From NCBI RefSeq assembly GCF_030269645.1, contig NZ_BSTR01000021.1:1-64000 (forward strand): DNA of 64,000 nt, in the 5' to 3' direction. The notes beneath the pieces were generated by a model. It saw nothing but the letters and a program-made list of their open reading frames with translations, searched no databases and had not been told where the DNA came from. Positions 1 to 64,000 of this stretch are shown here, in pieces. The translations under genes and the position numbers were made by a program. Each line of letters begins with the position of its first letter. Within the stretch, counting starts at the first letter, position 1. Source of the stretch: Actinokineospora sp. NBRC 105648. Lineage in GTDB: Bacteria; Actinomycetota; Actinomycetes; Mycobacteriales; Pseudonocardiaceae.

Positions 1-59
1 CCCTTGCGCGCGACAGCGACGACATCGTCGCGGAACTCCCTGGGGTATGGCTTGGGCAC
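1..59 (-). CDS. Transposase orfA (IS3-type), 5' end only, runs off the left edge
   Basis: The complement reads from a GTG at 59-57 into VPKPYPREFRDDVVAVARK and then leaves the window. This matches the usual start of a small IS3-family OrfA (helix-turn-helix DNA-binding half of the transposase). A GGAAGG ribosome-binding site lies 8 bases before the GTG, which supports the start. It is a different element from the IS3-type remnant at 1493-2433, whose OrfA starts differently. Only 19 codons are visible, so the family call rests on the N-terminal motif alone. Confidence 0.6.
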   Translation of the reverse strand, partial: MPKPYPREFRDDVVAVARK

Positions 60-95
60 AGAGACATCCTTCCAGCGAGGACGCGAGCCCTCACA

Positions 96-1492
96 GGTCA
101 GGTGTCAACCAATCTCGGAGCAGTCCCGACGGTCTCGAGGTCTTCAGCTGACCAGCGCGACAGGTCGGTGTCTTTGGGGAAGTACTGCCGTAGCAGGCCG
201 TTGGTGTTCTCGTTCGTCGGGCGCTGCCAAGGTGAGTGCGGGTCGGCGAAGAACACCCGCGTCCCGGTCTCCAACGCGAACTGCGCATGGCTCGAAAGCT
301 CCTTCCCGCGATCCCATGTCACGGTCTTGCGCAGTTGCTCGGGCAGATGGGTGATCGACGCGGCCAGCGCCGCGTTCATCGCGAGAGCCCCGTAGCCGCC
401 GAGCGAGGGCCCGTTCTTCACCGGTGGTTTCTCGCCCCAGCCCTCCAACCGCGGGAAGTGCACCAGAAGCGTGGACCTGCTGCGCTCGACAATGGTGCCG
501 ATTGCCGACCTGCCCGTCCCGATGATCAAGTCCCCTTCCCAGTGGCCGGGGACGGCTCGGTCCTCGGCCTCGGCGGGGCGCTCGCTGAGGACGACATCGG
601 CGGTGATGTGTCCCTGCGGCTTGTTCCGCGACCGGGCCCTAGGCTCTCGCAGCGCTCGACCCGTGCGCAGACACGTGACCAGTTCACGCTTGAGCGCGCC
701 ACGCCCCTCGATGAACAGGGACTCCTAGATCGCCTCGTGGCTGATGCGCATGGACTCATCATCGGGGAAGTCGACCTTCAGACGATGCGCGATCTGCTCC
801 GGACTCCACGCTGTCGACCAGCGCCTGTCTTGACGATGGGGCTTGTTCAACCCCCTCCACGGCGGTGTCTCGGGGCCCGCGACGACCGTGCCGTCAGGGC
901 GACGGACATCGCCGGCAAGCCGGTCCTGCACGTACTCACGCAACCGCTTGTCACTCGCCAGCTTCGCCGTCTTCGGGCGCTTGGCTGCCTGCTGTGCCTT
1001 CCACTGCGCCACCACGGCGCGGTAGACCGGCTTGCCACCCCTGGTCGCGGCATTGCGCCGCAGCTCACGAGATACGGTCCCAGGGTCGCGGCCGATCGTG
1101 CGGGCGATCTCACGCACACCCTTGCCCTGAGCCCTCAGCAGCCCGATCTCTTCCCTCTCAACAAACGACAAGTACCGGCCAGCGGGATCGTCGAGGCTCA
1201 GCGGCGTCATCCCGCCAGCGTGTCGAAACCAGCGGATCCCGACCGGTGACGACACGCCGACTCCCTCCGCGGCTTGGACCGTCGTGACCCCGGAAGCGAT
1301 CAGCCGCCAGAAATCCCGCTGAACCGCTCGCGACGGCTCCGGCCGCCCCGGTGAGCGCATCGGCGCCCGCATCGCCCTGTCCGCAGCCCACTGACGTCGA
1401 GCCCCGTTCGGTGCCTGCGGCACCTGTTTCCTCGGCCATCCCATCCAACACCTCCGTCATCGAGGTGTTGCGACGACCAGTTGAACTCACCT
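96..1492 (-). mobile_element. IS30-type insertion sequence, inactive copy
   Basis: The element encloses the transposase at 98-1444. The upstream end is placed at about 1492 because an IS3-type OrfB reading frame breaks off there in the middle of its conserved HTDRG motif. The two ends, read inward, start with the related strings GGTGAGTTCAAC (from 1492 on the complement) and GGTCAGGTGTCAAC (from 96 on the + strand), a plausible imperfect inverted repeat. No target duplication could be identified. The boundaries are inferred, give or take a few bases. Confidence 0.6.
98..1444 (-). pseudogene. IS30-family transposase interrupted by an in-frame TAG
   Basis: One continuous reading frame of 449 codons, broken only by TAG at 727-725. 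The N-terminal part has YLSFVEREEIGLLRAQGKGVREIARTIGRDPGTVSRELRRN, split here as the IS30 helix-turn-helix (FVEREEIGLL then IGRDPGTVSRELRR). The C-terminal part carries the catalytic region with HWEGDLIIG before about 529, KTVTWDRGKE and NTNGLLRQYFPK, which are typical DDE residues of the family. Family members read ...HEAIYQSLF at the break, and here TAC-CAG appears as TAG-GAG, so two adjacent substitutions made the stop. The ATG at 1444 has GGAGGT six bases upstream. Length and both domains are otherwise intact, so this looks like recent inactivation. Confidence 0.85.
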
Positions 1493-2084
1493 TGTGTGCC
1501 GCGGTCGGTGTGGAAGATCGCGTCGTCGTCGGTCAGATCGCGTCGGACGGCGAGGTCGAGGGCGTCGCGGACCAGTTGGGCGCGCCTGTGCTCCGCCATG
1601 GAGTGTCCGATGACCTCGCGGTTGTGCAGGCCGATCACCGTGGCCGGGTAGAGCCAGCCCTCCCGCGTGGGCAGGTAGGTGATGTCCCCGACCAGCCGCC
1701 GGCCCGGCGCCGGGGAGGTGAAGTCACGACCGGTCAGGTCCGGAATCGGCACCGGCACGACATCGGGTCTGGTCAAAGACCTGCGCTGTCTGCGGGTGAG
1801 ACCGGCCACCCCGTGCTCGCGCATGACCCGCGAGACCCGTTTGTGGTTCACCCGCCGGCCGCGGCGGCGCAGCGCGACGACGATCCGCGGACGCCCATAC
1901 GCGCCCCGGTGACCCGCGTGGACCTCGCCGATCTCGGCGGCCAACCCCTCGTCGTCCGCGGCCCGCTCCGCCCTGGCCAACCACTCGTGGAAGCCCGGAC
2001 GCCGCACGCCCAGGACCCTGCACAGCCGGGCGACGCCGAAGACGGCGGTGTTCGGAGATGAACCGGTAGCTGCGGGTCAACGAC
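1493..2084 (-). pseudogene. IS3-family transposase orfB, frameshifted and 3'-truncated
   Basis: The DDE integrase core is recognisable: RSYRFISEH at the start, then VARLCRVLGVRRPGFHEWLARAE, GAYGRPRIVVALRRRG, RRLVGDITYLPTREGWLY and IFHTDRG, given here as separated motifs. After RSYRFISEH, near 2047, the reading frame changes; two bases appear to be missing compared with the expected EH-x-x-AVFGVARL sequence. The second catalytic Asp sits in IFHTDRG and the frame then runs straight into IS30 sequence at about 1493, so the third acidic catalytic residue is absent. It cannot encode an active enzyme. Confidence 0.75.
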
Positions 2085-2378
2085 CGATCCCTTGGCAAAA
2101 CACGCGGCCGCCTTGCGCAGGATCTCCTTCTCCAACCCCAACTCGGCCACCCGCTTTCGCAGTTCCCGCAGCTCCTGGCGCTCGTCGGCCGACACACCGC
2201 CCGCCGGCGCAGCGGCCCGGTCCTGTTCGTCGGTGCGGACCCAGTTACGCAGGGTCTCGTGGTTCACCCCCAGCTCACGGGCGACCCGCCGCAACGGCCG
2301 ATCCGACGAACGGACCAGCGCGACGGCGTCCCTGCGGAACAGCTCGGGGTACCTCGACTTGCCTGACACGGGGAACAT
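2085..2378 (-). pseudogene. IS3-family transposase orfA remnant
   Basis: From ATG 2378 the frame gives MFPVSGKSRYPELFRRDAVAL and then RPLRRVARELGVNHETLRNWV, the helix-turn-helix of IS3 OrfA, followed by a leucine-rich coiled coil (RELRKRVAELGLEKEILRKA) and ACFAKGS. Family OrfA proteins normally end just after FAKE-T-D with a programmed slip into orfB; here the frame continues as unrelated residues, so a small indel near 2085 is likely. It belongs with the orfB remnant just downstream. Confidence 0.65.
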
Positions 2379-2487
2379 CCTTCCCCAGACCGCTGTCTGG
2401 GATCAGGGCGTCCGATTCAAGGGGACAACCTCAGTTTGTCTTGGTGGGACTGCCATCCCATCGAGGAATCGGTTGGTGGGTGCGGTG

Positions 2488-4827
2488 TCAGCGCTCTTGC
2501 CGCTGTCGCAGGGCGGTCAGGGTGGTGGTGAGGACCTTGATGGCGCCGTCCTTGTCCAGGGGCTCGTTCCCGTTGCCGCACTTGGGGCTCTGGACGCAGG
2601 ACGGGCAGCCGCTCGGGCACTCGCAGGCCGCGATCGCCTGGCGGGTGGCGTGCAGCCAGGGGATCAGGGCCGCGTGGCCCCGGTCGGCGAAGCCCGCGCC
2701 GCCGGGGTGGCCGTCGTGGACGAAGATGGTGGGGGCGCCGGTGTCGGGGTGCAGGGCTGTGGAGACACCGCCGATGTCCCAGCGGTCGCAGGTGGCGAAC
2801 AGCGGCAGCAGGCCGATCGCCGCGTGCTCGGCCGCGTGCAGGGCGCCGGGGACCGCGCCCGCGTCCACGCCCGCCGCCGCCAGGGCGGCCGGGGGGATCG
2901 TGTACCAGACCGCTCGGGTGTGCAGCGTTTGCTCGGGGAGGTCGAGGGGGATCTGGTCCAGGACCTCGCCCGAGGGGAGCCTGCGAAGGTAGCCGACCAC
3001 CTGGGAGGTGACTGCCACCTCACCCAAGCAGACCTGGATCTCCCCGCCGGTCGCGGTCGGGTAGCCGGCGCTGGACAGGGTCGAGAGGACCGAGATGTCC
3101 ACGACCTCGCGCGGTGAGGTGGACCAGTCCGGGTTCTCCGCGTGCACGAGCGCCAGGCCCGCCGCCAGGTCGAGTTCGTCTACCACGTAGGACTTCCCCT
3201 GGTGCAGGTACAGCGCGCCCGGGTGCACCGACGAGCACGCGCTGCCCGGGTTGACCGTGCCCAGCATCCGCGCGGAGTCGGCCTCCACCACCGCGATCTG
3301 GTCGCCGCCCGAGCCCCGGATGTCGACCTGGCTGTGCGGGCGGTCGCGGGACGTCCAGTACCAGCCCGTCGGCCTCCGGCGCAGGACACCGTCGGCCACC
3401 AGGTCGTCGAGCACCGCCTCGGCGCCGTCGCCGAACGCCGCGAGGCAGGACGGGGTGAGCGGCAGCTCGGCCGCCGCGCACGCCAACTGGGGGGCGAGCA
3501 CGTACGGGTTGCCGGGGTCGATGACCGTCGCCTCGATCGGCTTGTCCAGCACCGCGGCCGGGTGGTGCACCAGGTAGGTGTCCAGCGGGTCGTCGCGGGC
3601 CACGAACACCACCAGGGCGCCGTCGCCGGCCCGGCCCGCGCGGCCCGCCTGCTGCCAGAACGACGCCAGTGTGCCCGGGAACCCGGCGACCACCACCGCG
3701 TCCAGGCCTGCGATGTCCACGCCCAGTTCCAACGCGTTCGTGCTGGCCACGCCCAGCAGCGAGCCCGAGGCCAGGGCGTGTTCGAGGGCGCGGCGCTCCT
3801 CCGGGAGGAAGCCCGACCGGTAGGCCGCGACCCGGGCGCCGAGGTCCGGGTCGACCTCGTCGAGGATCCGGCGGGCGCCCATCGCGGTGAGCTCCGCGCC
3901 GAGCCGGGAGCGGACGAACGCCAGCGAGCGGGCGCCCTCGATCACCAGGTCGGCCAGGATGCGGGCGGTCTCCGCGCCCGCCGAGCGGCGCACCGGGGCG
4001 CCGTTCTCGCCGGACAGCTCGGTGAGCGGCGGTTCCCACAGCGCCACCGTGCGGGCCCCGCGCGGGGAGGCGTCCTCGGTGACCGCCGCACAGTCCACAC
4101 CGGACAGTCGGGACGCCGAGGTGGCCGGGTCGGACACCGTGGCCGAGGCGAGCACGAACACCGGGTCGGCGCCGTAGCGCGCGGCGACCCGGCGCAGCCT
4201 GCGCAGCAGCAGCGCGACGTGCGAGCCGAAGACACCGCGGTAGGAGTGGCACTCGTCGACGACGACGTAGCGGAGCCTGCGCAGGAACGTGGTCCAGCGG
4301 CCGTGCGCGGGCAGGATCCCGCGATGGAGCATGTCGGGGTTGGTGAACACCCAGCGCCCGTGGGCGCGGACCCAGTCGCGCTCGGCCATCGGGGTGTCGC
4401 CGTCGTAGCTCGCCGCGCGCAGCTCGGACAGCTCCAGCGCGCGGACCGAGCGGAGTTGGTCGGCGCCCAGTGCCTTGGTGGGCGAGAGGTACAGCGCGGT
4501 CGCCCGCGGGTCCTCGGTCAGCGCCGTCACGACCGGGAGCTGGTAGGCCAACGACTTGCCGGACGCCGTACCGGTGGCGATCACCACGCTGCGCCCGGCG
4601 TGGGCGTGCTCGGCCGCCTCGACCTGGTGGGCCCACGGCGCGGCCACCCCGCTGGCGGCGAACGCCTCGCGGACGGACGCGGGCGCCCAAGCGGGCCAGG
4701 CGACGATGGTGGCCGCGCGCTCCGGCAACTGGGCCACGTGGGTCAGCGGGTTCTCGCCGCTGGGCACCCCCGCCAGCACCCGTCCGAGCAGCACGGCACC
4801 ACGGTCGGTCGCCGCGTCGACACTCAC
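2488..4827 (-). CDS. DEAD/DEAH-box helicase, MrfA/Hrq1-like, with DUF1998 zinc-binding tail
   Basis: Superfamily 2 helicase of about 779 residues. Motif I is GTASGKS, motif II is DECH (VVDECHSYRG), and motif VI is QQAGRAGRAG in the second RecA domain. The C-terminus has CECPSGCPSCVQSPKCGN, the four-cysteine cluster typical of DUF1998 proteins such as Bacillus MrfA and yeast Hrq1, which act in repair of mitomycin-type or crosslinked DNA. It corresponds in size and place to M. tuberculosis Rv3649. The frame is open upstream to 4986, but GTG 4827 gives the family length and starts just before VSVDAATDRGAVLLGRVL; its ribosome-binding site is weak, so the start is not certain. The substrate role here is inferred from the family. 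Confidence 0.85.
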   Translation of the reverse strand: MSVDAATDRGAVLLGRVLAGVPSGENPLTHVAQLPERAATIVAWPAWAPASVREAFAASGVAAPWAHQVEAAEHAHAGRSVVIATGTASGKSLAYQLPVVTALTEDPRATALYLSPTKALGADQLRSVRALELSELRAASYDGDTPMAERDWVRAHGRWVFTNPDMLHRGILPAHGRWTTFLRRLRYVVVDECHSYRGVFGSHVALLLRRLRRVAARYGADPVFVLASATVSDPATSASRLSGVDCAAVTEDASPRGARTVALWEPPLTELSGENGAPVRRSAGAETARILADLVIEGARSLAFVRSRLGAELTAMGARRILDEVDPDLGARVAAYRSGFLPEERRALEHALASGSLLGVASTNALELGVDIAGLDAVVVAGFPGTLASFWQQAGRAGRAGDGALVVFVARDDPLDTYLVHHPAAVLDKPIEATVIDPGNPYVLAPQLACAAAELPLTPSCLAAFGDGAEAVLDDLVADGVLRRRPTGWYWTSRDRPHSQVDIRGSGGDQIAVVEADSARMLGTVNPGSACSSVHPGALYLHQGKSYVVDELDLAAGLALVHAENPDWSTSPREVVDISVLSTLSSAGYPTATGGEIQVCLGEVAVTSQVVGYLRRLPSGEVLDQIPLDLPEQTLHTRAVWYTIPPAALAAAGVDAGAVPGALHAAEHAAIGLLPLFATCDRWDIGGVSTALHPDTGAPTIFVHDGHPGGAGFADRGHAALIPWLHATRQAIAACECPSGCPSCVQSPKCGNGNEPLDKDGAIKVLTTTLTALRQRQER

Positions 4828-5082
4828 CCGGCGAGCTTCGCACACCGCACCGACAGCCCCGGCACCCGGCAAAATGATCATGAGATATCGGTCACAGTCC
4901 GCCCGCGTAACGTCACCCACCGTGCACGGTATGGGACGGCTCGCGTATGTGATCCGCTTTACCAATAGACTCCGCCGACATCCCACCGATTGTGGTGGCG
5001 CACACGCGAAAACGGGGTCGGTAGACGTCGTCTGGTAATGGCGGATGTCGGCGCTGTAACAGGCAGATCATCAGGAGGACGG

Positions 5083-7380
5083 ATGTCCGGGCAGTTCCTC
5101 GCGGAGGGCCTGACGCTCACCGGCGGGGACCGCGGTGTAGTCGCCGTGGTCGCCGTGATCGCCCTCGCCGCTCTTGCCGTCGGCTATGTGCTGCTCAAGG
5201 AGGTCTTGGCCGCGGGCCAGGGCACCGTGAAGATGCAGGACATCGCCAAGGCGGTCCAAGAGGGTGCTGCGGCTTATCTGAAACGGCAGCGAAACACACT
5301 TCTCATCTTCGGTACAGCCGTGTTCCTGCTGCTGTTCCTGCTACCCGCCGACAGCTTGGGCGAGCGGGTAGGCCGGTCCCTGTTCTTCTTGGTGGGCGCG
5401 GTCTTCTCGTTCACCATCGGGTACCTGGGCATGTGGCTGGCCACCCAGGCCAACCTGCGGGTCGCCGCCGCGGCCAACGAGGACGGCGGTCGGGAGAAGG
5501 CCACCCGCATCGCGTTCCGCACCGGCGGCGCGGTCGGCATGGCCACCGTCGGCCTCGGCCTCTTCGGCGCGGCGATCGTCGTGCTGGTCTACACCGGCAC
5601 CGCGCCCAAGGTGCTGGAGGGCTTCGGCTTCGGCGCCGCGCTGATCGCGATGTTCATGCGCGTCGGCGGCGGCATCTTCACCAAGGCCGCCGACGTCGGC
5701 GCCGACCTGGTCGGCAAGGTCGAGCAGGGCATCCCCGAGGACGACCCGCGCAACGCCGCGACCATCGCCGACAACGTGGGCGACAACGTCGGCGACTGCG
5801 CGGGCATGGCGGCCGACCTGTTCGAGTCCTACGCGGTGACCCTGGTCGCCGCGCTCATCCTGGGCAGCACCGCGTTCGGCTCGGCCGGGCTGCTGTTCCC
5901 GCTGATCGTCCCCGCCCTCGGCGTGATCACCGCGATCCTCGGTGTCTACATCACCAAGGCCCGCCCGGGAGAGGGCGGCCTGGCCGCGATCAACCGGTCG
6001 TTCTACATCTCCGCGCTGGTCTCGGCCGTGTTGTGCACCGCGGCCTCGTTCATCTTCCTGCCCGGTTCGTTCTCCGAGCTGACCGGCAGCACCCAGACCG
6101 CCGAGCCGGGCAGCCCGGCGGTGATCGCCGCCATCGCGGTGATCATCGGCATCGTGCTGGCAGGCGTGATCCTTTGGCTCACCGGCTACTACACCGGCAC
6201 CGAGCACAAGCCGGTCCAGGAGGTCGGCAAGACCTCGCTGACCGGTGCGGCCACGGTGATCCTGTCCGGCATCTCGGTGGGTTTCGAGTCGGCGGTCTAC
6301 ACCGCGATCGTCATCGGCGGTGCCGTCTACGGCGCGTTCCTGCTCTCCGGCTCGGTGGTCGTGGCGCTGTTCGCCATCGCGCTGGCGGGCTGCGGCCTGC
6401 TCACCACCGTCGGCGTGATCGTGGCCATGGACACCTTCGGCCCGGTCTCGGACAACGCCCAGGGCATCGCCGAGATGTCCGGTGACGTCACCGAGGAGGG
6501 CGCGCGGATCCTGACCGAGCTCGACGCGGTCGGCAACACCACCAAGGCGATCACCAAGGGCATCGCGATCGCCACCGCGGTGCTCGCCGCGACCGCGCTG
6601 TTCGGCTCCTACCAGGACGCGATCGGCAAGGCGCTGGCCAAGGTCGGCAAGACGGCCGAGGACGGCGGCAACGCCTTCCTCTACCTGGTCTTCAGCCCGA
6701 ACGTGCTGGTCGGCATCGTGATCGGCGCGGCGGTCGTGTTCATGTTCTCCGGACTCGCGGTCAACGCGGTCACCCGCGCGGCGGGCGCCATCGTCTTCGA
6801 GGTGCGCCGCCAGTTCCGCGAGATCCCCGGGATCATGGAGGGCACCGCCAAGCCGGAGTACGGCAAGGTCGTCGACATCTGCACCCGCGACTCGCTGCGC
6901 GAGCTGGCCACCCCCGGCCTGCTCGCGGTGCTCGCCCCGATCGCGGTCGGCTTCGGCCTCGGGGTCGGCCCGCTCGCGGGCTACCTCGCGGGTGCGATCG
7001 CCACCGGCACGCTGATGGCGGTCTTCCTCGCCAACTCCGGTGGCGCGTGGGACAACGCGAAGAAGCTCGTCGAGGACGGCAACCACGGCGGCAAGGGCTC
7101 CGACGCGCACGCGGCGACGGTCATCGGCGACACCGTCGGCGACCCGTTCAAGGACACCGCGGGCCCGGCGATCAACCCGCTGATCAAGGTGATGAACCTG
7201 GTCTCGGTGCTGATCGCCCCGGCGATCGTCACGTTCTCGGTCGGCGCCGACGCCTCCACCGGGCTGCGGGTCGGCATCGCGGTCGTGGCGCTGGTGCTGA
7301 TCATCGCCGCGGTCGTGATCTCCAAGCGGCGCGGCACGGCGATCACCGACACCCCGGCCGAGGCCAAGGCCAACGCCTGA
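5083..7380 (+). CDS. hppA: K+-independent H+-translocating membrane pyrophosphatase
   Basis: Sixteen-helix integral membrane pump of 765 residues that couples pyrophosphate hydrolysis to proton export. Diagnostic motifs are DVGADLVGKVE with the following DDPRNAATIADNVGDNVGD, and the second acidic motif near 7120 (GDTVGDPFKDTAGPAINPL). The sequence GNTTKAITKG has Lys and Thr where K+-dependent enzymes have Ala and Gly/Ala, so this should be the K+-independent type. ATG 5083 is chosen because AGGAGGAC lies just upstream; the frame extends to 4990 without such a signal. A strong hairpin follows the gene. It works alongside the soluble pyrophosphatase at 40032-40529, but recovers part of the energy as a proton gradient. 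Confidence 0.95.
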   Translation: MSGQFLAEGLTLTGGDRGVVAVVAVIALAALAVGYVLLKEVLAAGQGTVKMQDIAKAVQEGAAAYLKRQRNTLLIFGTAVFLLLFLLPADSLGERVGRSLFFLVGAVFSFTIGYLGMWLATQANLRVAAAANEDGGREKATRIAFRTGGAVGMATVGLGLFGAAIVVLVYTGTAPKVLEGFGFGAALIAMFMRVGGGIFTKAADVGADLVGKVEQGIPEDDPRNAATIADNVGDNVGDCAGMAADLFESYAVTLVAALILGSTAFGSAGLLFPLIVPALGVITAILGVYITKARPGEGGLAAINRSFYISALVSAVLCTAASFIFLPGSFSELTGSTQTAEPGSPAVIAAIAVIIGIVLAGVILWLTGYYTGTEHKPVQEVGKTSLTGAATVILSGISVGFESAVYTAIVIGGAVYGAFLLSGSVVVALFAIALAGCGLLTTVGVIVAMDTFGPVSDNAQGIAEMSGDVTEEGARILTELDAVGNTTKAITKGIAIATAVLAATALFGSYQDAIGKALAKVGKTAEDGGNAFLYLVFSPNVLVGIVIGAAVVFMFSGLAVNAVTRAAGAIVFEVRRQFREIPGIMEGTAKPEYGKVVDICTRDSLRELATPGLLAVLAPIAVGFGLGVGPLAGYLAGAIATGTLMAVFLANSGGAWDNAKKLVEDGNHGGKGSDAHAATVIGDTVGDPFKDTAGPAINPLIKVMNLVSVLIAPAIVTFSVGADASTGLRVGIAVVALVLIIAAVVISKRRGTAITDTPAEAKANA

Positions 7381-7400
7381 TCCGCACGCTCGTGCCCGAC

Positions 7401-7439
7401 GACGAGGCCGGTCCCGCGCACAGCGGGACCGGCCTCGTC
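7401..7439 (+). terminator. Strong hairpin terminator after hppA
   Basis: A perfect 17-bp stem (GACGAGGCCGGTCCCGC against its complement) with the five-base loop GCACA, 20 bases after the hppA stop. No U-run follows, as is common in actinobacteria. Confidence 0.8.
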
Positions 7440-7526
7440 CGGTCCGCGGTCCACTTGCCGCCTGTGCGAGCATCGTGACCATCGCCCGGCTGGTCCCGGG
7501 ACAACCAATTGCAAGGAGAAGTCGAC

Positions 7527-8168
7527 ATGCTCCGTCGTCTCGTCGCGGTCACCGCGACGGCCAGTGCCCTCACCCTCGCCCTGGCGGGCTGCGGTGGCGG
7601 CAACTCCGGGACGGGCAGCAGTTCGTCCGGTGCCGCGCCCGCCTCGACCACCGCGAGCTCCGCGGGTGGCGCCAACGCCGGCGCCGTCGCGTGGGCGGAG
7701 AAGGTCTGCTCCACGGTCGCCCCGCAGGTGGCCCAGCTGAGCCAGGCGCCCAACCTCGACCCGAGCGACCCGGTGAAGGCCAAGACGAACCTGGACGCCT
7801 ACTTCGACAAGCAGATCAGCGCGCTCGACACCATGGCGAGCGGGTTCCAGTCCGCGGGCGCCCCGCCGGTCGCCGACGGCGACCAGCTGGTGGAGAAGGC
7901 CACCGCGGGCATCAAGCAGGCCAAGACGGTCGTGGAGAGCGCCAAGACCGAGCTGGCGAGCGTCGACACCTCGACCCCCGAGGCGTTCCAGGCCGGCTTC
8001 GTCAAGGTCGCGGAGAACCTGCAGAAGCTCTCCGAGAGCGACGACCCGACCGCCTCGCTCAAGGGCAACCAGGAGCTGGACGCGGCCTTCCAGCAGGCGC
8101 CGACCTGCAAGAAGCTCGACGGCGACGCGGGCGCCTCGGCGTCCAACAGCAGCTCCCCGACCTCCTGA
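7527..8168 (+). CDS. Secreted lipoprotein, unknown function
   Basis: A 213-residue protein starting MLRRLVAVTATASALTLAL-AGC, a lipoprotein signal with lipobox LAGC, so it should be anchored at the outer face of the membrane by Cys21. A Gly/Ser/Thr/Ala-rich linker follows, then a helical domain beginning AWAEKVCSTVAP and ending with PTCKKL; the two Cys may pair. ATG 7527 has AAGGAGAA upstream. It overlaps the next gene, which encodes a divergent paralogue with the same WAxxVC start and APxC near the end. No characterised family is recognised. Confidence 0.8.
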   Translation: MLRRLVAVTATASALTLALAGCGGGNSGTGSSSSGAAPASTTASSAGGANAGAVAWAEKVCSTVAPQVAQLSQAPNLDPSDPVKAKTNLDAYFDKQISALDTMASGFQSAGAPPVADGDQLVEKATAGIKQAKTVVESAKTELASVDTSTPEAFQAGFVKVAENLQKLSESDDPTASLKGNQELDAAFQQAPTCKKLDGDAGASASNSSSPTS

Positions 8169-8179
8169 GCCGATCCGCG

Positions 8180-8695
8180 TTGACCGTGGCCGCGGCGGGC
8201 CTCGTGCTCGCCGCGGCGTGCACGGCCGCGCCCGAGCCCGACGCGCGGACCAAGACCGCGTGGGCCGATCGGGTGTGCGGCGTCGTGGTCGCGGCGGAGG
8301 CGGCGCTCGCCGCCCCGCCGCCCGCGTTGGACCCCGCCGACCCGGCGGCGCTCAGGACGGCGCTCAGCGGCTACCTGGGTGGCCTTTCCGACAGCCTGAG
8401 CACCGCGGTGAGCGCCTTCTCTTCCTTAAGGCCCGCTCCCATCGAGGGCGGCGATCGCATCGTGCAGATCGCCGAGGAGACCTACCGCGGGCTGCGGGCA
8501 CCGCTCTCCGAGGCCAAGACGGCGCTGGACGGCAGCACCGCCCCCGATGTCGTCGCCCAGGCGGTCGCCGAGGTGGCCCCGAAACTGGCCGCCCTCGACC
8601 TCACCCAGCCGCTCGCGGGAACGGCGGGCACGGAATTCACCCGATGGGCCGAATCCGCGCCGCAGTGCGCACGACTGCCCTCGTTGCGTGGCTGA
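8180..8695 (+). CDS. Second secreted lipoprotein, paralogue of the preceding one
   Basis: The protein has a signal LTVAAAGLVLAAAC with a lipobox ending at Cys, then TAWADRVCGVVVAAEAAL and a helical domain ending WAESAPQCARLPSLRG. The plan matches the upstream lipoprotein: WA-x-x-VC at the start of the domain, conserved D-P-x-D-P-x-x-L, and a Cys close to the C-terminus. No ATG or well-placed GTG starts the signal peptide. TTG 8180 is used here, and CTG 8165, which overlaps the previous stop codon, would give a better positively charged N-terminus (LSRSALTVAA). The two genes are a tandem duplication and surely cotranscribed. Confidence 0.7.
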   Translation: MTVAAAGLVLAAACTAAPEPDARTKTAWADRVCGVVVAAEAALAAPPPALDPADPAALRTALSGYLGGLSDSLSTAVSAFSSLRPAPIEGGDRIVQIAEETYRGLRAPLSEAKTALDGSTAPDVVAQAVAEVAPKLAALDLTQPLAGTAGTEFTRWAESAPQCARLPSLRG

Positions 8696-8748
8696 ACCGA
8701 TTCCGCGGCGCTTTACGGTGATCGAACCCCTGTTCTATTCTGGCCGCC

Positions 8749-9345
8749 GTGGCGCAGCAGATGTCCTTCTTCTCCGCTGAGGCTTGCCACCCGCGGGTCG
8801 CCGACCTCGCGGGCCTGCTGTGCGGGCCCGGTCAGGCGGTGGTGTTCGCCAAGGCCACCGCCCGGCTCACCCTGCCGCTCACCGCCTCCTGGCGGGCCAA
8901 CGCCCTGGTCAAGGCTTGTGCCGAGCGCGGCGTCGGGACCGGGCTGGACACCGTGGACGGGCTGCTGCTGCGCACCGCCTTCCGGGTGGACCTCGCCCCG
9001 CTCGCCGCCCAGTGGACGCGCGGTGCGGCCAAGGCGGTGCCCCGGGATTTCACCCCTGATGGGGCAGTTCTGCGAATGTGGGTTTTGGCCGCCGGGCACT
9101 GGGCCGACGGCGCCTACCTGCTGCCCCTCGACCCGGCCGCGCCGCAGACCCACCAACCACTCCTCGACTCCCTCGCGCAGTGCGGTCTACCTGCGACTAT
9201 GTCCGCCACAGCGGAGGCGGGGCCCGCCCTGCGGATCACCGGTCGGCGCAGGCTCGCGCGGCTGCTCGAACTGGTCGGACGACCCGCCGGAACGGGCTGC
9301 GCGGACCAGTGGCCGGCCGTTTCGCGGATGCGCGTCGTGTCCTGA
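8749..9345 (+). CDS. Conserved actinobacterial hypothetical protein next to topA
   Basis: A 198-residue soluble protein starting GTG 8749. No catalytic motif or membrane segment is seen. Features are an N-terminal MSFFSAEACHPRVADLAGLLCGPGQAV, read in two parts (MSFFSAEA and PRVADLAGLL), and a central FRVDLAPLAAQW. Its place directly before topA equals that of M. tuberculosis Rv3647c, a conserved hypothetical of similar size. The function is unknown; the stable linkage to topA suggests a link to DNA topology or replication, but this is only context. Confidence 0.75.
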   Translation: MAQQMSFFSAEACHPRVADLAGLLCGPGQAVVFAKATARLTLPLTASWRANALVKACAERGVGTGLDTVDGLLLRTAFRVDLAPLAAQWTRGAAKAVPRDFTPDGAVLRMWVLAAGHWADGAYLLPLDPAAPQTHQPLLDSLAQCGLPATMSATAEAGPALRITGRRRLARLLELVGRPAGTGCADQWPAVSRMRVVS

Positions 9346-9484
9346 GCGTGCTACTGGTGGAAAAAGGGCATACTTCGTCGGCTGATCCGCCGGGCGGGGC
9401 AACCTGGGATAGGGCGTTCCCGGCACGGCGTGCACACTGACAGGCTGATGCGGGACGGACACGGGGTAAAGAGAGCGGGATAGC

Positions 9485-12271
<2,787 letters not shown>

Positions 12272-12502
12272 GCACCCGGCCGGGTCGGCGGTCGACTCGG
12301 CCAGGTCACCTCCTGTCACGCGTTCCCCGGTTCCGCCTGGCTAGCCTGGACACCGTCGGCACGAGATACACCCGTTCCGGGTAACTCGGGTCGTCCTTGT
12401 TGGCGGGCTGTGACCGGGTGGGTGCTTGCCGTGCGCCACCCGGATGACCAGGTCGTAATCGCTTCCCGGTTACGCTGGACGTGGTGACCGCGTGGAAGGT
12501 GG

Positions 12503-14557
12503 GTGGGGGGCCTGAACGGGAACGGCAGGGCCGGTGCCGAGGCGCCGAAGGGGTCCGAGGGGTCGATGACCCACCGGGCGCGCAGCGTGCTGTCCATCAG
12601 GCCGTTCCGCAGGCTCTGGGGTGTCACCTACCTGTGCAGCGTCGGTGACTGGCTCTCGCTGCTGGCGCTCGCGGGCCTGGCGTCCAAGCTGACCGAGGAC
12701 TACAAGGCGCAGAGCTTCGCCTTCGCCGGTGTGGTGCTCACCCAACTGCTCCCGGGGCTGCTCTTCGCGCCGCTGGGCGGCCTGTTCGCCGACCGGTTCG
12801 ACCGGCGCAAGGTGATGGTCTTCGCCGACATCGCGCGCTGCGGGTTGTTCCTCTCGATCGCCATCGTCGGCTCGCCGTGGTGGCTGTTCGCGGGCAACTT
12901 CCTGGTCGGCTGCTGCGCGCTGCTGTGGATCCCGTCCAAGGACGCCGCGGTCCCGAACCTGCTGCGCAGGCCCGACCAGGTGGAGACGGCCAACCAGCTC
13001 GGCATGGTGATGACCTACGGCATCGCGGTCATCAGCGGCGCGGGCCTCTACGCGGCCATCACCGGCATCGCCACCAACCTCAACCTGCAGCCCGACGACT
13101 CGGGCATGGGGGTGGCCAAGGTCATCCTGATGATCAACGGCCTGCTCTACCTGAGCAGCGCGATCATCGTCGCCACCCGGATCCCGGAGCTGTCCCGGCG
13201 CGTCGTCAGCGCCACGGAGCAGGGGGAGGAGGCGGCCAAGACCGGCATCATGGCGATGATCCGGGACGCTGGCCGGTTCGTGCGCACCACCCCGATAGTG
13301 CGCGGCCTGCTGATCGGCATGGTCGGCGCGTTCGCCGCCGCGGGCGCGCTGGTCGGCTCGGCCCAGCTCTACGCCAACAGCCTCGGCGGCGGCGATGGCG
13401 CGTTCGGCCTGCTGTTCGTCGCGCTGTTCATCGGCCTGGCGACCGGCATGGGGACCGCGCCCAAGCTCGCCCTGCGGCTGCCGCGCAACCGGCTCTTCGG
13501 CATCGCGATCGTGGTCGCGGGCATCGCGCAGCTGCTGGTCGCGCTGTCCCCGCACCTGGCCGTCTCGCTGATCACCGTGGCCGTGCTCGGCGCGGGCGCG
13601 GGCATCGCGTTCCTGACCGGCGTGACGATCATCGGCACCCAGGTCGAGGACGCCATCCGGGGCCGGATCAACGCGATCTACCAGTCCCTGATGAAGATCA
13701 TCCTGGCCGGCGCGATGGCGCTGACGCCGGTGCTGGTCGGCCTGGTCCAGCCGCACAACATCACCCTGTTCGGCCGGGTGATGATCGTCGACGGCACCCG
13801 CCCGGTGCTGCTCGGCGCGGGCGTGCTGGCCGCGCTGGTCGGGATACTGGCCTACCGCCAGATGGACGACCGGCGCTCCGAGACGATCGTGTCCGACCTG
13901 CTGGCCGCGATCCGCCGCAAGCCGCGCCGCAGCACCGGGATGCTCATCGCGGTCGAGGGCGACACCCACCTCGACACCTCCACCCAGGCCGAACTGCTCG
14001 CCGACTGGCTGCGCGCCTCCGGCAAGAAGGAGGTCCTGCTCGCCACCGACCCGGCCCTCGACGACGTCCGGCTGCGCACCGTGCTCGTGGACGCCGGCCT
14101 CTCCAGCGCCCGCGCGCACGCGCTGGTCGCCGCGGCGGTCCGGGCCGACCTGGTAGAACGGCAGATCCAGCCCGCGCTGGACCGGGGCGCACTGGTGGTG
14201 ATGGAGCGGTTCATCGACAGCCCGCTCGCCCACCTCTCGGTCGCCGCGGGCCTGGACCCGGCCGAGCTCGAGGGCCTGGCCGACTGGGCCACGGTACGGC
14301 TGCGGCCGGACATCACGATCCTGCTCGACCGCGACCCCAGCACCCTGCAACCGCGCGCGGGCAGCGCGGAGCATCATTGGCACGTGCAGAGCGTGCTCAC
14401 CGACATGGCCGCCGCCGACCCCGACCGCTACGTGGTCGTCGACGGCGACGGCAGCCCCGAGGGCGTCCACGACCGGGTCCGCCTGGCCGTGCAGACCACC
14501 ATGGCGGGCCGCAAGCTGGCCAGGCTGGAGCCGGTGCCCGCCGAGGCGGGCTCATGA
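12503..14557 (+). CDS. MFS transporter fused to a degenerate thymidylate-kinase-like domain
   Basis: Two-domain protein of 684 residues. Residues about 30-470 are a 12-helix major facilitator, with GGLFADRFDRRKVMV as the loop 2-3 signature. Residues about 480-684 align with bacterial dTMP kinase: GMLIAVEGD, then DWLRASGKKEVLLATDP, LVERQIQPALDRGALVV, ERFIDSPLAHLSVAAG and ITILLDRDP. The Walker A loop, normally EGGDGAGKST, is EGDTHLDTST here, so the phosphate-binding Gly residues and Lys are gone (Thr492 replaces Lys), and the DR-Y/F motif is ERF. MFS-Tmk fusions with intact kinases are known in Streptomyces; here kinase activity is unlikely. GTG 12503 is used; ATG 12566 is an alternative. The gene overlaps holB by ATGA. 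Confidence 0.85.
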   Translation: MGGLNGNGRAGAEAPKGSEGSMTHRARSVLSIRPFRRLWGVTYLCSVGDWLSLLALAGLASKLTEDYKAQSFAFAGVVLTQLLPGLLFAPLGGLFADRFDRRKVMVFADIARCGLFLSIAIVGSPWWLFAGNFLVGCCALLWIPSKDAAVPNLLRRPDQVETANQLGMVMTYGIAVISGAGLYAAITGIATNLNLQPDDSGMGVAKVILMINGLLYLSSAIIVATRIPELSRRVVSATEQGEEAAKTGIMAMIRDAGRFVRTTPIVRGLLIGMVGAFAAAGALVGSAQLYANSLGGGDGAFGLLFVALFIGLATGMGTAPKLALRLPRNRLFGIAIVVAGIAQLLVALSPHLAVSLITVAVLGAGAGIAFLTGVTIIGTQVEDAIRGRINAIYQSLMKIILAGAMALTPVLVGLVQPHNITLFGRVMIVDGTRPVLLGAGVLAALVGILAYRQMDDRRSETIVSDLLAAIRRKPRRSTGMLIAVEGDTHLDTSTQAELLADWLRASGKKEVLLATDPALDDVRLRTVLVDAGLSSARAHALVAAAVRADLVERQIQPALDRGALVVMERFIDSPLAHLSVAAGLDPAELEGLADWATVRLRPDITILLDRDPSTLQPRAGSAEHHWHVQSVLTDMAAADPDRYVVVDGDGSPEGVHDRVRLAVQTTMAGRKLARLEPVPAEAGS

Positions 14558-15741
14558 CGGTCTGGTCCCAGCTGGTCGGCCAGCCCGACGCGGTGGAGGT
14601 CCTGCACACCGCGGCCAAGGCGGCCGCCAACCTGGTCGACGGCACCGGCACGGCAGCGGGCATGACCCACGCCTGGCTGTTCACCGGCCCCCCGGGCTCC
14701 GGCCGCTCGGTCGCCGCCCGCGCCTTCGCGGCCGCACTGGAGTGCACCACCGGCGACGCAGGCTGCGGTCAGTGCCAGGGCTGCCACACCGCGATGTCCG
14801 GCACTCACGCGGATGTCCGGATGGTGGTCCCCGAGGGCCTGTCGATCTCGGTGGCCGAGATGCGCGCGCTGGTCCAGACCTCAGCCCGCCGCCCGACCGG
14901 CGGCCGCTGGCAGGTCGTCGTGATCACCGACGCCGACCGCCTGACCGAAGGCGCCGCCAACGCCCTGCTCAAGGCAGTCGAGGAACCACCACCGCGCACG
15001 GTTTTCCTGTTGTGCGCCCCCTCCGACCACCCCGACGACGTCTCCGTGACGATCCGTTCCCGCTGCCGGGTGATCGCCCTGCGCACCCCCGCACCACCGG
15101 CCATCGCCGAGGTCCTGCAACTACGCGACCGCATCGACGCGGACACCGCGAAATGGGCAGCCTCTGTCTGCGGCGGCCACGTAGGCCGAGCCCGCCGCCT
15201 CGCCACCGACCCAGCCGCCCGCGAACGCCGGGACAAGGTCCTCCGAATCCCGATCAACCTCCGCAGACTCTCCGACGTCTTCGACGCGGCCGACGACCTG
15301 GTCAAGGCAGCCGAAACAGACGCCACCGAAGTCAGCGGCTCACGCGACGAAGCCGAGAAGGACGCGCTGAAGACGGCGATGGGCGCAGGAGGCACGGGCA
15401 AGGGAACCGCCTCGGCGACCCGGGGAACGGCCGGAGCCATCAAGGAACTGGAACGCCGCCAGAAGTCCCGAGCCACCCGAACCCAGCGCGACGCACTGGA
15501 CCTGGCCCTGGTCGACCTGGCCGGCTTCTATCGAGACGTGCTGGTCACAGCCTCCGGCGCACCTGCGGCACTGAACCACCCGGACCACGCGGAAAGCTCC
15601 GGCCAGGCAGCGGAACGCTGGACACCGGAGTCGGCACTGCGCAGGTTGGAAGCGGTCCTGGACTGCCGTGAGGCGATTGAGCTGAACGTCAAGCCGAGGA
15701 TCGCGATAGAAGCGATGGTCACCCAGCTGTACATGGGCTGA
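14554..15741 (+). CDS. holB: DNA polymerase III delta-prime subunit
   Basis: Clamp-loader subunit of 395 residues. It has an AAA+ fold with TGPPGSGRSVAARAFA in place of a true Walker A (Arg replaces Lys, usual for delta-prime, which does not bind ATP). Four cysteines form the zinc site (LECTTGDAGCGQCQGCH). The SRC motif that contributes the arginine finger to neighbouring subunits is IRSRCRVIAL, and ALLKAVEEPP is the conserved sensor region. An insertion of about 60 residues rich in Gly, Thr and Lys (near GAGGTGKGTAS) precedes the C-terminal collar domain. Its ATG overlaps the stop of the MFS-kinase gene, showing translational coupling. Confidence 0.93.
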   Translation: MTVWSQLVGQPDAVEVLHTAAKAAANLVDGTGTAAGMTHAWLFTGPPGSGRSVAARAFAAALECTTGDAGCGQCQGCHTAMSGTHADVRMVVPEGLSISVAEMRALVQTSARRPTGGRWQVVVITDADRLTEGAANALLKAVEEPPPRTVFLLCAPSDHPDDVSVTIRSRCRVIALRTPAPPAIAEVLQLRDRIDADTAKWAASVCGGHVGRARRLATDPAARERRDKVLRIPINLRRLSDVFDAADDLVKAAETDATEVSGSRDEAEKDALKTAMGAGGTGKGTASATRGTAGAIKELERRQKSRATRTQRDALDLALVDLAGFYRDVLVTASGAPAALNHPDHAESSGQAAERWTPESALRRLEAVLDCREAIELNVKPRIAIEAMVTQLYMG

Positions 15742-15861
15742 CCGAACTCCGCTGGAACGCAAAAGAAGATTCCCGACTCGCTGACACGTAACAGGATCCC
15801 GCCCCCGCTGGTACCGCAGCGGTGAGGCCGACCCCGCTGGAACGCAAGTCCCGTTACGGAT

Positions 15862-16000
15862 GCTCGATCTAGTGGACTTGCTTCGTGTGGGGGGAGAGTG
15901 CCGCTAAACTTGCCGTGGGTGGGGATGCCCTTACCCTGCCCTTTTCTCTCCACCGCGGTGCTCTAGGGGCCCCGCACGAAGCGAGTTCACTAGATCGAGC
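15862..16000 (+). repeat. 139-bp palindromic module, type A
   Basis: It begins GCTCGATCTAGTGGACT and ends AGTTCACTAGATCGAGC. The arms pair for about 40 bp. Nearly all imperfections are G opposite T, which would be G-U pairs in RNA. The terminal loop region contains CGCTAAACTTG and GGTGGGGATGCCCTT, conserved in all four modules of the window. The other type A copy is at 25949-26086, inverted. Confidence 0.9.
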
Positions 16001-16101
16001 CCCCGTCTTTTCCTCGGGCAGCCCAAGCGATGAGCCGCCGAAGACGGTCGACCGTAGGTCGGTGTGCGGCACACCCCACGAGCTGCCCGAGTAAGAGCGG
16101 G
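16001..16101. repeat. Central spacer between the two modules of copy 1
   Basis: The spacer is bounded by a 10-bp inverted repeat, CTCGGGCAGC (16013-16022) and GCTGCCCGAG (16082-16091). The bases between these differ much more from the other locus than the modules do, although GAGCC and GTCGACC are shared. Confidence 0.7.
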
Positions 16102-16240
16102 GCTCGATTGGCTGGACTGCCTTCGCGTGGGGCCCCTAGAGCACCGCGGTGGGGAAAAGCGTGGGGTGAAGGGCATCCCCACCACAGGTCAAGTTTAGCG
16201 GTGCTCTCCCCCCACACGAAGGCAGTCCACCCAATCGAGC
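16102..16240 (-). repeat. 139-bp palindromic module, type B
   Basis: On the complement it begins GCTCGATTGGGTGGACTG and ends CAGTCCAGCCAATCGAGC. Compared with type A, the outer arm changes CTAG to TGGG, and three of those changes are matched on the opposite arm. It carries the conserved CGCTAAACTTG and GGTGGGGATGCCCTT segments. The second type B copy is at 25716-25854. Confidence 0.9.
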
Positions 16241-16287
16241 ACAAACGTAACGGGTGTTGCGTACCAGCGGGCTCAGCATTTAGAGAT

Positions 16288-16431
16288 TGGAAAGATTGAG
16301 GGCAAAGATAAGGGCAAGGGGTGGGGGGTGGGAAATGCGGGAAAAGAGGAGTGCGGGAAAGGGGAGTGGGAAGGAAGGGCGAAGCGGGAAAAGGGGAGGT
16401 GTGGGAAGGGGGGCGGTGGGAGGGAATGGGA
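16288..16431 (+). other. Nearly homopurine, G-rich tract of about 140 bp
   Basis: The + strand is almost entirely A and G, with recurring GGGAAAAG, GGGGAGTGGGAAGG and runs of up to seven G. It lies between the compound repeat and the terminator of the minus-strand gene, so the RNA of that gene would be pyrimidine-rich here. G-quadruplex or triplex formation is possible. No coding sequence is recognised. Confidence 0.6.
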
Positions 16432-16463
16432 GCGGCCCTTGTCCGTTGGTGGACAAGGGCCGC
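16432..16463 (-). terminator. Hairpin terminator for the secreted protein gene at 16508
   Basis: A perfect 13-bp stem (GCGGCCCTTGTCC) with a six-base loop, 45 bases beyond the stop codon of the minus-strand gene. Confidence 0.75.
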
Positions 16464-16507
16464 TGGTGATCAGGTTTGGGTGCCGGGGGCGCCCGGGTGT
16501 CGGTTGG

Positions 16508-18145
16508 TTAGCTGGTTGCCTTCGGCTTTGTCCGGGCCGTGGCGGGCCGGCGGCGGTTGGGGAGTGCGGCCACCAGGACGACCCCCACCAGCAGCATCGC
16601 CGTGCCGGTCCAGAAGATCGGCACGGCCTGGTAGGCCGCGTTGGTGTAAGCCAGTGGCGGCGGGGTCGCCTTGCCCTGCGGTGCCGGTGCGGGTGGGTTG
16701 ACCGGCTGTTGTGTCGCCGTCCCGCAGATCACTCCGCCGGTTGGTGCGTAGGCCCGGGCGACCTGTTCGCCCAGGGAGACCTGGGCCAGTGCGGAGGGCA
16801 GGTTGGGCAGGCCCAGTGCGTCGGTGGGGAGGATCTGGAGGTCGAGCATGCGTGCGGTGGCGCCCAGTTGGAAGCCCTTGAAGGGCTGGGTGGACTCTTC
16901 GCTCTTCTGGTTGAGGCCGGCGACCGAGAGGCGGATGACGCCCAGGTCCAGCTTCTTCAGGCCGTTCGCCAGTGCGTCCTGCAGGCCCTGGCCACCTGCC
17001 AGGAGGCCGCCGATGATCGGGAGCTTGTCCAGGCCGGGGACGGCGGTGCCGGTGGGCAGTGGGATGCCGATCGGGATGTCCAGTTTCGGGTTGGCGGCGT
17101 CGAGTCGGCCGAGGCTCTTGCCGCCCTGGACGACGTCGAGGACCGGTGCCGTGTACTGGACCGTGGAGGTCGCCTTGTCGCCGGTGGAGGTGACCGTCAG
17201 GGTTGGCTGGCTGACGACGTTGATCGATACCTCGAAGGGGGTGCCCGCGAGCAGCTTGACGGCTGCCACCTGCATGGTGGAGACGGACTGGACCGCCTTG
17301 TTGGGGGAGCCCGGGATGTCGACGAGCCGGACCACCGAGCGGGCCGAGAGGGTGTTCGGCAGGCTCAGGAGGGAGCCGGTGGTGCTTCCCTGGCCGCCGA
17401 GTACGCCGCCGAGGGTGCTCAGTGGGCCGGTCAGGCCCTTGAGGCCGTCGATGATCGCCAGGTCACCGGCGTTGTCGAGGTTGGGGGCGTCGAAGACACC
17501 GGTCAGGTCGGTCACGCCGGGCAGGGTCGGGATGGCGTTGAGCGCCGACAGGCTGGCCAGCTCGGTCGACGCGTCGGAGATGGTGTTGACGCACGGTCCG
17601 AGGGTGTCGCTCCACTGCGCCTGCACGCGCCCGTTGAGCACACCGGCCTTGACCAGTGTGTCCAGCGGCGACGACGGCGGGTTGATACCGCCGGTGCGCG
17701 GTTCGGCGTTGTTCGGGGGTGCGGTCTGCGCGAGCGCGCCCGGCGTCTGCGGGCTCGCGCCCTGCACGGCGATGCCGCCGGGGGAGGCCTGCGCGATCGA
17801 CTTCTCGAAGGCCAGGTAGGCCTCGGAGTTCGCCTGCGCGCTGGCCAGCCCGAACCCGAGCTCCACGGCCGACTGCTTGGGCAGCTTGTCCTCGGCCCCC
17901 GGGATGATCGACTTGGTCGGTGCCGAGTTCGGCAGCAGCCGGACCACCGCCAGGCCGGTGCCGGCGTCGGCGACCGCGTGCCCGAGCGGCTGCGGGCCGA
18001 CCGGTGCGGACGGGGGCGGGGCCGTCGGGCTGGCGGGTGGCGGTACCGGCGTCGTGGGCACCTGGGCCGCCGCGGGGCCCGCGGCCAACACCAGCACGGA
18101 AGCCACCGCGGGCACCGCCAGCACGGCGGGCAGACGTCGCTGCAT
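16508..18145 (-). CDS. Secreted, C-terminally membrane-anchored protein of unknown function
   Basis: A 545-residue protein. The N-terminus MQRRLPAVLAVPAVASVLVL ending AAAQV is a signal peptide. A Pro-rich stretch follows, then a long extracellular region with repeated Ala/Ser/Leu segments (SAVELGFGLASAQAN, LGRLDAANPKLDIPIGIPLP) that looks beta-rich. Near the C-terminus AVPIFWTGTAMLLVGVVLV-AAL is a membrane helix, followed by a basic tail (NRRRPATARTKPK). So the protein is exported and tethered with a short cytoplasmic tail. ATG 18145 has GAGGACC upstream; the frame runs back to 18181 without a better signal. It points away from tRNA-Thr. No family of known function is recognised. Confidence 0.8.
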   Translation of the reverse strand: MQRRLPAVLAVPAVASVLVLAAGPAAAQVPTTPVPPPASPTAPPPSAPVGPQPLGHAVADAGTGLAVVRLLPNSAPTKSIIPGAEDKLPKQSAVELGFGLASAQANSEAYLAFEKSIAQASPGGIAVQGASPQTPGALAQTAPPNNAEPRTGGINPPSSPLDTLVKAGVLNGRVQAQWSDTLGPCVNTISDASTELASLSALNAIPTLPGVTDLTGVFDAPNLDNAGDLAIIDGLKGLTGPLSTLGGVLGGQGSTTGSLLSLPNTLSARSVVRLVDIPGSPNKAVQSVSTMQVAAVKLLAGTPFEVSINVVSQPTLTVTSTGDKATSTVQYTAPVLDVVQGGKSLGRLDAANPKLDIPIGIPLPTGTAVPGLDKLPIIGGLLAGGQGLQDALANGLKKLDLGVIRLSVAGLNQKSEESTQPFKGFQLGATARMLDLQILPTDALGLPNLPSALAQVSLGEQVARAYAPTGGVICGTATQQPVNPPAPAPQGKATPPPLAYTNAAYQAVPIFWTGTAMLLVGVVLVAALPNRRRPATARTKPKATS

Positions 18146-18226
18146 CGTCGGGGTCCTCCTCGTCACGCAGTTCGCTACCAACCAGTAAACGACGCGGGCC
18201 CCTGCTGGTGACGCGGGGGTACCCGG

Positions 18227-18232
18227 TATAGT
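18227..18232 (+). promoter_or_regulatory. Putative -10 box of the tRNA-Thr gene
   Basis: TATAGT lies 13 bases before the mature tRNA start, in a region otherwise rich in G and C. A clear -35 box at ideal spacing is not seen. Confidence 0.4.
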
Positions 18233-18245
18233 GGTTCTCGGTCAC

Positions 18246-18319
18246 GCCGCCTTAGCTCAGTCGGCCAGAGCGGTTCACTCGTAATGAACAGGTCAAGGGT
18301 TCGATTCCCTTAGGCGGCT
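18246..18319 (+). tRNA. tRNA-Thr (anticodon CGU)
   Basis: Acceptor stem GCCGCCT pairs with AGGCGGC. The D arm has GCTCAG...CTAGAGC-like pairing. The anticodon loop is ACTCGTAAT, giving anticodon CGT, which reads the ACG codon. The T arm has GGGTTCGATTCCC. The discriminator base is T and CCA is encoded (18320-18322). It stands alone between two intergenic hairpins, inside the segment bounded by the compound repeats. Confidence 0.97.
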
Positions 18320-18334
18320 CCACCGTAGACGCAG

Positions 18335-18373
18335 GTCAGGCCCCGTCCAACCACTGGTTGGACGGGGCCTGAC
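18335..18373 (+). terminator. Terminator after tRNA-Thr
   Basis: A 19-bp perfect inverted repeat (GTCAGGCCCCGTCCAACCA and its complement) around a single central base, 16 bases after the tRNA. In practice a stem of about 17 bp with a small loop forms. Confidence 0.8.
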
Positions 18374-18468
18374 GTGTTCGCGGGGCTGGCCCCAGTGGCG
18401 GATCCGGTCCTGCGGGGGTGGCGGGAAATACCAGGCCAGGGGGGCGGGGGCGCCGGTAGCGTGCGGGC

Positions 18469-19098
18469 GTGAACCTCTTCGCTGACGCCATCACCACCGA
18501 GGCCGGGTTGCGGGACATCTACGAGGCGCCGGGGCCGAGGGCGGATGCGAAGGTCATCTCGGCCGTGGACGAGTTGGCGCGCGAGTTCGTGGCCTGCTCG
18601 ACGATGTTGTTCATCGCGAGTTTCGACGCCGACGGCCGGTGCGACGTCACCCCGCGCGGTGGGGCCGCCGGGTTCGTGACGGTGCTGGACACCGGTGAGG
18701 TGGTCGTGCCGGACGCCACCGGGAACAAGCGGATCGACACCTTCCGCAACGTCGTGCAGACCGGGCGGGTCGGGTTGATCTTCCTGATCCCGGGCCGGGG
18801 GCAGACGTTGCGGGTCAACGGTCGGGCCTGCGTTTCCGCCCGTCCTGAGCTGCTGGAAACCCTTACCGCCGTAGGGAAGCCGCCGCGGGCGGCGTTGGTG
18901 GTGGAGCCGGACGAGGTGTACACGCACTGCCCCAAGGCCTTCGTGCGGTCCGGGCTCTGGAAGCCCGACACCTGGCCGGACGCCGTCGCGCAGCCGGACC
19001 CGGCGGAGATCGCGCACGCGCACATCGGTGACCCGTCGATCACCGTCGAGGAGATCCGGCAGGACCAGGTCGACAGCCTGCTGTACCGGCTGGCCTAG
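18469..19098 (+). CDS. Pyridoxamine-5'-phosphate-oxidase-like FMN protein (MSMEG_1061 type)
   Basis: A 209-residue split-barrel flavoprotein. The recognisable core is LFIASFDADGRCDVTPRGG, then VVPDATGNKRIDTFRNVV and VGLIFLIPGRGQTLRVNGRA, which together form the FMN-binding barrel of this subfamily. The C-terminus has VYTHCPKAFVRSGLW. Members are oxidoreductase-like proteins of mostly unknown substrate in actinobacteria. It starts with GTG 18469; the ribosome-binding site is weak. It is followed 33 bases later by a small hypothetical gene in the same direction. Confidence 0.85.
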   Translation: MNLFADAITTEAGLRDIYEAPGPRADAKVISAVDELAREFVACSTMLFIASFDADGRCDVTPRGGAAGFVTVLDTGEVVVPDATGNKRIDTFRNVVQTGRVGLIFLIPGRGQTLRVNGRACVSARPELLETLTAVGKPPRAALVVEPDEVYTHCPKAFVRSGLWKPDTWPDAVAQPDPAEIAHAHIGDPSITVEEIRQDQVDSLLYRLA

Positions 19099-19131
19099 TC
19101 GCGAAACCTGGTTTCCAGCAATACTGGGAAG

Positions 19132-19566
19132 ATGAGCGACATCGAATACGTGCGCATGGTCGCCGAGACCGTGCTCGCGCGGCTCGGCGACCAGGCGGCC
19201 GAGTGGCGGCTGCTGTCGGTCGGGGAGGCGCCGGAGCGGGTGTCGCCGTTCCCACTCCCCAAGCCGTTCGGGGATCTACCCCCGTCGCGTGAGCTCCGAG
19301 CGACTGTCATGTGGAAGGCGACCGCGACCGGGGCGGCGACCGTGGGCTACTACAACTTCTCCCTCGACGTCCCCGTCCCGCTGGCCGTCGCCGCGATGGC
19401 CGACCAGATCCAGGACCACGCGATCGAGGAGAGCTGGGGCGCGGCGCTGCCACCGTGCCCGGACCACCAGCACCCGTTGAGCGTCACCACGATCGACGGC
19501 GTCGTCTCCTGGGCGTGCCCGAAAGACCCGCAACACCACTGCGAACCGCTGTTGCCGCGCACCTGA
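19132..19566 (+). CDS. Hypothetical protein with Cys/His-rich end
   Basis: A 144-residue soluble protein starting MSDIEYVRMVAETVLARLG. The C-terminal half contains CPDHQHPL and WACPKDPQHHCEP, a set of Cys and His that could bind a metal. No family is recognised. It is probably cotranscribed with the flavoprotein upstream and ends four bases from the convergent excalibur lipoprotein gene. Confidence 0.65.
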   Translation: MSDIEYVRMVAETVLARLGDQAAEWRLLSVGEAPERVSPFPLPKPFGDLPPSRELRATVMWKATATGAATVGYYNFSLDVPVPLAVAAMADQIQDHAIEESWGAALPPCPDHQHPLSVTTIDGVVSWACPKDPQHHCEPLLPRT

Positions 19567-19569
19567 GCA

Positions 19570-20310
19570 TCAGGTGTCGCAAGCGATCCCGTCCTTGTCG
19601 CGGTCGAGGGCCGCGCGGTAGCCGGGCTCGCCCCGGTGCATGGGTGCCGCGCCCGCCTTCTTGGCCTCGGCGCAGGACTTGTAGTACGCGCCGCCCTGTT
19701 CTGTTGGCGCGGCAACGGGTTCCTCGACCGGTGCCGGTGCTGGCGGCGGGGGCACGACGGGCACCAGCGGTTGGACGGCGCGCTTCGTGGTCACCGGCGT
19801 GCTGTCCGAACCGGAGCACGGTGCTCCCCAAAGGCCGAGGGCGGCGGTTTGCGCCACCTGCTGGGCGTCGGTCAACGTCAGCGAAGCCACCGCCGTGGTC
19901 TTGGCCATTCCCTTGCTGATGGCCGAAAGTGCGAAGTCCGTTCCGTCCGCGAGTGTCAGGTTACCGACATCGGACAGGTAGACCTGTTGTCCCGCAAGGA
20001 TTCCGCGCGCGTACTCCTGTGCTGCGGCCTGCCAGCACTCACCGGGAGCCGCGAGGCCGGCCACCACCACCTTCTTGCCCGCCGAGGTCAGGACGGTTCG
20101 GGCATCGACGACCTCCGACACCGTGGCTTTCGCCGGCGCGGTTGGTGTCGGCGTCGTGGTCGTGGTGGTCGGCTCCGCGGTTGTGGTCGAGACGGCGGGC
20201 GGTGCGCTGCCCACCGGCTCGGCCGCCGTCCGGTCGGTGGCGGCACAGCCCCCGAGCAACGCCAGGCACAGCAGTGACGTGCCCGCCACGGTGGTTCTCC
20301 GCGTCGCCAT
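19570..20310 (-). CDS. Lipoprotein with nuclease-like region and excalibur calcium-binding domain
   Basis: A 246-residue protein with signal LLCLALLGGC (lipobox LGGC), a Thr/Pro linker, then residues about 65-170 (VVDARTVLTSAGKKVVVAGL, GECWQAAAQEYARGILAGQ, LWGAPC) that resemble a staphylococcal-nuclease-like fold. The usual catalytic Arg and Asp are not clearly kept. A Pro-rich linker leads to the C-terminal excalibur motif, CAEAKKAGAAP followed by DRDKDGIACD, an EF-hand-like Ca2+ site. The product should be exported and lipid-anchored. Nuclease activity is doubtful. Confidence 0.8.
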   Translation of the reverse strand: MATRRTTVAGTSLLCLALLGGCAATDRTAAEPVGSAPPAVSTTTAEPTTTTTTPTPTAPAKATVSEVVDARTVLTSAGKKVVVAGLAAPGECWQAAAQEYARGILAGQQVYLSDVGNLTLADGTDFALSAISKGMAKTTAVASLTLTDAQQVAQTAALGLWGAPCSGSDSTPVTTKRAVQPLVPVVPPPPAPAPVEEPVAAPTEQGGAYYKSCAEAKKAGAAPMHRGEPGYRAALDRDKDGIACDT

Positions 20311-20413
20311 GGGGCTCCCTCCGAACCGGACGGTGTGGGGGGTGCATCGGTGCGTCGGTCACCAAGTGTTACTTGAACATTTAGTAGTCACTCGATCGTC
20401 GCAACGTCATCCC

Positions 20414-21226
20414 TCAATCGCTGAGACGCCGCCGGACCGCGGCGCTGAGCAGGTCGACCGCGACGACGAGCACCAGGACCATCAGGATGTAGGTCGCCAT
20501 CTGGTCGAACTCGAACAGCTGGATCGACTGGTTGATCAGGAACTCGACCCCGCCCGCGCCGACCAGCCCGAGCACCAGCGACGAGCGCACGTTCACGTCG
20601 AACCGGTAGAGCAGCAGACCGACCAGCGACGGCACCACCGCGGGCAGCACCGCGTTCGCCAGCACCTGGACCGCACCGGCGCCGGACACCCGCAGCGCGT
20701 CGGCCGGGCCGCTGTCGATCTCGTCCACCGCCTCGGACCAGAGCTTGCCCATCACCCCGACGTTGTGGCAGACCAGCGCGAGCACGCCGGCGAACGGGCC
20801 CAGCCCGACCGCGGTGACGAACACCAGGGCGAACACCACGTCCGGCACCGCACGCAGAAACGACATCACCGAGCGCGATAGCTGATACACGACCGGGTGT
20901 CGCCCACGTGTGCCGAGGACCGCCAGGACCAAAGCGCCCGGAACGGACAGCGTGGTGCCGAGGAGGCCGATCGCGAGCGTGGTCAGACAGGCTTCCAGGC
21001 CGGGTTGGACGACCTCGTCCCAGTCCAGGTCCGGCGGCAGGGCCTCGCCGAGGAAGCGGGCCATCCCGCGCCAGCCGTCGACCAGCGCGCCCGGTGACAC
21101 CTCGGTCGCCTGCCAGGCCAGCACGTGCGCCGCGCCGAGCACGACCGCGATCACCGCCACGGCCACGTACAGCGGCTTGCGCGCGCGGGCGGGCACCGGG
21201 CGGCGGGGGCGCTCGGTCGCGGTCAC
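20414..21226 (-). CDS. phnE: Phosphonate ABC transporter permease
   Basis: A 270-residue integral membrane permease with about six helices. The ABC-contact EAA-like loop is in SRSVMSFLRAVPDVVFALVFV and the following segments, and LRVSGAGAVQVLANAVLPAVV is the conserved cytoplasmic helix pair of the PhnE family. GTG 21226 is chosen because GGAGGAAG precedes it and the codon overlaps the phnC stop (GTGA). It forms one operon with phnC and phnD and is the last gene in it. Confidence 0.9.
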   Translation of the reverse strand: MTATERPRRPVPARARKPLYVAVAVIAVVLGAAHVLAWQATEVSPGALVDGWRGMARFLGEALPPDLDWDEVVQPGLEACLTTLAIGLLGTTLSVPGALVLAVLGTRGRHPVVYQLSRSVMSFLRAVPDVVFALVFVTAVGLGPFAGVLALVCHNVGVMGKLWSEAVDEIDSGPADALRVSGAGAVQVLANAVLPAVVPSLVGLLLYRFDVNVRSSLVLGLVGAGGVEFLINQSIQLFEFDQMATYILMVLVLVVAVDLLSAAVRRRLSD

Positions 21227-21996
21227 GCTTCCTCCACTCGGTCCGGCGCGTACAGCGCCTCGATGTCCGAATCGGACAGTGTGGTTCCCCTGCAAGACAA
21301 CCGGATCTCGCCACCGAGCAGCCCGAGCACCCGATCGGCGTGCCGCCGCGCGAGCTCGGGCTGGTGCAGCACCGCGGCGACGGCGAGACCGTCGCGGTGG
21401 GCGAGCTCGGCGAGCAGCGCCATCACCTGCGTCGCCGCGGCCGGGTCGAGCGCGGAGACCGGCTCGTCGGCCAGCAGCACCTTCGCGCCCTGGCAGAGCG
21501 CCCGCGCCACGGCGACCCGCTGCTGCTGCCCGCCCGACAGGCGGCCCGCCCGGTCGTGCGCGCGGTCGGCGAGACCCACCCTGTCCAGACAGGCCATCGC
21601 GTGTTCACGCAGCTCGCGCGGGAACAGCGCGGGCGCGAGCGAGCGGGACAGCGGCAGTCCCGCCAGCCCGCCCGCGCACACGTTGTCCAGCGCGCTGCGC
21701 CTGCGCACCAGGTGGATCTGCTGGAACACCATCGCCGCGGTCCGCCGCGACCGGGCGAGTTCGGTGCCGCTCAGGCCCTTCAGCGACTTCCCCCGGAGGG
21801 TGATCTCGCCGCCGTCCGGCTCGGTCAGCCCGATGACGCAGCGCAGCGCGGTGGACTTGCCGGAACCGTTGGTGCCCAACAAGACCACGAGTTCACCCGC
21901 GGCCACCGCGAAGTCGACCCCGGCGAGCACGGTGCGGCCGCCGTAGGACTTGCGCAGTCCGCGCACGGACAGCCCGGAGTCCAGGCTGGTGGTCAT
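21223..21996 (-). CDS. phnC: Phosphonate ABC transporter ATPase
   Basis: A 257-residue ABC ATPase. Walker A is GTNGSGKST, the signature is LSGGQQQRVAVARAL, Walker B is VLLADEPVSALD, and the switch His is in VAAVLHQPELA. It lies between the permease and the binding-protein gene, which gives the substrate class. ATG 21996 has GGGGAGC before it; ATG 22008 lies upstream in frame without a ribosome-binding site. Confidence 0.9.
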   Translation of the reverse strand: MTTSLDSGLSVRGLRKSYGGRTVLAGVDFAVAAGELVVLLGTNGSGKSTALRCVIGLTEPDGGEITLRGKSLKGLSGTELARSRRTAAMVFQQIHLVRRRSALDNVCAGGLAGLPLSRSLAPALFPRELREHAMACLDRVGLADRAHDRAGRLSGGQQQRVAVARALCQGAKVLLADEPVSALDPAAATQVMALLAELAHRDGLAVAAVLHQPELARRHADRVLGLLGGEIRLSCRGTTLSDSDIEALYAPDRVEEA

Positions 21997-22049
21997 GGCG
22001 CTCCCCATCCAAGGTCGTGTCGGCTGGTGTTCGGGGGACCCGTCGCGGG

Positions 22050-22949
22050 TCAGACGTCGCCCTCGGTCAGGCCCAGGGTGTCGGCCAGGTCGAAGAGGGG
22101 CTGGTAGGTGGACTTGTCCACGGCCACCATCGGGCCCGCCGGGTCCACGTCGAGGAGGGCGCCGACCTTGGCGACCTCGTCCGGCTTCAGCCCGAGCAGC
22201 GCCGCGCGCACGGCGTCCTTGAACCTGGCGTCCGTGCTGCCCGCCACGGTGATCGGATCGTTGGGGATCGGGTCGGAGGCCCAGATCTGGCGGAACCGCG
22301 ACGCGTCGAACTTGCCCGCCGCGGTCGCCGTGGCGAGCTGCTGGGTGTTGATCTCGGCGGCGTCGACCTTGCCGTTGGTCAGGGCCAGCAGCGCCTCCGG
22401 GTGGCCGCCCGCGTAGTCCAGCTTCACCGACGCCTTGTCCAGGCCGACCTTCGCCAGCGCCGCCCGGGGGAGGGCGTCGCCGGAGGTGGAACCGGGCTCG
22501 GAGAGGGCGAGCGACTTGCCGCGCAGGTCGGCGAGGCTCTGCGCGGGGGAGTCCTTGGGGACGTAGATCCCGGCCTTGTAGCTGGTCAGCTTCCCCTGGG
22601 CGTCACCGAAGGAGGCGACCGGCTCGGCGTTGGCGCGGCGGTTGGCGAAGACGAAGCCGAGCGGGCCGAACTGGGCCAGTTCCAGCTTCCCGTTCTGCAT
22701 GGCCAGCACCTCGGCCGAGTAGTCCTGCACGATCTGCAGCTTCACCGGGCAGTTCAGCCCGCGCTGCAGGGCGCCGGTGAGGACCTGGTAGGCCGGGGTC
22801 AGCTTGCCCGGGTCCTCGTAGGGCTCGATGCCAAATCTCACCTCGCCGTTCGGGCACGACGGGTTCCCTTGCGCCGCCGGGTTTTCCGAGCCGCCGCAGG
22901 CCGAGATGGCCAGGGCGGCGGCGGCGAGGACGATGGCGATGCGCTTCAT
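22050..22949 (-). CDS. phnD: Phosphonate ABC transporter substrate-binding lipoprotein
   Basis: A 299-residue lipoprotein: MKRIAIVLAAAALAISACGG has a lipobox ending at Cys18. The mature part is the PhnD-like periplasmic binding fold with RFGIEPYEDPGKLTPAY, DYSAEVLAMQNGKLELAQFG, and the ligand-loop motif ALSEPGSTSGDALPRAAL. The family binds phosphonates such as 2-aminoethylphosphonate. Neighbouring phnX and the FAD oxidoreductase support an aminoethylphosphonate-type ligand. Eleven bases separate it from the oxidoreductase upstream. Confidence 0.92.
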   Translation of the reverse strand: MKRIAIVLAAAALAISACGGSENPAAQGNPSCPNGEVRFGIEPYEDPGKLTPAYQVLTGALQRGLNCPVKLQIVQDYSAEVLAMQNGKLELAQFGPLGFVFANRRANAEPVASFGDAQGKLTSYKAGIYVPKDSPAQSLADLRGKSLALSEPGSTSGDALPRAALAKVGLDKASVKLDYAGGHPEALLALTNGKVDAAEINTQQLATATAAGKFDASRFRQIWASDPIPNDPITVAGSTDARFKDAVRAALLGLKPDEVAKVGALLDVDPAGPMVAVDKSTYQPLFDLADTLGLTEGDV

Positions 22950-22960
22950 GGTGGGGACTC

Positions 22961-24079
22961 CTAGCAGAGGTCGTCGAGGACGGCGGGGGCGAGGCCGAAC
23001 GCGGTGGTCATGCCGATGCCGGAGGTCACCGAGACCACGCGGACACCGTCGAAGGGCTGTGCGACAAGGAAGTCCGTCTTGTCCGACGAGGCGTAGACGC
23101 CGCGCCAGCGCCGGCGGACGGACAGGGTGGGGACGCCGAGCAGGCGGGCGGTCTCCCGCAGGACCGCGTCGCCGGTGGACTCGTCGTCGAACGGGTCGTG
23201 GGTGTGGCCGTAGTGGTGCGTGTCGCCGATGACGAGGTCGCCGTCGGGGCGCTGGGTGAACATCAGGTTCATCGCCACGTCGAGCAGATCCGGGTGCTCG
23301 CGGGCGAACCGCTGCCGCACGGCGTCGGCCGACGGGCACGCCAGCAGACCGTCGTAGCGCAGCATCGAGAGTCCGGAGAGGACGGCCGGGCCGAACACCG
23401 CTGAGTCTGGTGTGGACACTTGCAGCATCCGCAGCAGGCACCGCTGCACGCCTGCCTCCTCGGCGACGTCGGGCAGCAGCCGGTCGACGTCGTGGCCGAC
23501 CGCCACCACGACCCGGTCGGCGGTGACCGTGCCGCGCGTCGTGCGCACCTCGCCCGGGCCGACCCCGGTCACCGTGGTGCGCCAGCGGAAGTTGACACCG
23601 TGCGCGGCCAGCCACGCGGCGATGGCGGGCACTGCCTCCCGCGGGTCGACGCGCAGGTCCAGCGGCAGCCACGCACCGCTGCTGACCTCGTCGGACACCA
23701 GCGGCAGCCGGGCCCGCACGCCCGCCGCGTCGAGCAGTTCGACCTGGTCACCGCGCTGCGCGGCGAACTCCGCTAGCACCGCGACCTCGTCCTCGGCCCG
23801 CGCGGCCACGACCGTGCCCGCCTCCGACACCCAGAACCCCGCCTTGGCCGCCAGCGCCAGCCACCGCTCGCGGGCCCGCAGGCCGTACTCCAGCGCACGG
23901 CCGTGCTGCGCGGTGAGGCAGATGTGGCCGAAGTTGCGCACCGAGGCACCCACGGCCCGCTCGTCGCGGTCGAGGACCACCACGTCGAGACCGCGGTCGA
24001 CGGCCTCCGCCGCGTGCGCCAGGCCGACGATGCCCGCGCCGACCACGGCGAGGTCCACGTGCCGGGAGGGGGTTGTCAT
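22961..24079 (-). CDS. FAD-dependent oxidoreductase of the phosphonate-cluster type (TIGR03364-like)
   Basis: A 372-residue D-amino-acid-oxidase-like flavoenzyme. The N-terminal dinucleotide site is VDLAVVGAGIVGLAHAAEA, with the ribose-binding acid at the end of the next strand (VVVLDRDE), and the C-terminal FAD motif is VVSVTSGIGMTTAFGLAP. It is the first gene of the minus-strand operon and faces gntR-phnX. This subfamily is found beside phosphonatase genes, and oxidation of 2-aminoethylphosphonate or its N-methyl form to phosphonoacetaldehyde is the likely role. That would feed PhnX without a PhnW transaminase, which is absent here. The exact substrate is inferred. Confidence 0.85.
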   Translation of the reverse strand: MTTPSRHVDLAVVGAGIVGLAHAAEAVDRGLDVVVLDRDERAVGASVRNFGHICLTAQHGRALEYGLRARERWLALAAKAGFWVSEAGTVVAARAEDEVAVLAEFAAQRGDQVELLDAAGVRARLPLVSDEVSSGAWLPLDLRVDPREAVPAIAAWLAAHGVNFRWRTTVTGVGPGEVRTTRGTVTADRVVVAVGHDVDRLLPDVAEEAGVQRCLLRMLQVSTPDSAVFGPAVLSGLSMLRYDGLLACPSADAVRQRFAREHPDLLDVAMNLMFTQRPDGDLVIGDTHHYGHTHDPFDDESTGDAVLRETARLLGVPTLSVRRRWRGVYASSDKTDFLVAQPFDGVRVVSVTSGIGMTTAFGLAPAVLDDLC

Positions 24080-24128
24080 GGCACAGAAGGTGCGGCTTGG
24101 CGCGCGGTGATCGCAAGGTTTGCACGGC

Positions 24129-24144
24129 ACTTGTTTGGACAAGT
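24129..24144. promoter_or_regulatory. Candidate GntR operator between the divergent phosphonate operons
   Basis: ACTTGT-TTGG-ACAAGT is a perfect 6-bp dyad with a 4-bp centre, 49 bases from the oxidoreductase start and about 70 from the regulator start. Its place between the two transcription units fits autoregulation and control of both by the adjacent GntR protein. Confidence 0.55.
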
Positions 24145-24212
24145 TTCCACGTTGTTCATCCAGCTCAACGCGAACAGCGGGACAACTTGACAGCGGGTAC
24201 CCGGGCACTCGT

Positions 24213-24971
24213 ATGGTCAAGTATGTGACCCCACCGCTGCACCTGCGGGTGGCCGACGACCTGCGTGGCCGGATCAGTCGCGGCCAGCTGCCGGTCGGCG
24301 CCGCCCTGCCGTCCGAGGCCCAGCTCTGCGAGGAGTTCGCCGCCTCCCGCGGCACGGTACGACAGGCGCTCGCCGCGCTGCGCAACGAGGGCCTGATCGG
24401 CGGTGGCCAGGGCAAACCGCCGGTCGTACGGCAGAGTGCGGTCGCCCAGCCGTTCGAGACCTTCCTGTCGTTCACCCGGTGGGCCCGGCAGATGGGCCGG
24501 GTACCGGGACAGCGCACCGTCGAGATCGCCCGCCGCGGCGCCAGCCCGGTCGCCGCCGACGCCCTGGGTGTCGACGAGGGCACCCCGGTGGTGGAGGTCC
24601 TGCGACTGCGCCTGCTCGACGGCATCCCGACCATGCTCGAGCGCAGCAGTTTCATCGAGCCGGTAGGCAGACTGCTGTTCGACTTCGACGCCGACGGCGG
24701 ATCGATCTACGAGCACCTGCTCAGCCGCGGCATCGACCTGCGCGCCGCCCGGCACACCATCGACGCCATCGCCGCCACCACCACGGACGCGAACCTGCTC
24801 ACCATCACCGAAGGCGCACCGCTGCTGCGCGAACGCCGCCGCGCCACCGACGCCGCCGGCACCACAGTCGAATACGGCGACGACCGGTACCGACCCGACC
24901 TGGTCACCTTCACCATCGACAACGTCCAGGCGGGTCGAGTGAGCCCGCACATCCTCAAGGAGACCTCGTGA
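24213..24971 (+). CDS. GntR/UTRA family transcriptional regulator of phosphonate use
   Basis: A 252-residue regulator. The N-terminal winged helix is LRVADDLRGRISRGQLPVG, then LPSEAQLCEEFAASRGTVRQAL; the C-terminal UTRA effector-binding domain runs from about residue 95, with LERSSFIEPVG and ending VEYGDDRYRPDLVTFTI. This is the HutC-like branch that senses small metabolites. ATG 24213 is used; GTG 24225, four codons later, is possible. Its stop overlaps the phnX start (GTGA), so the regulator and hydrolase are translated together. Confidence 0.9.
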   Translation: MVKYVTPPLHLRVADDLRGRISRGQLPVGAALPSEAQLCEEFAASRGTVRQALAALRNEGLIGGGQGKPPVVRQSAVAQPFETFLSFTRWARQMGRVPGQRTVEIARRGASPVAADALGVDEGTPVVEVLRLRLLDGIPTMLERSSFIEPVGRLLFDFDADGGSIYEHLLSRGIDLRAARHTIDAIAATTTDANLLTITEGAPLLRERRRATDAAGTTVEYGDDRYRPDLVTFTIDNVQAGRVSPHILKETS

Positions 24972-25627
24972 CCATCGACCTCGTCGCCCTCGACATGGCC
25001 GGCACCACCGTCCAGGAGGGCGGCGCTGTCTACCGGGCACTGGCCGACGCCGTCACCGCAGCCTCCGGCGCACTGGTCCCGGCCGCCGCCATCCACCGCT
25101 GGATGGGCGCGGACAAGCGCGAGGCCATCGCCGCCCTGCTCGCCGGCGCACCTGCCGAAGTGGACACCGTGTTCGACGACTTCCGTACCCGACTGGCCGC
25201 CGCCTACGAGGCCGACCCACCCACCGCACTGCCCGGCGTCGAAGCCGCCCTGGCTGAGCTACGCGCCCATGGCACCAAGGTCGCCCTCACCACGGGCTTC
25301 TCCCGCGACATCGCCGAAGACCTGCTCACCCGCCTGGACTGGAAGATCGGCGACACCATCGACGCCCTGATCACCGTGGACGAAGTAGCAGCGGGCCGAC
25401 CCGCGCCGTACATGATCTTCCGCGCGATGGAGGCCACCGGCACGCACACCACCAACACAGTCCTGACGGCGGGCGACACGGTGCTCGACCTGCGCGCGGG
25501 CACGAACGCTGGTGCCCGGTACGTCGTAGGAGTGCTTACCGGTTCTCAAGACGCCGAGACACTCGGCCGAGAACGACACACGCACCTACTGCCCTCAGTC
25601 GCCGACATCCCCCTACTCCCGGGATAA
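24968..25627 (+). CDS. Phosphonoacetaldehyde hydrolase-like HAD enzyme (phosphonatase-like)
   Basis: A 219-residue HAD-family hydrolase. Motif I is DMAGTT, where the first Asp is the nucleophile; motif II is ALTTGFSRD; motif III Lys and acidic motif IV are in AAGRPAPYMIFRAM and LTAGDTVLDLRAGTNAG. The cap region has HRWMGADKREAI, where Lys may serve as the Schiff-base residue of phosphonatases. It belongs to the short phosphonatase-like group (TIGR03351 type) typical of actinobacteria. The product would be acetaldehyde and phosphate from phosphonoacetaldehyde. Confidence 0.87.
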   Translation: MTIDLVALDMAGTTVQEGGAVYRALADAVTAASGALVPAAAIHRWMGADKREAIAALLAGAPAEVDTVFDDFRTRLAAAYEADPPTALPGVEAALAELRAHGTKVALTTGFSRDIAEDLLTRLDWKIGDTIDALITVDEVAAGRPAPYMIFRAMEATGTHTTNTVLTAGDTVLDLRAGTNAGARYVVGVLTGSQDAETLGRERHTHLLPSVADIPLLPG

Positions 25628-25642
25628 TGCAGAGGCAACGCT

Positions 25643-25676
25643 TCTAATCCCTAATCCCTAATCTTTCAATCTCTAA
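25643..25676 (+). repeat. Short AT-rich heptamer repeat
   Basis: CTAATCC occurs two and a half times in tandem and then decays into ATCTTTCAATCTCTAAAT. It borders the compound repeat on its phnX side and partly matches the inverted flank at 16276-16300. Confidence 0.5.
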
Positions 25677-25715
25677 ATGCCGAGCCCGCTGGTACGCAAC
25701 GCCCGTTACGTTTGT

Positions 25716-25854
25716 GCTCGATTGGGTGGACTGCCTTCGTGTGGGGGGAGGCGACCGCTAAACTTGACCTGTGGTGGGGATGCCCTTCTCCCCACGCTTT
25801 TTCCCCACGCGGTCGCCTAGGGGCCCCACGCGAAGGCAGTCCAGCCAATCGAGC
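25716..25854 (+). repeat. 139-bp palindromic module, type B
   Basis: It begins GCTCGATTGGGTGGACTG and ends CAGTCCAGCCAATCGAGC. In the inner arm it reads GAGGCGACCGC where the other type B copy reads GAGAGCACCGC, and the opposite arm has changed to match, so pairing is kept. Confidence 0.9.
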
Positions 25855-25948
25855 CCTGCTCTTACTCGGGCAGCTCATGGGATGTGCTGCCCTGGGGTCG
25901 ACGCCACGGGTGGCTCGTAGACATGGGCTGCCCGAGGAAAAGACGGGG
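25855..25948. repeat. Central spacer between the two modules of copy 2
   Basis: It is bounded by the same CTCGGGCAGC / GCTGCCCGAG inverted repeat as copy 1. The enclosed bases have diverged, with GTCGAC and GAGCC on the complement kept. Confidence 0.7.
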
Positions 25949-26086
25949 GCTCGATCTAGTGAACTCGCTTCGTGCGGGGCCCCTAGAGCACCGCGGTGGA
26001 GAGAAAAGGGCAGGTAAGGGCATCCCCACCCACGGCAAGTTTAGCGGCACTCTCCCCCCACACGAAGCGAGTCCACTAGATCGAGC
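25949..26086 (-). repeat. 138-bp palindromic module, type A
   Basis: On the complement it begins GCTCGATCTAGTGGACTCG and ends CGAGTTCACTAGATCGAGC. It is nearly identical to the module at 15862-16000 but in the opposite direction on the chromosome. Confidence 0.9.
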
Positions 26087-26107
26087 ATCCGTAACGGGAC
26101 TCGCTTT

Positions 26108-26306
26108 CCAGCGGGGTCGGCCTCACCGCTGCGGCTTGCTGGGGGACGGGACTCACTTGGGTGCCAGCAGGGTCGACCTATCCGCTGCGGTACCAGCGGG
26201 GGCTGGGATGCTGTTGCGCACCAGCGGCGGGCGGGCTTTCGCTGCGGTTTGGTGGTGGTGGCGGCGTTCGGGTGCGTTCCAGCGGGCTCGGGATTCTTTG
26301 TGTTCT
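26108..26306 (+). repeat. Tandem array of 56-58-bp units
   Basis: Units start at 26108, 26164, 26221 and 26279. The first three start with a 27-base core close to CCAGCGGGGTCGGCCT-n-CCGCTGCGG, itself a small dyad (CAGCGG/CCGCTG). The fourth keeps only the first part. Copy 1 holds a shorter version at 15757-15840 on the opposite strand. Confidence 0.75.
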
Positions 26307-26344
26307 GGTGGCCGAGTAGTGCACCGCCAATTTGAGCGCAGGCC

Positions 26345-28075
26345 CTATCCCCGCAGTCTGCGCCTTGCCGACCAGGAAGTCGCCAGGACGAAGCCGCATG
26401 CCGCGATCGCCCCAATGATCGCGCAGGTCACCCCATATCCCACCGCCGGTTCGCGGACAGTCGCCGTGGAGATGAACAGCCACAGGCAGGCACCGAACAG
26501 CGCCCCCAACGGAACAGCGGCGAATGGTGCGGCTGGGCGGCGGAAGCCTCGGCGCAGTGCGCGCATCAGTGACTCGACGTAGGCCAAGGCGAACAGGCCG
26601 ATCAGCAGGCTGCCTGCGCCCATCACGCTGGCCAGTGGGTGCTCGGTGCGGACCGTGAACTGTTCGGCGGCTTGGGGCCCGATCTGTACCTCGCCGGTCA
26701 CGGCGCCGCCGACGACCCAGCGGAGTAGGGGGTTGGGCTTGATCGTGGTCTGGAAGGTGCCGTCGGCTTCCGGGGTGACGCCGGGGACGATCATCCGGCC
26801 GAGCAGGACGCCGCCCGCGCGGACGGCGAACTGCACCTGCACCTCGCCGTTGGCTTTGCCCGCGACTGTGAACGGCTTGCTGAAGTCCAAGGTCACCGGC
26901 GCGTCCGCGGTCTGGCCGTCCAGCACGAGGGTCGAGGGTGGGTGGCGCAGCGTCGAAGGGGCCAGGAAGGCGACCACGATCAGCGTGACTACCGCGATCG
27001 CCGCCACGATGCCCGGCCACAGTGGGGACGGGCCGGTCGGGCGCATCAGTTCGCTGGCCGGGCGCAGCTGCTTGCCGCGGAAGTCGGCGGGCTCCAGCGT
27101 GCGGGTGCCCTCGCTGGTCATCGCCCGGATCGGTGGGGTGATCACGGTCGGCGCGTCCGGCTGGCGGCTCATCTGCTGTGAGATCGACCCGGTGACCCGT
27201 GGTGCCAAGTGGACCGGAACCGCCGAGCGCTCCAGCCAACCCGCGCCGAACACCACCGTGGCTGCGGTGCTCAGGTCGATGGCGAACGCCTCGGCGTCGC
27301 GGTAGCGCTGCATCGGCTCGCGCGCCAGGCTGCGCATCACGACCGAGGCCAGCGGCTCGGGCACCCTGGGCAGCGGGGCCGGGTCGCTGAAGATCCGCTG
27401 CCGCATCATGCTCACCGCGCCGCGGGTGCGGTCGTAGGGGAGTTCGCCGCAGAGCAGTTCGTAGAGGACTGTCCCAGCCGAATAGACGTCGGCCGCGGGC
27501 GTGAGCGCGTTGCCCATCGCCTGCTCGGGTGCGATGTAGGCGGGCGTGCCCAGCACTTCGCCCGCGTGCGTCATCATCGTCGCGCCCTCGCTGACCACCT
27601 GGGCGATGCCGAAGTCGGCGACCTTCATCACCCCCGCCGAGGTGAAGAGCAGGTTCTTCGGCTTGACGTCGAGGTGCAGCACGCCCGCCGCGTGCGCGGC
27701 GTGCAGTCCGCCGAGCATCGCCAGCGCGATCGCGCACGACTGCTCACCGGTCAGCCCGGCGCCGTGGAAGCGGCTGTGCACGGTGCCGCCGTCGAGCTTC
27801 TCCATCACCAGCAGGTTGTCCCGGCCGGTCTGCACGTAGTCGTAGACCGGCACGATGTGCGGGTGGTCCAGGCTGGCCAGCACCCGTGCCTCGCGGTCGA
27901 ACCGCGCGTTGACGTCCGGGTCGCCGACCAGGTCGGCGGGCAGCTGCTTGATCGCCACGTGCCTGCCCAGGGACCGGTGCACGCCCTCGAACACCACCCC
28001 CATGCCGCCGGAGCCGATCTTCTGGCCGACGCTGTACTGCGGCAGTGCCGCGGCGAGCCCGGCGGGCGCGGTCAT
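26345..28075 (-). CDS. Transmembrane Ser/Thr protein kinase
   Basis: A 576-residue PknB-type kinase. The kinase domain spans residues about 13-275: Gly loop IGSGGMGVVFEG, ATP-binding Lys in HVAIKQLP, catalytic loop HLDVKPKNLL, DFG, and activation segment GTPAYIAPEQ. The catalytic loop has Leu instead of Arg before Asp (HLD, not HRD), so regulation by activation-loop phosphorylation may differ. One helix at about 345-365 (WPGIVAAIAVVTLIVVAFL) leads to an extracellular beta-rich domain. Unusually, two or three further helices follow near the C-terminus (MGAGSLLIGLFALAYVES and later). Its ATG overlaps the stop of the upstream membrane protein gene by four bases, suggesting that the two products act together. 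Confidence 0.88.
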   Translation of the reverse strand: MTAPAGLAAALPQYSVGQKIGSGGMGVVFEGVHRSLGRHVAIKQLPADLVGDPDVNARFDREARVLASLDHPHIVPVYDYVQTGRDNLLVMEKLDGGTVHSRFHGAGLTGEQSCAIALAMLGGLHAAHAAGVLHLDVKPKNLLFTSAGVMKVADFGIAQVVSEGATMMTHAGEVLGTPAYIAPEQAMGNALTPAADVYSAGTVLYELLCGELPYDRTRGAVSMMRQRIFSDPAPLPRVPEPLASVVMRSLAREPMQRYRDAEAFAIDLSTAATVVFGAGWLERSAVPVHLAPRVTGSISQQMSRQPDAPTVITPPIRAMTSEGTRTLEPADFRGKQLRPASELMRPTGPSPLWPGIVAAIAVVTLIVVAFLAPSTLRHPPSTLVLDGQTADAPVTLDFSKPFTVAGKANGEVQVQFAVRAGGVLLGRMIVPGVTPEADGTFQTTIKPNPLLRWVVGGAVTGEVQIGPQAAEQFTVRTEHPLASVMGAGSLLIGLFALAYVESLMRALRRGFRRPAAPFAAVPLGALFGACLWLFISTATVREPAVGYGVTCAIIGAIAACGFVLATSWSARRRLRG

Positions 28076-28911
28076 CCAGGCCACCTCTGGGTGTTGCGTT
28101 GGGTGCGCTGGTCGACGGTCTCGCCATCGATCAGCTGCGTGGTCATGCCGACGGTGTGGCCGTCGGCGGGCACCTCGGGCGCGGGCGGCACCGGGTGCGG
28201 GGTCAGGAAGCCGAGCACCATAGCGATCGCCGCGGCGCCGAGCACGATCGGGATCTCCACCTCGGGCTCGGGCGGCACCAGCCGCAGCACCGACAGCGTC
28301 ACCACCGCGACCAGCCCGGTGCCGAAGCCCGCGGGCAGGAACCGCAGCGAGCGGCGGAACCGGTTCGGCGAGAGGCGGTGCCGGGCGAGACCGATGAGGA
28401 CGGTCGCCCAGATGAGCGCGGTGAGCCCGAGCATCACCAGGCCGAACACGCCGTAGACCGACCACACCGTGCCGCGCACGTCGGCGACCGTGCTGGCGGT
28501 GCCGAGCACCTGGCGGTCCTCGGAGAGCAGCTCCACCGAAGTCGGCAGCAGGCCGATGGCCTGGCCCTCCAGGTCGCGCACGTCGAGCGGGAACGTCCGC
28601 ACGACCCGCGAACCGGCCGGGACGTCGAACGGGAGGGTGGTGTCGTAGGCGAAGAAGGTCAGCGCGAGCGCCACCCCGGAGATCCGCACCAGCTGGACCT
28701 TCTGCGGCTTGGTGCCCCGGTTCACCGCCGTGATCGAGACCTCGGCGGGCTTGGTCGGGACCAGCTCGACGGTGCGGTCGGTGATGTCCTGACCGTCCAG
28801 GGTAACCGTCACCCTGAGTGGATCGTCGGCGTCCTGGGCGGCTGCGGGGGTCGCACCGAGGACCAACGCGGCGGTCACGAGGGCAACCGCGGCGGCGATG
28901 AGACGTCCCAT
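28072..28911 (-). CDS. Exported membrane protein cotranscribed with the kinase
   Basis: A 279-residue protein. The signal peptide is MGRLIAAAVALVTAALVLG ending AAAQD. The extracellular part (about 28-150) is beta-rich, with VTVTLDGQDITDRTVELVP, and resembles a substrate- or cell-wall-facing Ig-like domain. Then come about three helices: VYGVFGLVMLGLTALIWATVL, FGTGLVAVVTLSVL and IPIVLGAAAIAMVLGFL. The 3' end overlaps the kinase start codon. Both proteins have an extracellular beta domain and later helices, so a sensor complex is plausible. No family of known function is recognised. Confidence 0.75.
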   Translation of the reverse strand: MGRLIAAAVALVTAALVLGATPAAAQDADDPLRVTVTLDGQDITDRTVELVPTKPAEVSITAVNRGTKPQKVQLVRISGVALALTFFAYDTTLPFDVPAGSRVVRTFPLDVRDLEGQAIGLLPTSVELLSEDRQVLGTASTVADVRGTVWSVYGVFGLVMLGLTALIWATVLIGLARHRLSPNRFRRSLRFLPAGFGTGLVAVVTLSVLRLVPPEPEVEIPIVLGAAAIAMVLGFLTPHPVPPAPEVPADGHTVGMTTQLIDGETVDQRTQRNTQRWPG

Positions 28912-29020
28912 GGGTAAAACTCCTGGTTGAGCAGGGCCCGATCGAGGCGGAATGCTACAGCGAGTCGGTGCTCATCCGGAGCGTTCCGGCTGACCGGGGT
29001 AATGAACAGGGGTAGGGGTC

Positions 29021-29986
29021 GTGCGCACTGTTGGACGCTTAGCGGGCTTGGTCGTTGCGGCGGCCGCCGGGTTCCTCGTTCTCGTGCCCGCGACACCGGC
29101 CGCCGCGCAGTCGGTGCTCAGCCTGGGCATCAGCCCGACCTCCGGGCCCGCGGGCAGTTCTTTCACGATCACGTGGACGCTCGCCTCGCCGCGCTACTGC
29201 AGCTCGATCAACTTCAGCTGGTCGCTGGGCACCATCCCGTCGGTGACCACCGGTGGCAAGAGCACCGGGACCATCCGGGTCACCGCGCCCGCCACGGCCA
29301 AGCCCGCCACCTACCCGATCAACGCCGTGTGCGGCGGCGACTACGGCGCGATCACCCGGTTCACCGTCACGACCACGCCGACCACGACCACCACGGTCCC
29401 GCCGACCACCACGACGCGACCCCCGACGACCACCACGACGCCGCCGGTCACCACTGTCCCGCCGGTCACCACGACGACGCGCCCGCCGGTCACCACCACC
29501 ACGACGACCCGCCCCGGGGTCACCACGACCACGACCCCGCCGACGACCACGACGACCGGGACCACCCCGCCGACCACGACGGACACCACGACCACCACGC
29601 CGCTACCGACGCTGACCACCACGCCCACGGTGATCACCGACGAGAAGCCGGTCGAGGGTGGCCTCAAGCTCGACCGCAAGAGCATCCGCCCGGGTGACCC
29701 GCTGTCGGCCTCGGGCCAGGGGTGCGAGCCCAACCGGACGGTGCTGTTGACCTCCAGCGGCGAGAAGGTCGGCGCGACCACGTCGGACAGCACCGGCGGG
29801 TTCACCGCGAAGGTGGAGTTCAGCAAGGTCAAGCCCGGTCGGCACACCGTCACCGCCGACTGCGGCGTGGTGCTCACCGGCGCCGTCGACCAGCTCGTCA
29901 CCAGCTCGACCGGCGGGAACTCCACGACCCTGGTCGTGCTGGTGTTCTTCGTGCTCGCCGGGGCGGCGCTAATCCGGGTCGCCTAG
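29021..29986 (+). CDS. Surface protein with Thr/Pro stalk and membrane anchor
   Basis: A 321-residue protein starting GTG 29021 with a signal peptide ending TPAAAQS. An Ig-like domain of about 90 residues (LSLGISPTSGPAGSSFTITW) is followed by a stalk of about 85 residues made almost only of Thr and Pro, a second beta domain (LKLDRKSIRPGDPLSASGQG), and a C-terminal helix LVVLVFFVLAGAALI. The stalk is a likely O-glycosylation site and should hold the domains away from the membrane. The last 18 bases overlap the convergent LLM oxidoreductase gene. Ligands are unknown. Confidence 0.8.
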   Translation: MRTVGRLAGLVVAAAAGFLVLVPATPAAAQSVLSLGISPTSGPAGSSFTITWTLASPRYCSSINFSWSLGTIPSVTTGGKSTGTIRVTAPATAKPATYPINAVCGGDYGAITRFTVTTTPTTTTTVPPTTTTRPPTTTTTPPVTTVPPVTTTTRPPVTTTTTTRPGVTTTTTPPTTTTTGTTPPTTTDTTTTTPLPTLTTTPTVITDEKPVEGGLKLDRKSIRPGDPLSASGQGCEPNRTVLLTSSGEKVGATTSDSTGGFTAKVEFSKVKPGRHTVTADCGVVLTGAVDQLVTSSTGGNSTTLVVLVFFVLAGAALIRVA

Positions 29987-30955
29987 GGCGGCGGCCACCG
30001 GTGGCGTGACGGTCATCCGGCTCGCCACGTCGCCGTAGCGCCGCCTGATCTCCGCGGCTGCTGCCGCGGGGGAGCCCACGACGGCGAAGGTGTTCAGCAC
30101 GTCGTCGTCGATCAACGCGGTCATCTCGTCCCACTGTCCGCGTTTGGACAGTGCGTTGAGGTCGTCCTGCAGCTCGCCCCAGCCGTGCAGCTCAAGAACA
30201 CCGCGGTAGGCGGGAGTGGAACCGTAGAACGCGATCTGCTTGCGAACCTCGGTTATCGCACCCGCCAGCTCAGCCTCGGTAGTTCCACTTGCGACGAATG
30301 ACGGTCCACTGATCTCGAAGCCGTCGAGTGTCTTACCCACCTTGGCGCGACCGCGTTTCACCGCCGGTAGCGTTACCTCGCGCAGGTAGCGCTCAGTGGA
30401 AAAGCCATGGCAGAGCAGGCCGTCTGCGACCTCCCCGGCCACTTCGGTCATCCGCTCGCCCACGGCCGCGAGGAAGATCGGCGGGTTGCCGTGCGTGTTC
30501 GGGCCGGGGTTGAAGAACGGCGTCATGAGCGTGTGCGTGTAGTACTCGCCGAGGAAGCGCAGCCGCTCACCGGTCTCGAACGCCTCCCAGATGGCCCGCA
30601 CGGCCAGCACGAACTCACGCATCCGGGCCGCGGGCGCCGACCACGGCATCCCGAACCGCTTGGTGATGTGCGGCTTGACCTGCGACCCCAGCCCGAGGAC
30701 GAACCGACCGCCGGAGAGCAGCTGCAGGTCGTTGGCCTGCACCGCCACCGTCATCGGGTTGCGCGCGAAGGCCACCGCGATCCCGGTGACCACCTCGATC
30801 CGCTCGGTCCGCTCGGCCGCGACGGCCGCCCCGATGAACGGGTCGATCTGGGTCTCGGCGATCCACGCGCCGTCGTACCCGGCCCGTTCGGCGGTGGCCA
30901 CCGCGTCGGCGGCCTCGGTAACGGTCGCGGCGTAGCCGCCGGAGTCGAGCCTCAT
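29969..30955 (-). CDS. LLM-class (F420-dependent type) oxidoreductase
   Basis: A 328-residue TIM-barrel flavin/F420 oxidoreductase of the luciferase-like family. Key segments are GYDGAWIAETQIDPF, IEVVTGIAVAFARNPMTVAV (non-prolyl cis-peptide region), LSGGRFVLGLGSQVKPHITKRFG and PPIFLAAVGERM. This resembles the TIGR03617 subfamily of mycobacterial F420-type enzymes. The substrate cannot be told. ATG 30955 stands only 25 bases from the divergent carbonic anhydrase gene, so both promoters must be internal or very close. Confidence 0.88.
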   Translation of the reverse strand: MRLDSGGYAATVTEAADAVATAERAGYDGAWIAETQIDPFIGAAVAAERTERIEVVTGIAVAFARNPMTVAVQANDLQLLSGGRFVLGLGSQVKPHITKRFGMPWSAPAARMREFVLAVRAIWEAFETGERLRFLGEYYTHTLMTPFFNPGPNTHGNPPIFLAAVGERMTEVAGEVADGLLCHGFSTERYLREVTLPAVKRGRAKVGKTLDGFEISGPSFVASGTTEAELAGAITEVRKQIAFYGSTPAYRGVLELHGWGELQDDLNALSKRGQWDEMTALIDDDVLNTFAVVGSPAAAAAEIRRRYGDVASRMTVTPPVAAALGDPD

Positions 30956-30979
30956 ACGAGCCGAGATTACTGTGGGGCG

Positions 30980-31558
30980 ATGCCGATGTTCTCGTTCGAA
31001 GGCAAGATCCCCCGGGTCGATCCGGGGGCGTGGATCGCCCCGACCGCCACCCTGATCGGTGACGTGACGGTCGAGGCGGGGGCCTCGGTCTGGTACGGGG
31101 TGGTGATCCGCGCCGACTTCGGGCCGGTGGTGATCCGCGCGGGTGCCAACGTCCAGGACAACTCCGTCATCCACACCAACGTCAACGGCTGCGAGATCGG
31201 CCCGAACTCCACCATCGGCCACCTGTGCGTGGTGCACGACTGCACCGTCGGGGCCCAGGCGCTGATCGGCAACGGCGCCACGGTCCAGGACGGCGCCGTG
31301 ATCGGCGAGCGCGCGCTGGTCGCGGCTGGTGCGATGGTGGGGCCCGGGAGCGAGATCCCGGCGGAGGTGGTGGCCATGGGCGTCCCGGCCAAGCGGCTGG
31401 TCCCGCTCGAGGGCACCCCGAAGATCTGGGTCGACCACAACGCCGCGATCTACCAGGAGCTCGCGCGCAGGCACTCGGTCGGGACACGAGAGGTAGGAAC
31501 GCGAGAGATCGGCACGGAAGAGGTAGGAACTGAAGAGGTGGGAACGCGCGAGGTCTGA
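30980..31558 (+). CDS. Gamma-class carbonic anhydrase-like protein with pentapeptide-repeat tail
   Basis: A 192-residue left-handed beta-helix protein with hexapeptide repeats. The three metal-binding His are in NSVIHTNVNG and GHLCVVHDC, and the end of the helix has VAMGVPAKRLVPL. This is the CaiE/YrdA/gamma-CA group, where true carbonic anhydrase activity is not always present. The unusual part is the C-terminus: after RRHS come five tandem copies of VGTRE-like pentapeptides (31478-31552) and then Val-stop. Coding DNA repeats every 15 bases with some divergence. ATG 30980 is used; ATG 30986 is also possible. Confidence 0.88.
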   Translation: MPMFSFEGKIPRVDPGAWIAPTATLIGDVTVEAGASVWYGVVIRADFGPVVIRAGANVQDNSVIHTNVNGCEIGPNSTIGHLCVVHDCTVGAQALIGNGATVQDGAVIGERALVAAGAMVGPGSEIPAEVVAMGVPAKRLVPLEGTPKIWVDHNAAIYQELARRHSVGTREVGTREIGTEEVGTEEVGTREV

Positions 31559-31565
31559 AGTGAAG

Positions 31566-31608
31566 CCGGTGCCCGGCACCGCCATGGGTGGGCAGTGCCG
31601 GGCACCGG
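31566..31608 (+). terminator. Terminator after the carbonic anhydrase gene
   Basis: A 14-bp inverted repeat, CCGGTGCCCGGCAC and its complement, with a 15-base loop, starts eight bases beyond the stop. Confidence 0.7.
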
Positions 31609-31735
31609 AAGTCTGGACCTCGAGGGTTGTGCCCCCGGTGTCTGCGCGCTCAGTGGCTGCGCGGGCGACCGGTACAAGAAAATATGCCGTGCTTCACTAG
31701 CCGCACCTCATCCGAACGGGGTATCAAGTTTCCTT

Positions 31736-32737
31736 ATGGCCGAACTCGAGCTTCGACACCTGCGGGCGATCTGCGCGATCGCGGAGGAGGGCAGCGTGTC
31801 CAAGGCGGCCATCCGGCTCGGCGTGACCCAGCCCGCGCTCACCGCGCAGCTGCGGTCCATCGAGCGGCTGGTCGGCGGGGAGCTGTTCCGCCGCTCCTCC
31901 AACGGCAGCGTCCCCACCGAACTGGGACGCAGCGTGGTCCGCTCGGCCCGCGTGGTGCTGGAGGACATGTCGGCGCTGCTGGCCTCGGCGCGCACGCACA
32001 CGCAGAACCCGCACGAGGCGCCACTGGTGGTGGCCTCCAGCCCGATGCTGTTCACCAGCGCGCTGATCGCCGAGCTGCGGGCCTGGATCCGCTGCTCGGA
32101 GCTGCGCACCGAGATCGACTCGTCCGGGCCGGCGCTGCTCGACCTGATCTCGTCCAAGCAGGCCGACCTGGCGGTGTTCGAGCGGTTCGAGGGCATGGAG
32201 CACCGCCAGCTGCGCGACGTCGAGGTGCGCACCATCGTCGAGGAGCCGCAGTTCGTCGCGTTCAGCTCGGACAGCCCGCTGGCCGTCCAGGAGGAGGTCG
32301 ACCTCGCCGACCTGGCCAACCTGGACTGGGTCGTGCCACCACCGGACCAGGACACGATGCGGCTGGGCTTCCGCGAGGCCTGCGAGAAGGTCGGCTTCAC
32401 CCCGCGGATCACCCACCACGTCACCGAGGGCCGCACCGCGATGGCCCTGGCCGCCGCGGGCGCGGTCTGCCTGGCCCAGCCCGCGTCGCTGAGCGGCCCG
32501 GGCTTCGTGATCCGCCCACTGCGCGGCGCCGTGCTGCGGCTCCCGGTGGTCCTGGTGATCCGACTCGACGGCGTCCTGGGCGGCCGCAAGCACGAGGTCT
32601 TCGCCTGCGTGGCGCATGCCTACCGGTCGATCGTCGACCGGAACCCGACGTACGCGCAGTGGTGGGCCGAGCACCCGGAGGCGCACACGGAGGTCGACGC
32701 CGCCCTTGCCCTACCGCGCCCCACCAGACCTTCCTGA
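31736..32737 (+). CDS. LysR family transcriptional regulator
   Basis: A 333-residue regulator. The N-terminal winged helix (LRHLRAICAIAEEGSVSKAA, LGVTQPALTAQLRSIERLVG) is canonical. The C-terminal region from about residue 90 is the periplasmic-binding-like effector domain, with VLVIRLDGVLGG near its end. ATG 31736 starts MAELELRHL directly before the DNA-binding helix, as usual; no strong ribosome-binding site is seen. No divergent partner gene flanks it, so the target is not evident. Confidence 0.88.
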   Translation: MAELELRHLRAICAIAEEGSVSKAAIRLGVTQPALTAQLRSIERLVGGELFRRSSNGSVPTELGRSVVRSARVVLEDMSALLASARTHTQNPHEAPLVVASSPMLFTSALIAELRAWIRCSELRTEIDSSGPALLDLISSKQADLAVFERFEGMEHRQLRDVEVRTIVEEPQFVAFSSDSPLAVQEEVDLADLANLDWVVPPPDQDTMRLGFREACEKVGFTPRITHHVTEGRTAMALAAAGAVCLAQPASLSGPGFVIRPLRGAVLRLPVVLVIRLDGVLGGRKHEVFACVAHAYRSIVDRNPTYAQWWAEHPEAHTEVDAALALPRPTRPS

Positions 32738-32965
32738 CCAGCGCTCACGCACTCCCGGTCCGACATCCTCAGTCAGACCGGCTGGACAGAACATTGACAG
32801 ATCCCACTTCGAGCCCCTCGTCCACTGCCGGTCCGGCATTGTCGCCAGCGCGCCGTACGCCGCACGCCTGACCCGCCCGCCCGGTCCAACCAGGTAGCAG
32901 GCGACGCGCACCACCCGCTCCCGGCGGGTCGGTTCCCGACGGGTCGACCAGGTGGAGACGAGCAC

Positions 32966-34078
32966 GTGTCCGAGCAAGCGGAACCGAGACCGACCGCGTC
33001 AGGCGCCCCCGTCGAGGCCGAGCACCCAGCTCCCAGCCTGGTGCGGGACATGTACTGGGTGGTGCCGCTGCTGTCGGCGACGCTCGTCGTGACGGTCATC
33101 TTCTTCTACGACCTGGGCTGGGGCGCCAGCGTCGCGCAAGTGCTCAGCTTCCCGTTGGGGGTCGCGGGATTCGTCGCCTCGCTCCTGGTGGTCCGCCACA
33201 AGGATCTCGTCGGACCGCTCGTGCGCAAGCCGAACCAGGCCCGCCGGGTGAGCGCGCTCGTCGCCGTCGCGGTCCTGCTCGCCGGATCGCTGACCGCGTT
33301 CGGGCTCTGGCGGTTCGGCGGCTGGGGTGGTTGGTCGGGCAAGGTCAGGATCGGGGTCAACGGTGAGCTCCCCGGGTGGAGTTTCCCCGGCGGCGGCCAC
33401 GGTGACCTGGTCGGGTTCGACGTCGACGTCGCCAAGTCGCTCGGGAACGGGATGGACTTCGAGGCCGTGCTCGTCCCGCTCGGCACCGGTAGCCGGGAGG
33501 AGGCGCTGGACAGCGGTCTGGTGGACATGGTGGTGGCCAACTTCTCGATCACCGACGATCGGGAGAAGCTGTACGACTTCTCCGGCCCGTACTTCCAGGA
33601 CAAGCCGGGCGTGATCCTGCACAAGGGCAAGCAGGCGCAGCGGATCGAGGACCTCAAGGGGTCGGTCGTCTGCGTCCCGGCCGGGGCCCGGGCCGCCGAG
33701 CGGTTCGGCGCGCAGCTGCCGGACCTGCAGGTGACGCCGGGAAACGGGCTGGCGGACTGCATGCAGAAGTTCTGCCTCGGGCGGGACGCGGTCACCGCGG
33801 TGTCCACCGACGCGGTGATCTTGCAGGCGTACCTGCCGAACTGGAGCTGTCGCGATCAGATCGATGGTGTCCAGGTGCTTCCCGGCGACGAGTACTACGG
33901 CGTCGGGCTGCCGCGGGACAGCTCGCCCGGGCTGTGCCGGGCGGTCAGCGACGCCCTGCGCCGGTTCGTCCAGCGTGGGTGGGACGACAGCTACGAGAAG
34001 CACCTGCACGGGATCGACAAGCGGGGCAGGCGGCCGAGCCTGCTCCCGAGCTCGCGGTGTGACGACCGCGAGAGCTGA
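32966..34078 (+). CDS. Membrane-tethered solute-binding family 3 protein
   Basis: A 370-residue protein. After a 25-residue cytoplasmic start come two or three helices (YWVVPLLSATLVVTVIFFYDL, VLSFPLGVAGFVASLLVV, VSALVAVAVLLAGSLTAFG) and then an extracellular domain of the amino-acid-binding SBP-3 type: VRIGVNGELPGW, LVGFDVDVAKSLG, ANFSITDDREKLYDFSGPYF, with Cys in FCLGRD and WSCRDQ. Glutamate- or amino-acid-type binding proteins share these motifs. There is no permease or ATPase next to it, so it may sense rather than import, or work with a distant transporter. It starts with GTG 32966. Confidence 0.8.
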   Translation: MSEQAEPRPTASGAPVEAEHPAPSLVRDMYWVVPLLSATLVVTVIFFYDLGWGASVAQVLSFPLGVAGFVASLLVVRHKDLVGPLVRKPNQARRVSALVAVAVLLAGSLTAFGLWRFGGWGGWSGKVRIGVNGELPGWSFPGGGHGDLVGFDVDVAKSLGNGMDFEAVLVPLGTGSREEALDSGLVDMVVANFSITDDREKLYDFSGPYFQDKPGVILHKGKQAQRIEDLKGSVVCVPAGARAAERFGAQLPDLQVTPGNGLADCMQKFCLGRDAVTAVSTDAVILQAYLPNWSCRDQIDGVQVLPGDEYYGVGLPRDSSPGLCRAVSDALRRFVQRGWDDSYEKHLHGIDKRGRRPSLLPSSRCDDRES

Positions 34079-34082
34079 GCGG

Positions 34083-34535
34083 TCAGGTCCGGTTTGGACG
34101 GAGGGTCCAGACGACGGTCATCTCGGCTGTGGTGACGCCCTCGGCGTTGCGGATGGTGCATTCGACGGTGAACTCCGGGCGGGTGCCCGCGTCCAGTTCA
34201 GCGACCACCTGCGCCGCCGGGCGGGTCAGCACGGCCTCGGCGGTGAGCGGGCCCAGGGCCAGCTTCTTGTAGCGGATCTCCGACCGCACGACCAGGGGCG
34301 TCGCCCGGCCCATCTCGGCGGCGAACGACGCCAGCCCGACCGCGCCCGAGGCGGTCTCGGCCAGGCCGAACACGACCGCCGCGTGCGGTCCGCCGACGTG
34401 GTTGCGCTGGCCCTCGACGTCGGGCAGCGAGCACACCACCCGGTCGGCGGCGATCTCGGTGAACTCCACGCCCGCGGTGGCGACCCACGGGACGGTCTTC
34501 TTCATCGCCTCGGCGACCCAGTCGAGAGTGCTCAT
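34083..34535 (-). CDS. Hotdog-fold thioesterase-like protein (DUF4442/PaaI type)
   Basis: A 150-residue single hotdog domain. Features are RNHVGGPHAAVVFGLAETASGAV, the conserved helix region of PaaI/DUF4442 proteins (read here as GGPHAAVVFGLAE), and strand EIRYKKLALGPL. Such proteins hydrolyse acyl-CoA thioesters. The specific acyl group is unknown. The gene is convergent with the solute-binding gene, ending five bases away. Confidence 0.8.
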   Translation of the reverse strand: MSTLDWVAEAMKKTVPWVATAGVEFTEIAADRVVCSLPDVEGQRNHVGGPHAAVVFGLAETASGAVGLASFAAEMGRATPLVVRSEIRYKKLALGPLTAEAVLTRPAAQVVAELDAGTRPEFTVECTIRNAEGVTTAEMTVVWTLRPNRT

Positions 34536-34589
34536 GCGCGCCACATTACTCGTCGGTAACTTGCGGTCGTCAAGGTGTAGGATCTCCCC

Positions 34590-34675
34590 GAGTCGTGACT
34601 GGCGTGTGCGGGTGGACGTGAACCACCGGGGAGCGACGAGAGCGGATGCGGCGCCGGACGCCTGGGTGCCCCCGG
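34590..34675 (+). promoter_or_regulatory. ZTP (pfl) riboswitch upstream of glyA
   Basis: The leader has the conserved TCGTGACTGGCG, then a stem region with GGTGGACGTGAACCACC, CGGGGAGCG and, after a variable linker, CGCCTGGGTGCC (from 34660). These are the two conserved halves of the ZTP/ZMP aptamer, where the second half forms the pseudoknot. In actinobacteria this riboswitch commonly controls glyA and purine/one-carbon genes and turns them on when AICAR-phosphates signal folate shortage. The glyA start lies about 30 bases beyond it, which suits control of translation or early termination. Outer limits are approximate. Confidence 0.85.
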
Positions 34676-34704
34676 CCTGCCGCCGCACGCTCTGAGAGGA
34701 CGCC

Positions 34705-35958
34705 ATGCACCAGCCCGCCATCCCGCACCTCGCCGCCGCCGACCCCGACGTCGCCGCCCTGGTCGAGGGCGAGGCCCGCCGCCAGTACGAGAAGGTCCGG
34801 CTGATCGCCTCGGAGAACTACGTCTCCGCCGCCGTGCTCGAGGCCACCGGCACCGTGCTGACCAACAAGTACTCCGAGGGCTACGCGGGCAAGCGCTACT
34901 ACGAGGGCCAGCTGTACGTCGACCAGGTCGAGGCGCTGGCCATCGCGCGCGCCAAGGACCTCTTCGGGGTCGAGCACGCCAACGTCCAGCCCTACTCCGG
35001 CTCGCCCGCCAACCTGGCCATCTACCTCGCGCTGGTCAACCCCGGCGACAAGGTCATGGGCATGGCGCTGCCCGCGGGCGGCCACCTGACCCACGGCTGG
35101 GGCGTCTCGGCCACCGGCAAGTGGTTCGACGCGGTGCAGTACGGCGTCCGCAAGGACACCGGCCGGGTTGACCTGGACGAGGTGCGCGAGCTGGCGCTGG
35201 CCGAGCGGCCCAAGCTGATCTTCTGCGGGGGCACCGCGATCCCGCGCACGATCGACTTCGCCGGGTTCGCCGAGATCGCCCGCGAGGTCGACGCGGTGCT
35301 GGTGGCCGACATCGCGCACATCGCGGGCCTGGTCGCCGGCGGTGCCCACCCGTCGCCGGTCGGGCACGCGCAGATCATCTCCACCACCACGCACAAGACC
35401 CTGCGCGGCCCGCGCGGCGCGATGCTCATGTCCGACGCCCAGTACGCCAAGCCGCTGGACAAGGCGGTCTTCCCGGGGCTGCAGGGCGGTCCGCACAACC
35501 ACACCACCGCGGCGATCGCGGTGGCCCTCGGCGAGGCGGCCCAGCCCGGCTTCCGCGACTACGCCGCGGCCATCGTGGCCAACGCGCGCGCCCTGGCCGA
35601 GGCGCTGGTCGAGCGCGGGTTCGACCTGGTCTCCGGCGGCACCGACAACCACCTGATCCTGGTCGACCTGGGCAACAAGGCGGTCGCGGGCAAGCCCGCG
35701 GCGCGCGCCCTCGACCGGGCGGGCATCGAGCTCAACTACAACTCGGTGCCGTTCGACCCGCGTAAGCCGTTCGACCCATCGGGCATCCGGCTCGGCACCG
35801 CGGCGATCACCACGCGTGGTCTCGGTGTCGACCAGATGCCACGTCTGGCGGAATGGATCGACCGGGCGATCGCTGCTGGTGACGAGGCCGAGACCGACGC
35901 GATCGCCGCCGAGGTCCGTGAGCTGCTCGCCGGGTACCCCATGCCTGGGTGGTCCTGA
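34705..35958 (+). CDS. glyA: Serine hydroxymethyltransferase
   Basis: A 417-residue PLP enzyme that interconverts serine and glycine and loads tetrahydrofolate with a one-carbon unit. The PLP lysine is Lys231 in TTTHKTLRGPRG. Other family motifs are LIASENYVS, NKYSEGYAGKRYY (substrate loop), and QPYSGSPANLAIY. A GAGAGGA site precedes ATG 34705. The ZTP riboswitch in its leader and a strong intrinsic terminator make it a stand-alone transcription unit. It uses the folate made by the fol operon at 49.5-52.3 kb. Confidence 0.97.
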   Translation: MHQPAIPHLAAADPDVAALVEGEARRQYEKVRLIASENYVSAAVLEATGTVLTNKYSEGYAGKRYYEGQLYVDQVEALAIARAKDLFGVEHANVQPYSGSPANLAIYLALVNPGDKVMGMALPAGGHLTHGWGVSATGKWFDAVQYGVRKDTGRVDLDEVRELALAERPKLIFCGGTAIPRTIDFAGFAEIAREVDAVLVADIAHIAGLVAGGAHPSPVGHAQIISTTTHKTLRGPRGAMLMSDAQYAKPLDKAVFPGLQGGPHNHTTAAIAVALGEAAQPGFRDYAAAIVANARALAEALVERGFDLVSGGTDNHLILVDLGNKAVAGKPAARALDRAGIELNYNSVPFDPRKPFDPSGIRLGTAAITTRGLGVDQMPRLAEWIDRAIAAGDEAETDAIAAEVRELLAGYPMPGWS

Positions 35959-35980
35959 CCTGCGGGAATAGTGGGAACGA

Positions 35981-36013
35981 CCCCGGCGCTGGGAACGGTG
36001 CCGGGGTTTTTTT
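35981..36013 (+). terminator. Intrinsic terminator of glyA
   Basis: CCCCGGC pairs with GCCGGGG over a 12-base loop and is followed directly by seven T (36007-36013). A real U-run is rare in this GC-rich window, so this is the best classical terminator in it. Confidence 0.9.
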
Positions 36014-36068
36014 CACTGTGAGCGGGGTCGCAGGTTATTGGGTTGCGATCCGTCACCCGGTCGGCGCA

Positions 36069-36104
36069 TGCTTGTATCGAACAACTAATTGGATGATGCA
36101 AGCA
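36069..36104. promoter_or_regulatory. Candidate MarR operator
   Basis: TGCTTGTATC (36069-36078) and GATGCAAGCA (36095-36104) form an inverted repeat with one mismatch in ten. It lies just upstream of the marR start in a locally AT-rich stretch, fitting autoregulation of the marR-efflux operon. Confidence 0.5.
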
Positions 36105-36118
36105 ACTCGGGAGGTCCA

Positions 36119-36646
36119 GTGGTCGCGCCAGACATCGACGCCGCGGCAACCGGCCTCACCGCGCAGGACATCGAGCACGGGCAGCGGCTCGCCTCGGTCC
36201 TGTTCGCCTTCGGCAAGCAGCAAGCGACCATCGCCGCGCGGATGAGCAAGGTGGGGATCGACCGCTCATCGATCGTGCTGCTCAAGAACCTCGTGGCGCT
36301 GGGCCCCAGCCGCTCCAGCGCACTCGCCGAGGCCATCCACTCCGACCCGTCGACCGTGAGCCGCCAGGTGGCGACCCTGGTCAAGGACGGGCTGGTGGAA
36401 CGACGCGCCGACCCCGAGGACGGCCGGGCCAGCCTGCTCGCCGTCACCGAGGCCGGGACCGCGCTGCTCACCGAGCAGCGCGCCCGGATGGCGCTGTCCC
36501 TCGCCCGCATGGTCAGCCACTGGGACCCCGCCGACCTGGACACCTTCGTGGTCCTGTTCGAGCGCTTCCTGGCCGACCACGCCAACTACCTGCCTACGTT
36601 CATCACCGAATGCGCGGCCTTCGCGCGTTCCGAAGGGGGAAAGTAA
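36119..36646 (+). CDS. MarR family transcriptional regulator
   Basis: A 175-residue winged-helix regulator: DRSSIVLLKNLVALGPSRSS, ALAEAIHSDPSTVSRQVATLV as recognition helix and LVERRADPEDGRASLLAVTEAG as wing. GTG 36119 is chosen because GGGAGGT precedes it; the frame opens at TTG 36089. Its stop codon shares bases with the start of the efflux gene (TAATG), so regulator and transporter are coupled. It likely represses this pair until a toxic ligand binds. Confidence 0.9.
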   Translation: MVAPDIDAAATGLTAQDIEHGQRLASVLFAFGKQQATIAARMSKVGIDRSSIVLLKNLVALGPSRSSALAEAIHSDPSTVSRQVATLVKDGLVERRADPEDGRASLLAVTEAGTALLTEQRARMALSLARMVSHWDPADLDTFVVLFERFLADHANYLPTFITECAAFARSEGGK

Positions 36647-38307
36647 TGTCAGCTCCGGTTTCGGATGCCGCACCCGGGCAGCTGAGTCACCGGCAGATCC
36701 TGACCGTGCTCTCCGGGCTCATGCTGGGCATGCTGCTCGCCGCGCTCGACCAGACGATCATGGCCTCGGCGATGAAGACGATCGCCGACCAGCTCAACGG
36801 CCAGACCATCCAGGCGTGGGCCACCACGGCCTACCTGATCACCGCCACGATCTCCACCCCGCTCTACGGCAAGCTCTCCGACATCTTCGGGCGCAAGCCG
36901 ATGTACCTCACCGCCATCTCGTTCTTCCTGGTCGGCTCGGTCCTCTCCGGCATCGCGAACTCGATGTACGAGCTGGCCGCCTTCCGCGCCGTGCAGGGGC
37001 TGGGCGCCGGTGGCCTGATGTCGCTCGCGCTGGCGATCATCGCCGACATGGTGCCGCCGCGGGAGCGCAGCAAGTACCAGGGCTACTTCATGGCCGTCTG
37101 GGGTCTGTCCAGTGTGGCCGGTCCGGTCGTCGGCGGCGCCTTCGCCGGCATGGACCACTTCGCCGGTCTCGAGGGCTGGCGCTGGGTGTTCCTGCTCAAC
37201 GTGCCGATCGGCATCGTCGCGCTGATCGTGGTCGCCCGCTACCTCAACGTCCCGCACCGCCGCGTGCCGCAGCGGGTGGACTACTGGGGCGCCATCGCGC
37301 TCACCATCGGCCTGGTGCCGCTGCTGATCGTGGCCGAGCAGGGTCGTGAGTGGGGCTGGGACTCCGGCCGCGCGCTGGCCATGTACGCCATCGGCGTGAT
37401 CGGCCTGGCCGCGTTCATCTACATCGAGCGGAAGATGGGCGACGCCGCGCTGCTGCCGATGCGCCTGTTCCGCAGGCAGACCTTCGCGCTGACCAACGTG
37501 GTCAACTTCGTGATGGGTGTCGGCATGTTCGGCATGATGATGTCGCTGCCGCTCTACCTGCAGATCGTCAAGGGCGCCTCGCCCACCGAGTCCGGTCTGA
37601 TGACGCTGCCGATGACCTTCGGCATCCTCGTCGCCGCGCTGGGCAGCGGGCAGCTGATCGCCAAGACCGGTCGCTACCGGATCTACCCGATCATCGGCCT
37701 GGGCGCGACCACGGTGGCGCTGTTCCTGTTCAGCCAGATCGGCGTCGACACCCCGGTGTGGTCGGTCATGCTGATCATGGTGCTGGCCGGCATCGGTCTC
37801 GGCCTGTGCATGCAGACCCTGATCCTGGCGATCCAGAACGACGTGCCGGTCAAGGACATGGGGGTGGCGACCTCCTCGGCCACCTTCTTCCGGTCCATCG
37901 GTGGCACCGTCGGCACCGCGGTCTTCCTCTCGATCCTGTTCAGCGTGGTCGGCGACCGGATCGCCGACGCGTTCGCCTCGGTCCGCACGGACCCGGCGTT
38001 CCTGGCCGCGCTGCAGGAGAACCCGCAGTTCGCCCAGAGCCTGGGCGGCGGCGCCGGGATCGACCTGAACAACACCGCGTTCCTCAACACGCTGGACCCG
38101 ACCCTGGCCCGCCCGATCCTGAGTGGCTTCGCCAACTCGCTGGACACGGTGTTCCTGGTCGGCAGCCTGGTGACCCTGGTGGCGTTCGCGCTGATCTGGT
38201 TCCTCAAGGAGACCCCGCTGTCGGACAAGTCCGGCATCCAGCGGGCGGCCGACGAGCACGCCGCGACCGAGAAGGCCGAGGCCCCCGCTCCGGTGGCCAT
38301 GCACTGA
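36646..38307 (+). CDS. DHA2-family MFS multidrug efflux transporter (14 TM)
   Basis: A 553-residue drug:H+ antiporter. Motif D1-like LDQTIMASAMKTIADQL in helix 1, motif A GKLSDIFGRKPMYL, and motif C-like GLSSVAGPVVGGAFAG are seen. The size and the long extracellular loop before the last helix fit 14-TM EmrB/QacA-type pumps. It starts at ATG 36646 with GAAGGGGGA before it. The substrate is unknown; antibiotics or dyes are typical. Confidence 0.92.
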   Translation: MSAPVSDAAPGQLSHRQILTVLSGLMLGMLLAALDQTIMASAMKTIADQLNGQTIQAWATTAYLITATISTPLYGKLSDIFGRKPMYLTAISFFLVGSVLSGIANSMYELAAFRAVQGLGAGGLMSLALAIIADMVPPRERSKYQGYFMAVWGLSSVAGPVVGGAFAGMDHFAGLEGWRWVFLLNVPIGIVALIVVARYLNVPHRRVPQRVDYWGAIALTIGLVPLLIVAEQGREWGWDSGRALAMYAIGVIGLAAFIYIERKMGDAALLPMRLFRRQTFALTNVVNFVMGVGMFGMMMSLPLYLQIVKGASPTESGLMTLPMTFGILVAALGSGQLIAKTGRYRIYPIIGLGATTVALFLFSQIGVDTPVWSVMLIMVLAGIGLGLCMQTLILAIQNDVPVKDMGVATSSATFFRSIGGTVGTAVFLSILFSVVGDRIADAFASVRTDPAFLAALQENPQFAQSLGGGAGIDLNNTAFLNTLDPTLARPILSGFANSLDTVFLVGSLVTLVAFALIWFLKETPLSDKSGIQRAADEHAATEKAEAPAPVAMH

Positions 38308-38324
38308 CGGTCTCGCTGTCGAAG

Positions 38325-38356
38325 CGGCCCCGCACTCCTCTCGGAGTGCGGGGCCG
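38325..38356. terminator. Bidirectional terminator between convergent genes
   Basis: A perfect 14-bp stem (CGGCCCCGCACTCC) with loop TCTC, followed by TTTGTCTTG on the + side. It serves the efflux gene and probably also the convergent dioxygenase-like gene. Confidence 0.85.
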
Positions 38357-38374
38357 TTTGTCTTGTCCGGACGG

Positions 38375-39199
38375 TCACACGCGGACGGTGAGGCTCGCGG
38401 TGTAGCCGCTCGTGCTGCCGGCGACCGCGGCGAGCTGGGTGTCGTGGCCGTCGCTGAACACGTTGTCCGTGTCCAAAGAGGACCGAGCGAGGTTGCGGAC
38501 GCTCTGGCTGTACCCGTCGGTCGCGTACACCTTGGTGCAAACGTCCTCCGGTAGGGCCAACTGCGTCGTCTTGGTGGGGTTGCCCGCTTTCGTGGCCTCG
38601 ACCAGGCTCGGGTAGACCTCGAAGTGGATGTGCGGCCACCGGCCGGAGTACGCGGCGGGGAAGATGCTCGTGAACGTGACTTTCCCTTGTGCGTCGGTCT
38701 CTTGCACGCCGCGCAGGTAGTTCTCGTTCGTGACGCCCTGGGAGTACAGCGAGTACTTGCCGTCGATGTCGCAGTGCCACAGGTAGACCGCCGCTCCCGA
38801 CATGGCCGCGCAGCCCTTGCCCGAGTCGAGGATGGTGAGCTCGATCGTCAGCGGCACCCCCTTGGCGGTGGTGCTGGAGGTGCCGAAGCTGCTGCGGATG
38901 TCGCCGCGCACGATCCCGCTCTCGGTGAGCACGTTCGGCCCGTTCGACCCGTCGCCCGGGTAGGGGCCCGCGGTTTCCTGTGGGGTCTCTTCCCCGCAGG
39001 CAGCGGCCGCCCCGGTTGTCGTGGTGCCCGCGGCGGATGTCCCGGGCGGGCTCGACCCGGTCTGGTCCGCGGTGGCGCAGCCGGTGAGCACCGCGAGGCC
39101 GGTGCCGCCGAGCAGGGTGAGCAGGCGGCGCCTGCCGAGCGTGGCGAGGTCGAAGGCGAGCCCGCGGTCGTGATCGGCGATCTGAGTCATGTCACCCAT
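38375..39199 (-). CDS. Tat-exported intradiol-dioxygenase-like lipoprotein
   Basis: A 274-residue protein. The N-terminus has a twin-arginine signal, GRRRLLTLLGGTGLAVLTGC, with a lipobox Cys. After a Gly/Thr linker the catalytic fold of protocatechuate 3,4-dioxygenase-type enzymes follows: QETAGPYPGDG, VPLTIELTILD, AAVYLWHCDIDGKYSLYS, RGVQETDAQGKVTFTSIFPAAY and GRWPHIHFEVY. The iron-binding His pair in PHIHFEV and the Tyr in the YS and AAY segments are kept. The export of a folded Fe protein explains the Tat signal. The aromatic substrate is unknown. ATG 39190 is an alternative start. Confidence 0.85.
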   Translation of the reverse strand: MGDMTQIADHDRGLAFDLATLGRRRLLTLLGGTGLAVLTGCATADQTGSSPPGTSAAGTTTTGAAAACGEETPQETAGPYPGDGSNGPNVLTESGIVRGDIRSSFGTSSTTAKGVPLTIELTILDSGKGCAAMSGAAVYLWHCDIDGKYSLYSQGVTNENYLRGVQETDAQGKVTFTSIFPAAYSGRWPHIHFEVYPSLVEATKAGNPTKTTQLALPEDVCTKVYATDGYSQSVRNLARSSLDTDNVFSDGHDTQLAAVAGSTSGYTASLTVRV

Positions 39200-39274
39200 G
39201 GTCGGACGATTGCCTGGGTGAGGGCTGTGCACTCGCTGTGTCATCCTGTTGGGCGACATCTCGGGGGGTGATCG

Positions 39275-39943
39275 ATGCGCGTCGTGCTGGGGATCTTCAC
39301 CGCTGGGGGACTGATCATCGCGCTCGCGCTGTCCATCGGGGTGGCGCGTGACCAGGCGCGACCGCCGACCCCGGCCACCAGCGCCACCGTCGCCCCGGCC
39401 CGGTGCGGGTCGGCGGACGGTCCCGTGACCCTCGCGCTGCCGCCCGCGGCGTTCGCCGAACGCGTCGAGGGCGCCTGGGCGCGGGTGGAGAACTGGCTGG
39501 TGAGCAACGCGCCCGCGACCGCGGCGGCGTGGAACCGGCCCGCCACCACAGCCGAGCTGATCACCCTGCAGCGCGACCTGGGCAGCCCGCTCCCGTCGGA
39601 GTTGGTGATCACCCTGACCCGGCACAACGGCGCGCGCGCCGACGGGTTCACCCTGCCGCCGTCGTACCGGCTCATGTCGGCGGGGGAGATCCTCACCACC
39701 GCCGTGGCCATGTGCGAGGAGGGCACCGACTGGCGCGCGGGCGACGTCCCGTTCGCCAAGGACGACAAGGGCGTGATCTACCTGCGCGGCGGCGGCCTCT
39801 ACCGGTACCCGACCGGCCACCGGTACGCCGGGAACCTGGTCGAGCTGGTCGAACGAGCCGCGGACCGCCTCGAGGGCGGCAGCGAGAGCGACTACCGCCC
39901 GGACGTCGACGCCCTCGGCACGCTGCGCTGGGTCCACGAGTGA
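39275..39943 (+). CDS. SMI1/KNR4 (SUKH)-like protein with N-terminal membrane segment
   Basis: A 222-residue protein. The first 25 residues (VVLGIFTAGGLIIALALSIGV) form a membrane anchor or signal. Residues about 70-200 match the SUKH fold: TTAELITLQRDLGSPLPSEL, VITLTRHNGARADGFTLPPS, YRLMSAGEIL and a late RYAGNLVELVERAADRL. SUKH proteins are often immunity proteins to nuclease or ADP-ribosylating toxins, but no toxin gene lies beside it, so such a role is only possible. ATG 39275. Confidence 0.75.
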   Translation: MRVVLGIFTAGGLIIALALSIGVARDQARPPTPATSATVAPARCGSADGPVTLALPPAAFAERVEGAWARVENWLVSNAPATAAAWNRPATTAELITLQRDLGSPLPSELVITLTRHNGARADGFTLPPSYRLMSAGEILTTAVAMCEEGTDWRAGDVPFAKDDKGVIYLRGGGLYRYPTGHRYAGNLVELVERAADRLEGGSESDYRPDVDALGTLRWVHE

Positions 39944-39948
39944 CCGCG

Positions 39949-39977
39949 CGCCCCACGCCGGGACCCGGCGCGGGGCG
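39949..39977. terminator. Hairpin between the SUKH-like gene and ppa
   Basis: CGCCCCACGCCG pairs with CCGGCGCGGGGCG with one bulge or mismatch. It lies between convergent genes and can serve both. Confidence 0.65.
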
Positions 39978-40031
39978 TTGAGCCTGCCCGGTCAGTCACC
40001 GGGCACGGCTCGGCACACCGCCTGGGGCGGC

Positions 40032-40529
40032 TCAGTGCATCGTGAGACCGGACTCCTTGAGCCGGTCGTAGGACCGGTGGATCTCGGCCTCGGCCTCGGC
40101 CCGCCCGACCCAGCTCGCGCCCTCGACGCTCTTGCCCGGCTCCAGGTCCTTGTAGACCTCGAAGAAGTGCTGGATCTCCAGCCGGTGGTACTCGGCCAGG
40201 TGGTGGATGTCGCGCAGGTGCTCGGTGCGCGGGTCGTGCGACGGGACGCAGAGGACCTTGTCGTCCCCGCCCTTCTCGTCGGTCATCCGGAACATGCCGA
40301 TCGCGCGGGAGCGGATCAGGCAGCCGGGGAACGTGGGCTCCTGCACGAGCACCAGCGCGTCGAGCGGGTCACCGTCCTCGCCCAGGGTGTTCTCCACGTA
40401 GCCGTAGTCGGCCGGGTACTGGGTCGCGGTGAAGAGGGTGCGGTCGAGCTTGATGCGCCCCGTCTCGTGGTCCATCTCGTACTTGTTGCGATTCCCCTTG
40501 GGGATCTCGATGGTGACGTCGAATTCCAC
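40032..40529 (-). CDS. ppa: Inorganic pyrophosphatase, family I
   Basis: A 165-residue soluble enzyme that splits pyrophosphate to phosphate and drives biosynthesis. The active site is clear: [38 protein letters not shown] with its Asp triad, and [11 protein letters not shown]. It faces away from dacB with a gap of 127 bases between starts, the same pairing as Rv3628 and Rv3627c in M. tuberculosis. The cell also has the membrane pump at 5083. Confidence 0.97.
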
Positions 40530-40656
40530 GCCGTTCCTCGCTCCTCTTCGCCTTCTTCGCTACGCCACTAGTGTGGACCACGGCGTCTCCCCGGCCCGCA
40601 CCGATACCGCGAGCGGGTGGTGTGACGTTCGCCAGCGGCCATGGGGAGGAACCGGC

Positions 40657-43600
40657 GTGCCCGAGCAGGACCCGACCGTCCGGCAAGATCGGGAAGCGCT
40701 CCCGCCGCAACCTGGTGACCAGGACAAACGTCTTACCGGTGTGCCCGACCACAACCCGGCATGGCCGACCGACGACGGCACCGGCTGGCCCACCGCGGAC
40801 GACGACGAGACCACCCGCCCGAGCGGCGCCGAGCCACCCGTTGGTGCGGGCCCGGCGTTACGTGACGAGACCCACGTCCGGCGACCGGCCGACACGCCCG
40901 AACCCGGGTCCACCCGCTCGGGTGAACCTGGCGACGACGGCGAGACCACGGTCCGCGACCCGGCCCGCCCGACCGCCCGGGCTGAGCGCGGCGATGCCCG
41001 GGCCGGCGATGCTCGGGCCGGCGGTGTCCAGTCCGGTGGGCGCGGTGGTGTCGGACCGGGTGGTGCCGGGCGTGGCAGTGGACCCAGTGGAGTCCAGCCC
41101 GGCGGTGGACCGAGTGGGGTTCAGCCCGGCGGTGGACCGAGTGGGGTTCAGCCTGGCGGTGGACCGGGTGGAGTCCAGCCCGGCGGTGTCGGACCCAGCG
41201 GTGTCGGACCAGGCGGTGTCGAGGCCGGTGATCCGGAGCAGACCGTGCGCGGCTCTGCCCAGCGCCCGGAGCGCGTCGGGTCGGGCCAGGCGGACGCGGC
41301 CAAGGTCGACCAGCGACCGGTCCCCGGTGGCGACACCACCATTCCCGCGCCCAAACCGCAGGTCCGCGCGCCATCGGCGCCCGGCCGCCCGAACACACCG
41401 GGCCCGGCCGCAGGCGCTGCCAAGGTGCCACCCGGCCCGCCGCCCGCGGGCCGCCCGCCCGGCTCGGGAGCCGCTGTACCCGTGGGAACCCGCGTGCCCG
41501 GTGCCGCCCCGAACCAGGGGCCAGGCCGACCGGGAGACCCGAGCAGGCCACCTGCCCAGGGACCTCGTTCGGGCACCGCTGCCAACCCACTGGCTGCCAA
41601 CCCACTGGCTGCCAACCCACCCGCCGTCGGCCCGCCGGGGGATCCCGCGCAGCACCCTGCCGCCGAACTCGGGCGTGGCCCGCGTCCCGCACAGGCTGGT
41701 GGCCCCGGCGACCAGACCCAGTCCTTCAAGGCTGGCGGCCCGCGCAGGCCACCGGGACATGGCGGCCCGAACCGGCCGCAGACCGGCGTTCTCGCCCAGC
41801 CGGGAGACCGGAACCGGCCCCCCACAGGTGTTCCCGGCCAGTCCGCCGACCCGAGCGGGCCGCCTGCTGGTGGTCCCGCTCTGCCTGGTGACCCGAGCCG
41901 GCCTGCCGCTGTTGCTCCCGGTCTGTCCGGTGATCCGAGCCGGCTGCCTGCCGGGGGCCCCGGCCTGTCTGGCGACTCCCATCGGCCTTCGGTCGGTGGG
42001 CCAAGCCGGCCCGGTGATCCGAGTCGGCTGCCTGCTGGAGGCCCTGCGCCGTCGGGTGATCCGAATCGGCCGCCTGCTGGTGGCCCCGGCCAGGCCGGTG
42101 ATCCGAGCAGGCTGCCCGCAAGTGGCCTCGGCCTGTCTGGCGATGCCCATCGGCCTGCCGCTGGTGGCCCTGGCCAGGCCGGTGATCCGAACCGGCCGCA
42201 CGCTGGTGGTACCGCGCAGCCTGGTGATCCGAATCGGCAGCCCGGTCAGCCGGGTGATCTCGACCGGTCGGCCGGCGGTGGTGCCGGCACCTCGAGAGAT
42301 CCGAACCGGTCACCCGGTGGTGCGGGTCAGCCCGGTGGGCCGAATCGGCCGCCGGTCGGCGGTCTCGCTCAGGCGGGCCCGAACCGGCCGGGCGGCGGCC
42401 TCGGTCAGCCCGGAGCCGCCGGTCAGCCCAGTGGCCCTGGTCAGCCCAGTGGCCCTGGTCAACTCGGTGGTCCTGGTCAACTCAGTGGTGCCAACCAGGC
42501 GGGTGGTCCTGGTCAGGCCGGTGGTCCTGGCAGGCCCGGTGGTCCCGGCCAGGCCGGTGGCCCGAATCGGCCCGCCGGTCAGCCGGGTGGTCCGAATCGG
42601 CCCGGTGGGCCGCACACCGGTGCGCCGCTCGGCGGGCCGCAGCCTGGTGGATCGCAGCCTGGCGGGCCGAACCAGGGCAGGTCGGGGCAGGTGTCCGAGC
42701 GGACGCAGGTCATCAACGTCGCCGCCATCAGTCGGGAGCCGACTCCGGTCCGCCCGCTCGGCGCCGACGGTGTCGGCGCGCCCGGGCCGGTGTCCGGCAG
42801 ACCGGACCAACCGCCCACCGCCCAACCCGCCGCCGCCCAACCCCCCACCTCGGCCACCCCGAGCGTCGGCACCCAGGAGCCCGGACCGCGCCGACGTCCG
42901 CGCAAGAGCCTGCTCACCGCGGCCGTCGTGGCGGTGATCCTCGGGCTCACCGCCGCCGTCATGTGGGTCCCCGGGCTCAAGGCCAAGCTCGGCATCACCC
43001 CCGCCGCGGTCGAGGTGGCTATCGCGCCGCCAGCGCCGCCGGTGCAGTTCACCCCGACGCTCAAGGGGCCGGGCGCGGACATCCCCGCGCCCACCGCCGC
43101 CGGGGTGGCGGCGGCGCTGGCCGGACCGGTGGCCGACCCGGCGCTGGGCACCCTCACCGGAACCGTCGTCGACCCGGCGACCAACCAGGTGCTCTTCGCC
43201 CAGAACGCCGAGACCACGCTCGTCCCCGCGTCCACCACCAAGGTGCTCACCACGGCCGCCGCGCTGCTCGCCCTGCCGCACGCCGCGCAGCTCTCCACAA
43301 AGGTCGTGGCGGGGGACAAGCCCGGCACCGTGATCATCGTCGGTGGCGGCGACCTCACCCTGTCCTCGCTGCCCGCGGGCAAGAACTCCGTCTACCCGGG
43401 CGCGGCCCACCTCGACGACCTGGTGAAGCAGGTGCAGGCGAGCGGGCCGGTGGACACCGTCCTGCTCGACCTCGGCCGCTACACCGGCGACAGCATCGCC
43501 AAGGGCTGGGACCCGCAGGACGTCGCGGGCGGCTACATCGCCCCGATGGTCCCGGCAATGCTCGACGGCGGTCGGGTCGACCCGACCAAGGCGGTCTCGC

Positions 43601-44280
43601 CGCGCTCGGCCAACCCGGCGCGCACGCTGGCCGACGAGTTCGCCAAGCGGATCGGGGCGACCGTGCCCGCCAAGGCCACCGCCACCGCGGCGCCCGGGGC
43701 GAAGGTGCTCGGGGAGGTGCGGTCGGCGCCGGTGGTGGAGCTGGTCGACAACGCCCTGCAGCGCTCGGACAACGTCCTCGCCGAGGCGCTCGCGCACGAG
43801 GTCGCCAAGGCCACCGGGCAGGAGACCTCGTTCTCCGGTGGCACCGCCGCGATCGTGAAGACGTTGCAGGACAACGGTTTTGACGTCAGCACGCTCAAGC
43901 TCAACGACGGCAGCGGGCTCTCCACGCTCAACCAGGTGTCCGCCGCGCTGCTCGCCGAGGTGCTCCGGGTCGCCGCCGCCCCCGACGGCAAGGACCCGCG
44001 CACGGTCAAGCTGCGGCCACTGCTCGGCGGCCTGCCGGTCGCGGGCGGCAGCGGCACCCTGGCGGGCCGCTACCAGGCGGCCCCCGCCGCCGACGGCAAG
44101 GGCTGGATCCGGGCCAAGACCGGCACGCTGTCGAACGTCAACTCGCTCGCCGGGGTCGTGCTGGACAAGGACGGCAGGTTGCTGGTGTTCGCCCTGATGT
44201 CGAACGGCGCGCAACCGGATGCCGCGCGTCCCGCGCTCGACGTCGTGGCGGCCACCCTGCGCCAATGCGGCTGCCGGTGA
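40657..44280 (+). CDS. dacB: D-Ala-D-Ala carboxypeptidase (PBP4, peptidase S13) with giant disordered cytoplasmic region
   Basis: A 1207-residue protein, versus 450-500 for the usual family. Residues 1 to about 748 are low-complexity Gly/Pro/Arg/Asp/Asn/Gln (many GGP, PGDP-x-R, GQPGG units). One helix follows (about 750-770, LLTAAVVAVILGLTAAVMWV), so the Gly/Pro part is cytoplasmic and the C-terminal enzyme is outside. The S13 catalytic motifs are all there: SxxK at Ser859-Lys862 (PASTTKVL), SDN at 1037-1039 and KTG at 1154-1156 (RAKTGTLSN). It trims peptidoglycan stem peptides. GTG 40657 has GGGGAGGA upstream; the reading frame stays open further up. Confidence 0.92.
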   Translation: MPEQDPTVRQDREALPPQPGDQDKRLTGVPDHNPAWPTDDGTGWPTADDDETTRPSGAEPPVGAGPALRDETHVRRPADTPEPGSTRSGEPGDDGETTVRDPARPTARAERGDARAGDARAGGVQSGGRGGVGPGGAGRGSGPSGVQPGGGPSGVQPGGGPSGVQPGGGPGGVQPGGVGPSGVGPGGVEAGDPEQTVRGSAQRPERVGSGQADAAKVDQRPVPGGDTTIPAPKPQVRAPSAPGRPNTPGPAAGAAKVPPGPPPAGRPPGSGAAVPVGTRVPGAAPNQGPGRPGDPSRPPAQGPRSGTAANPLAANPLAANPPAVGPPGDPAQHPAAELGRGPRPAQAGGPGDQTQSFKAGGPRRPPGHGGPNRPQTGVLAQPGDRNRPPTGVPGQSADPSGPPAGGPALPGDPSRPAAVAPGLSGDPSRLPAGGPGLSGDSHRPSVGGPSRPGDPSRLPAGGPAPSGDPNRPPAGGPGQAGDPSRLPASGLGLSGDAHRPAAGGPGQAGDPNRPHAGGTAQPGDPNRQPGQPGDLDRSAGGGAGTSRDPNRSPGGAGQPGGPNRPPVGGLAQAGPNRPGGGLGQPGAAGQPSGPGQPSGPGQLGGPGQLSGANQAGGPGQAGGPGRPGGPGQAGGPNRPAGQPGGPNRPGGPHTGAPLGGPQPGGSQPGGPNQGRSGQVSERTQVINVAAISREPTPVRPLGADGVGAPGPVSGRPDQPPTAQPAAAQPPTSATPSVGTQEPGPRRRPRKSLLTAAVVAVILGLTAAVMWVPGLKAKLGITPAAVEVAIAPPAPPVQFTPTLKGPGADIPAPTAAGVAAALAGPVADPALGTLTGTVVDPATNQVLFAQNAETTLVPASTTKVLTTAAALLALPHAAQLSTKVVAGDKPGTVIIVGGGDLTLSSLPAGKNSVYPGAAHLDDLVKQVQASGPVDTVLLDLGRYTGDSIAKGWDPQDVAGGYIAPMVPAMLDGGRVDPTKAVSPRSANPARTLADEFAKRIGATVPAKATATAAPGAKVLGEVRSAPVVELVDNALQRSDNVLAEALAHEVAKATGQETSFSGGTAAIVKTLQDNGFDVSTLKLNDGSGLSTLNQVSAALLAEVLRVAAAPDGKDPRTVKLRPLLGGLPVAGGSGTLAGRYQAAPAADGKGWIRAKTGTLSNVNSLAGVVLDKDGRLLVFALMSNGAQPDAARPALDVVAATLRQCGCR
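41073..41219 (+). repeat. 30-bp tandem repeats inside dacB
   Basis: GGTGGACCGAGTGGGGTTCA recurs every 30 bases, coding for GGGPSGVQPG units, with a few substitutions. A second block at 41581-41622 repeats an 18-base unit coding for AANPL. Both lie in the disordered region. Confidence 0.8.
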
Positions 44281-44310
44281 GATCACCTCTGCTCGGGTAG
44301 CGTCCACCGT

Positions 44311-45390
44311 GTGAACGCGACCGGGGCGGACGTGGCCAGGGCGGCGGGCGGGGTTGCGCCGGTCGACTGGGAGCTGGCTATCTCGACCGCGCGCAGGCTG
44401 GTCCGGCCCGGTCCGGCGGTCTCCCGCGAGGTCGCCGAGCACTCGGTGGCCCGGCTGCGCGAGATCACCGCCGAGGCCGAGTCGCACGTGCGCGAGGTCA
44501 CCGGTCTCGGTGCGGGCCTGCCGCTGCTCGGCGGTGACGTGGTCGACCGCGAGCACTGGGTCGAGGCCGCCGCGCACAGCATCTCCGCGCTCACCGCGGG
44601 CGCGCTGCCGACCCGCCCGGGCAAGGTCGTCGGCGGGGTCCTGGCGAGCACCGCCGGGGTGCAGGTGGGCATGGTCCTGGCCTATCTGAGCAGCCGGGTG
44701 CTGGGGCAGTACGACCCGTTCGGCGGCGGTCCGGCGGGCAAGCTGCTCCTGGTCGCGCCCAACATCGTCGGCGCGCAGCAGGCGTTGGACGTGCCCGCGG
44801 AGGACTTCCGGATGTGGGTGTGCCTGCACGAGTGCACCCACCGGTTGCAGTTCACCGCGGTGCCGTGGCTGCGCGACTACTTCCAGGGCCAGGTCGGCAC
44901 CTTCATCTCCGGGCTCGACGACCGCGCCAACAGCGCCGTCGCCCGGCTGCCCGAACTGCTCCGCGCGGCCAGGAGCAAGCCGGACCCGACCGCCTCCAGC
45001 GGACCGATGGGTCTGATGGAGCTGTTGCAGGCGCCCGAGCAGCGGGCCGTGTTCGACCGGCTCATCTCGATCTCCACCCTGCTGGAGGGGCACGCCGACC
45101 ACGTCATGGACGCGGTGGGGCCGCTGGTGGTGCCCACCGTCTCGACCATCCGCGAGCGGTTCACCGTGCGCAGGCGCGGTGGCGGTGTGCTCGACCGCGT
45201 GCTGCGCAGCCTCTTGGGCGTGGACGCGAAGATGAAGCAGTACGCTGTCGGTGCCAAGTTCACCGCGCACGTGGTCGGCGAGGTGGGCATGGACGGCTTC
45301 AACACCGTGTGGGACTCGCCGGAAACGCTGCCGCTGCGCGCTGAGCTCAGCGACCCGCAGGCGTGGATCCGGCGCGTGCTCGACCGGTGA
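44311..45390 (+). CDS. Zinc-dependent metalloprotease-like protein (DUF2342 / F420-associated type)
   Basis: A 359-residue protein with the zinc motif LHECTHRLQF (HExxH) at about residue 171 and a possible third ligand in TLLEGHADHVMDAVG. This is the actinobacterial family named after co-occurrence with coenzyme F420 biosynthesis, and equals Rv3626c in place. Substrates are unknown. It starts with GTG 44311. Its stop overlaps the tilS start as GTGA, so the two are coupled. Confidence 0.87.
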   Translation: MNATGADVARAAGGVAPVDWELAISTARRLVRPGPAVSREVAEHSVARLREITAEAESHVREVTGLGAGLPLLGGDVVDREHWVEAAAHSISALTAGALPTRPGKVVGGVLASTAGVQVGMVLAYLSSRVLGQYDPFGGGPAGKLLLVAPNIVGAQQALDVPAEDFRMWVCLHECTHRLQFTAVPWLRDYFQGQVGTFISGLDDRANSAVARLPELLRAARSKPDPTASSGPMGLMELLQAPEQRAVFDRLISISTLLEGHADHVMDAVGPLVVPTVSTIRERFTVRRRGGGVLDRVLRSLLGVDAKMKQYAVGAKFTAHVVGEVGMDGFNTVWDSPETLPLRAELSDPQAWIRRVLDR

Positions 45391-46346
45391 AACCCGCTCC
45401 AGCCGTCGCCGAGGTCCGGGTGGCAGTGCGTGATCTCTTAGCCGAAGCGCACCCGGTAGACCGCATCGCTGTCGCTGTCTCCGGTGGTGCGGACTCTCTT
45501 GCGCTAGCCGCCGCCGCACAGCACGTCGGCGCCAAGATGGATCTGCGCGTGGACGGCTTGATCGTCGACCACGGTCTGCAAGAGGGCTCCGCGAGCACCG
45601 CGGCGTGGGCCGCCGATCAGCTGACCGCACTGGGCCTGGCTGACGTACGCGTCCTGCGCGTTGTCGTAGACGGACCAGGTGGCGTGGAGGCCGCGGCACG
45701 ACGCGCGCGCTACACCGCGCTCCGCGAGGCCGCGGGCGACACTTGGGTCTTTCTTGGTCACACCCGCGACGACCAAGCGGAGACCGTGCTGCTCGGCCTC
45801 GGTCGCGGGTCCGGGCCGCGCTCCATCGCCGGGATGCGGCCGCTGGACCACCCGTGGGCCCGCCCGCTGCTCGGTCTAGCCCGGACGACCACAGTGGCCG
45901 CCTGCGCCGCCCTCGGGCTCAAGCCCTGGCAGGACCCGCACAACCTCGACCCGCGCTTCACCCGGGTCCGGCTGCGCACGGAAGTGTTGCCACTGCTGGA
46001 AGACGTCCTCCAGGGCGGTGTCGCCGCCGCCCTCGCCCGCACCGGCGCGCAGCTGCGCGACGACCTCGCCGCGCTCGACGAGCTGGCCACCGACGCCTAC
46101 CAGCGGGCCGCGGGCGGTGACGGTCTGGCAGTGTCCGAACTCACCCCGCTACCGGCCGCCGTGCGCCGCAGGGTGCTGCGGACGTGGCTGATTAAGGCAG
46201 GGGTGGCCGAGTTGACCGACGCCCACCTGCGTGCGGTGGACGAGCTGATCTCCGGCTGGCACGGCCAGCGCGGCATCGGCCTCCCCGGCGGCTTGGTGGC
46301 TCGCCGCGCGCATGGCAGGCTGAGCTGCGAGGGTCCGGAAACCTGA
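45387..46346 (+). CDS. tilS: tRNA(Ile)-lysidine synthase
   Basis: A 319-residue enzyme that converts the wobble C of the minor tRNA-Ile (CAU) to lysidine, so AUA codons are read correctly. The PP-loop is [10 protein letters not shown] (residues 31-40), and [20 protein letters not shown] and RPLLGLART are typical. The length is that of the short actinobacterial form. GTG 45387 overlaps the previous stop. It is followed by hpt after ten bases, the usual tilS-hpt-ftsH order. Confidence 0.95.
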
Positions 46347-46356
46347 GAGGGGAACC

Positions 46357-46905
46357 GTGTACGACGGCGACATCGCCTCCGTGCTGATCACCGAGCAGCA
46401 GATCGACGAGAAGATCGCGGAGCTGGCCAAGCAGGTCGCGCACGACTACCCGGAGAACGGTTCCGACCTCGTCCTGGTCGGCGTGCTCAAGGGCGCGGTG
46501 ATGTTCATGACCGACCTGGCCCGCGCGCTCCCGGTGCCGGTGCAGCTGGAGTTCATGGCGGTCAGCTCCTACGGGTCGGCCACCTCGTCCTCGGGCGTGG
46601 TGCGCATCCTCAAGGACCTCGACCGCGACATCGCCGGGCGCGACGTGCTCATCGTCGAGGACATCATCGACTCCGGGCTCACGCTGTCCTGGCTGCTGAA
46701 GAACCTCGCCTCGCGCGGGCCGCGCACCCTCGAGGTGTGCACCCTGCTGCGCAAGCCGGAGGCGGTCCGGGTCGACGTGCCGGTCAAGTACGTCGGCTTC
46801 GAGATCCCCAACGAGTTCGTGGTCGGCTACGGCCTCGACTTCGCCGAGCGCTACCGCGACCTGCCCTACATCGGCACGCTGGACCCCAGGGTCTACACCT
46901 CCTGA
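46357..46905 (+). CDS. hpt: Hypoxanthine-guanine phosphoribosyltransferase
   Basis: A 182-residue purine salvage enzyme. The PRPP-binding loop is [14 protein letters not shown], and [17 protein letters not shown] is the pyrophosphate loop region. The base-binding side has [24 protein letters not shown]. It starts with GTG 46357, ten bases after tilS, in one operon. In bacteria this gene often sits beside tilS and ftsH. Confidence 0.96.
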
Positions 46906-46908
46906 GGC

Positions 46909-46931
46909 GGCCCCGGGGCCCGTCCGGGGCC
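46909..46931 (+). terminator. Possible terminator after hpt
   Basis: GGCCCCGG pairs with CCGGGGCC around a seven-base loop right after the stop codon. No T-run. ftsH starts 200 bases further, so a new promoter for ftsH is likely in 46935-47130. Confidence 0.5.
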
Positions 46932-47132
46932 TCGGTGGGGGGCGCGGGAACCGTTCGGCGGTCCGGCGCGTTGTCCCCAATGCGCAGCTTCGCCGGACTT
47001 CGGTCGGTGAGGGTGCCAGCGCGGACGGTACTCTGGGCAGACCGGAGCTGCCTCGTCCGGCCGGGTAATGGGTCGTCATTGCCCTCACGTGCACGTCAGG
47101 GAGGGTGGAGGCCGCCTCGCGGCCGTAAGTGA

Positions 47133-49469
47133 ATGGACCGCAAGCGCCTGCTTCGCAACCCGCTGCTGTGGATCCTGGCGGTGTTGCTGATCTATTTCGC
47201 CTTCAGCATGCTGTTCGACGACACGCGGGGCTACACCTCGGTGCCCACGTCGAAGGCCGTCGCCCAGATCCAAGCCGGCAACGTCAAGGTCGCCGAGCTC
47301 GGCGACAAGGAACAGCAGCTCAAGCTGACCCTGAACACCCCCATCGACCAGGACGGTCAGCAGGTCACCCAGATCCTGGCCCAGTACCCCGGTCAGGCGA
47401 CCGCGCAGATCTACGAGGCGCTGGTCGCCAAGACCGGGACCGAGTTCAAGACCAACGTCACGCAGGACTCGTTCCTCACCCAGATCTTGATCTTCCTCAT
47501 CCCGCTGGGCCTGCTGTTGCTGCTGCTCATGTGGATGATGAACAACGTCCAGGGTGGCGGCAACCGGGTGCTCAACTTCGGCAAGTCCAAGGCCAAGCAG
47601 TTGCCCAAGGACATGCCCAAGACCACCTTCGGCGACGTCGCCGGGGCCGACGAGGCGGTCGAGGAGCTCTACGAGATCAAGGACTTCCTGCAGAACCCGG
47701 CGCGCTACCAGGCCCTCGGCGCGAAGATCCCCAAGGGCGTGCTGCTCTACGGGCCGCCGGGAACCGGCAAGACGCTGCTCGCCAGGGCGGTCGCCGGTGA
47801 GGCCGGGGTGCCGTTCTACTCGATCTCGGGTTCGGACTTCGTCGAGATGTTCGTCGGTGTCGGCGCCTCCCGGGTCCGCGACCTGTTCGAGACGGCCAAG
47901 CAGAACTCGCCGTGCATCATCTTCGTCGACGAGATCGACGCGGTCGGCCGCCAGCGCGGCGCGGGCCTCGGCGGTGGGCACGACGAGCGCGAGCAGACGC
48001 TCAACCAGCTGCTCGTGGAGATGGACGGGTTCGACGCCCGCGGCGGCATCATCCTGATCGCGGCCACCAACCGGCCGGACATCCTGGACCCGGCGCTGCT
48101 GCGCCCGGGCCGGTTCGACCGGCAGATCCCGGTGTCCGCGCCCGACCTGACCGGCCGCAAGAAGATTCTGCAGGTGCACTCCAAGGGCAAGCCGATGGCG
48201 CCCGACGCCGACCTGGCCAGCCTGGCCAAGCGCACCGTCGGCATGTCCGGCGCCGACCTGGCCAACGTCCTCAACGAGGCCGCGCTGCTCACCGCCCGCC
48301 AGGGTGGTTCGCTGATCGACGGCGCCGCCCTGGAGGAGTCGGTCGACCGGGTCATCGGCGGGCCCGCCCGCAAGAGCCGGATCATCTCCGACAAGGAGAA
48401 GAAGATCACGGCCTACCACGAGGGCGGCCACGCGCTCGCCGCGTGGGCGATGCCCGACCTGGAGCCGGTCTACAAGCTCACCATCCTGCCCCGCGGCCGC
48501 ACCGGTGGGCACGCGCTGGTCGTCCCCGAGGACGACAAGCAGCTGATGACCCGCTCGGAGATGATCGCCCGGCTGGTGTTCGCCCTCGGCGGCCGCTCGG
48601 CCGAGGAGCTGGTGTTCCACGAGCCGACCACCGGCGCGTCCAGCGACATCGACCAGGCCACCAAGATCGCCAAGGCGATGGTCACCGAGTACGGCATGAG
48701 TGCCCGGCTCGGCGCGGTCCGCTACGGCCAGGACCAGGGCGACCCGTTCCTGGGCCGGTCGATGGGCCACGGCGCGGACTACTCGCTCGAGGTGGCGCAC
48801 GAGATCGACGAGGAGGTGCGCAAGCTCATCGAGGCCGCGCACACCGAGGCGTGGGACGTGCTCAACACCTACCGCGACGTCCTCGACGACCTGGTCGTGG
48901 AGCTGCTGGAGAAGGAGACGCTCACCCGCAAGGACCTCGAGCGGATCTTCTCCAAGGTGGAGAAGCGGCCCCGGATCACCGCGTTCAACGACTTCGGTGA
49001 GCGCACGCCGTCGGACAAGCCGCCGATCAAGACCCTGCGCGAGCAGGCCCTCGAGCGCGGCGAGACCTGGCCGGAGGACGCCAAGCCCGAGCCGGTGCCC
49101 ACACCGGTGGCGGCGATCCCGGGCACGGGCGACCTGCCCGGCGGTCCGCCGCGGACCAACCCGCAGCTGCCCCCGGTCAACGGGGCGGGCCCCAACGGCA
49201 CGCCCCCGCCCTACGGCAGCCCGCCGCCCTACGGCGCGCAGCCGCCGCCCTACGGCGGCCAGTCGACCGGCAGGCACTCGGGTCCGCCGCACTACGGCGC
49301 CCCGCCCGGGTGGACCCCGGCGACCACGCCGGGCCAGTCCGGCGGTCCGCACCAGTCCTGGCAGCCGACCTGGGGTGAGCGCCAGAACGAGGCGCAGCAG
49401 CCCGGTGACCGGTCGGGTGCTCCCAAGGACTGGGATCAGGACTCCGGTGGGCGCGGCAACGGTTCCTGA
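47133..49469 (+). CDS. ftsH: ATP-dependent zinc metalloprotease FtsH
   Basis: A 778-residue membrane-bound AAA+ protease. Helix 1 is at about residues 8-26, an extracytoplasmic domain follows, helix 2 at about 115-135 ([19 protein letters not shown]). Walker A is GPPGTGKT from residue 207, Walker [12 protein letters not shown], the second region of homology [20 protein letters not shown], and the zinc site HEGGH at about 429-433. The last 120 residues are a Pro/Gly/Tyr tail with PPYG repeats, longer than in E. coli but usual in actinobacteria. It degrades unfolded membrane proteins. The fol operon follows after 43 bases. Confidence 0.97.
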
Positions 49470-49512
49470 TGCGATGGTGGCGGCGACGTGCCGCGACGAT
49501 CCGGAGGTACCG

Positions 49513-50625
49513 ATGACGACCAGCCGCAACGGGGCCGGGACGGAATCCGTCCCGGCCCCGGGCTTTGACCGGGACCGCGCCGAGCGGGCCATCCGCGAGC
49601 TGCTCCTCGCCTGCGGCGAGGACCCCGACCGCGACGGTCTACTGGAGACCCCCGCCCGGGTGGCCCGGGCCTACGCCGAGCTGTTCGCCGGCCTCTACAC
49701 CGAGCCGGACACGGTGCTGGACAAGACCTTCGACGAGAGCCACGACGAGCTCGTCCTGGTCACCGACATCCCGATGTACTCCACCTGCGTGCCCGCCGAC
49801 CAGCCGGTGGACGCCGTCGACGGCCCGCGCGCGGCCGCCGACGTCCGGCCCGGCGATCTGCTGTGGACACTCGCGGGTGGACGGTTGGCGCCGACCACGG
49901 TGATCGGCGTCACCGCCAAGCGCTCCCGCGAGCTGGTCGAGGTGCGCACCACCGCGGGCGCGTTCACCGTCACCGCCGACCACCCGCTGGCCACCTCGGC
50001 CGGGTGGCGGGAGGCCGGGGACGTCGCGGGCGCGCACCTGGAGTGGACCGGCTCGGCCGCGCCCACCCGGGAGTTCGTCACCGCCGGAGCCGGTCCGGCC
50101 GACCGGGGCGACTGGCTGCTCCGGCATGGTTTCGCCCCCGAGCACACCACCACCCTCGGGCAGTCGCGGTGGGTGCGGGTGGAGTCGGTGCGCCCGGTCG
50201 CGGCCGCGGACACCGTCTACAGCCTCACCTGCGACCCGCACCCGACCTTCCTGGTCGCCGGGCACCTCACGCACAACTGCGAGCACCACCTGGTGCCCTT
50301 CCACGGCCACGCGCACGTCGGCTACATCCCCAACGCGCAGGGCCGGGTCACCGGGCTGTCCAAGCTGGCCCGCCTGGTCGACCTCTACGCCAAGCGCCCG
50401 CAGGTCCAGGAGCGGCTCACCTCGCAGGTCGCCGACGCGCTGATGCGCAAGCTGGAGCCGCGCGGGGTGATCGTGGTCATCGAGGCCGAGCACCTGTGCA
50501 TGGCCATGCGCGGCATCCGCAAGCCGGGCGCGCGCACCACCACCTCGGCGCTGCGCGGCATCCTCAAGTCCTCGCCGTCCTCGCGCGCGGAGGCCATCCA
50601 GCTGATCAACGGGCGCAGCCGGTGA
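49513..50625 (+). CDS. folE: GTP cyclohydrolase I precursor with mini-intein
   Basis: First step of folate synthesis, GTP to dihydroneopterin triphosphate. The frame encodes 370 residues. Residues 1-91 and 256-370 together make a 206-residue enzyme of normal size: [16 protein letters not shown], then [18 protein letters not shown], and [19 protein letters not shown]. Between MYST and CEHHL lies a 164-residue intein (its own entry). The insertion is directly at the Cys that binds the catalytic zinc, so the enzyme can only work after splicing. ATG 49513 follows GGAGGTACCG. The stop overlaps the folP start (GTGA), the first coupling of the folE-folP-folB-folK chain. Confidence 0.95.
49786..50277 (+). 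other. Mini-intein in FolE (164 residues)
   Basis: The intervening segment starts with Cys92 ([10 protein letters not shown], block A) and ends VAGHLTHN at Asn255, followed by Cys256 as +1 residue of the C-extein. Block B is [11 protein letters not shown] with Thr154 and His157 of the TxxH motif. Blocks F and G are [18 protein letters not shown] and HN with the penultimate His. All residues for standard splicing (Cys1, TxxH, HN, Cys+1) are there. There is room for only about 60 residues between the splicing halves, and no LAGLIDADG motif is visible, so the homing endonuclease is lost. Confidence 0.93.
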
Positions 50626-51452
50626 CCCTGCTGCCCCAACCCGGCCGGTGCGCGGTGGTCGGTGTGCTCAACGTGACCCCGGACTCGTTCTCCGACGGCG
50701 GTCGCTACCTCGGCCACGACGACGCGGTCGGGCACGGCGTCGCGCTCTGGACCGAGGGCGCAGACCTGGTCGACGTGGGCGGCGAGTCCACCCGGCCGGG
50801 GGCCGAGCGGGTCGACGCCGACTCCGAGATCGCCCGGGTCGTGCCGGTGATCCGCGACCTGGTGTCCGCCGGCGTGCTGGTCAGCGTCGACACCACCCGC
50901 GCCCGGGTGGCCGAGGCCGCGGTGGCCGCGGGCGCCGCGGTGATCAACGACGTCTCCGGCGGGCTCGCCGACCCGGACATGGTCAGCGTGGCCGCCGACA
51001 CCGGGGTGCCCTGGATCCTGATGCACTGGCGCGGGCACAGCCGGGACATGCAGACCCTGGCCGACTACGTCGACGTGGTGGCCGAGGTGCGCGCCGAGCT
51101 GTCCGCGCAGGTCGACGCGGCCCTGCGGGCGGGTGTGCGGGCCGAGGCGATCGCGCTCGACCCGGGCCTGGGCTTCGCCAAGACCGGCGCGCACAACTGG
51201 GCGCTGCTGCGCGACCTCGACGCCCTGCTGGAGCTGGGTTTCCCGGTGTTGGTGGGGGCCTCGCGCAAGCGGTTCCTGGGCAGGCTGCTCGCGGGCGAGG
51301 ACGGCACGCCGCGCTCGCCCAGCGGTCGGGAGGACGCCACGGCGGCCATCTCCGCGCTGGTCGCGGCGGCGGGAGCTTGGGGGGTGCGGGTGCACGACGT
51401 GCGGCGCTCGCTCGACGCGGTGGCCGTCGCGGCCGCGATGACAGGAGGCTGA
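50622..51452 (+). CDS. folP: Dihydropteroate synthase
   Basis: A 276-residue TIM-barrel enzyme that joins 6-hydroxymethyl-dihydropterin pyrophosphate and p-aminobenzoate; the sulfonamide target. Motifs are [37 protein letters not shown] and [15 protein letters not shown] 50622 overlaps the folE stop and its own stop overlaps the folB ATG (TGATG). Coupling suggests stoichiometric synthesis. Confidence 0.97.
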
Positions 51453-51817
51453 TGACCGACCGGATCACGCTGACCGGCCTGCGGGTGCGCGGCAACCACG
51501 GCGTCTTCGCCCACGAGAAGCGCGACGGGCAGGAGTTCGTGGTCGACATCACGCTGTGGATCGACCTGCGCGAGGCCGCGGCCACCGACGACCTGCGGCA
51601 CACCGTGCACTACGGCGAGCTCGCCGAGCGGGCCGCCGCGGTGCTGGCGGGCCCGTCGCGGGACCTGATCGAGACCGTCGCCGCCGAGATCGCCGACGCG
51701 GAGATGGCCGACGAGCGGGTGCACGCCGTCGAGGTCACCCTGCACAAGCCGAGCGCGCCCATCCCGCTGACCTTCGCCGACGTGGCGGTCACCGTGCGCC
51801 GGTCGCGCCGCCGGTGA
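51452..51817 (+). CDS. folB: Dihydroneopterin aldolase
   Basis: A 121-residue enzyme that cleaves dihydroneopterin to 6-hydroxymethyl-dihydropterin and glycolaldehyde. Family segments are [20 protein letters not shown], with the catalytic-region Gly-x-His-Gly, [10 protein letters not shown] and [19 protein letters not shown] with the active-site Lys. It starts at ATG 51452 (overlapping the folP stop) and overlaps folK by GTGA. It forms an octamer in relatives. Confidence 0.96.
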
Positions 51818-52299
51818 GCCGCGCCGTGCTGTCCATCGGCTCGAACCTCGGCGACCGGTTGGCGAACCTGCGGGTGGCCGTCGACGGCCTCGCCGACGTG
51901 CTGGTCGCGGTGTCCCCGGTGTACGAGACGGCCGCCTGGGGCGTCACCGACCAGCCGGACTTCCTCAACGCCGTGCTGGTGGTCGAGGACGAGGGCACCG
52001 ACGCCTGGGGGTGGCTGCGCCGCGGCCAGGCGCTGGAGGAACGGGCCGGGCGAGTCCGGCTGGAGCACTGGGGCCCGCGCACGCTGGACGTGGACGTGGT
52101 CACCGTCGACGGCGTCCGCAGCGACGACCCCGAGCTGCTGCTCCCGCACCCCGGCACGCACGAGCGGGCCACGGTCCTGGTGCCGTGGCTGGACATCGAC
52201 CCGGCGGCCGAGGTGCCCGGCCGGGGTCCGGCGGCGGCGCTGCTGGCCGGGCTGGACACCGCCGGTGTGCGCAGGCGCGACGACCTGGAGCTGCGATGA
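51814..52299 (+). CDS. folK: HPPK: 6-hydroxymethyl-dihydropterin pyrophosphokinase
   Basis: A 161-residue kinase that transfers pyrophosphate from ATP to hydroxymethyl-dihydropterin, making the folP substrate. The motifs are [33 protein letters not shown] and the magnesium site [14 protein letters not shown]. The usual LLxxLQxIE helix is [13 protein letters not shown] here. Start GTG 51814, overlaps folB; its stop overlaps the next gene (ATGA). Confidence 0.96.
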
Positions 52300-52760
52300 G
52301 GTTCACCAAGCCCCGCGACCTGCTGCCCGCCGGGGCGATCGGCGCGGTCGTGGTGTACCTGGCGCTACGGCTGCTCTACGGGCAGCTGCGGCCGCTGCCC
52401 ACGCTGGCGGGCATCACTCTGCTGGTGCTGGCGATCGTCGAGGTGGCGTTCGGGTTCGCCCTGCGCGCGCGGATCCGGGGCGCCGAGGGCAGGCCGGTGC
52501 AGCCGCTCACCGCGGCCAGGGCGGTGGCGCTGGCCAAGGCGTCCTCGCTGCTCGGCGCGATCATGCTGGGCGCCTGGCTGGGCGTGCTCGGCTTCGTGCT
52601 GCCGAAGAGCGCACAGGTCGACGCGGCGAAGCACGACGTCAGCGCGGGCGTGGTCGGGGCGATCTGCGCGGCCGTGCTGATCGGCGCGGCGCTGTGGCTG
52701 GAGTCCTGCTGCCGGACCCCGGAGGACCCCGACGAGCGGCCCCGCGAGGGATCGCGGTGA
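52296..52760 (+). CDS. DUF3180 membrane protein
   Basis: A 154-residue integral membrane protein with four helices: LLPAGAIGAVVVYLALRLLYG, TLAGITLLVLAIVEVAFGFAL, SSLLGAIMLGAWLGVLGFVL and GVVGAICAAVLIGAALWLE. It matches DUF3180 (Rv3605c) that always follows folK in actinobacteria. Function unknown. Its start overlaps folK by four bases, so it is part of the folate operon; a transport or scaffold role is only suggested by this linkage. Confidence 0.88.
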   Translation: MRFTKPRDLLPAGAIGAVVVYLALRLLYGQLRPLPTLAGITLLVLAIVEVAFGFALRARIRGAEGRPVQPLTAARAVALAKASSLLGAIMLGAWLGVLGFVLPKSAQVDAAKHDVSAGVVGAICAAVLIGAALWLESCCRTPEDPDERPREGSR

Positions 52761-52816
52761 AAGATCTGATCCCGCGTTTGGTCTCGCCGAGATAACGAAC
52801 CGGTACGGTGTGCCCC

Positions 52817-54688
52817 ATGACCGGCCGGAACGACTCCTTCCAGCTGCGCGGCGCCTCCGGGGCGCGCGTGCTGCTGATCGCCGCCTTAGCCCTGGCCCTG
52901 GCGTCCACCGCCGTGCTCGTGCTCAGCGACTCGTTGCGCTGGATGCGGCTGGGCGTGGTGGCGGCGCTGTGGGCCGCGCTGGCCGGTGCGTTCCTCGCGG
53001 CCCGGTACCGCAGGCAGGTGGCCGACCGCGCGGAGGAGGCGGCCGAACTGCACCAGGTCTACGAGCTGGAGCTGGAGCGCGAGGTCTCCGCCCGGCGCGA
53101 GTTCGAGCTGGAGATGGTGGCCGAGACCCGGCGCAAGGTCGAGGAGCGGACCGACGACGACCTCAGCGAGCTGCGCGAGGAGCTGCGGGCGCTGCGGCAG
53201 AACCTGGAGGTCCTGCTCGGCGGTGAGGTGCTGGTGGAGCGGTTCGCGCTGCACGCCGAGGCCACCCGGATGCGCGGGATCGCCGAGGACCGGGCCATCC
53301 CGGCGCGTTCGGGCAACCAGGTCCGCCGGATCGCGGCGGCCCAGCAGCCCGCCGCGGCCCAACCGGCGGCACCCCAGCCAGTCGTGGCCCAGTCCGTGCA
53401 GCAGCCGGTCGCGCCGAAACCGGTGGTCCAGAAGCCGCTGGGGGAGCCGCAGACCGAGCTGATCGAGCGGGTCAGCCGGGCCGAGCCCGTGCGCCGGGCC
53501 CCCGAGCCGTGGCTGGCCGACGAGGACCCCGACCGGATCGACCCGCGTTGGACCCCGTCCTGGGAGTCCGGCAGGCACCCTGTGCCGGGCACCCGCACCA
53601 GCCAGGGGATGGCGATCCCGGGCCAGTCGTCGGCGCAGCGCCAGCGGCCGGTCGCCAAGGCCGTCACCCGGGTGCAGCCGGTCGCCCGGGCGCTGCCCGA
53701 CCTGTCCCACGCCGACGCCAGACCCGTGCCCGCCGAGGCGCGCGGCTCAGCCCCGGCCCGGTCGGGTCAACGGCCGGTCGAGGAGGCGCAGACCCCGGGC
53801 GCGGTCCAGCGCAGGCAGGCGGGCCACGACGCGCCGCGGCGGCAGCCGGGCCCCCAGCCGAGCCAAGAGATGCCCGTACCGGCCCGCAGGCCAGCGGCGG
53901 CGGGGATGAGCCAGGAGATGCGACGCCCGCCCGCGCAAGGGCCGCAGCAGGGCCAGCGGTCCCCGGCGCAGGAGATGCCCGGCCGCCCGGCCCAGGACGT
54001 AGCGCGAGCACAGGTAAGCCAAGAGATGCCGGTAGCGGCGCGCAGGCCCAATGGACAAGAGACCGGCCACGACCGGCGCGCGGTGGCCGCGCAGGCGAGT
54101 CAGGAAATGCCCGCGCCCCCGCGTAGGCCCGGTGTGCAAGAGGTGGCCGCCCGTGAGCGTGCGCAGGTGAGCCAGGAGATGCCCGCGGCGGCGCGCCCGA
54201 ACCAGCGCCCCCAGCAGAGGCCCCCGGTGAACCGGCCGCCGCAGGCGAGCCAAGAGATGCCGATCCCGCAAGAGCCGGTGCGGCGCCAAGAGGCCGTGCC
54301 CGGTGCGGTGCAACGGGTCAAGACCACCGATCCCGTCGTCCCTGGTGCCGTGCAGCGCGCTCCCGCGCAACCCGCGCCACGTGGCCGGGCGGCCGAGCGG
54401 ACTGAGGCCGCGATGGCACCGGTCGCCCCGCCCGAGCCCGAGGGCGGTCGTCGGCGCGCGCTCACCGGCACGTTCCCGCCGGTGAGCGCCCAGCAGGCCC
54501 GCACCCCCGAGCCGGAGGACGACGGCGGCGGCAGGCGTCGGCGCGCCGAGGGCACGCCCGCCTGGCACGAGCAGATCGAGGCCGAGGACACCGGGTCGCA
54601 CGCGTCCGGCAAGTCGGTCAACGAGCTGCTCGCCGCGCACGGCGGGGCCGCGGGCCCGCGCAGGCGCAGGCGCCGCGACGAGGACTGA
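52817..54688 (+). CDS. DUF6779-like membrane protein with coiled coil and SQEMP repeats
   Basis: A 623-residue protein. Two helices near the N-terminus (VLLIAALALALASTAVLVL and LGVVAALWAALAGAFLAA) are followed by a charged coiled coil at about 60-160 (ELHQVYELELEREVSARREFE and later). The rest, about 430 residues, is rich in Pro, Gln, Arg and Ala. Six copies of SQEM and one AQEM occur between about 53860 and 54290, each in a setting like Q-A-SQEMP-x-x-ARRP. The C-terminus has GKSVNELLAAHGG, a short conserved helix. It equals Rv3604c by place. ATG 52817 is used; GTG 52808 is an alternative. Function unknown; the form recalls division-site or wall-synthesis scaffolds. Confidence 0.85.
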   Translation: MTGRNDSFQLRGASGARVLLIAALALALASTAVLVLSDSLRWMRLGVVAALWAALAGAFLAARYRRQVADRAEEAAELHQVYELELEREVSARREFELEMVAETRRKVEERTDDDLSELREELRALRQNLEVLLGGEVLVERFALHAEATRMRGIAEDRAIPARSGNQVRRIAAAQQPAAAQPAAPQPVVAQSVQQPVAPKPVVQKPLGEPQTELIERVSRAEPVRRAPEPWLADEDPDRIDPRWTPSWESGRHPVPGTRTSQGMAIPGQSSAQRQRPVAKAVTRVQPVARALPDLSHADARPVPAEARGSAPARSGQRPVEEAQTPGAVQRRQAGHDAPRRQPGPQPSQEMPVPARRPAAAGMSQEMRRPPAQGPQQGQRSPAQEMPGRPAQDVARAQVSQEMPVAARRPNGQETGHDRRAVAAQASQEMPAPPRRPGVQEVAARERAQVSQEMPAAARPNQRPQQRPPVNRPPQASQEMPIPQEPVRRQEAVPGAVQRVKTTDPVVPGAVQRAPAQPAPRGRAAERTEAAMAPVAPPEPEGGRRRALTGTFPPVSAQQARTPEPEDDGGGRRRRAEGTPAWHEQIEAEDTGSHASGKSVNELLAAHGGAAGPRRRRRRDED

Positions 54689-54724
54689 CCGCCGCGCGCG
54701 GCCGTCGCCCTAAGATCACTACCC

Positions 54725-55876
54725 GTGTCTGAACCACCCGTGCAGCGGCACACGCCCCGCAGGTTCACCGTGCTGCTCCCGATCGCGGGACTGGTGCTGC
54801 TCGCCTGCTGCGGTCTCGTCCTGCTCGCGCTGAGCACCGCCCGGGTCGGGCTGGTCGCCGAGCTGGTCGGGGTCGGTGCCGCGCTGCTGCCGGTCGGCCC
54901 GGTCGTGGCCGCGTTCCTCTGGGTCGACCGCTGGGAGCCCGAGCCCGCCCGGTTGCTCTGGCTGGCCTTCGGCTGGGGCGCCTGCGGTGCGGCGATCACC
55001 GCGCTGCTGATCAACAACACCGCCGAGACAGTGGGCGACCTGCTGCTCGGCAAGGGCAACGGGGACAAGATCAGCGCGCTGGTGTCGGCGCCGCTGTTCG
55101 AGGAGGCGGCCAAGGGCGCGTTCGTCCTGGGCATTCTGCTGTTCCTGCGCTCGGAGTTCGACGGCGTGATCGACGGGATCGTCTACGCCGGACTGGTCGC
55201 CGCCGGGTTCGCCTTCACCGAGAACATCTACTACTTCGGCCGCGCGTTCGCCGAGTACGGCCTGGGCGACAGCACCTCGCCGGGGGTGGTGGCCGCGTTC
55301 ATCCTGCGCGGGTTGCTCGCGCCGTTCACCCACCCGCTGTTCACCGTGATGATCGGCATCGGCGTCGGTCTCGCGGCGCGCGCGACCAAGAAGCGCACCC
55401 GGGTGCTCGCGCCGTTGCTGGGCTACCTGACCGCGGTCTTGCTACACGCGCTGTGGAACGGGTCGGCCACGCTCGGTTCGGCGTCGACGTTCCTGACGGT
55501 GTACTTCCTGGTGATGGTCCCGCTCTTCGGCGTGGTGGTGTACTTCGTGCACTGGCACCGCAAGCGCGAGCAGCGCGTCGTCGCGGCGGGGCTACCCGCC
55601 ATGGTCGAGGCCAACTGGATCGTGGCGTCCGAAGTGGAGCTGCTGGGCAGCCTCGAAGGCCGCAAGAAGTGGCGCAAGCGCGTGCGGGAGCTGTCCGGCC
55701 GGGAAGCCGCGGACGCCGTCGGGGACTACCAGTCCGCGGTCTCCGAGCTGGCCTTCTTCTGGCACGCGATGGGAAACGGCACCGCGGGATCCGACGCGCC
55801 GGAGCGGGAGGCCCAGCTGATCACCGGGCTGCGCGCTTCCCGCCGCCGCGCGGTAGAAGCCGCCCGGGTTTCTTAG
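54725..55876 (+). CDS. PrsW-family intramembrane metalloprotease
   Basis: A 383-residue multispanning protein. The catalytic motifs are APLFEEAAKG (EExxK), FAFTENIYYF (FxxxEN) and, later, TAVLLHALWNGSA with the third zinc ligand His. PrsW-type proteases cleave membrane proteins such as anti-sigma factors. The cytoplasmic C-terminal third (about 110 residues, with VEANWIVASEVELLGSLEGR) is extra to the core. It starts GTG 54725, 37 bases after the SQEMP gene. The client is unknown. Confidence 0.9.
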   Translation: MSEPPVQRHTPRRFTVLLPIAGLVLLACCGLVLLALSTARVGLVAELVGVGAALLPVGPVVAAFLWVDRWEPEPARLLWLAFGWGACGAAITALLINNTAETVGDLLLGKGNGDKISALVSAPLFEEAAKGAFVLGILLFLRSEFDGVIDGIVYAGLVAAGFAFTENIYYFGRAFAEYGLGDSTSPGVVAAFILRGLLAPFTHPLFTVMIGIGVGLAARATKKRTRVLAPLLGYLTAVLLHALWNGSATLGSASTFLTVYFLVMVPLFGVVVYFVHWHRKREQRVVAAGLPAMVEANWIVASEVELLGSLEGRKKWRKRVRELSGREAADAVGDYQSAVSELAFFWHAMGNGTAGSDAPEREAQLITGLRASRRRAVEAARVS

Positions 55877-56000
55877 CCCGTTCGGGGCGGTGAAGCTGGT
55901 CACCCGGACCGTCGCCGCACGAGCGGTGACGGCTACTCTCGCGGCGTCGTCTGGTACCCGCGCCGTTGCGGGACTGGAACGGGGTAGGGAGAGCTTGACC

Positions 56001-56078
56001 ATGGCCTATTCGATGGCCCACTCGATGGCCTGTTCACGGGTTTCGTCGCTCGCACGGCCGGTTTGGGGACCGCGGTGA
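56001..56078 (+). CDS. Possible 25-codon leader ORF upstream of the pantothenate operon
   Basis: ATG 56001 follows GGTAGGGAGAG at normal spacing and reads [20 protein letters not shown] before ending at TGA 56076-56078. The TGA overlaps the GTG start of the DUF2520 gene as GTGA, exactly the coupling used elsewhere in this region. The 5' part repeats TCGATGGCC. It may be a leader for coupled translation, or a coincidence. No homology is recognised. Confidence 0.35.
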
Positions 56079-56965
56079 ACCGTCCCGCGCGGCTGGCCGT
56101 CGGGGTCGTGTCGGCGGGTCGGGTCGGAGCCGTCCTCGGCGCCGCGCTCGACCGGGCCGGGCACACCGTCACCGCCACGTCCGCCGTCTCCCGGGAATCC
56201 CTCCGGCGCGCCGAAGAGCTGCTGCCCGACGCTGCCGTGCTGCCCCCCGACGAGGTGGCCAAGAACGCCGACCTGGTCCTGCTCGCCCTCCCGGACGACG
56301 CGCTGGCCGGGATGGTCCGCGGCCTCGTCGCCGCGGGCGCCATCCGGCCCGGGCAGATCGTCGTGCACACCTCCGGCGCGCACGGCGTCGACGTGCTCGG
56401 TCCCGTCACCGACCACGGCGCCCTCGGGCTCGCCCTGCACCCGGTGATGACCTTCACCGGCCGCCCCGAGGACCTGCAGCGGATCGTCGCGTGCAGCTTC
56501 GGGGTCACCGCCGCCGACGGCGACGAAGTCGCCTGGAACGTCGCCGAGGCGCTGGTCGTGGAGATGGGCGCCGAGCCGGTCCGGGTGCCCGAGGCGGCCC
56601 GCCCGCTCTACCACACCGCCCTCGCGCACGGCGCGAACCACCTGGTCACCCTGGTCGGCGAGTGCGCCGACCTGCTGCGCCAGTCGGGCATCGGCACCCC
56701 CGAGCGGCTGCTCGGCCCGCTGCTGTCCGCCGCGCTGGACAACGCGCTGCGCCACGGCGACCGCGCGCTCACCGGGCCGGTGGCCCGGGGCGACGTGGGC
56801 ACCGTCCGCAAGCACGTCACCGTGCTCACCGAGCACGCCCCGCACATGCTCCCCGCCTACCGCGCCCTGGCCGCGCGCACCGCCCGGCGGGCGGTGGACT
56901 CCGGTCTGCTGCGCGCCGACCTGGTGCCCGAGGTCGAGGCCGCCATCGAGGAAGAGACCCCATGA
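56075..56965 (+). CDS. Rossmann-fold and DUF2520 protein, pantothenate cluster
   Basis: A 296-residue NAD(P)-type protein: [21 protein letters not shown] is the dinucleotide loop, [15 protein letters not shown] follows, and [12 protein letters not shown] with [13 protein letters not shown] marks the DUF2520 family, ending in the helical domain with [17 protein letters not shown]. It resembles ketopantoate reductase and always lies before panC in actinobacteria, so a step in pantoate formation is plausible but unproven. GTG 56075 is used (GGGGA upstream); TTG 56063 is an alternative. It overlaps panC by ATGA. Confidence 0.88.
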
Positions 56966-57849
56966 CGACCCGCTTCACCGCCGGGAAGCTGCACGTGCAC
57001 ACCGACCCGGAGCAGCTGGGCAAGGTCACCCGGGCGCTGCGCGCGACCGGGCGCAAGATCGCCTTCGTGCCCACCATGGGCGCGCTGCACGAGGGCCACC
57101 GCGAGCTGCTGAGCCGGGCCAGGCGGATCCCGAACACCGTGCTGGTGACCTCGATCTTCGTCAACCCGCTGCAGTTCGGCCCGGGCGAGGACTACGACCG
57201 CTACCCGCGCCCGCTCGAGGCCGACCTGGCGGTGTGCGAGGCGGAACGGGTCGAGCTGGTCTTCACCCCGGAGCGGGAGGCGCTCTACCCGCCGGGTGCG
57301 CAGGTCACCGTCCACCCCGGACCGCTGGGTGACGAGCTGGAGGGCGCCGCCCGGCCCGGGCACTTCGCGGGCGTGCTCACCGTGGTGGCGAAGCTGTTCA
57401 ACATCGTCCGGCCGGACTTCGCGCTCTTCGGCGAGAAGGACTTCCAGCAACTGGTCCTGATCAAGAAGATGGTCCGCGACCTGGACCTGGAGGTCAACGT
57501 CATCGGGGTGCCGACGGTGCGGGAGCGCGACGGGCTGGCCCGTTCGTCCCGCAACGCCTACCTCGACGCTGACCAGCGCAACGCCGCGGTAGCGCTATCG
57601 GCCGCTCTTGTCGCAGGTGCGCACTGGGGCCAGGGCGGCGAAGGAGCCGTTCTGGCCGCCGCCCGCGAGGTCTTGGCGGGCACCCCCGAACTCGAGGTCG
57701 ACTACCTGGCGCTGCGCGACCCGGAACTCGGCCCGGCCCCCGAGCAGGGGGAGGCCCGGCTGCTGGTCGCCGCCACGCTCGGGCGCACCCGGCTCATCGA
57801 CAACGTTCCCGTGCTGCTCGGCACGGCGTCCCTCGGACAGCACGGTTAA
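56962..57849 (+). CDS. panC: Pantothenate synthetase
   Basis: A 295-residue ligase that joins pantoate and beta-alanine with ATP. Motifs are [15 protein letters not shown] (HIGH-like ATP site), [54 protein letters not shown] and [11 protein letters not shown] (KMSKS-like). ATG 56962 overlaps the upstream stop. panD follows after 12 bases and supplies beta-alanine. Confidence 0.97.
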
Positions 57850-57861
57850 GGAAGGTCCGCG

Positions 57862-58347
57862 ATGTTTCGCACGATGCTCAAGTCGAAGATCCACCGCGCC
57901 ACCGTCACCCAGGCCGACCTGCACTACGTCGGCTCGGTGACCATCGACCCGCTCCTGCTCGAGGCCGCCGACCTGCTGCCCGGCGAGCAGGTCGCGATCG
58001 TCGACATCACCAACGGCGCCCGGCTGGAGACCTACGTCATCGAGGGCGAGCGGGGCAGCGGGGTGATCGGCATCAACGGCGCCGCCGCGCACCTAGTGCA
58101 CCCCGGCGACCTGGTCATCCTGATCTCCTACGGCCTGATGGACTCCGCCGAGGCGGCCGCCTACCAGCCCAAGGTCGTCTTCGTCGACGCGGAGAACTCG
58201 GTGGTGCACCACGGCACCGACGCGGGCCACGCCCCGGCGGGCTCCGGCCTGCTCAGCGGCGCGGTCACCGCCGAGGCGCCCGCCGACCCGCCCGCCGAGA
58301 CCGTCGACGCGGCCAAGCTGGACGCGCTGCTCGCGCACGAGAGCTGA
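57862..58347 (+). CDS. panD: Aspartate 1-decarboxylase
   Basis: A 161-residue pyruvoyl enzyme that makes beta-alanine from aspartate. Self-cleavage is expected between Gly24 and Ser25 (HYVGSVTID), and Lys9 in [12 protein letters not shown] is the usual substrate-binding residue. [17 protein letters not shown] and GINGAAAHL are conserved. The C-terminal 30 residues beyond the fold are Ala/Pro-rich, an extended tail as in mycobacterial PanD. It is in one operon with panC and coaX. Confidence 0.96.
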
Positions 58348-58354
58348 GCCCGCG

Positions 58355-59131
58355 GTGCTGCTCACCATCGATGTCGGCAACACCAACATCGCCCTCGGGC
58401 TGCACCGCGACGCCGAGCTGGTGCGGGACTGGCGGATGCGCACCGACGCCCGGATCACCGCCGACGAGCTGGCGCTGACCATGCGCGGCCTGCTCGGCGA
58501 GCACGCGGGCGGGGTCAGCGGCGTGGCGGCTCTGTCGACGGTGCCCGCGGTGCTGCGCGAGCTGCGGGTGTTGCTCGGCCGGTACTACCCGCGGGCGCAC
58601 CGGGTGATCGTCGAGCCCGGGGTGCGCACGGGTGTGCCGCTGCTGGTGGACAACCCGAAGGAGGTGGGCGCCGACCGGATCATCAACACCCTGGCCGCGC
58701 ACCACCTCTACGGCACCGCCTGCGTGGTGGTCGACTTCGGCACCTCGACCAACATCGACGTGATCTCGGCCAAGGGGGAGTTCCTCGGCGGGGTGTTCAT
58801 GCCCGGCATCGAGATCTCGGTGGACGCGCTGGCCGCCCGGGCCGCCGCGCTGCGCAAGGTGGAGATGGTCCGGCCGCGCTCGGTGATCGGCAAGAACACC
58901 GTCGAGTGCCTCCAGTCGGGCATCATGTTCGGCTTCGCGGGCCAGGTGGACGGCTTGGTGCACCGGATCGTGCGCGAGCTGGAGCGCACCGGTCACACCG
59001 GCCCGGTCACCGTGATCGCCACCGGCGGGCTGGCCCCGCTGGTGGTCGACGAGGCCGAGACCGTCGACCACCACCGCCCCGACCTCACCCTGCTGGGCCT
59101 GCGGCTGGTCTTCGAGCGCAACAGCCGCTAG
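58355..59131 (+). CDS. coaX: Pantothenate kinase, type III
   Basis: A 258-residue ASKHA-fold kinase, the first step from pantothenate to CoA. Motifs are LTIDVGNTNIALGLH (phosphate loop), VGADRIINTLAAHH, VVVDFGTSTNIDVIS and VIATGGLAPLV. Start GTG 58355, seven bases after the panD stop. It completes the DUF2520-panC-panD-coaX unit. Mycobacteria also have a type I kinase elsewhere; this cannot be seen here. Confidence 0.96.
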   Translation: MLLTIDVGNTNIALGLHRDAELVRDWRMRTDARITADELALTMRGLLGEHAGGVSGVAALSTVPAVLRELRVLLGRYYPRAHRVIVEPGVRTGVPLLVDNPKEVGADRIINTLAAHHLYGTACVVVDFGTSTNIDVISAKGEFLGGVFMPGIEISVDALAARAAALRKVEMVRPRSVIGKNTVECLQSGIMFGFAGQVDGLVHRIVRELERTGHTGPVTVIATGGLAPLVVDEAETVDHHRPDLTLLGLRLVFERNSR

Positions 59132-59139
59132 CCGCACCC

Positions 59140-59889
59140 TCAGTCGTGGCGCTTGAACGCGCGGGCCACCTCGGTGATCAGCGGTCGGTCGAAATCGCCC
59201 TGGGAGGTCTCCGGCCGGGACCAGAGGAAGGTGCGGATGCGGTCGAACACCTTGGCCCGCTCGGCCTCGTCGACCACGATCAGCTGCGAGTGGGTGCCCA
59301 GGGTGGCCAGCATGGACTCCACCGTCCGCCGCTGGACGTGCCGGAAGGTGGCCCGCTCCGGCTCGGTGAGCCCGGGGTGGCGCGGCTCGTGGTCCTGGAT
59401 GTCGGAGCGCAGCTGCCCGACGCTGGTCTTGCTCAGCTCGCCCAGCTCGGCGACCCACGGCACCGAGGTGTCGTCGTAGTTCCACAGCGCGCCGAACACC
59501 CCGCCCGGGCGCAGCACCCGGACGATCTCGCCCAGCGCCGCCGGGTTGTCGAACCAGTGGAACGCCTGGCCGGCGAGCACCGCGTCGAACGAGCCGTCCG
59601 GGAACGGGATCTGCTCGGCGGTGCCCTTGAGCGCGGCCACGTCGGGCAGCAGCCGGGACAGCTCGGCGCGCATGGCGTCGTCCGGCTCGACCGCGGTCAC
59701 CTCGAGGCCGAAGGCCAGCAGCGTCTCGGTGAGCCGCCCGGTGCCCGCCGCCAGGTCGAGCACCCGGGTGCTCTCGCCGACGACCCACTCGACGGCCTCC
59801 TCGGCGTACCCGGGGCGGTGCCGGGCATAGGCGGCCGCATTGCTTCCGAAAGAACTGGCCCGCCTGGCGAACAACTCCGGCTCGTGCAT
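59140..59889 (-). CDS. SAM-dependent methyltransferase, class I
   Basis: A 249-residue enzyme. Motif I is VLDLAAGTGRLTETLL, motif II ends VEPDDAMRAEL, then IPFPDGSFDAVLAGQAFHWF and RVLRPGGVFGALWNYDD. This is the methyltransferase-11 type. The acceptor is unknown; small molecules are usual. It lies on the opposite strand between coaX and lysS, interrupting the otherwise + run. Confidence 0.88.
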   Translation of the reverse strand: MHEPELFARRASSFGSNAAAYARHRPGYAEEAVEWVVGESTRVLDLAAGTGRLTETLLAFGLEVTAVEPDDAMRAELSRLLPDVAALKGTAEQIPFPDGSFDAVLAGQAFHWFDNPAALGEIVRVLRPGGVFGALWNYDDTSVPWVAELGELSKTSVGQLRSDIQDHEPRHPGLTEPERATFRHVQRRTVESMLATLGTHSQLIVVDEAERAKVFDRIRTFLWSRPETSQGDFDRPLITEVARAFKRHD

Positions 59890-59962
59890 GAATCAACCGT
59901 AGCCATAGCGCCGGTGGATACCGGGTTGGGCCACCCCAGTGCATCTCCGTACCCTTTGGCCC

Positions 59963-61471
59963 GTGAACGACGAGCGCGTGCCCGACTCCCCGACCGATGA
60001 CGACCTGCCCGAGCAGATGCGCGTCCGCCGGGAGAAGCGGGCCCGGCTGCTCGCCGCCGGAGTCGACCCGTACCCGGTCGAAGTGCCGCGCACGCACACC
60101 CTGGCCCAGGTCCGGGCGTCCTATTCCGAGCTGGCCCCGGACACCGCGACCGGTGACCGGGTGGCGGTGACCGGTCGGGTCATGTTCATCCGCAACACCG
60201 GCAAGCTGTGCTTCGCCACGCTGCGCGAGGGCGACGGAACCGAACTGCAGGCGATGCTGAGCCTGAACAAGGTCGGCGAGGACGCGCTTTCCGCGTGGAA
60301 GGCCGATGTCGATCTTGGGGACCACGTATTCGTCGCCGGTGAGGTCATCACCTCGCGCCGCGGCGAGTTGTCCGTTCTGGCCGACGAGTGGCGATTGGCG
60401 GCGAAGTCGCTGCGCCCGCTGCCGGTCGCGCACAAGGAGCTCGCCGAGGAAACGCGGATTCGGCAGCGCTATGTCGACCTGATCCTGCGCCAGCAGGCCC
60501 GGGAGACGGTGCGCAACCGGGCCGCTGTGGTGCGGTCGTTGCGTGAGAGTTTTCACTCCCGGGGTTTCACCGAGGTGGAGACCCCGATGCTGCAGACCAT
60601 GCACGGCGGCGCCACCGCGCGCCCCTTCGCCACCCACTCCAACGCCCTGGACGCGGAACTCTTCCTGCGCATCGCCCCGGAGCTGTATCTGAAGCGCTGC
60701 GTGGTGGGCGGTCTGGAGAAGGTCTTCGAGATCAACCGCAACTTCCGCAACGAGGGCAGCGATTCCTCGCATTCGCCGGAGTTCGCGATGCTGGAGTACT
60801 ACGAGGCCTACGCCACCTACGACTCCAACGCGGTGATGACCCGCGAGCTCATCCAGGAGGCCGCGCTGGCGGCGTTCGGCTCGCTCACCGTCACGCTGGC
60901 CGACGGCACCGACTACGACCTGTCCGGTGAGTGGACCACGCTGACCATGTACGGGTCGCTGTCCGACGCCCTCGGCGAGGAGGTCACCCCGGAAACCCCC
61001 GTCGACGTGCTGCGCAAGCACGCCGACGCGCACGGTGCGGAGCTCGACCCCAAGCTCGGCCACGGCAAGCTCATCGAGGAGCTGTGGGAGCACCTGGTCG
61101 GCAACGACCTCTACGCCCCCACCTTCGTCCGCGATTTCCCCATCGAGACCTCGCCGCTGACCCGCCAGCACCGCTCGCGGCCCGGGGTGGCCGAAAAGTG
61201 GGATCTGTACGTGCGCGGTTTCGAGCTGGCCACCGGTTACTCCGAACTGGTGGACCCGGTGGTGGAACGCGAACGCCTGGAGGATCAGGCCCGACTGGGT
61301 GCCGCCGGTGACGACGAGGCCATGCAGCTCGATGAGGACTTTCTGCGTGCGCTGGAGTACGGAATGCCACCGAGTGGTGGGGTGGGAATGGGTGTTGACC
61401 GCCTGTTGATGGCGCTCACCGGTCTCGGGATCCGGGAGACCATCCTCTTCCCGCAGGTTCGGCCCGAATGA
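59963..61471 (+). CDS. lysS: Lysyl-tRNA synthetase, class II
   Basis: A 502-residue enzyme. The N-terminal OB-fold binds the anticodon ([22 protein letters not shown]). Class II motif 1 is around [11 protein letters not shown], motif 2 [20 protein letters not shown] and motif 3 [17 protein letters not shown] 59963 gives a start at the usual place; a few codons earlier ATG 59939 is in frame but has no ribosome-binding site. lsr2 follows after 134 bases, as in mycobacteria. Confidence 0.97.
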
Positions 61472-61605
61472 CCCGTTCGGGTATCTGGCACTAACGCAAT
61501 CGTCGGGATTTGCGCTAGCCTGCCCGTGGCAGTTTTTCCACAGGTGGCCGCGACGCTCATTGAGCTGGCACGCCGGCAGGCACATTCAAGCCCGAGGAGG
61601 CGCAT

Positions 61606-61953
61606 ATGGCGCAGAAGGTCACCGTCTCGCTGGTCGACGACCTCGATGGTTCCGAGGCCGAGGAGACCGTCGAGTTCGGTTTGGACGGCGCGTCATACCA
61701 GATCGATCTGTCCGGCGACAATGCGGAGAAGCTGCGCGACATCCTGGCCGACTTCGTCGACCACGCGCGCCGGTCCGGCGGCCGCAAGCGCCAGCCGGGC
61801 AAGGTCGCGCCGGGTCGCCCCCCGCGCACCGCGTCGGCCGACCGCGAGCAGAACCAGGCCATTCGCGAGTGGGCGCGCAAGCAGGGCATGAAGGTCTCCG
61901 ACCGGGGTCGAATCCCGTCCGAGGTTCTCGACGCGTACAACGAGCAGGCCTGA
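61606..61953 (+). CDS. lsr2: Nucleoid-associated protein Lsr2
   Basis: A 115-residue H-NS-like protein of actinobacteria that bridges DNA and silences AT-rich or foreign genes. The N-terminal dimerisation domain is [21 protein letters not shown], and the C-terminal DNA-binding domain has the RGR minor-groove hook in [16 protein letters not shown] basic linker ([15 protein letters not shown]) joins them. AGGAGG precedes ATG 61606 closely. The accessory islands of this window are its natural kind of target. Confidence 0.97.
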
Positions 61954-61967
61954 GGCCCGCTGGATTC

Positions 61968-61995
61968 GGGGCTGCCGGCTCAGGTCGGCAGCCCC
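61968..61995 (+). terminator. Terminator after lsr2
   Basis: GGGGCTGCCG pairs with CGGCAGCCCC over an eight-base loop, and TTGCGTTTT follows. Confidence 0.85.
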
Positions 61996-62156
61996 TTGCG
62001 TTTTCCGTGATCATTTGTTATCCGCCACCCGCTGTGCGCGGGTGGTCGCGAAAAGAGTTCATTGCCGTCGAGATTGTGGCGCAATCACGCCGGCGTCTCC
62101 TCCGGGCCGGGTGAACCGCGGTCCGCTTTCGGCGGCCAATCAAGCACCCGATCCGG

Positions 62157-62996
62157 TTAATTCGACGATTTGCGGCCCAGTCGCGGGCAGCTCTGGCAGA
62201 CGCCCTGGCCCTCGGCGAGCAGGTAGTGGAAGCAGCAGCTCTCCCGGCGCCGGGTCCAGGTGGTCGGGCCCGCCGGGTCGGCCACCGGGCGCAGTGTCGA
62301 GGCCGAGGTGAACGGCGTCGGACCCGGGCCGAGGACCAGCGCGGCGTCGAGCACGCCGCCGCCCTCGTCGCCGCCGTAGCGGCCCGCCAGCCACAGCGAG
62401 TTGTCCAGCACGTCGGTGGCCGCGGCCCACAGCATCCGCTTGCCCAGCCGCACCTGCGGCTCGTACACCGCGACGAACCGCGCGGCGTGCGCGGCGAACC
62501 GGCCACGCAGGATCGAGGCCAGCGCGTGCTCGTCGGGCACGACCGTGGCCGAGGCGGTGCCCGCTGCCGGGTCGTCGGGCAGGCAGGCGAAGCGCGGCGA
62601 GAGCACCGCGACCGCGGCCGGGTGCGGGCGTGGCTCGGCCATCCGGAACGCGAGGTCGGCCGGGGCCAGCGAGGGCACCCGGCGCTCGTGGTGGAACAGC
62701 AGGCCCGCGACGTAGCCGGGCACCGAGAGGTACCAGGTCATCACGTACCCGGCGGTAGTCCTATCGGGTGAATCCGCATAACGGTCTTCCAACCAGCCCG
62801 CCAGCCCGGCGCGCCACTCGGCGAAGGCGTGCGGGCGGGACAGGAACTCGGCGCAGCCGATCCACCCGGACGAGTCGGTCGGCAGGCCGTAGCGCACCTC
62901 GGTGCGGGCCTGCCGGGCGTTCACTCGGGGGAGTGAATCCGCGAGGAAGCCCTGGCGGTCTCGGGCGCCGGCCCGCAGGCGGTATCCGGCTGTCAT
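62157..62996 (-). CDS. FhuF-like ferric-siderophore reductase, (2Fe-2S) protein
   Basis: A 279-residue protein. The C-terminus has RESCCFHYLLAEGQGVCQSC, the CC-x10-C-x2-C cluster motif of FhuF proteins, which bind an unusual 2Fe-2S centre and reduce iron in siderophores. The rest has the usual FhuF all-helical/mixed fold with MTWYLSVPGYVAGLLFHHER and YEPQVRLGKRMLWAAATDVL. An iron-box sequence lies 70 bases upstream. It stands alone. ATG 62996. Confidence 0.87.
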   Translation of the reverse strand: MTAGYRLRAGARDRQGFLADSLPRVNARQARTEVRYGLPTDSSGWIGCAEFLSRPHAFAEWRAGLAGWLEDRYADSPDRTTAGYVMTWYLSVPGYVAGLLFHHERRVPSLAPADLAFRMAEPRPHPAAVAVLSPRFACLPDDPAAGTASATVVPDEHALASILRGRFAAHAARFVAVYEPQVRLGKRMLWAAATDVLDNSLWLAGRYGGDEGGGVLDAALVLGPGPTPFTSASTLRPVADPAGPTTWTRRRESCCFHYLLAEGQGVCQSCPRLGRKSSN

Positions 62997-63066
62997 CGCC
63001 GCTCACCCACCGCCTTACGGGTGCACTCGTTGGGCCACACGGGTGCCTCCTCCCTGGATCCTCTGC

Positions 63067-63090
63067 TAACTGAGGCTTGCCTTACCTTAC
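63067..63090 (-). promoter_or_regulatory. Candidate iron box (IdeR/DtxR-DmdR type) of the FhuF-like gene
   Basis: The complement reads GTAAGGTAAGGCAAGCCTCA, close to the TTAGGTTAGGCTAACCTAA consensus of the family with conserved AGG-T-AGGC-A-GCCT pattern. It lies at 71-94 bases before the start codon, where binding would block the promoter in iron-rich cells. Confidence 0.6.
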
Positions 63091-63133
63091 CCAGTGTGCC
63101 TGACGAACGCCTGTCACGGGGGTGTCCGTTAAT

Positions 63134-63147
63134 CCCACACGTGTGGG
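63134..63147. promoter_or_regulatory. Perfect 14-bp palindrome upstream of clpC
   Basis: CCCACACGTGTGGG, with E-box-like CACGTG core, stands in the gap between the FhuF-like gene and clpC. It could be an operator for either gene; the binding protein is not known. Confidence 0.4.
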
Positions 63148-63156
63148 TGGCGGATG

Positions 63157-63175
63157 TGTTCGCGCTCAGCGGACA
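63157..63175 (+). promoter_or_regulatory. Candidate ClgR operator of clpC
   Basis: TGTTCGC-GCTCA-GCGGACA is a near-symmetric dyad with the CGC-N5-GCG core and spacing of actinobacterial ClgR sites, which are known upstream of clpC. It lies 198 bases before the start codon. Some consensus positions inside the core differ. Confidence 0.5.
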
Positions 63176-63372
63176 GGCCATCTCTTGCGGAATCCGACTG
63201 CCGACCCGCACGTTGGGGTAGACGTAAGGATCACGGGACGGCAGGCACGACCGGGTTGGGTCGCGAGTGGCACTGAGAGCCGCGGCCGGGCCTACTACAG
63301 TGGTCCTACGGTGCTGAATCCACGCGAAGGACGTGGAGAAGGGCCGCCGGCGCAGCAGTCGAGGGAGTGCGA

Positions 63373-64000
63373 ATGTTCGAGAGGTTCACCGACCGCGCGA
63401 GGCGGGTGGTCGTTCTGGCTCAGGAAGAGGCCAGGATGCTCAACCACAACTACATCGGCACCGAGCACATCCTCTTGGGCTTGATCCACGAGGGTGAGGG
63501 TGTCGCGGCCAAGGCGCTCGAGTCGTTGGGGATCGCGCTGGAGGGGGTGCGCCAGCAGGTCGAGGAGATCATCGGCCAGGGCCAGCACGCCCCGTCCGGG
63601 CACATTCCCTTCACGCCCCGGGCGAAGAAGGTCCTGGAGCTCTCGCTGCGCGAGGCGCTGCAGCTCGGGCACAACTACATCGGCACGGAGCACATCCTGC
63701 TCGGCCTGATCCGCGAGGGCGAGGGCGTGGCCGCCCAGGTGCTGGTCAAGCTCGGCGCCGACCTCAACCGGGTCCGCCAGCAGGTCCTGCAGCTCCTGTC
63801 GGGCTACCAGACCAGCAAGGAGTCCACCGAGACCGGTGGCCGCGGCGAGGGCACCCCCTCGTCCTCGCTGGTGCTCGACCAGTTCGGCCGCAACCTCACC
63901 GCCTCGGCGCGCGAGGGCAAGCTCGACCCGGTGATCGGTCGCACCAAGGAGATCGAGCGGGTCATGCAGGTGCTGTCGCGGCGCACCAAGAACAACCCCG
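63373..64000 (+). CDS. clpC: ATP-dependent Clp protease ATPase subunit ClpC, 5' part
   Basis: The first 209 codons of an AAA+ unfoldase that feeds ClpP. Visible are both Clp-N repeats ([20 protein letters not shown] and [19 protein letters not shown]) and then the start of the first ATPase domain: [20 protein letters not shown] and [12 protein letters not shown] 63373 follows GAGGGAG. The gene runs off the right edge just before its first Walker A. In actinobacteria it is essential and is under ClgR control. Confidence 0.96.

Follow-up and report, generated by a model that had tools for sequence, protein, structure and literature searches.

The Mtu RecA mini-intein (PDB 2IMZ/3IFJ) is a class 1 intein with a Cys1, a TxxH motif, a penultimate His, a terminal Asn and a Cys+1. 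An Asp in block F is usual in class 1 active sites, although it does not define the class. In class 3 inteins, residue 1 is no nucleophile, and the nucleophilic Cys of block F sits at the position of this Asp. The V-ATPase intein 7QSU, presumably from Thermococcus, has both splicing and endonuclease regions. The role of the block F Asp is treated in a review (PMC10663303). Mycobacterial DnaBi1, an actinobacterial intein of an essential enzyme, is described as a class 3 intein with its block F Cys as the nucleophile (PMC7360933). Yeast WHO elements and HO are described as intein-like sequences whose splicing residues are gone; WHO elements adjoin an intact, re-coded target gene, and on homing they replace the 3' end of FBA1 (PMC7282813). 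A mob-like free-standing endonuclease has been reported beside GTP cyclohydrolase I in a Vibrio phage (PMC5107563).

We analyzed a window of 64,000 nucleotides from the soil actinobacterium Actinokineospora sp. NBRC 105648 (contig NZ_BSTR01000021.1), in which the gene for the precursor of FolE (GTP cyclohydrolase I, the enzyme that starts folate synthesis) occupies 49513..50625 on the + strand (370 codons plus stop; TIGR00063 folE, 2.6e-65). The start was most likely the ATG at 49513, judging from a Shine-Dalgarno-like GGAGG at 49503-49507 and the onset of homology. Upstream lies ftsH (47133..49469, +; Peptidase_M41, 9.1e-69), and folE is followed by folP (50622..51452, +; Pterin_bind, 4.2e-83), folB (51452..51817, +; FolB, 2.9e-36) and folK (51814..52296, +; HPPK, 2e-33), with the start of folP overlapping the folE stop (GTGA). 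The library matches to the FolE flanks, TIGR00063 of NCBIfam and PF01227 of Pfam (1.5e-69), are each split in two. The N-extein (49513..49785, +) ends in ...DIPMYST and covers PF01227 positions 2-71, and the C-extein (50278..50622, +), the remainder of FolE, covers positions 68-178 and includes the second zinc cysteine in EHLCM. Between them lies an in-frame insert of 164 codons (49786..50277, +; 492 bases), flanked by ...PMYST and CEHHLVPF. Removing the insert by script left an ordinary FolE of 206 residues counted from the ATG, or 218 from an upstream GTG. The insert has a GC content of 76.8% compared with 72.2% for the exteins, and in a FolE extein tree the exteins nearest to the window copy are those of Actinokineospora.

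An earlier note on this DNA had proposed that this insert is a 164-residue mini-intein with Cys1, TxxH, His-Asn and Cys+1, and both its boundaries, exact to the base, and its motifs were confirmed. The Cys1 codon (49786..49788, +), the predicted first nucleophile, is invariant in 49/49 aligned rows. Block B reads TADH (residues 63-66; 49972..49983, +), its Thr, Asp and His invariant in 49/49, and block G ends in His163-Asn164 (50272..50277, +), invariant in 49/49, so that the intein finishes on the Asn codon at 50275-50277. The next codon (50278..50280, +) encodes Cys+1, the predicted second nucleophile. A nucleophile at residue 1, a block B TxxH, a terminal Asn and a Cys, Ser or Thr at +1 are thus all in place, and Cys1, TxxH, penultimate His, terminal Asn and Cys+1 are common to this intein and that of Mtu RecA; the two match weakly in sequence across block B and the C-terminus. 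The earlier note had also advised comparison with intein families and with relatives that lack the insert. Searched alone, the insert matched Pfam Intein_splicing weakly (E=0.0048, under the Pfam cut-off), had no match in NCBIfam, and found the Mtu RecA intein as its best PDB match (E=0.038). A profile of the FolE intein family, 325 positions long, aligned through its positions 12-312 with the solved V-ATPase intein (7qsu; E=1.1e-6), across both the splicing and the endonuclease regions; as regards the HINT fold, solved inteins are matched by this profile at the sequence level. The window copy differs from 7QSU in its host, in its insertion site and in having no endonuclease. Among relatives, the main folE gene is split in 7/16 genomes of the same genus and intact in 9/16, and the nine intact proteins read ...M[YF]ST^CEHHLVPF without interruption, which provides exact empty sites for the in-frame insertion.

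The weak library scores could also be taken to mean that the insert arose through faulty assembly or annotation, or that it is a domain of Hint/BIL type instead of an intein. We assign this explanation a negligible probability, since independent assemblies, including the single-contig genomes G086 and G055, carry the same insert in the same place, and since the His-Asn pair and the +1 Cys are invariant. Chance was ruled out because 20/150 genomes of the family, the window's among them, have a complete homologue there. By its sequence the insert is an intein, and a mini-intein, as the endonuclease domain of a full-length homing intein is absent from the window copy. A search of the window's genome for further inteins (PF14890, E 0.001) found none, although PF14890 does not pick up the FolE intein of that genome either.

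Inteins at this position, FolE site a, have a broad distribution. Two non-exhaustive scans with short patterns, one of named genomes and one of viral contigs with two patterns each, identified 48 loci (45 genomic, 3 viral; 34 long, 14 mini), and the intein occupied the identical FolE site in 48/48. Eight phylum labels were represented, namely Actinomycetota, Rokuibacteriota, Planctomycetota, Nitrospirota, Gemmatimonadota, Myxococcota, Methylomirabilota and Elusimicrobiota, with one metagenome contig for each phylum other than the first two. Of the 150 family genomes, which include that of the window, 27 matched the intein; 20 of these have FolE inteins at site a, divided equally into mini forms of 164-181 aa (10) and long forms of 296-325 aa (10), and the remaining seven have only weak matches elsewhere. 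Across Actinomycetota at large, 11/396 genomes matched at 1e-8: the window's own, four with further FolE inteins (L118, L119, L120 and L123; L119 begins at a contig end), three with free-standing relatives, and three (G583, G717 and G546) with weak matches elsewhere. In G717 (L127), the family profile weakly matches another protein, in which a Cys-rich stretch precedes an intein-like start. The earlier note did not recall FolE as a well-described intein host, and we likewise found no report of a FolE intein in the open-access literature on inteins with GTP cyclohydrolase, folE or folate biosynthesis. It had also allowed that inteins at this site might already be published from many taxa; the many taxa are borne out by the genomes, but publication is not, as far as the open-access literature goes.

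The viral copies came from the pattern scan, which gave three loci where a search of viral contigs with the window intein as sole query had found none. The intein of a long relative had no match among plasmids. A viral FolE precursor matched 392 INPHARED phage records; coverage of the query stayed below 80% in all of them, and among the matches listed (25 of 392) it was 34-42%, as expected of exteins alone. In 2/3 viral loci, folE adjoins 7-deazaguanine genes: QueC in L106, and QueC, PTPS/QueD and a QueE-like protein in L108. Near the folE gene of L106 there is also a gene matching a phage transposase family. As folE genes with inteins occur in viral loci, viral carriage is a possible route by which the FolE intein has spread.

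In a tree of 51 splicing domains (17 mini, 34 long), the mini and long states require five changes, four of them forced by well supported branches. If these changes are read as losses, the endonuclease would have been lost repeatedly. LAGLIDADG_3 was matched by 6/6 long inteins tested, five of them above the cut-off. By simple counting, omega of the mini-inteins was 0.27 in six Actinokineospora and 0.29 in four Actinophytocola, compared with 0.09 and 0.13 for the exteins of the same six Actinokineospora; in eight long inteins it was 0.12 for the N-splicing region, 0.14 for the endonuclease and 0.07 for the C-splicing region, all with synonymous rates that are rough owing to high GC. These values indicate purifying selection on the FolE mini-intein. 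The FolE of Amycolatopsis sp. 2-2 (L080) has an unusually long extein branch, and its N-extein differences are inflated in its omega set, maybe through a frameshift. In the extein tree, an intact folE (L034, genome G154) is nested within the window's intein group, on branches that are not strongly supported; its position fits loss by recombination and suggests a possible precise loss of a mini-intein.

The position of the insert, its motifs, the exact empty sites, purifying selection, a single FolE in the genome (see below) and long same-site relatives with an endonuclease region are all read from sequence. Taken as a whole, the insert is very probably a mini-intein that can splice but has lost its endonuclease, left over from a homing intein with site specificity for the part of folE that encodes the zinc motif CEHH.

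Block F is where the FolE intein departs from the usual pattern. Alignment with the Mtu RecA intein places Ser146 (50221..50223, +) at the position of the block F Asp, where 47/48 relatives have Ser and 1/48 has Ala; the canonical Asp is therefore missing. The next His of block F is His in 36/48 relatives and Tyr in 12/48. Three residues after Ser146 lies Cys149 (50230..50232, +), which is Cys in 48/48 relatives and hence invariant in 49/49, whereas the Mtu RecA intein has Val at the equivalent position. One of the two genome-scan patterns contained Cys149, but the residue is also kept in the loci found without that pattern (20/20 of the family set, the three viral loci and the four Actinomycetota-wide loci L118, L119, L120 and L123). 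Besides its host, the Ser and the block F Cys, the FolE intein differs from that of Mtu RecA by a conserved W..(R/K)HGF segment preceding block F. With Ser in place of Asp and an invariant Cys149, the predicted active site is non-canonical. A class 3 mechanism was considered and rejected: the intein has Cys1, and its block F Cys is off the Asp position. The FolE intein resembles DnaBi1 in that both are actinobacterial inteins with a cysteine in block F and an essential enzyme as host, but DnaBi1 is described as class 3 (PMC7360933), whereas the FolE intein has Cys1 and carries its Cys elsewhere in block F. A natural control is provided by relatives of the intein that lie outside folE: in 7/7 undisrupted open reading frames, Gly stands in place of Cys1 and Leu in place of Cys149, neither the His of TxxH nor His-Asn is retained, and the GDG endonuclease motif is kept.

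The split FolE is the single PF01227 protein of the window's genome. Neither a second FolE (PF01227) nor a FolE2 (PF02649) was found there, and a backup enzyme of either type was rejected on these grounds. Folate synthesis of this host should therefore depend on FolE splicing, as the earlier note had anticipated, and splicing is probably essential in this genome. Among 25 intein-bearing genomes examined, the split FolE is the sole PF01227 match in 15, the window's included, a count that takes in G028 (86% complete) and goes with a FolE2 search covering the window's genome; the other 10/25 have an additional FolE that could cover a failed splice, for which no counterpart was found in the window's genome. 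In one further sequence (G165:C6:4701-5150), the folE model matches at 2-79 and 113-177 abut, and positions 80-112 are seemingly missing.

It could be supposed that the intein is dead or cleaves only, with no ligation, and that either the unspliced FolE or its two pieces are functional. The non-canonical block F would suit this explanation. It is opposed by the split FolE being the only FolE found in the genome, by the invariant splice-junction residues and the purifying selection on the intein, and by the loss of precisely these residues in the relatives outside folE, and we consider it very improbable. For a splicing-competent intein, we infer constitutive splicing in vivo along the textbook class 1 path. 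The first product would be a precursor of 370 aa, in which the zinc cysteine, as the +1 residue, is not yet free of the intein, so that the precursor would presumably be inactive. Cys1 would then attack the Thr-Cys bond, the N-extein would transfer to the +1 cysteine, and cyclization of Asn164 would release a ligated FolE of 206 aa able to bind zinc.

When an intact FolE of the same genus was aligned with Listeria FolE (4uqf), the cysteines of CEHH and EHLC fell on chain positions 91 and 163, which a 13-residue offset converts to Cys78 and Cys150 in the published Listeria numbering (PMC6718149). The residue of this intact FolE that corresponds to Cys+1 aligns with the canonical Cys78, so the predicted +1 nucleophile would double as a zinc-site cysteine, which agrees with the placement of the insertion exactly at the zinc cysteine of CEHH in the earlier note. 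That note had further supposed that redox or metal effects on two cysteines could gate splicing. Both cysteines are present, but a count of two is incomplete, as a third, Cys149, is invariant in the family. In such a switch, zinc or oxidation at Cys1, Cys149 or Cys+1 would slow splicing, and FolE activity would follow zinc or redox state. It would be in keeping with the fact that Cys+1 itself belongs to the zinc site and that Cys149 is invariant and lost wherever the splicing residues are lost. Zinc is reported to block the mycobacterial DnaB intein reversibly by binding its nucleophile (PMC7360933), and zinc-free crystals of Listeria FolE are described with both zinc-site cysteines as a disulfide (PMC6718149). 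On the other hand, inteins are said usually to occupy conserved sites (PMC2814812), so that insertion at a zinc site requires no regulatory reason; several inteins are zinc-inhibited in vitro according to the DnaB paper (PMC7360933); and Cys149, at the Val position of the Mtu RecA intein, may merely pack the core. Zinc or redox gating of FolE splicing is a reasonable hypothesis, and we rate a conditional switch as unlikely.

The second zinc cysteine of FolE is occupied by another intein in three genomes (G619, G435 and G775) among 39 of the family of G619, a count of split genes that leaves out partial matches such as those in G725, G708 and G788. Both zinc cysteines of FolE are occupied in G619 (L120/L133), whereas G435 (L188) and G775 (L187) have an intein at the second only. 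G775 also has an intact FolE, and its second-site intein runs into the contig end, so that the first junction alone is visible. Wherever a junction is visible, the +1 residue that remains is the zinc cysteine. The second-site intein matches LAGLIDADG_3 and has no detectable similarity to the first-site family.

Relatives of the intein also occur as free-standing genes. In 16/199 genomes of the Streptomyces-like genus of G533, such a gene lies directly 3' of an uninterrupted folE (19 loci: L121, L122, L124 and L135-L150). Seven are undisrupted open reading frames, one is an open reading frame with a late stop, and eight are broken or remnants. Across the seven undisrupted frames, omega was lower for the endonuclease (0.16) than for the two splicing regions (0.34 and 0.25). 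Mapped on a tree of the DNA upstream, the gene is widely scattered, with 12 changes against a shuffled mean of 14.6, a clustering slightly above chance (16-19 of 500 shuffles were as low). At the intein site, folE differs from the gene-free consensus by an average of 12.9/42 mismatches in gene-bearing loci (16) and 6.4 in gene-free loci (57); the gene-free set comprises 29 folE loci taken for their top scores, which by themselves would be a biased sample, and 28 more, and the results rest on this enlarged set. Gene-bearing genomes are represented by a site of the VSL-CEHH-LLPF type. The excess of between-group divergence along folE is 0.006 in the 5' part, 0.067 at the site and 0.021 beyond it, with 0.061 in the 3' window 186-210. 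A re-coded site accompanies the free-standing gene in 14/16 loci and is found in 12/57 without it (Fisher 2e-6, for a motif chosen after the sequences had been seen). On seven independent pairs this link was not significant (on average 4.5 pairs the same way and about zero the other, median p 0.125). In G829 (L141/L153), a piece of the free-standing endonuclease gene is repeated, inverted, downstream, which would be either a duplication or an assembly fault.

The free-standing relatives and the re-coded folE, an association seen in sequence, resemble WHO elements: they too are intein-like with their splicing residues gone, and they too adjoin an intact, apparently re-coded target gene. They differ from WHO elements as described (PMC7282813) in being bacterial and in having no duplicated target end; no duplicated 3' folE fragment was found in the 19 loci of the 16 genomes, where 1.8-4.3 kb downstream was read. 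We see roughly even chances that the FolE zinc site is the hub of one mobile lineage at every stage, with homing inteins in bacteria and viral contigs, repeated mini-inteins, a doubly hit gene, and a free-standing, splicing-dead gene beside a presumably cut-resistant folE, the last being a bacterial counterpart of WHO that escaped from an intein.

The FolE intein is ordinary in kind, and its host and site are new as far as the open-access literature was searched; with it, a folate enzyme joins the list of intein hosts. With one FolE, one intein and a selectable pathway, it offers a simple case of presumably essential splicing. As one residue would be both the predicted nucleophile and a zinc-site cysteine, the question of metal sensing by inteins becomes testable, with folate as the read-out and a substrate that occurs in nature. 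The relatives around one site, some mini, some full, one double and some splicing-dead, form an unusually complete life history, a rare stepwise record of intein life, endonuclease loss and exit from the host protein.
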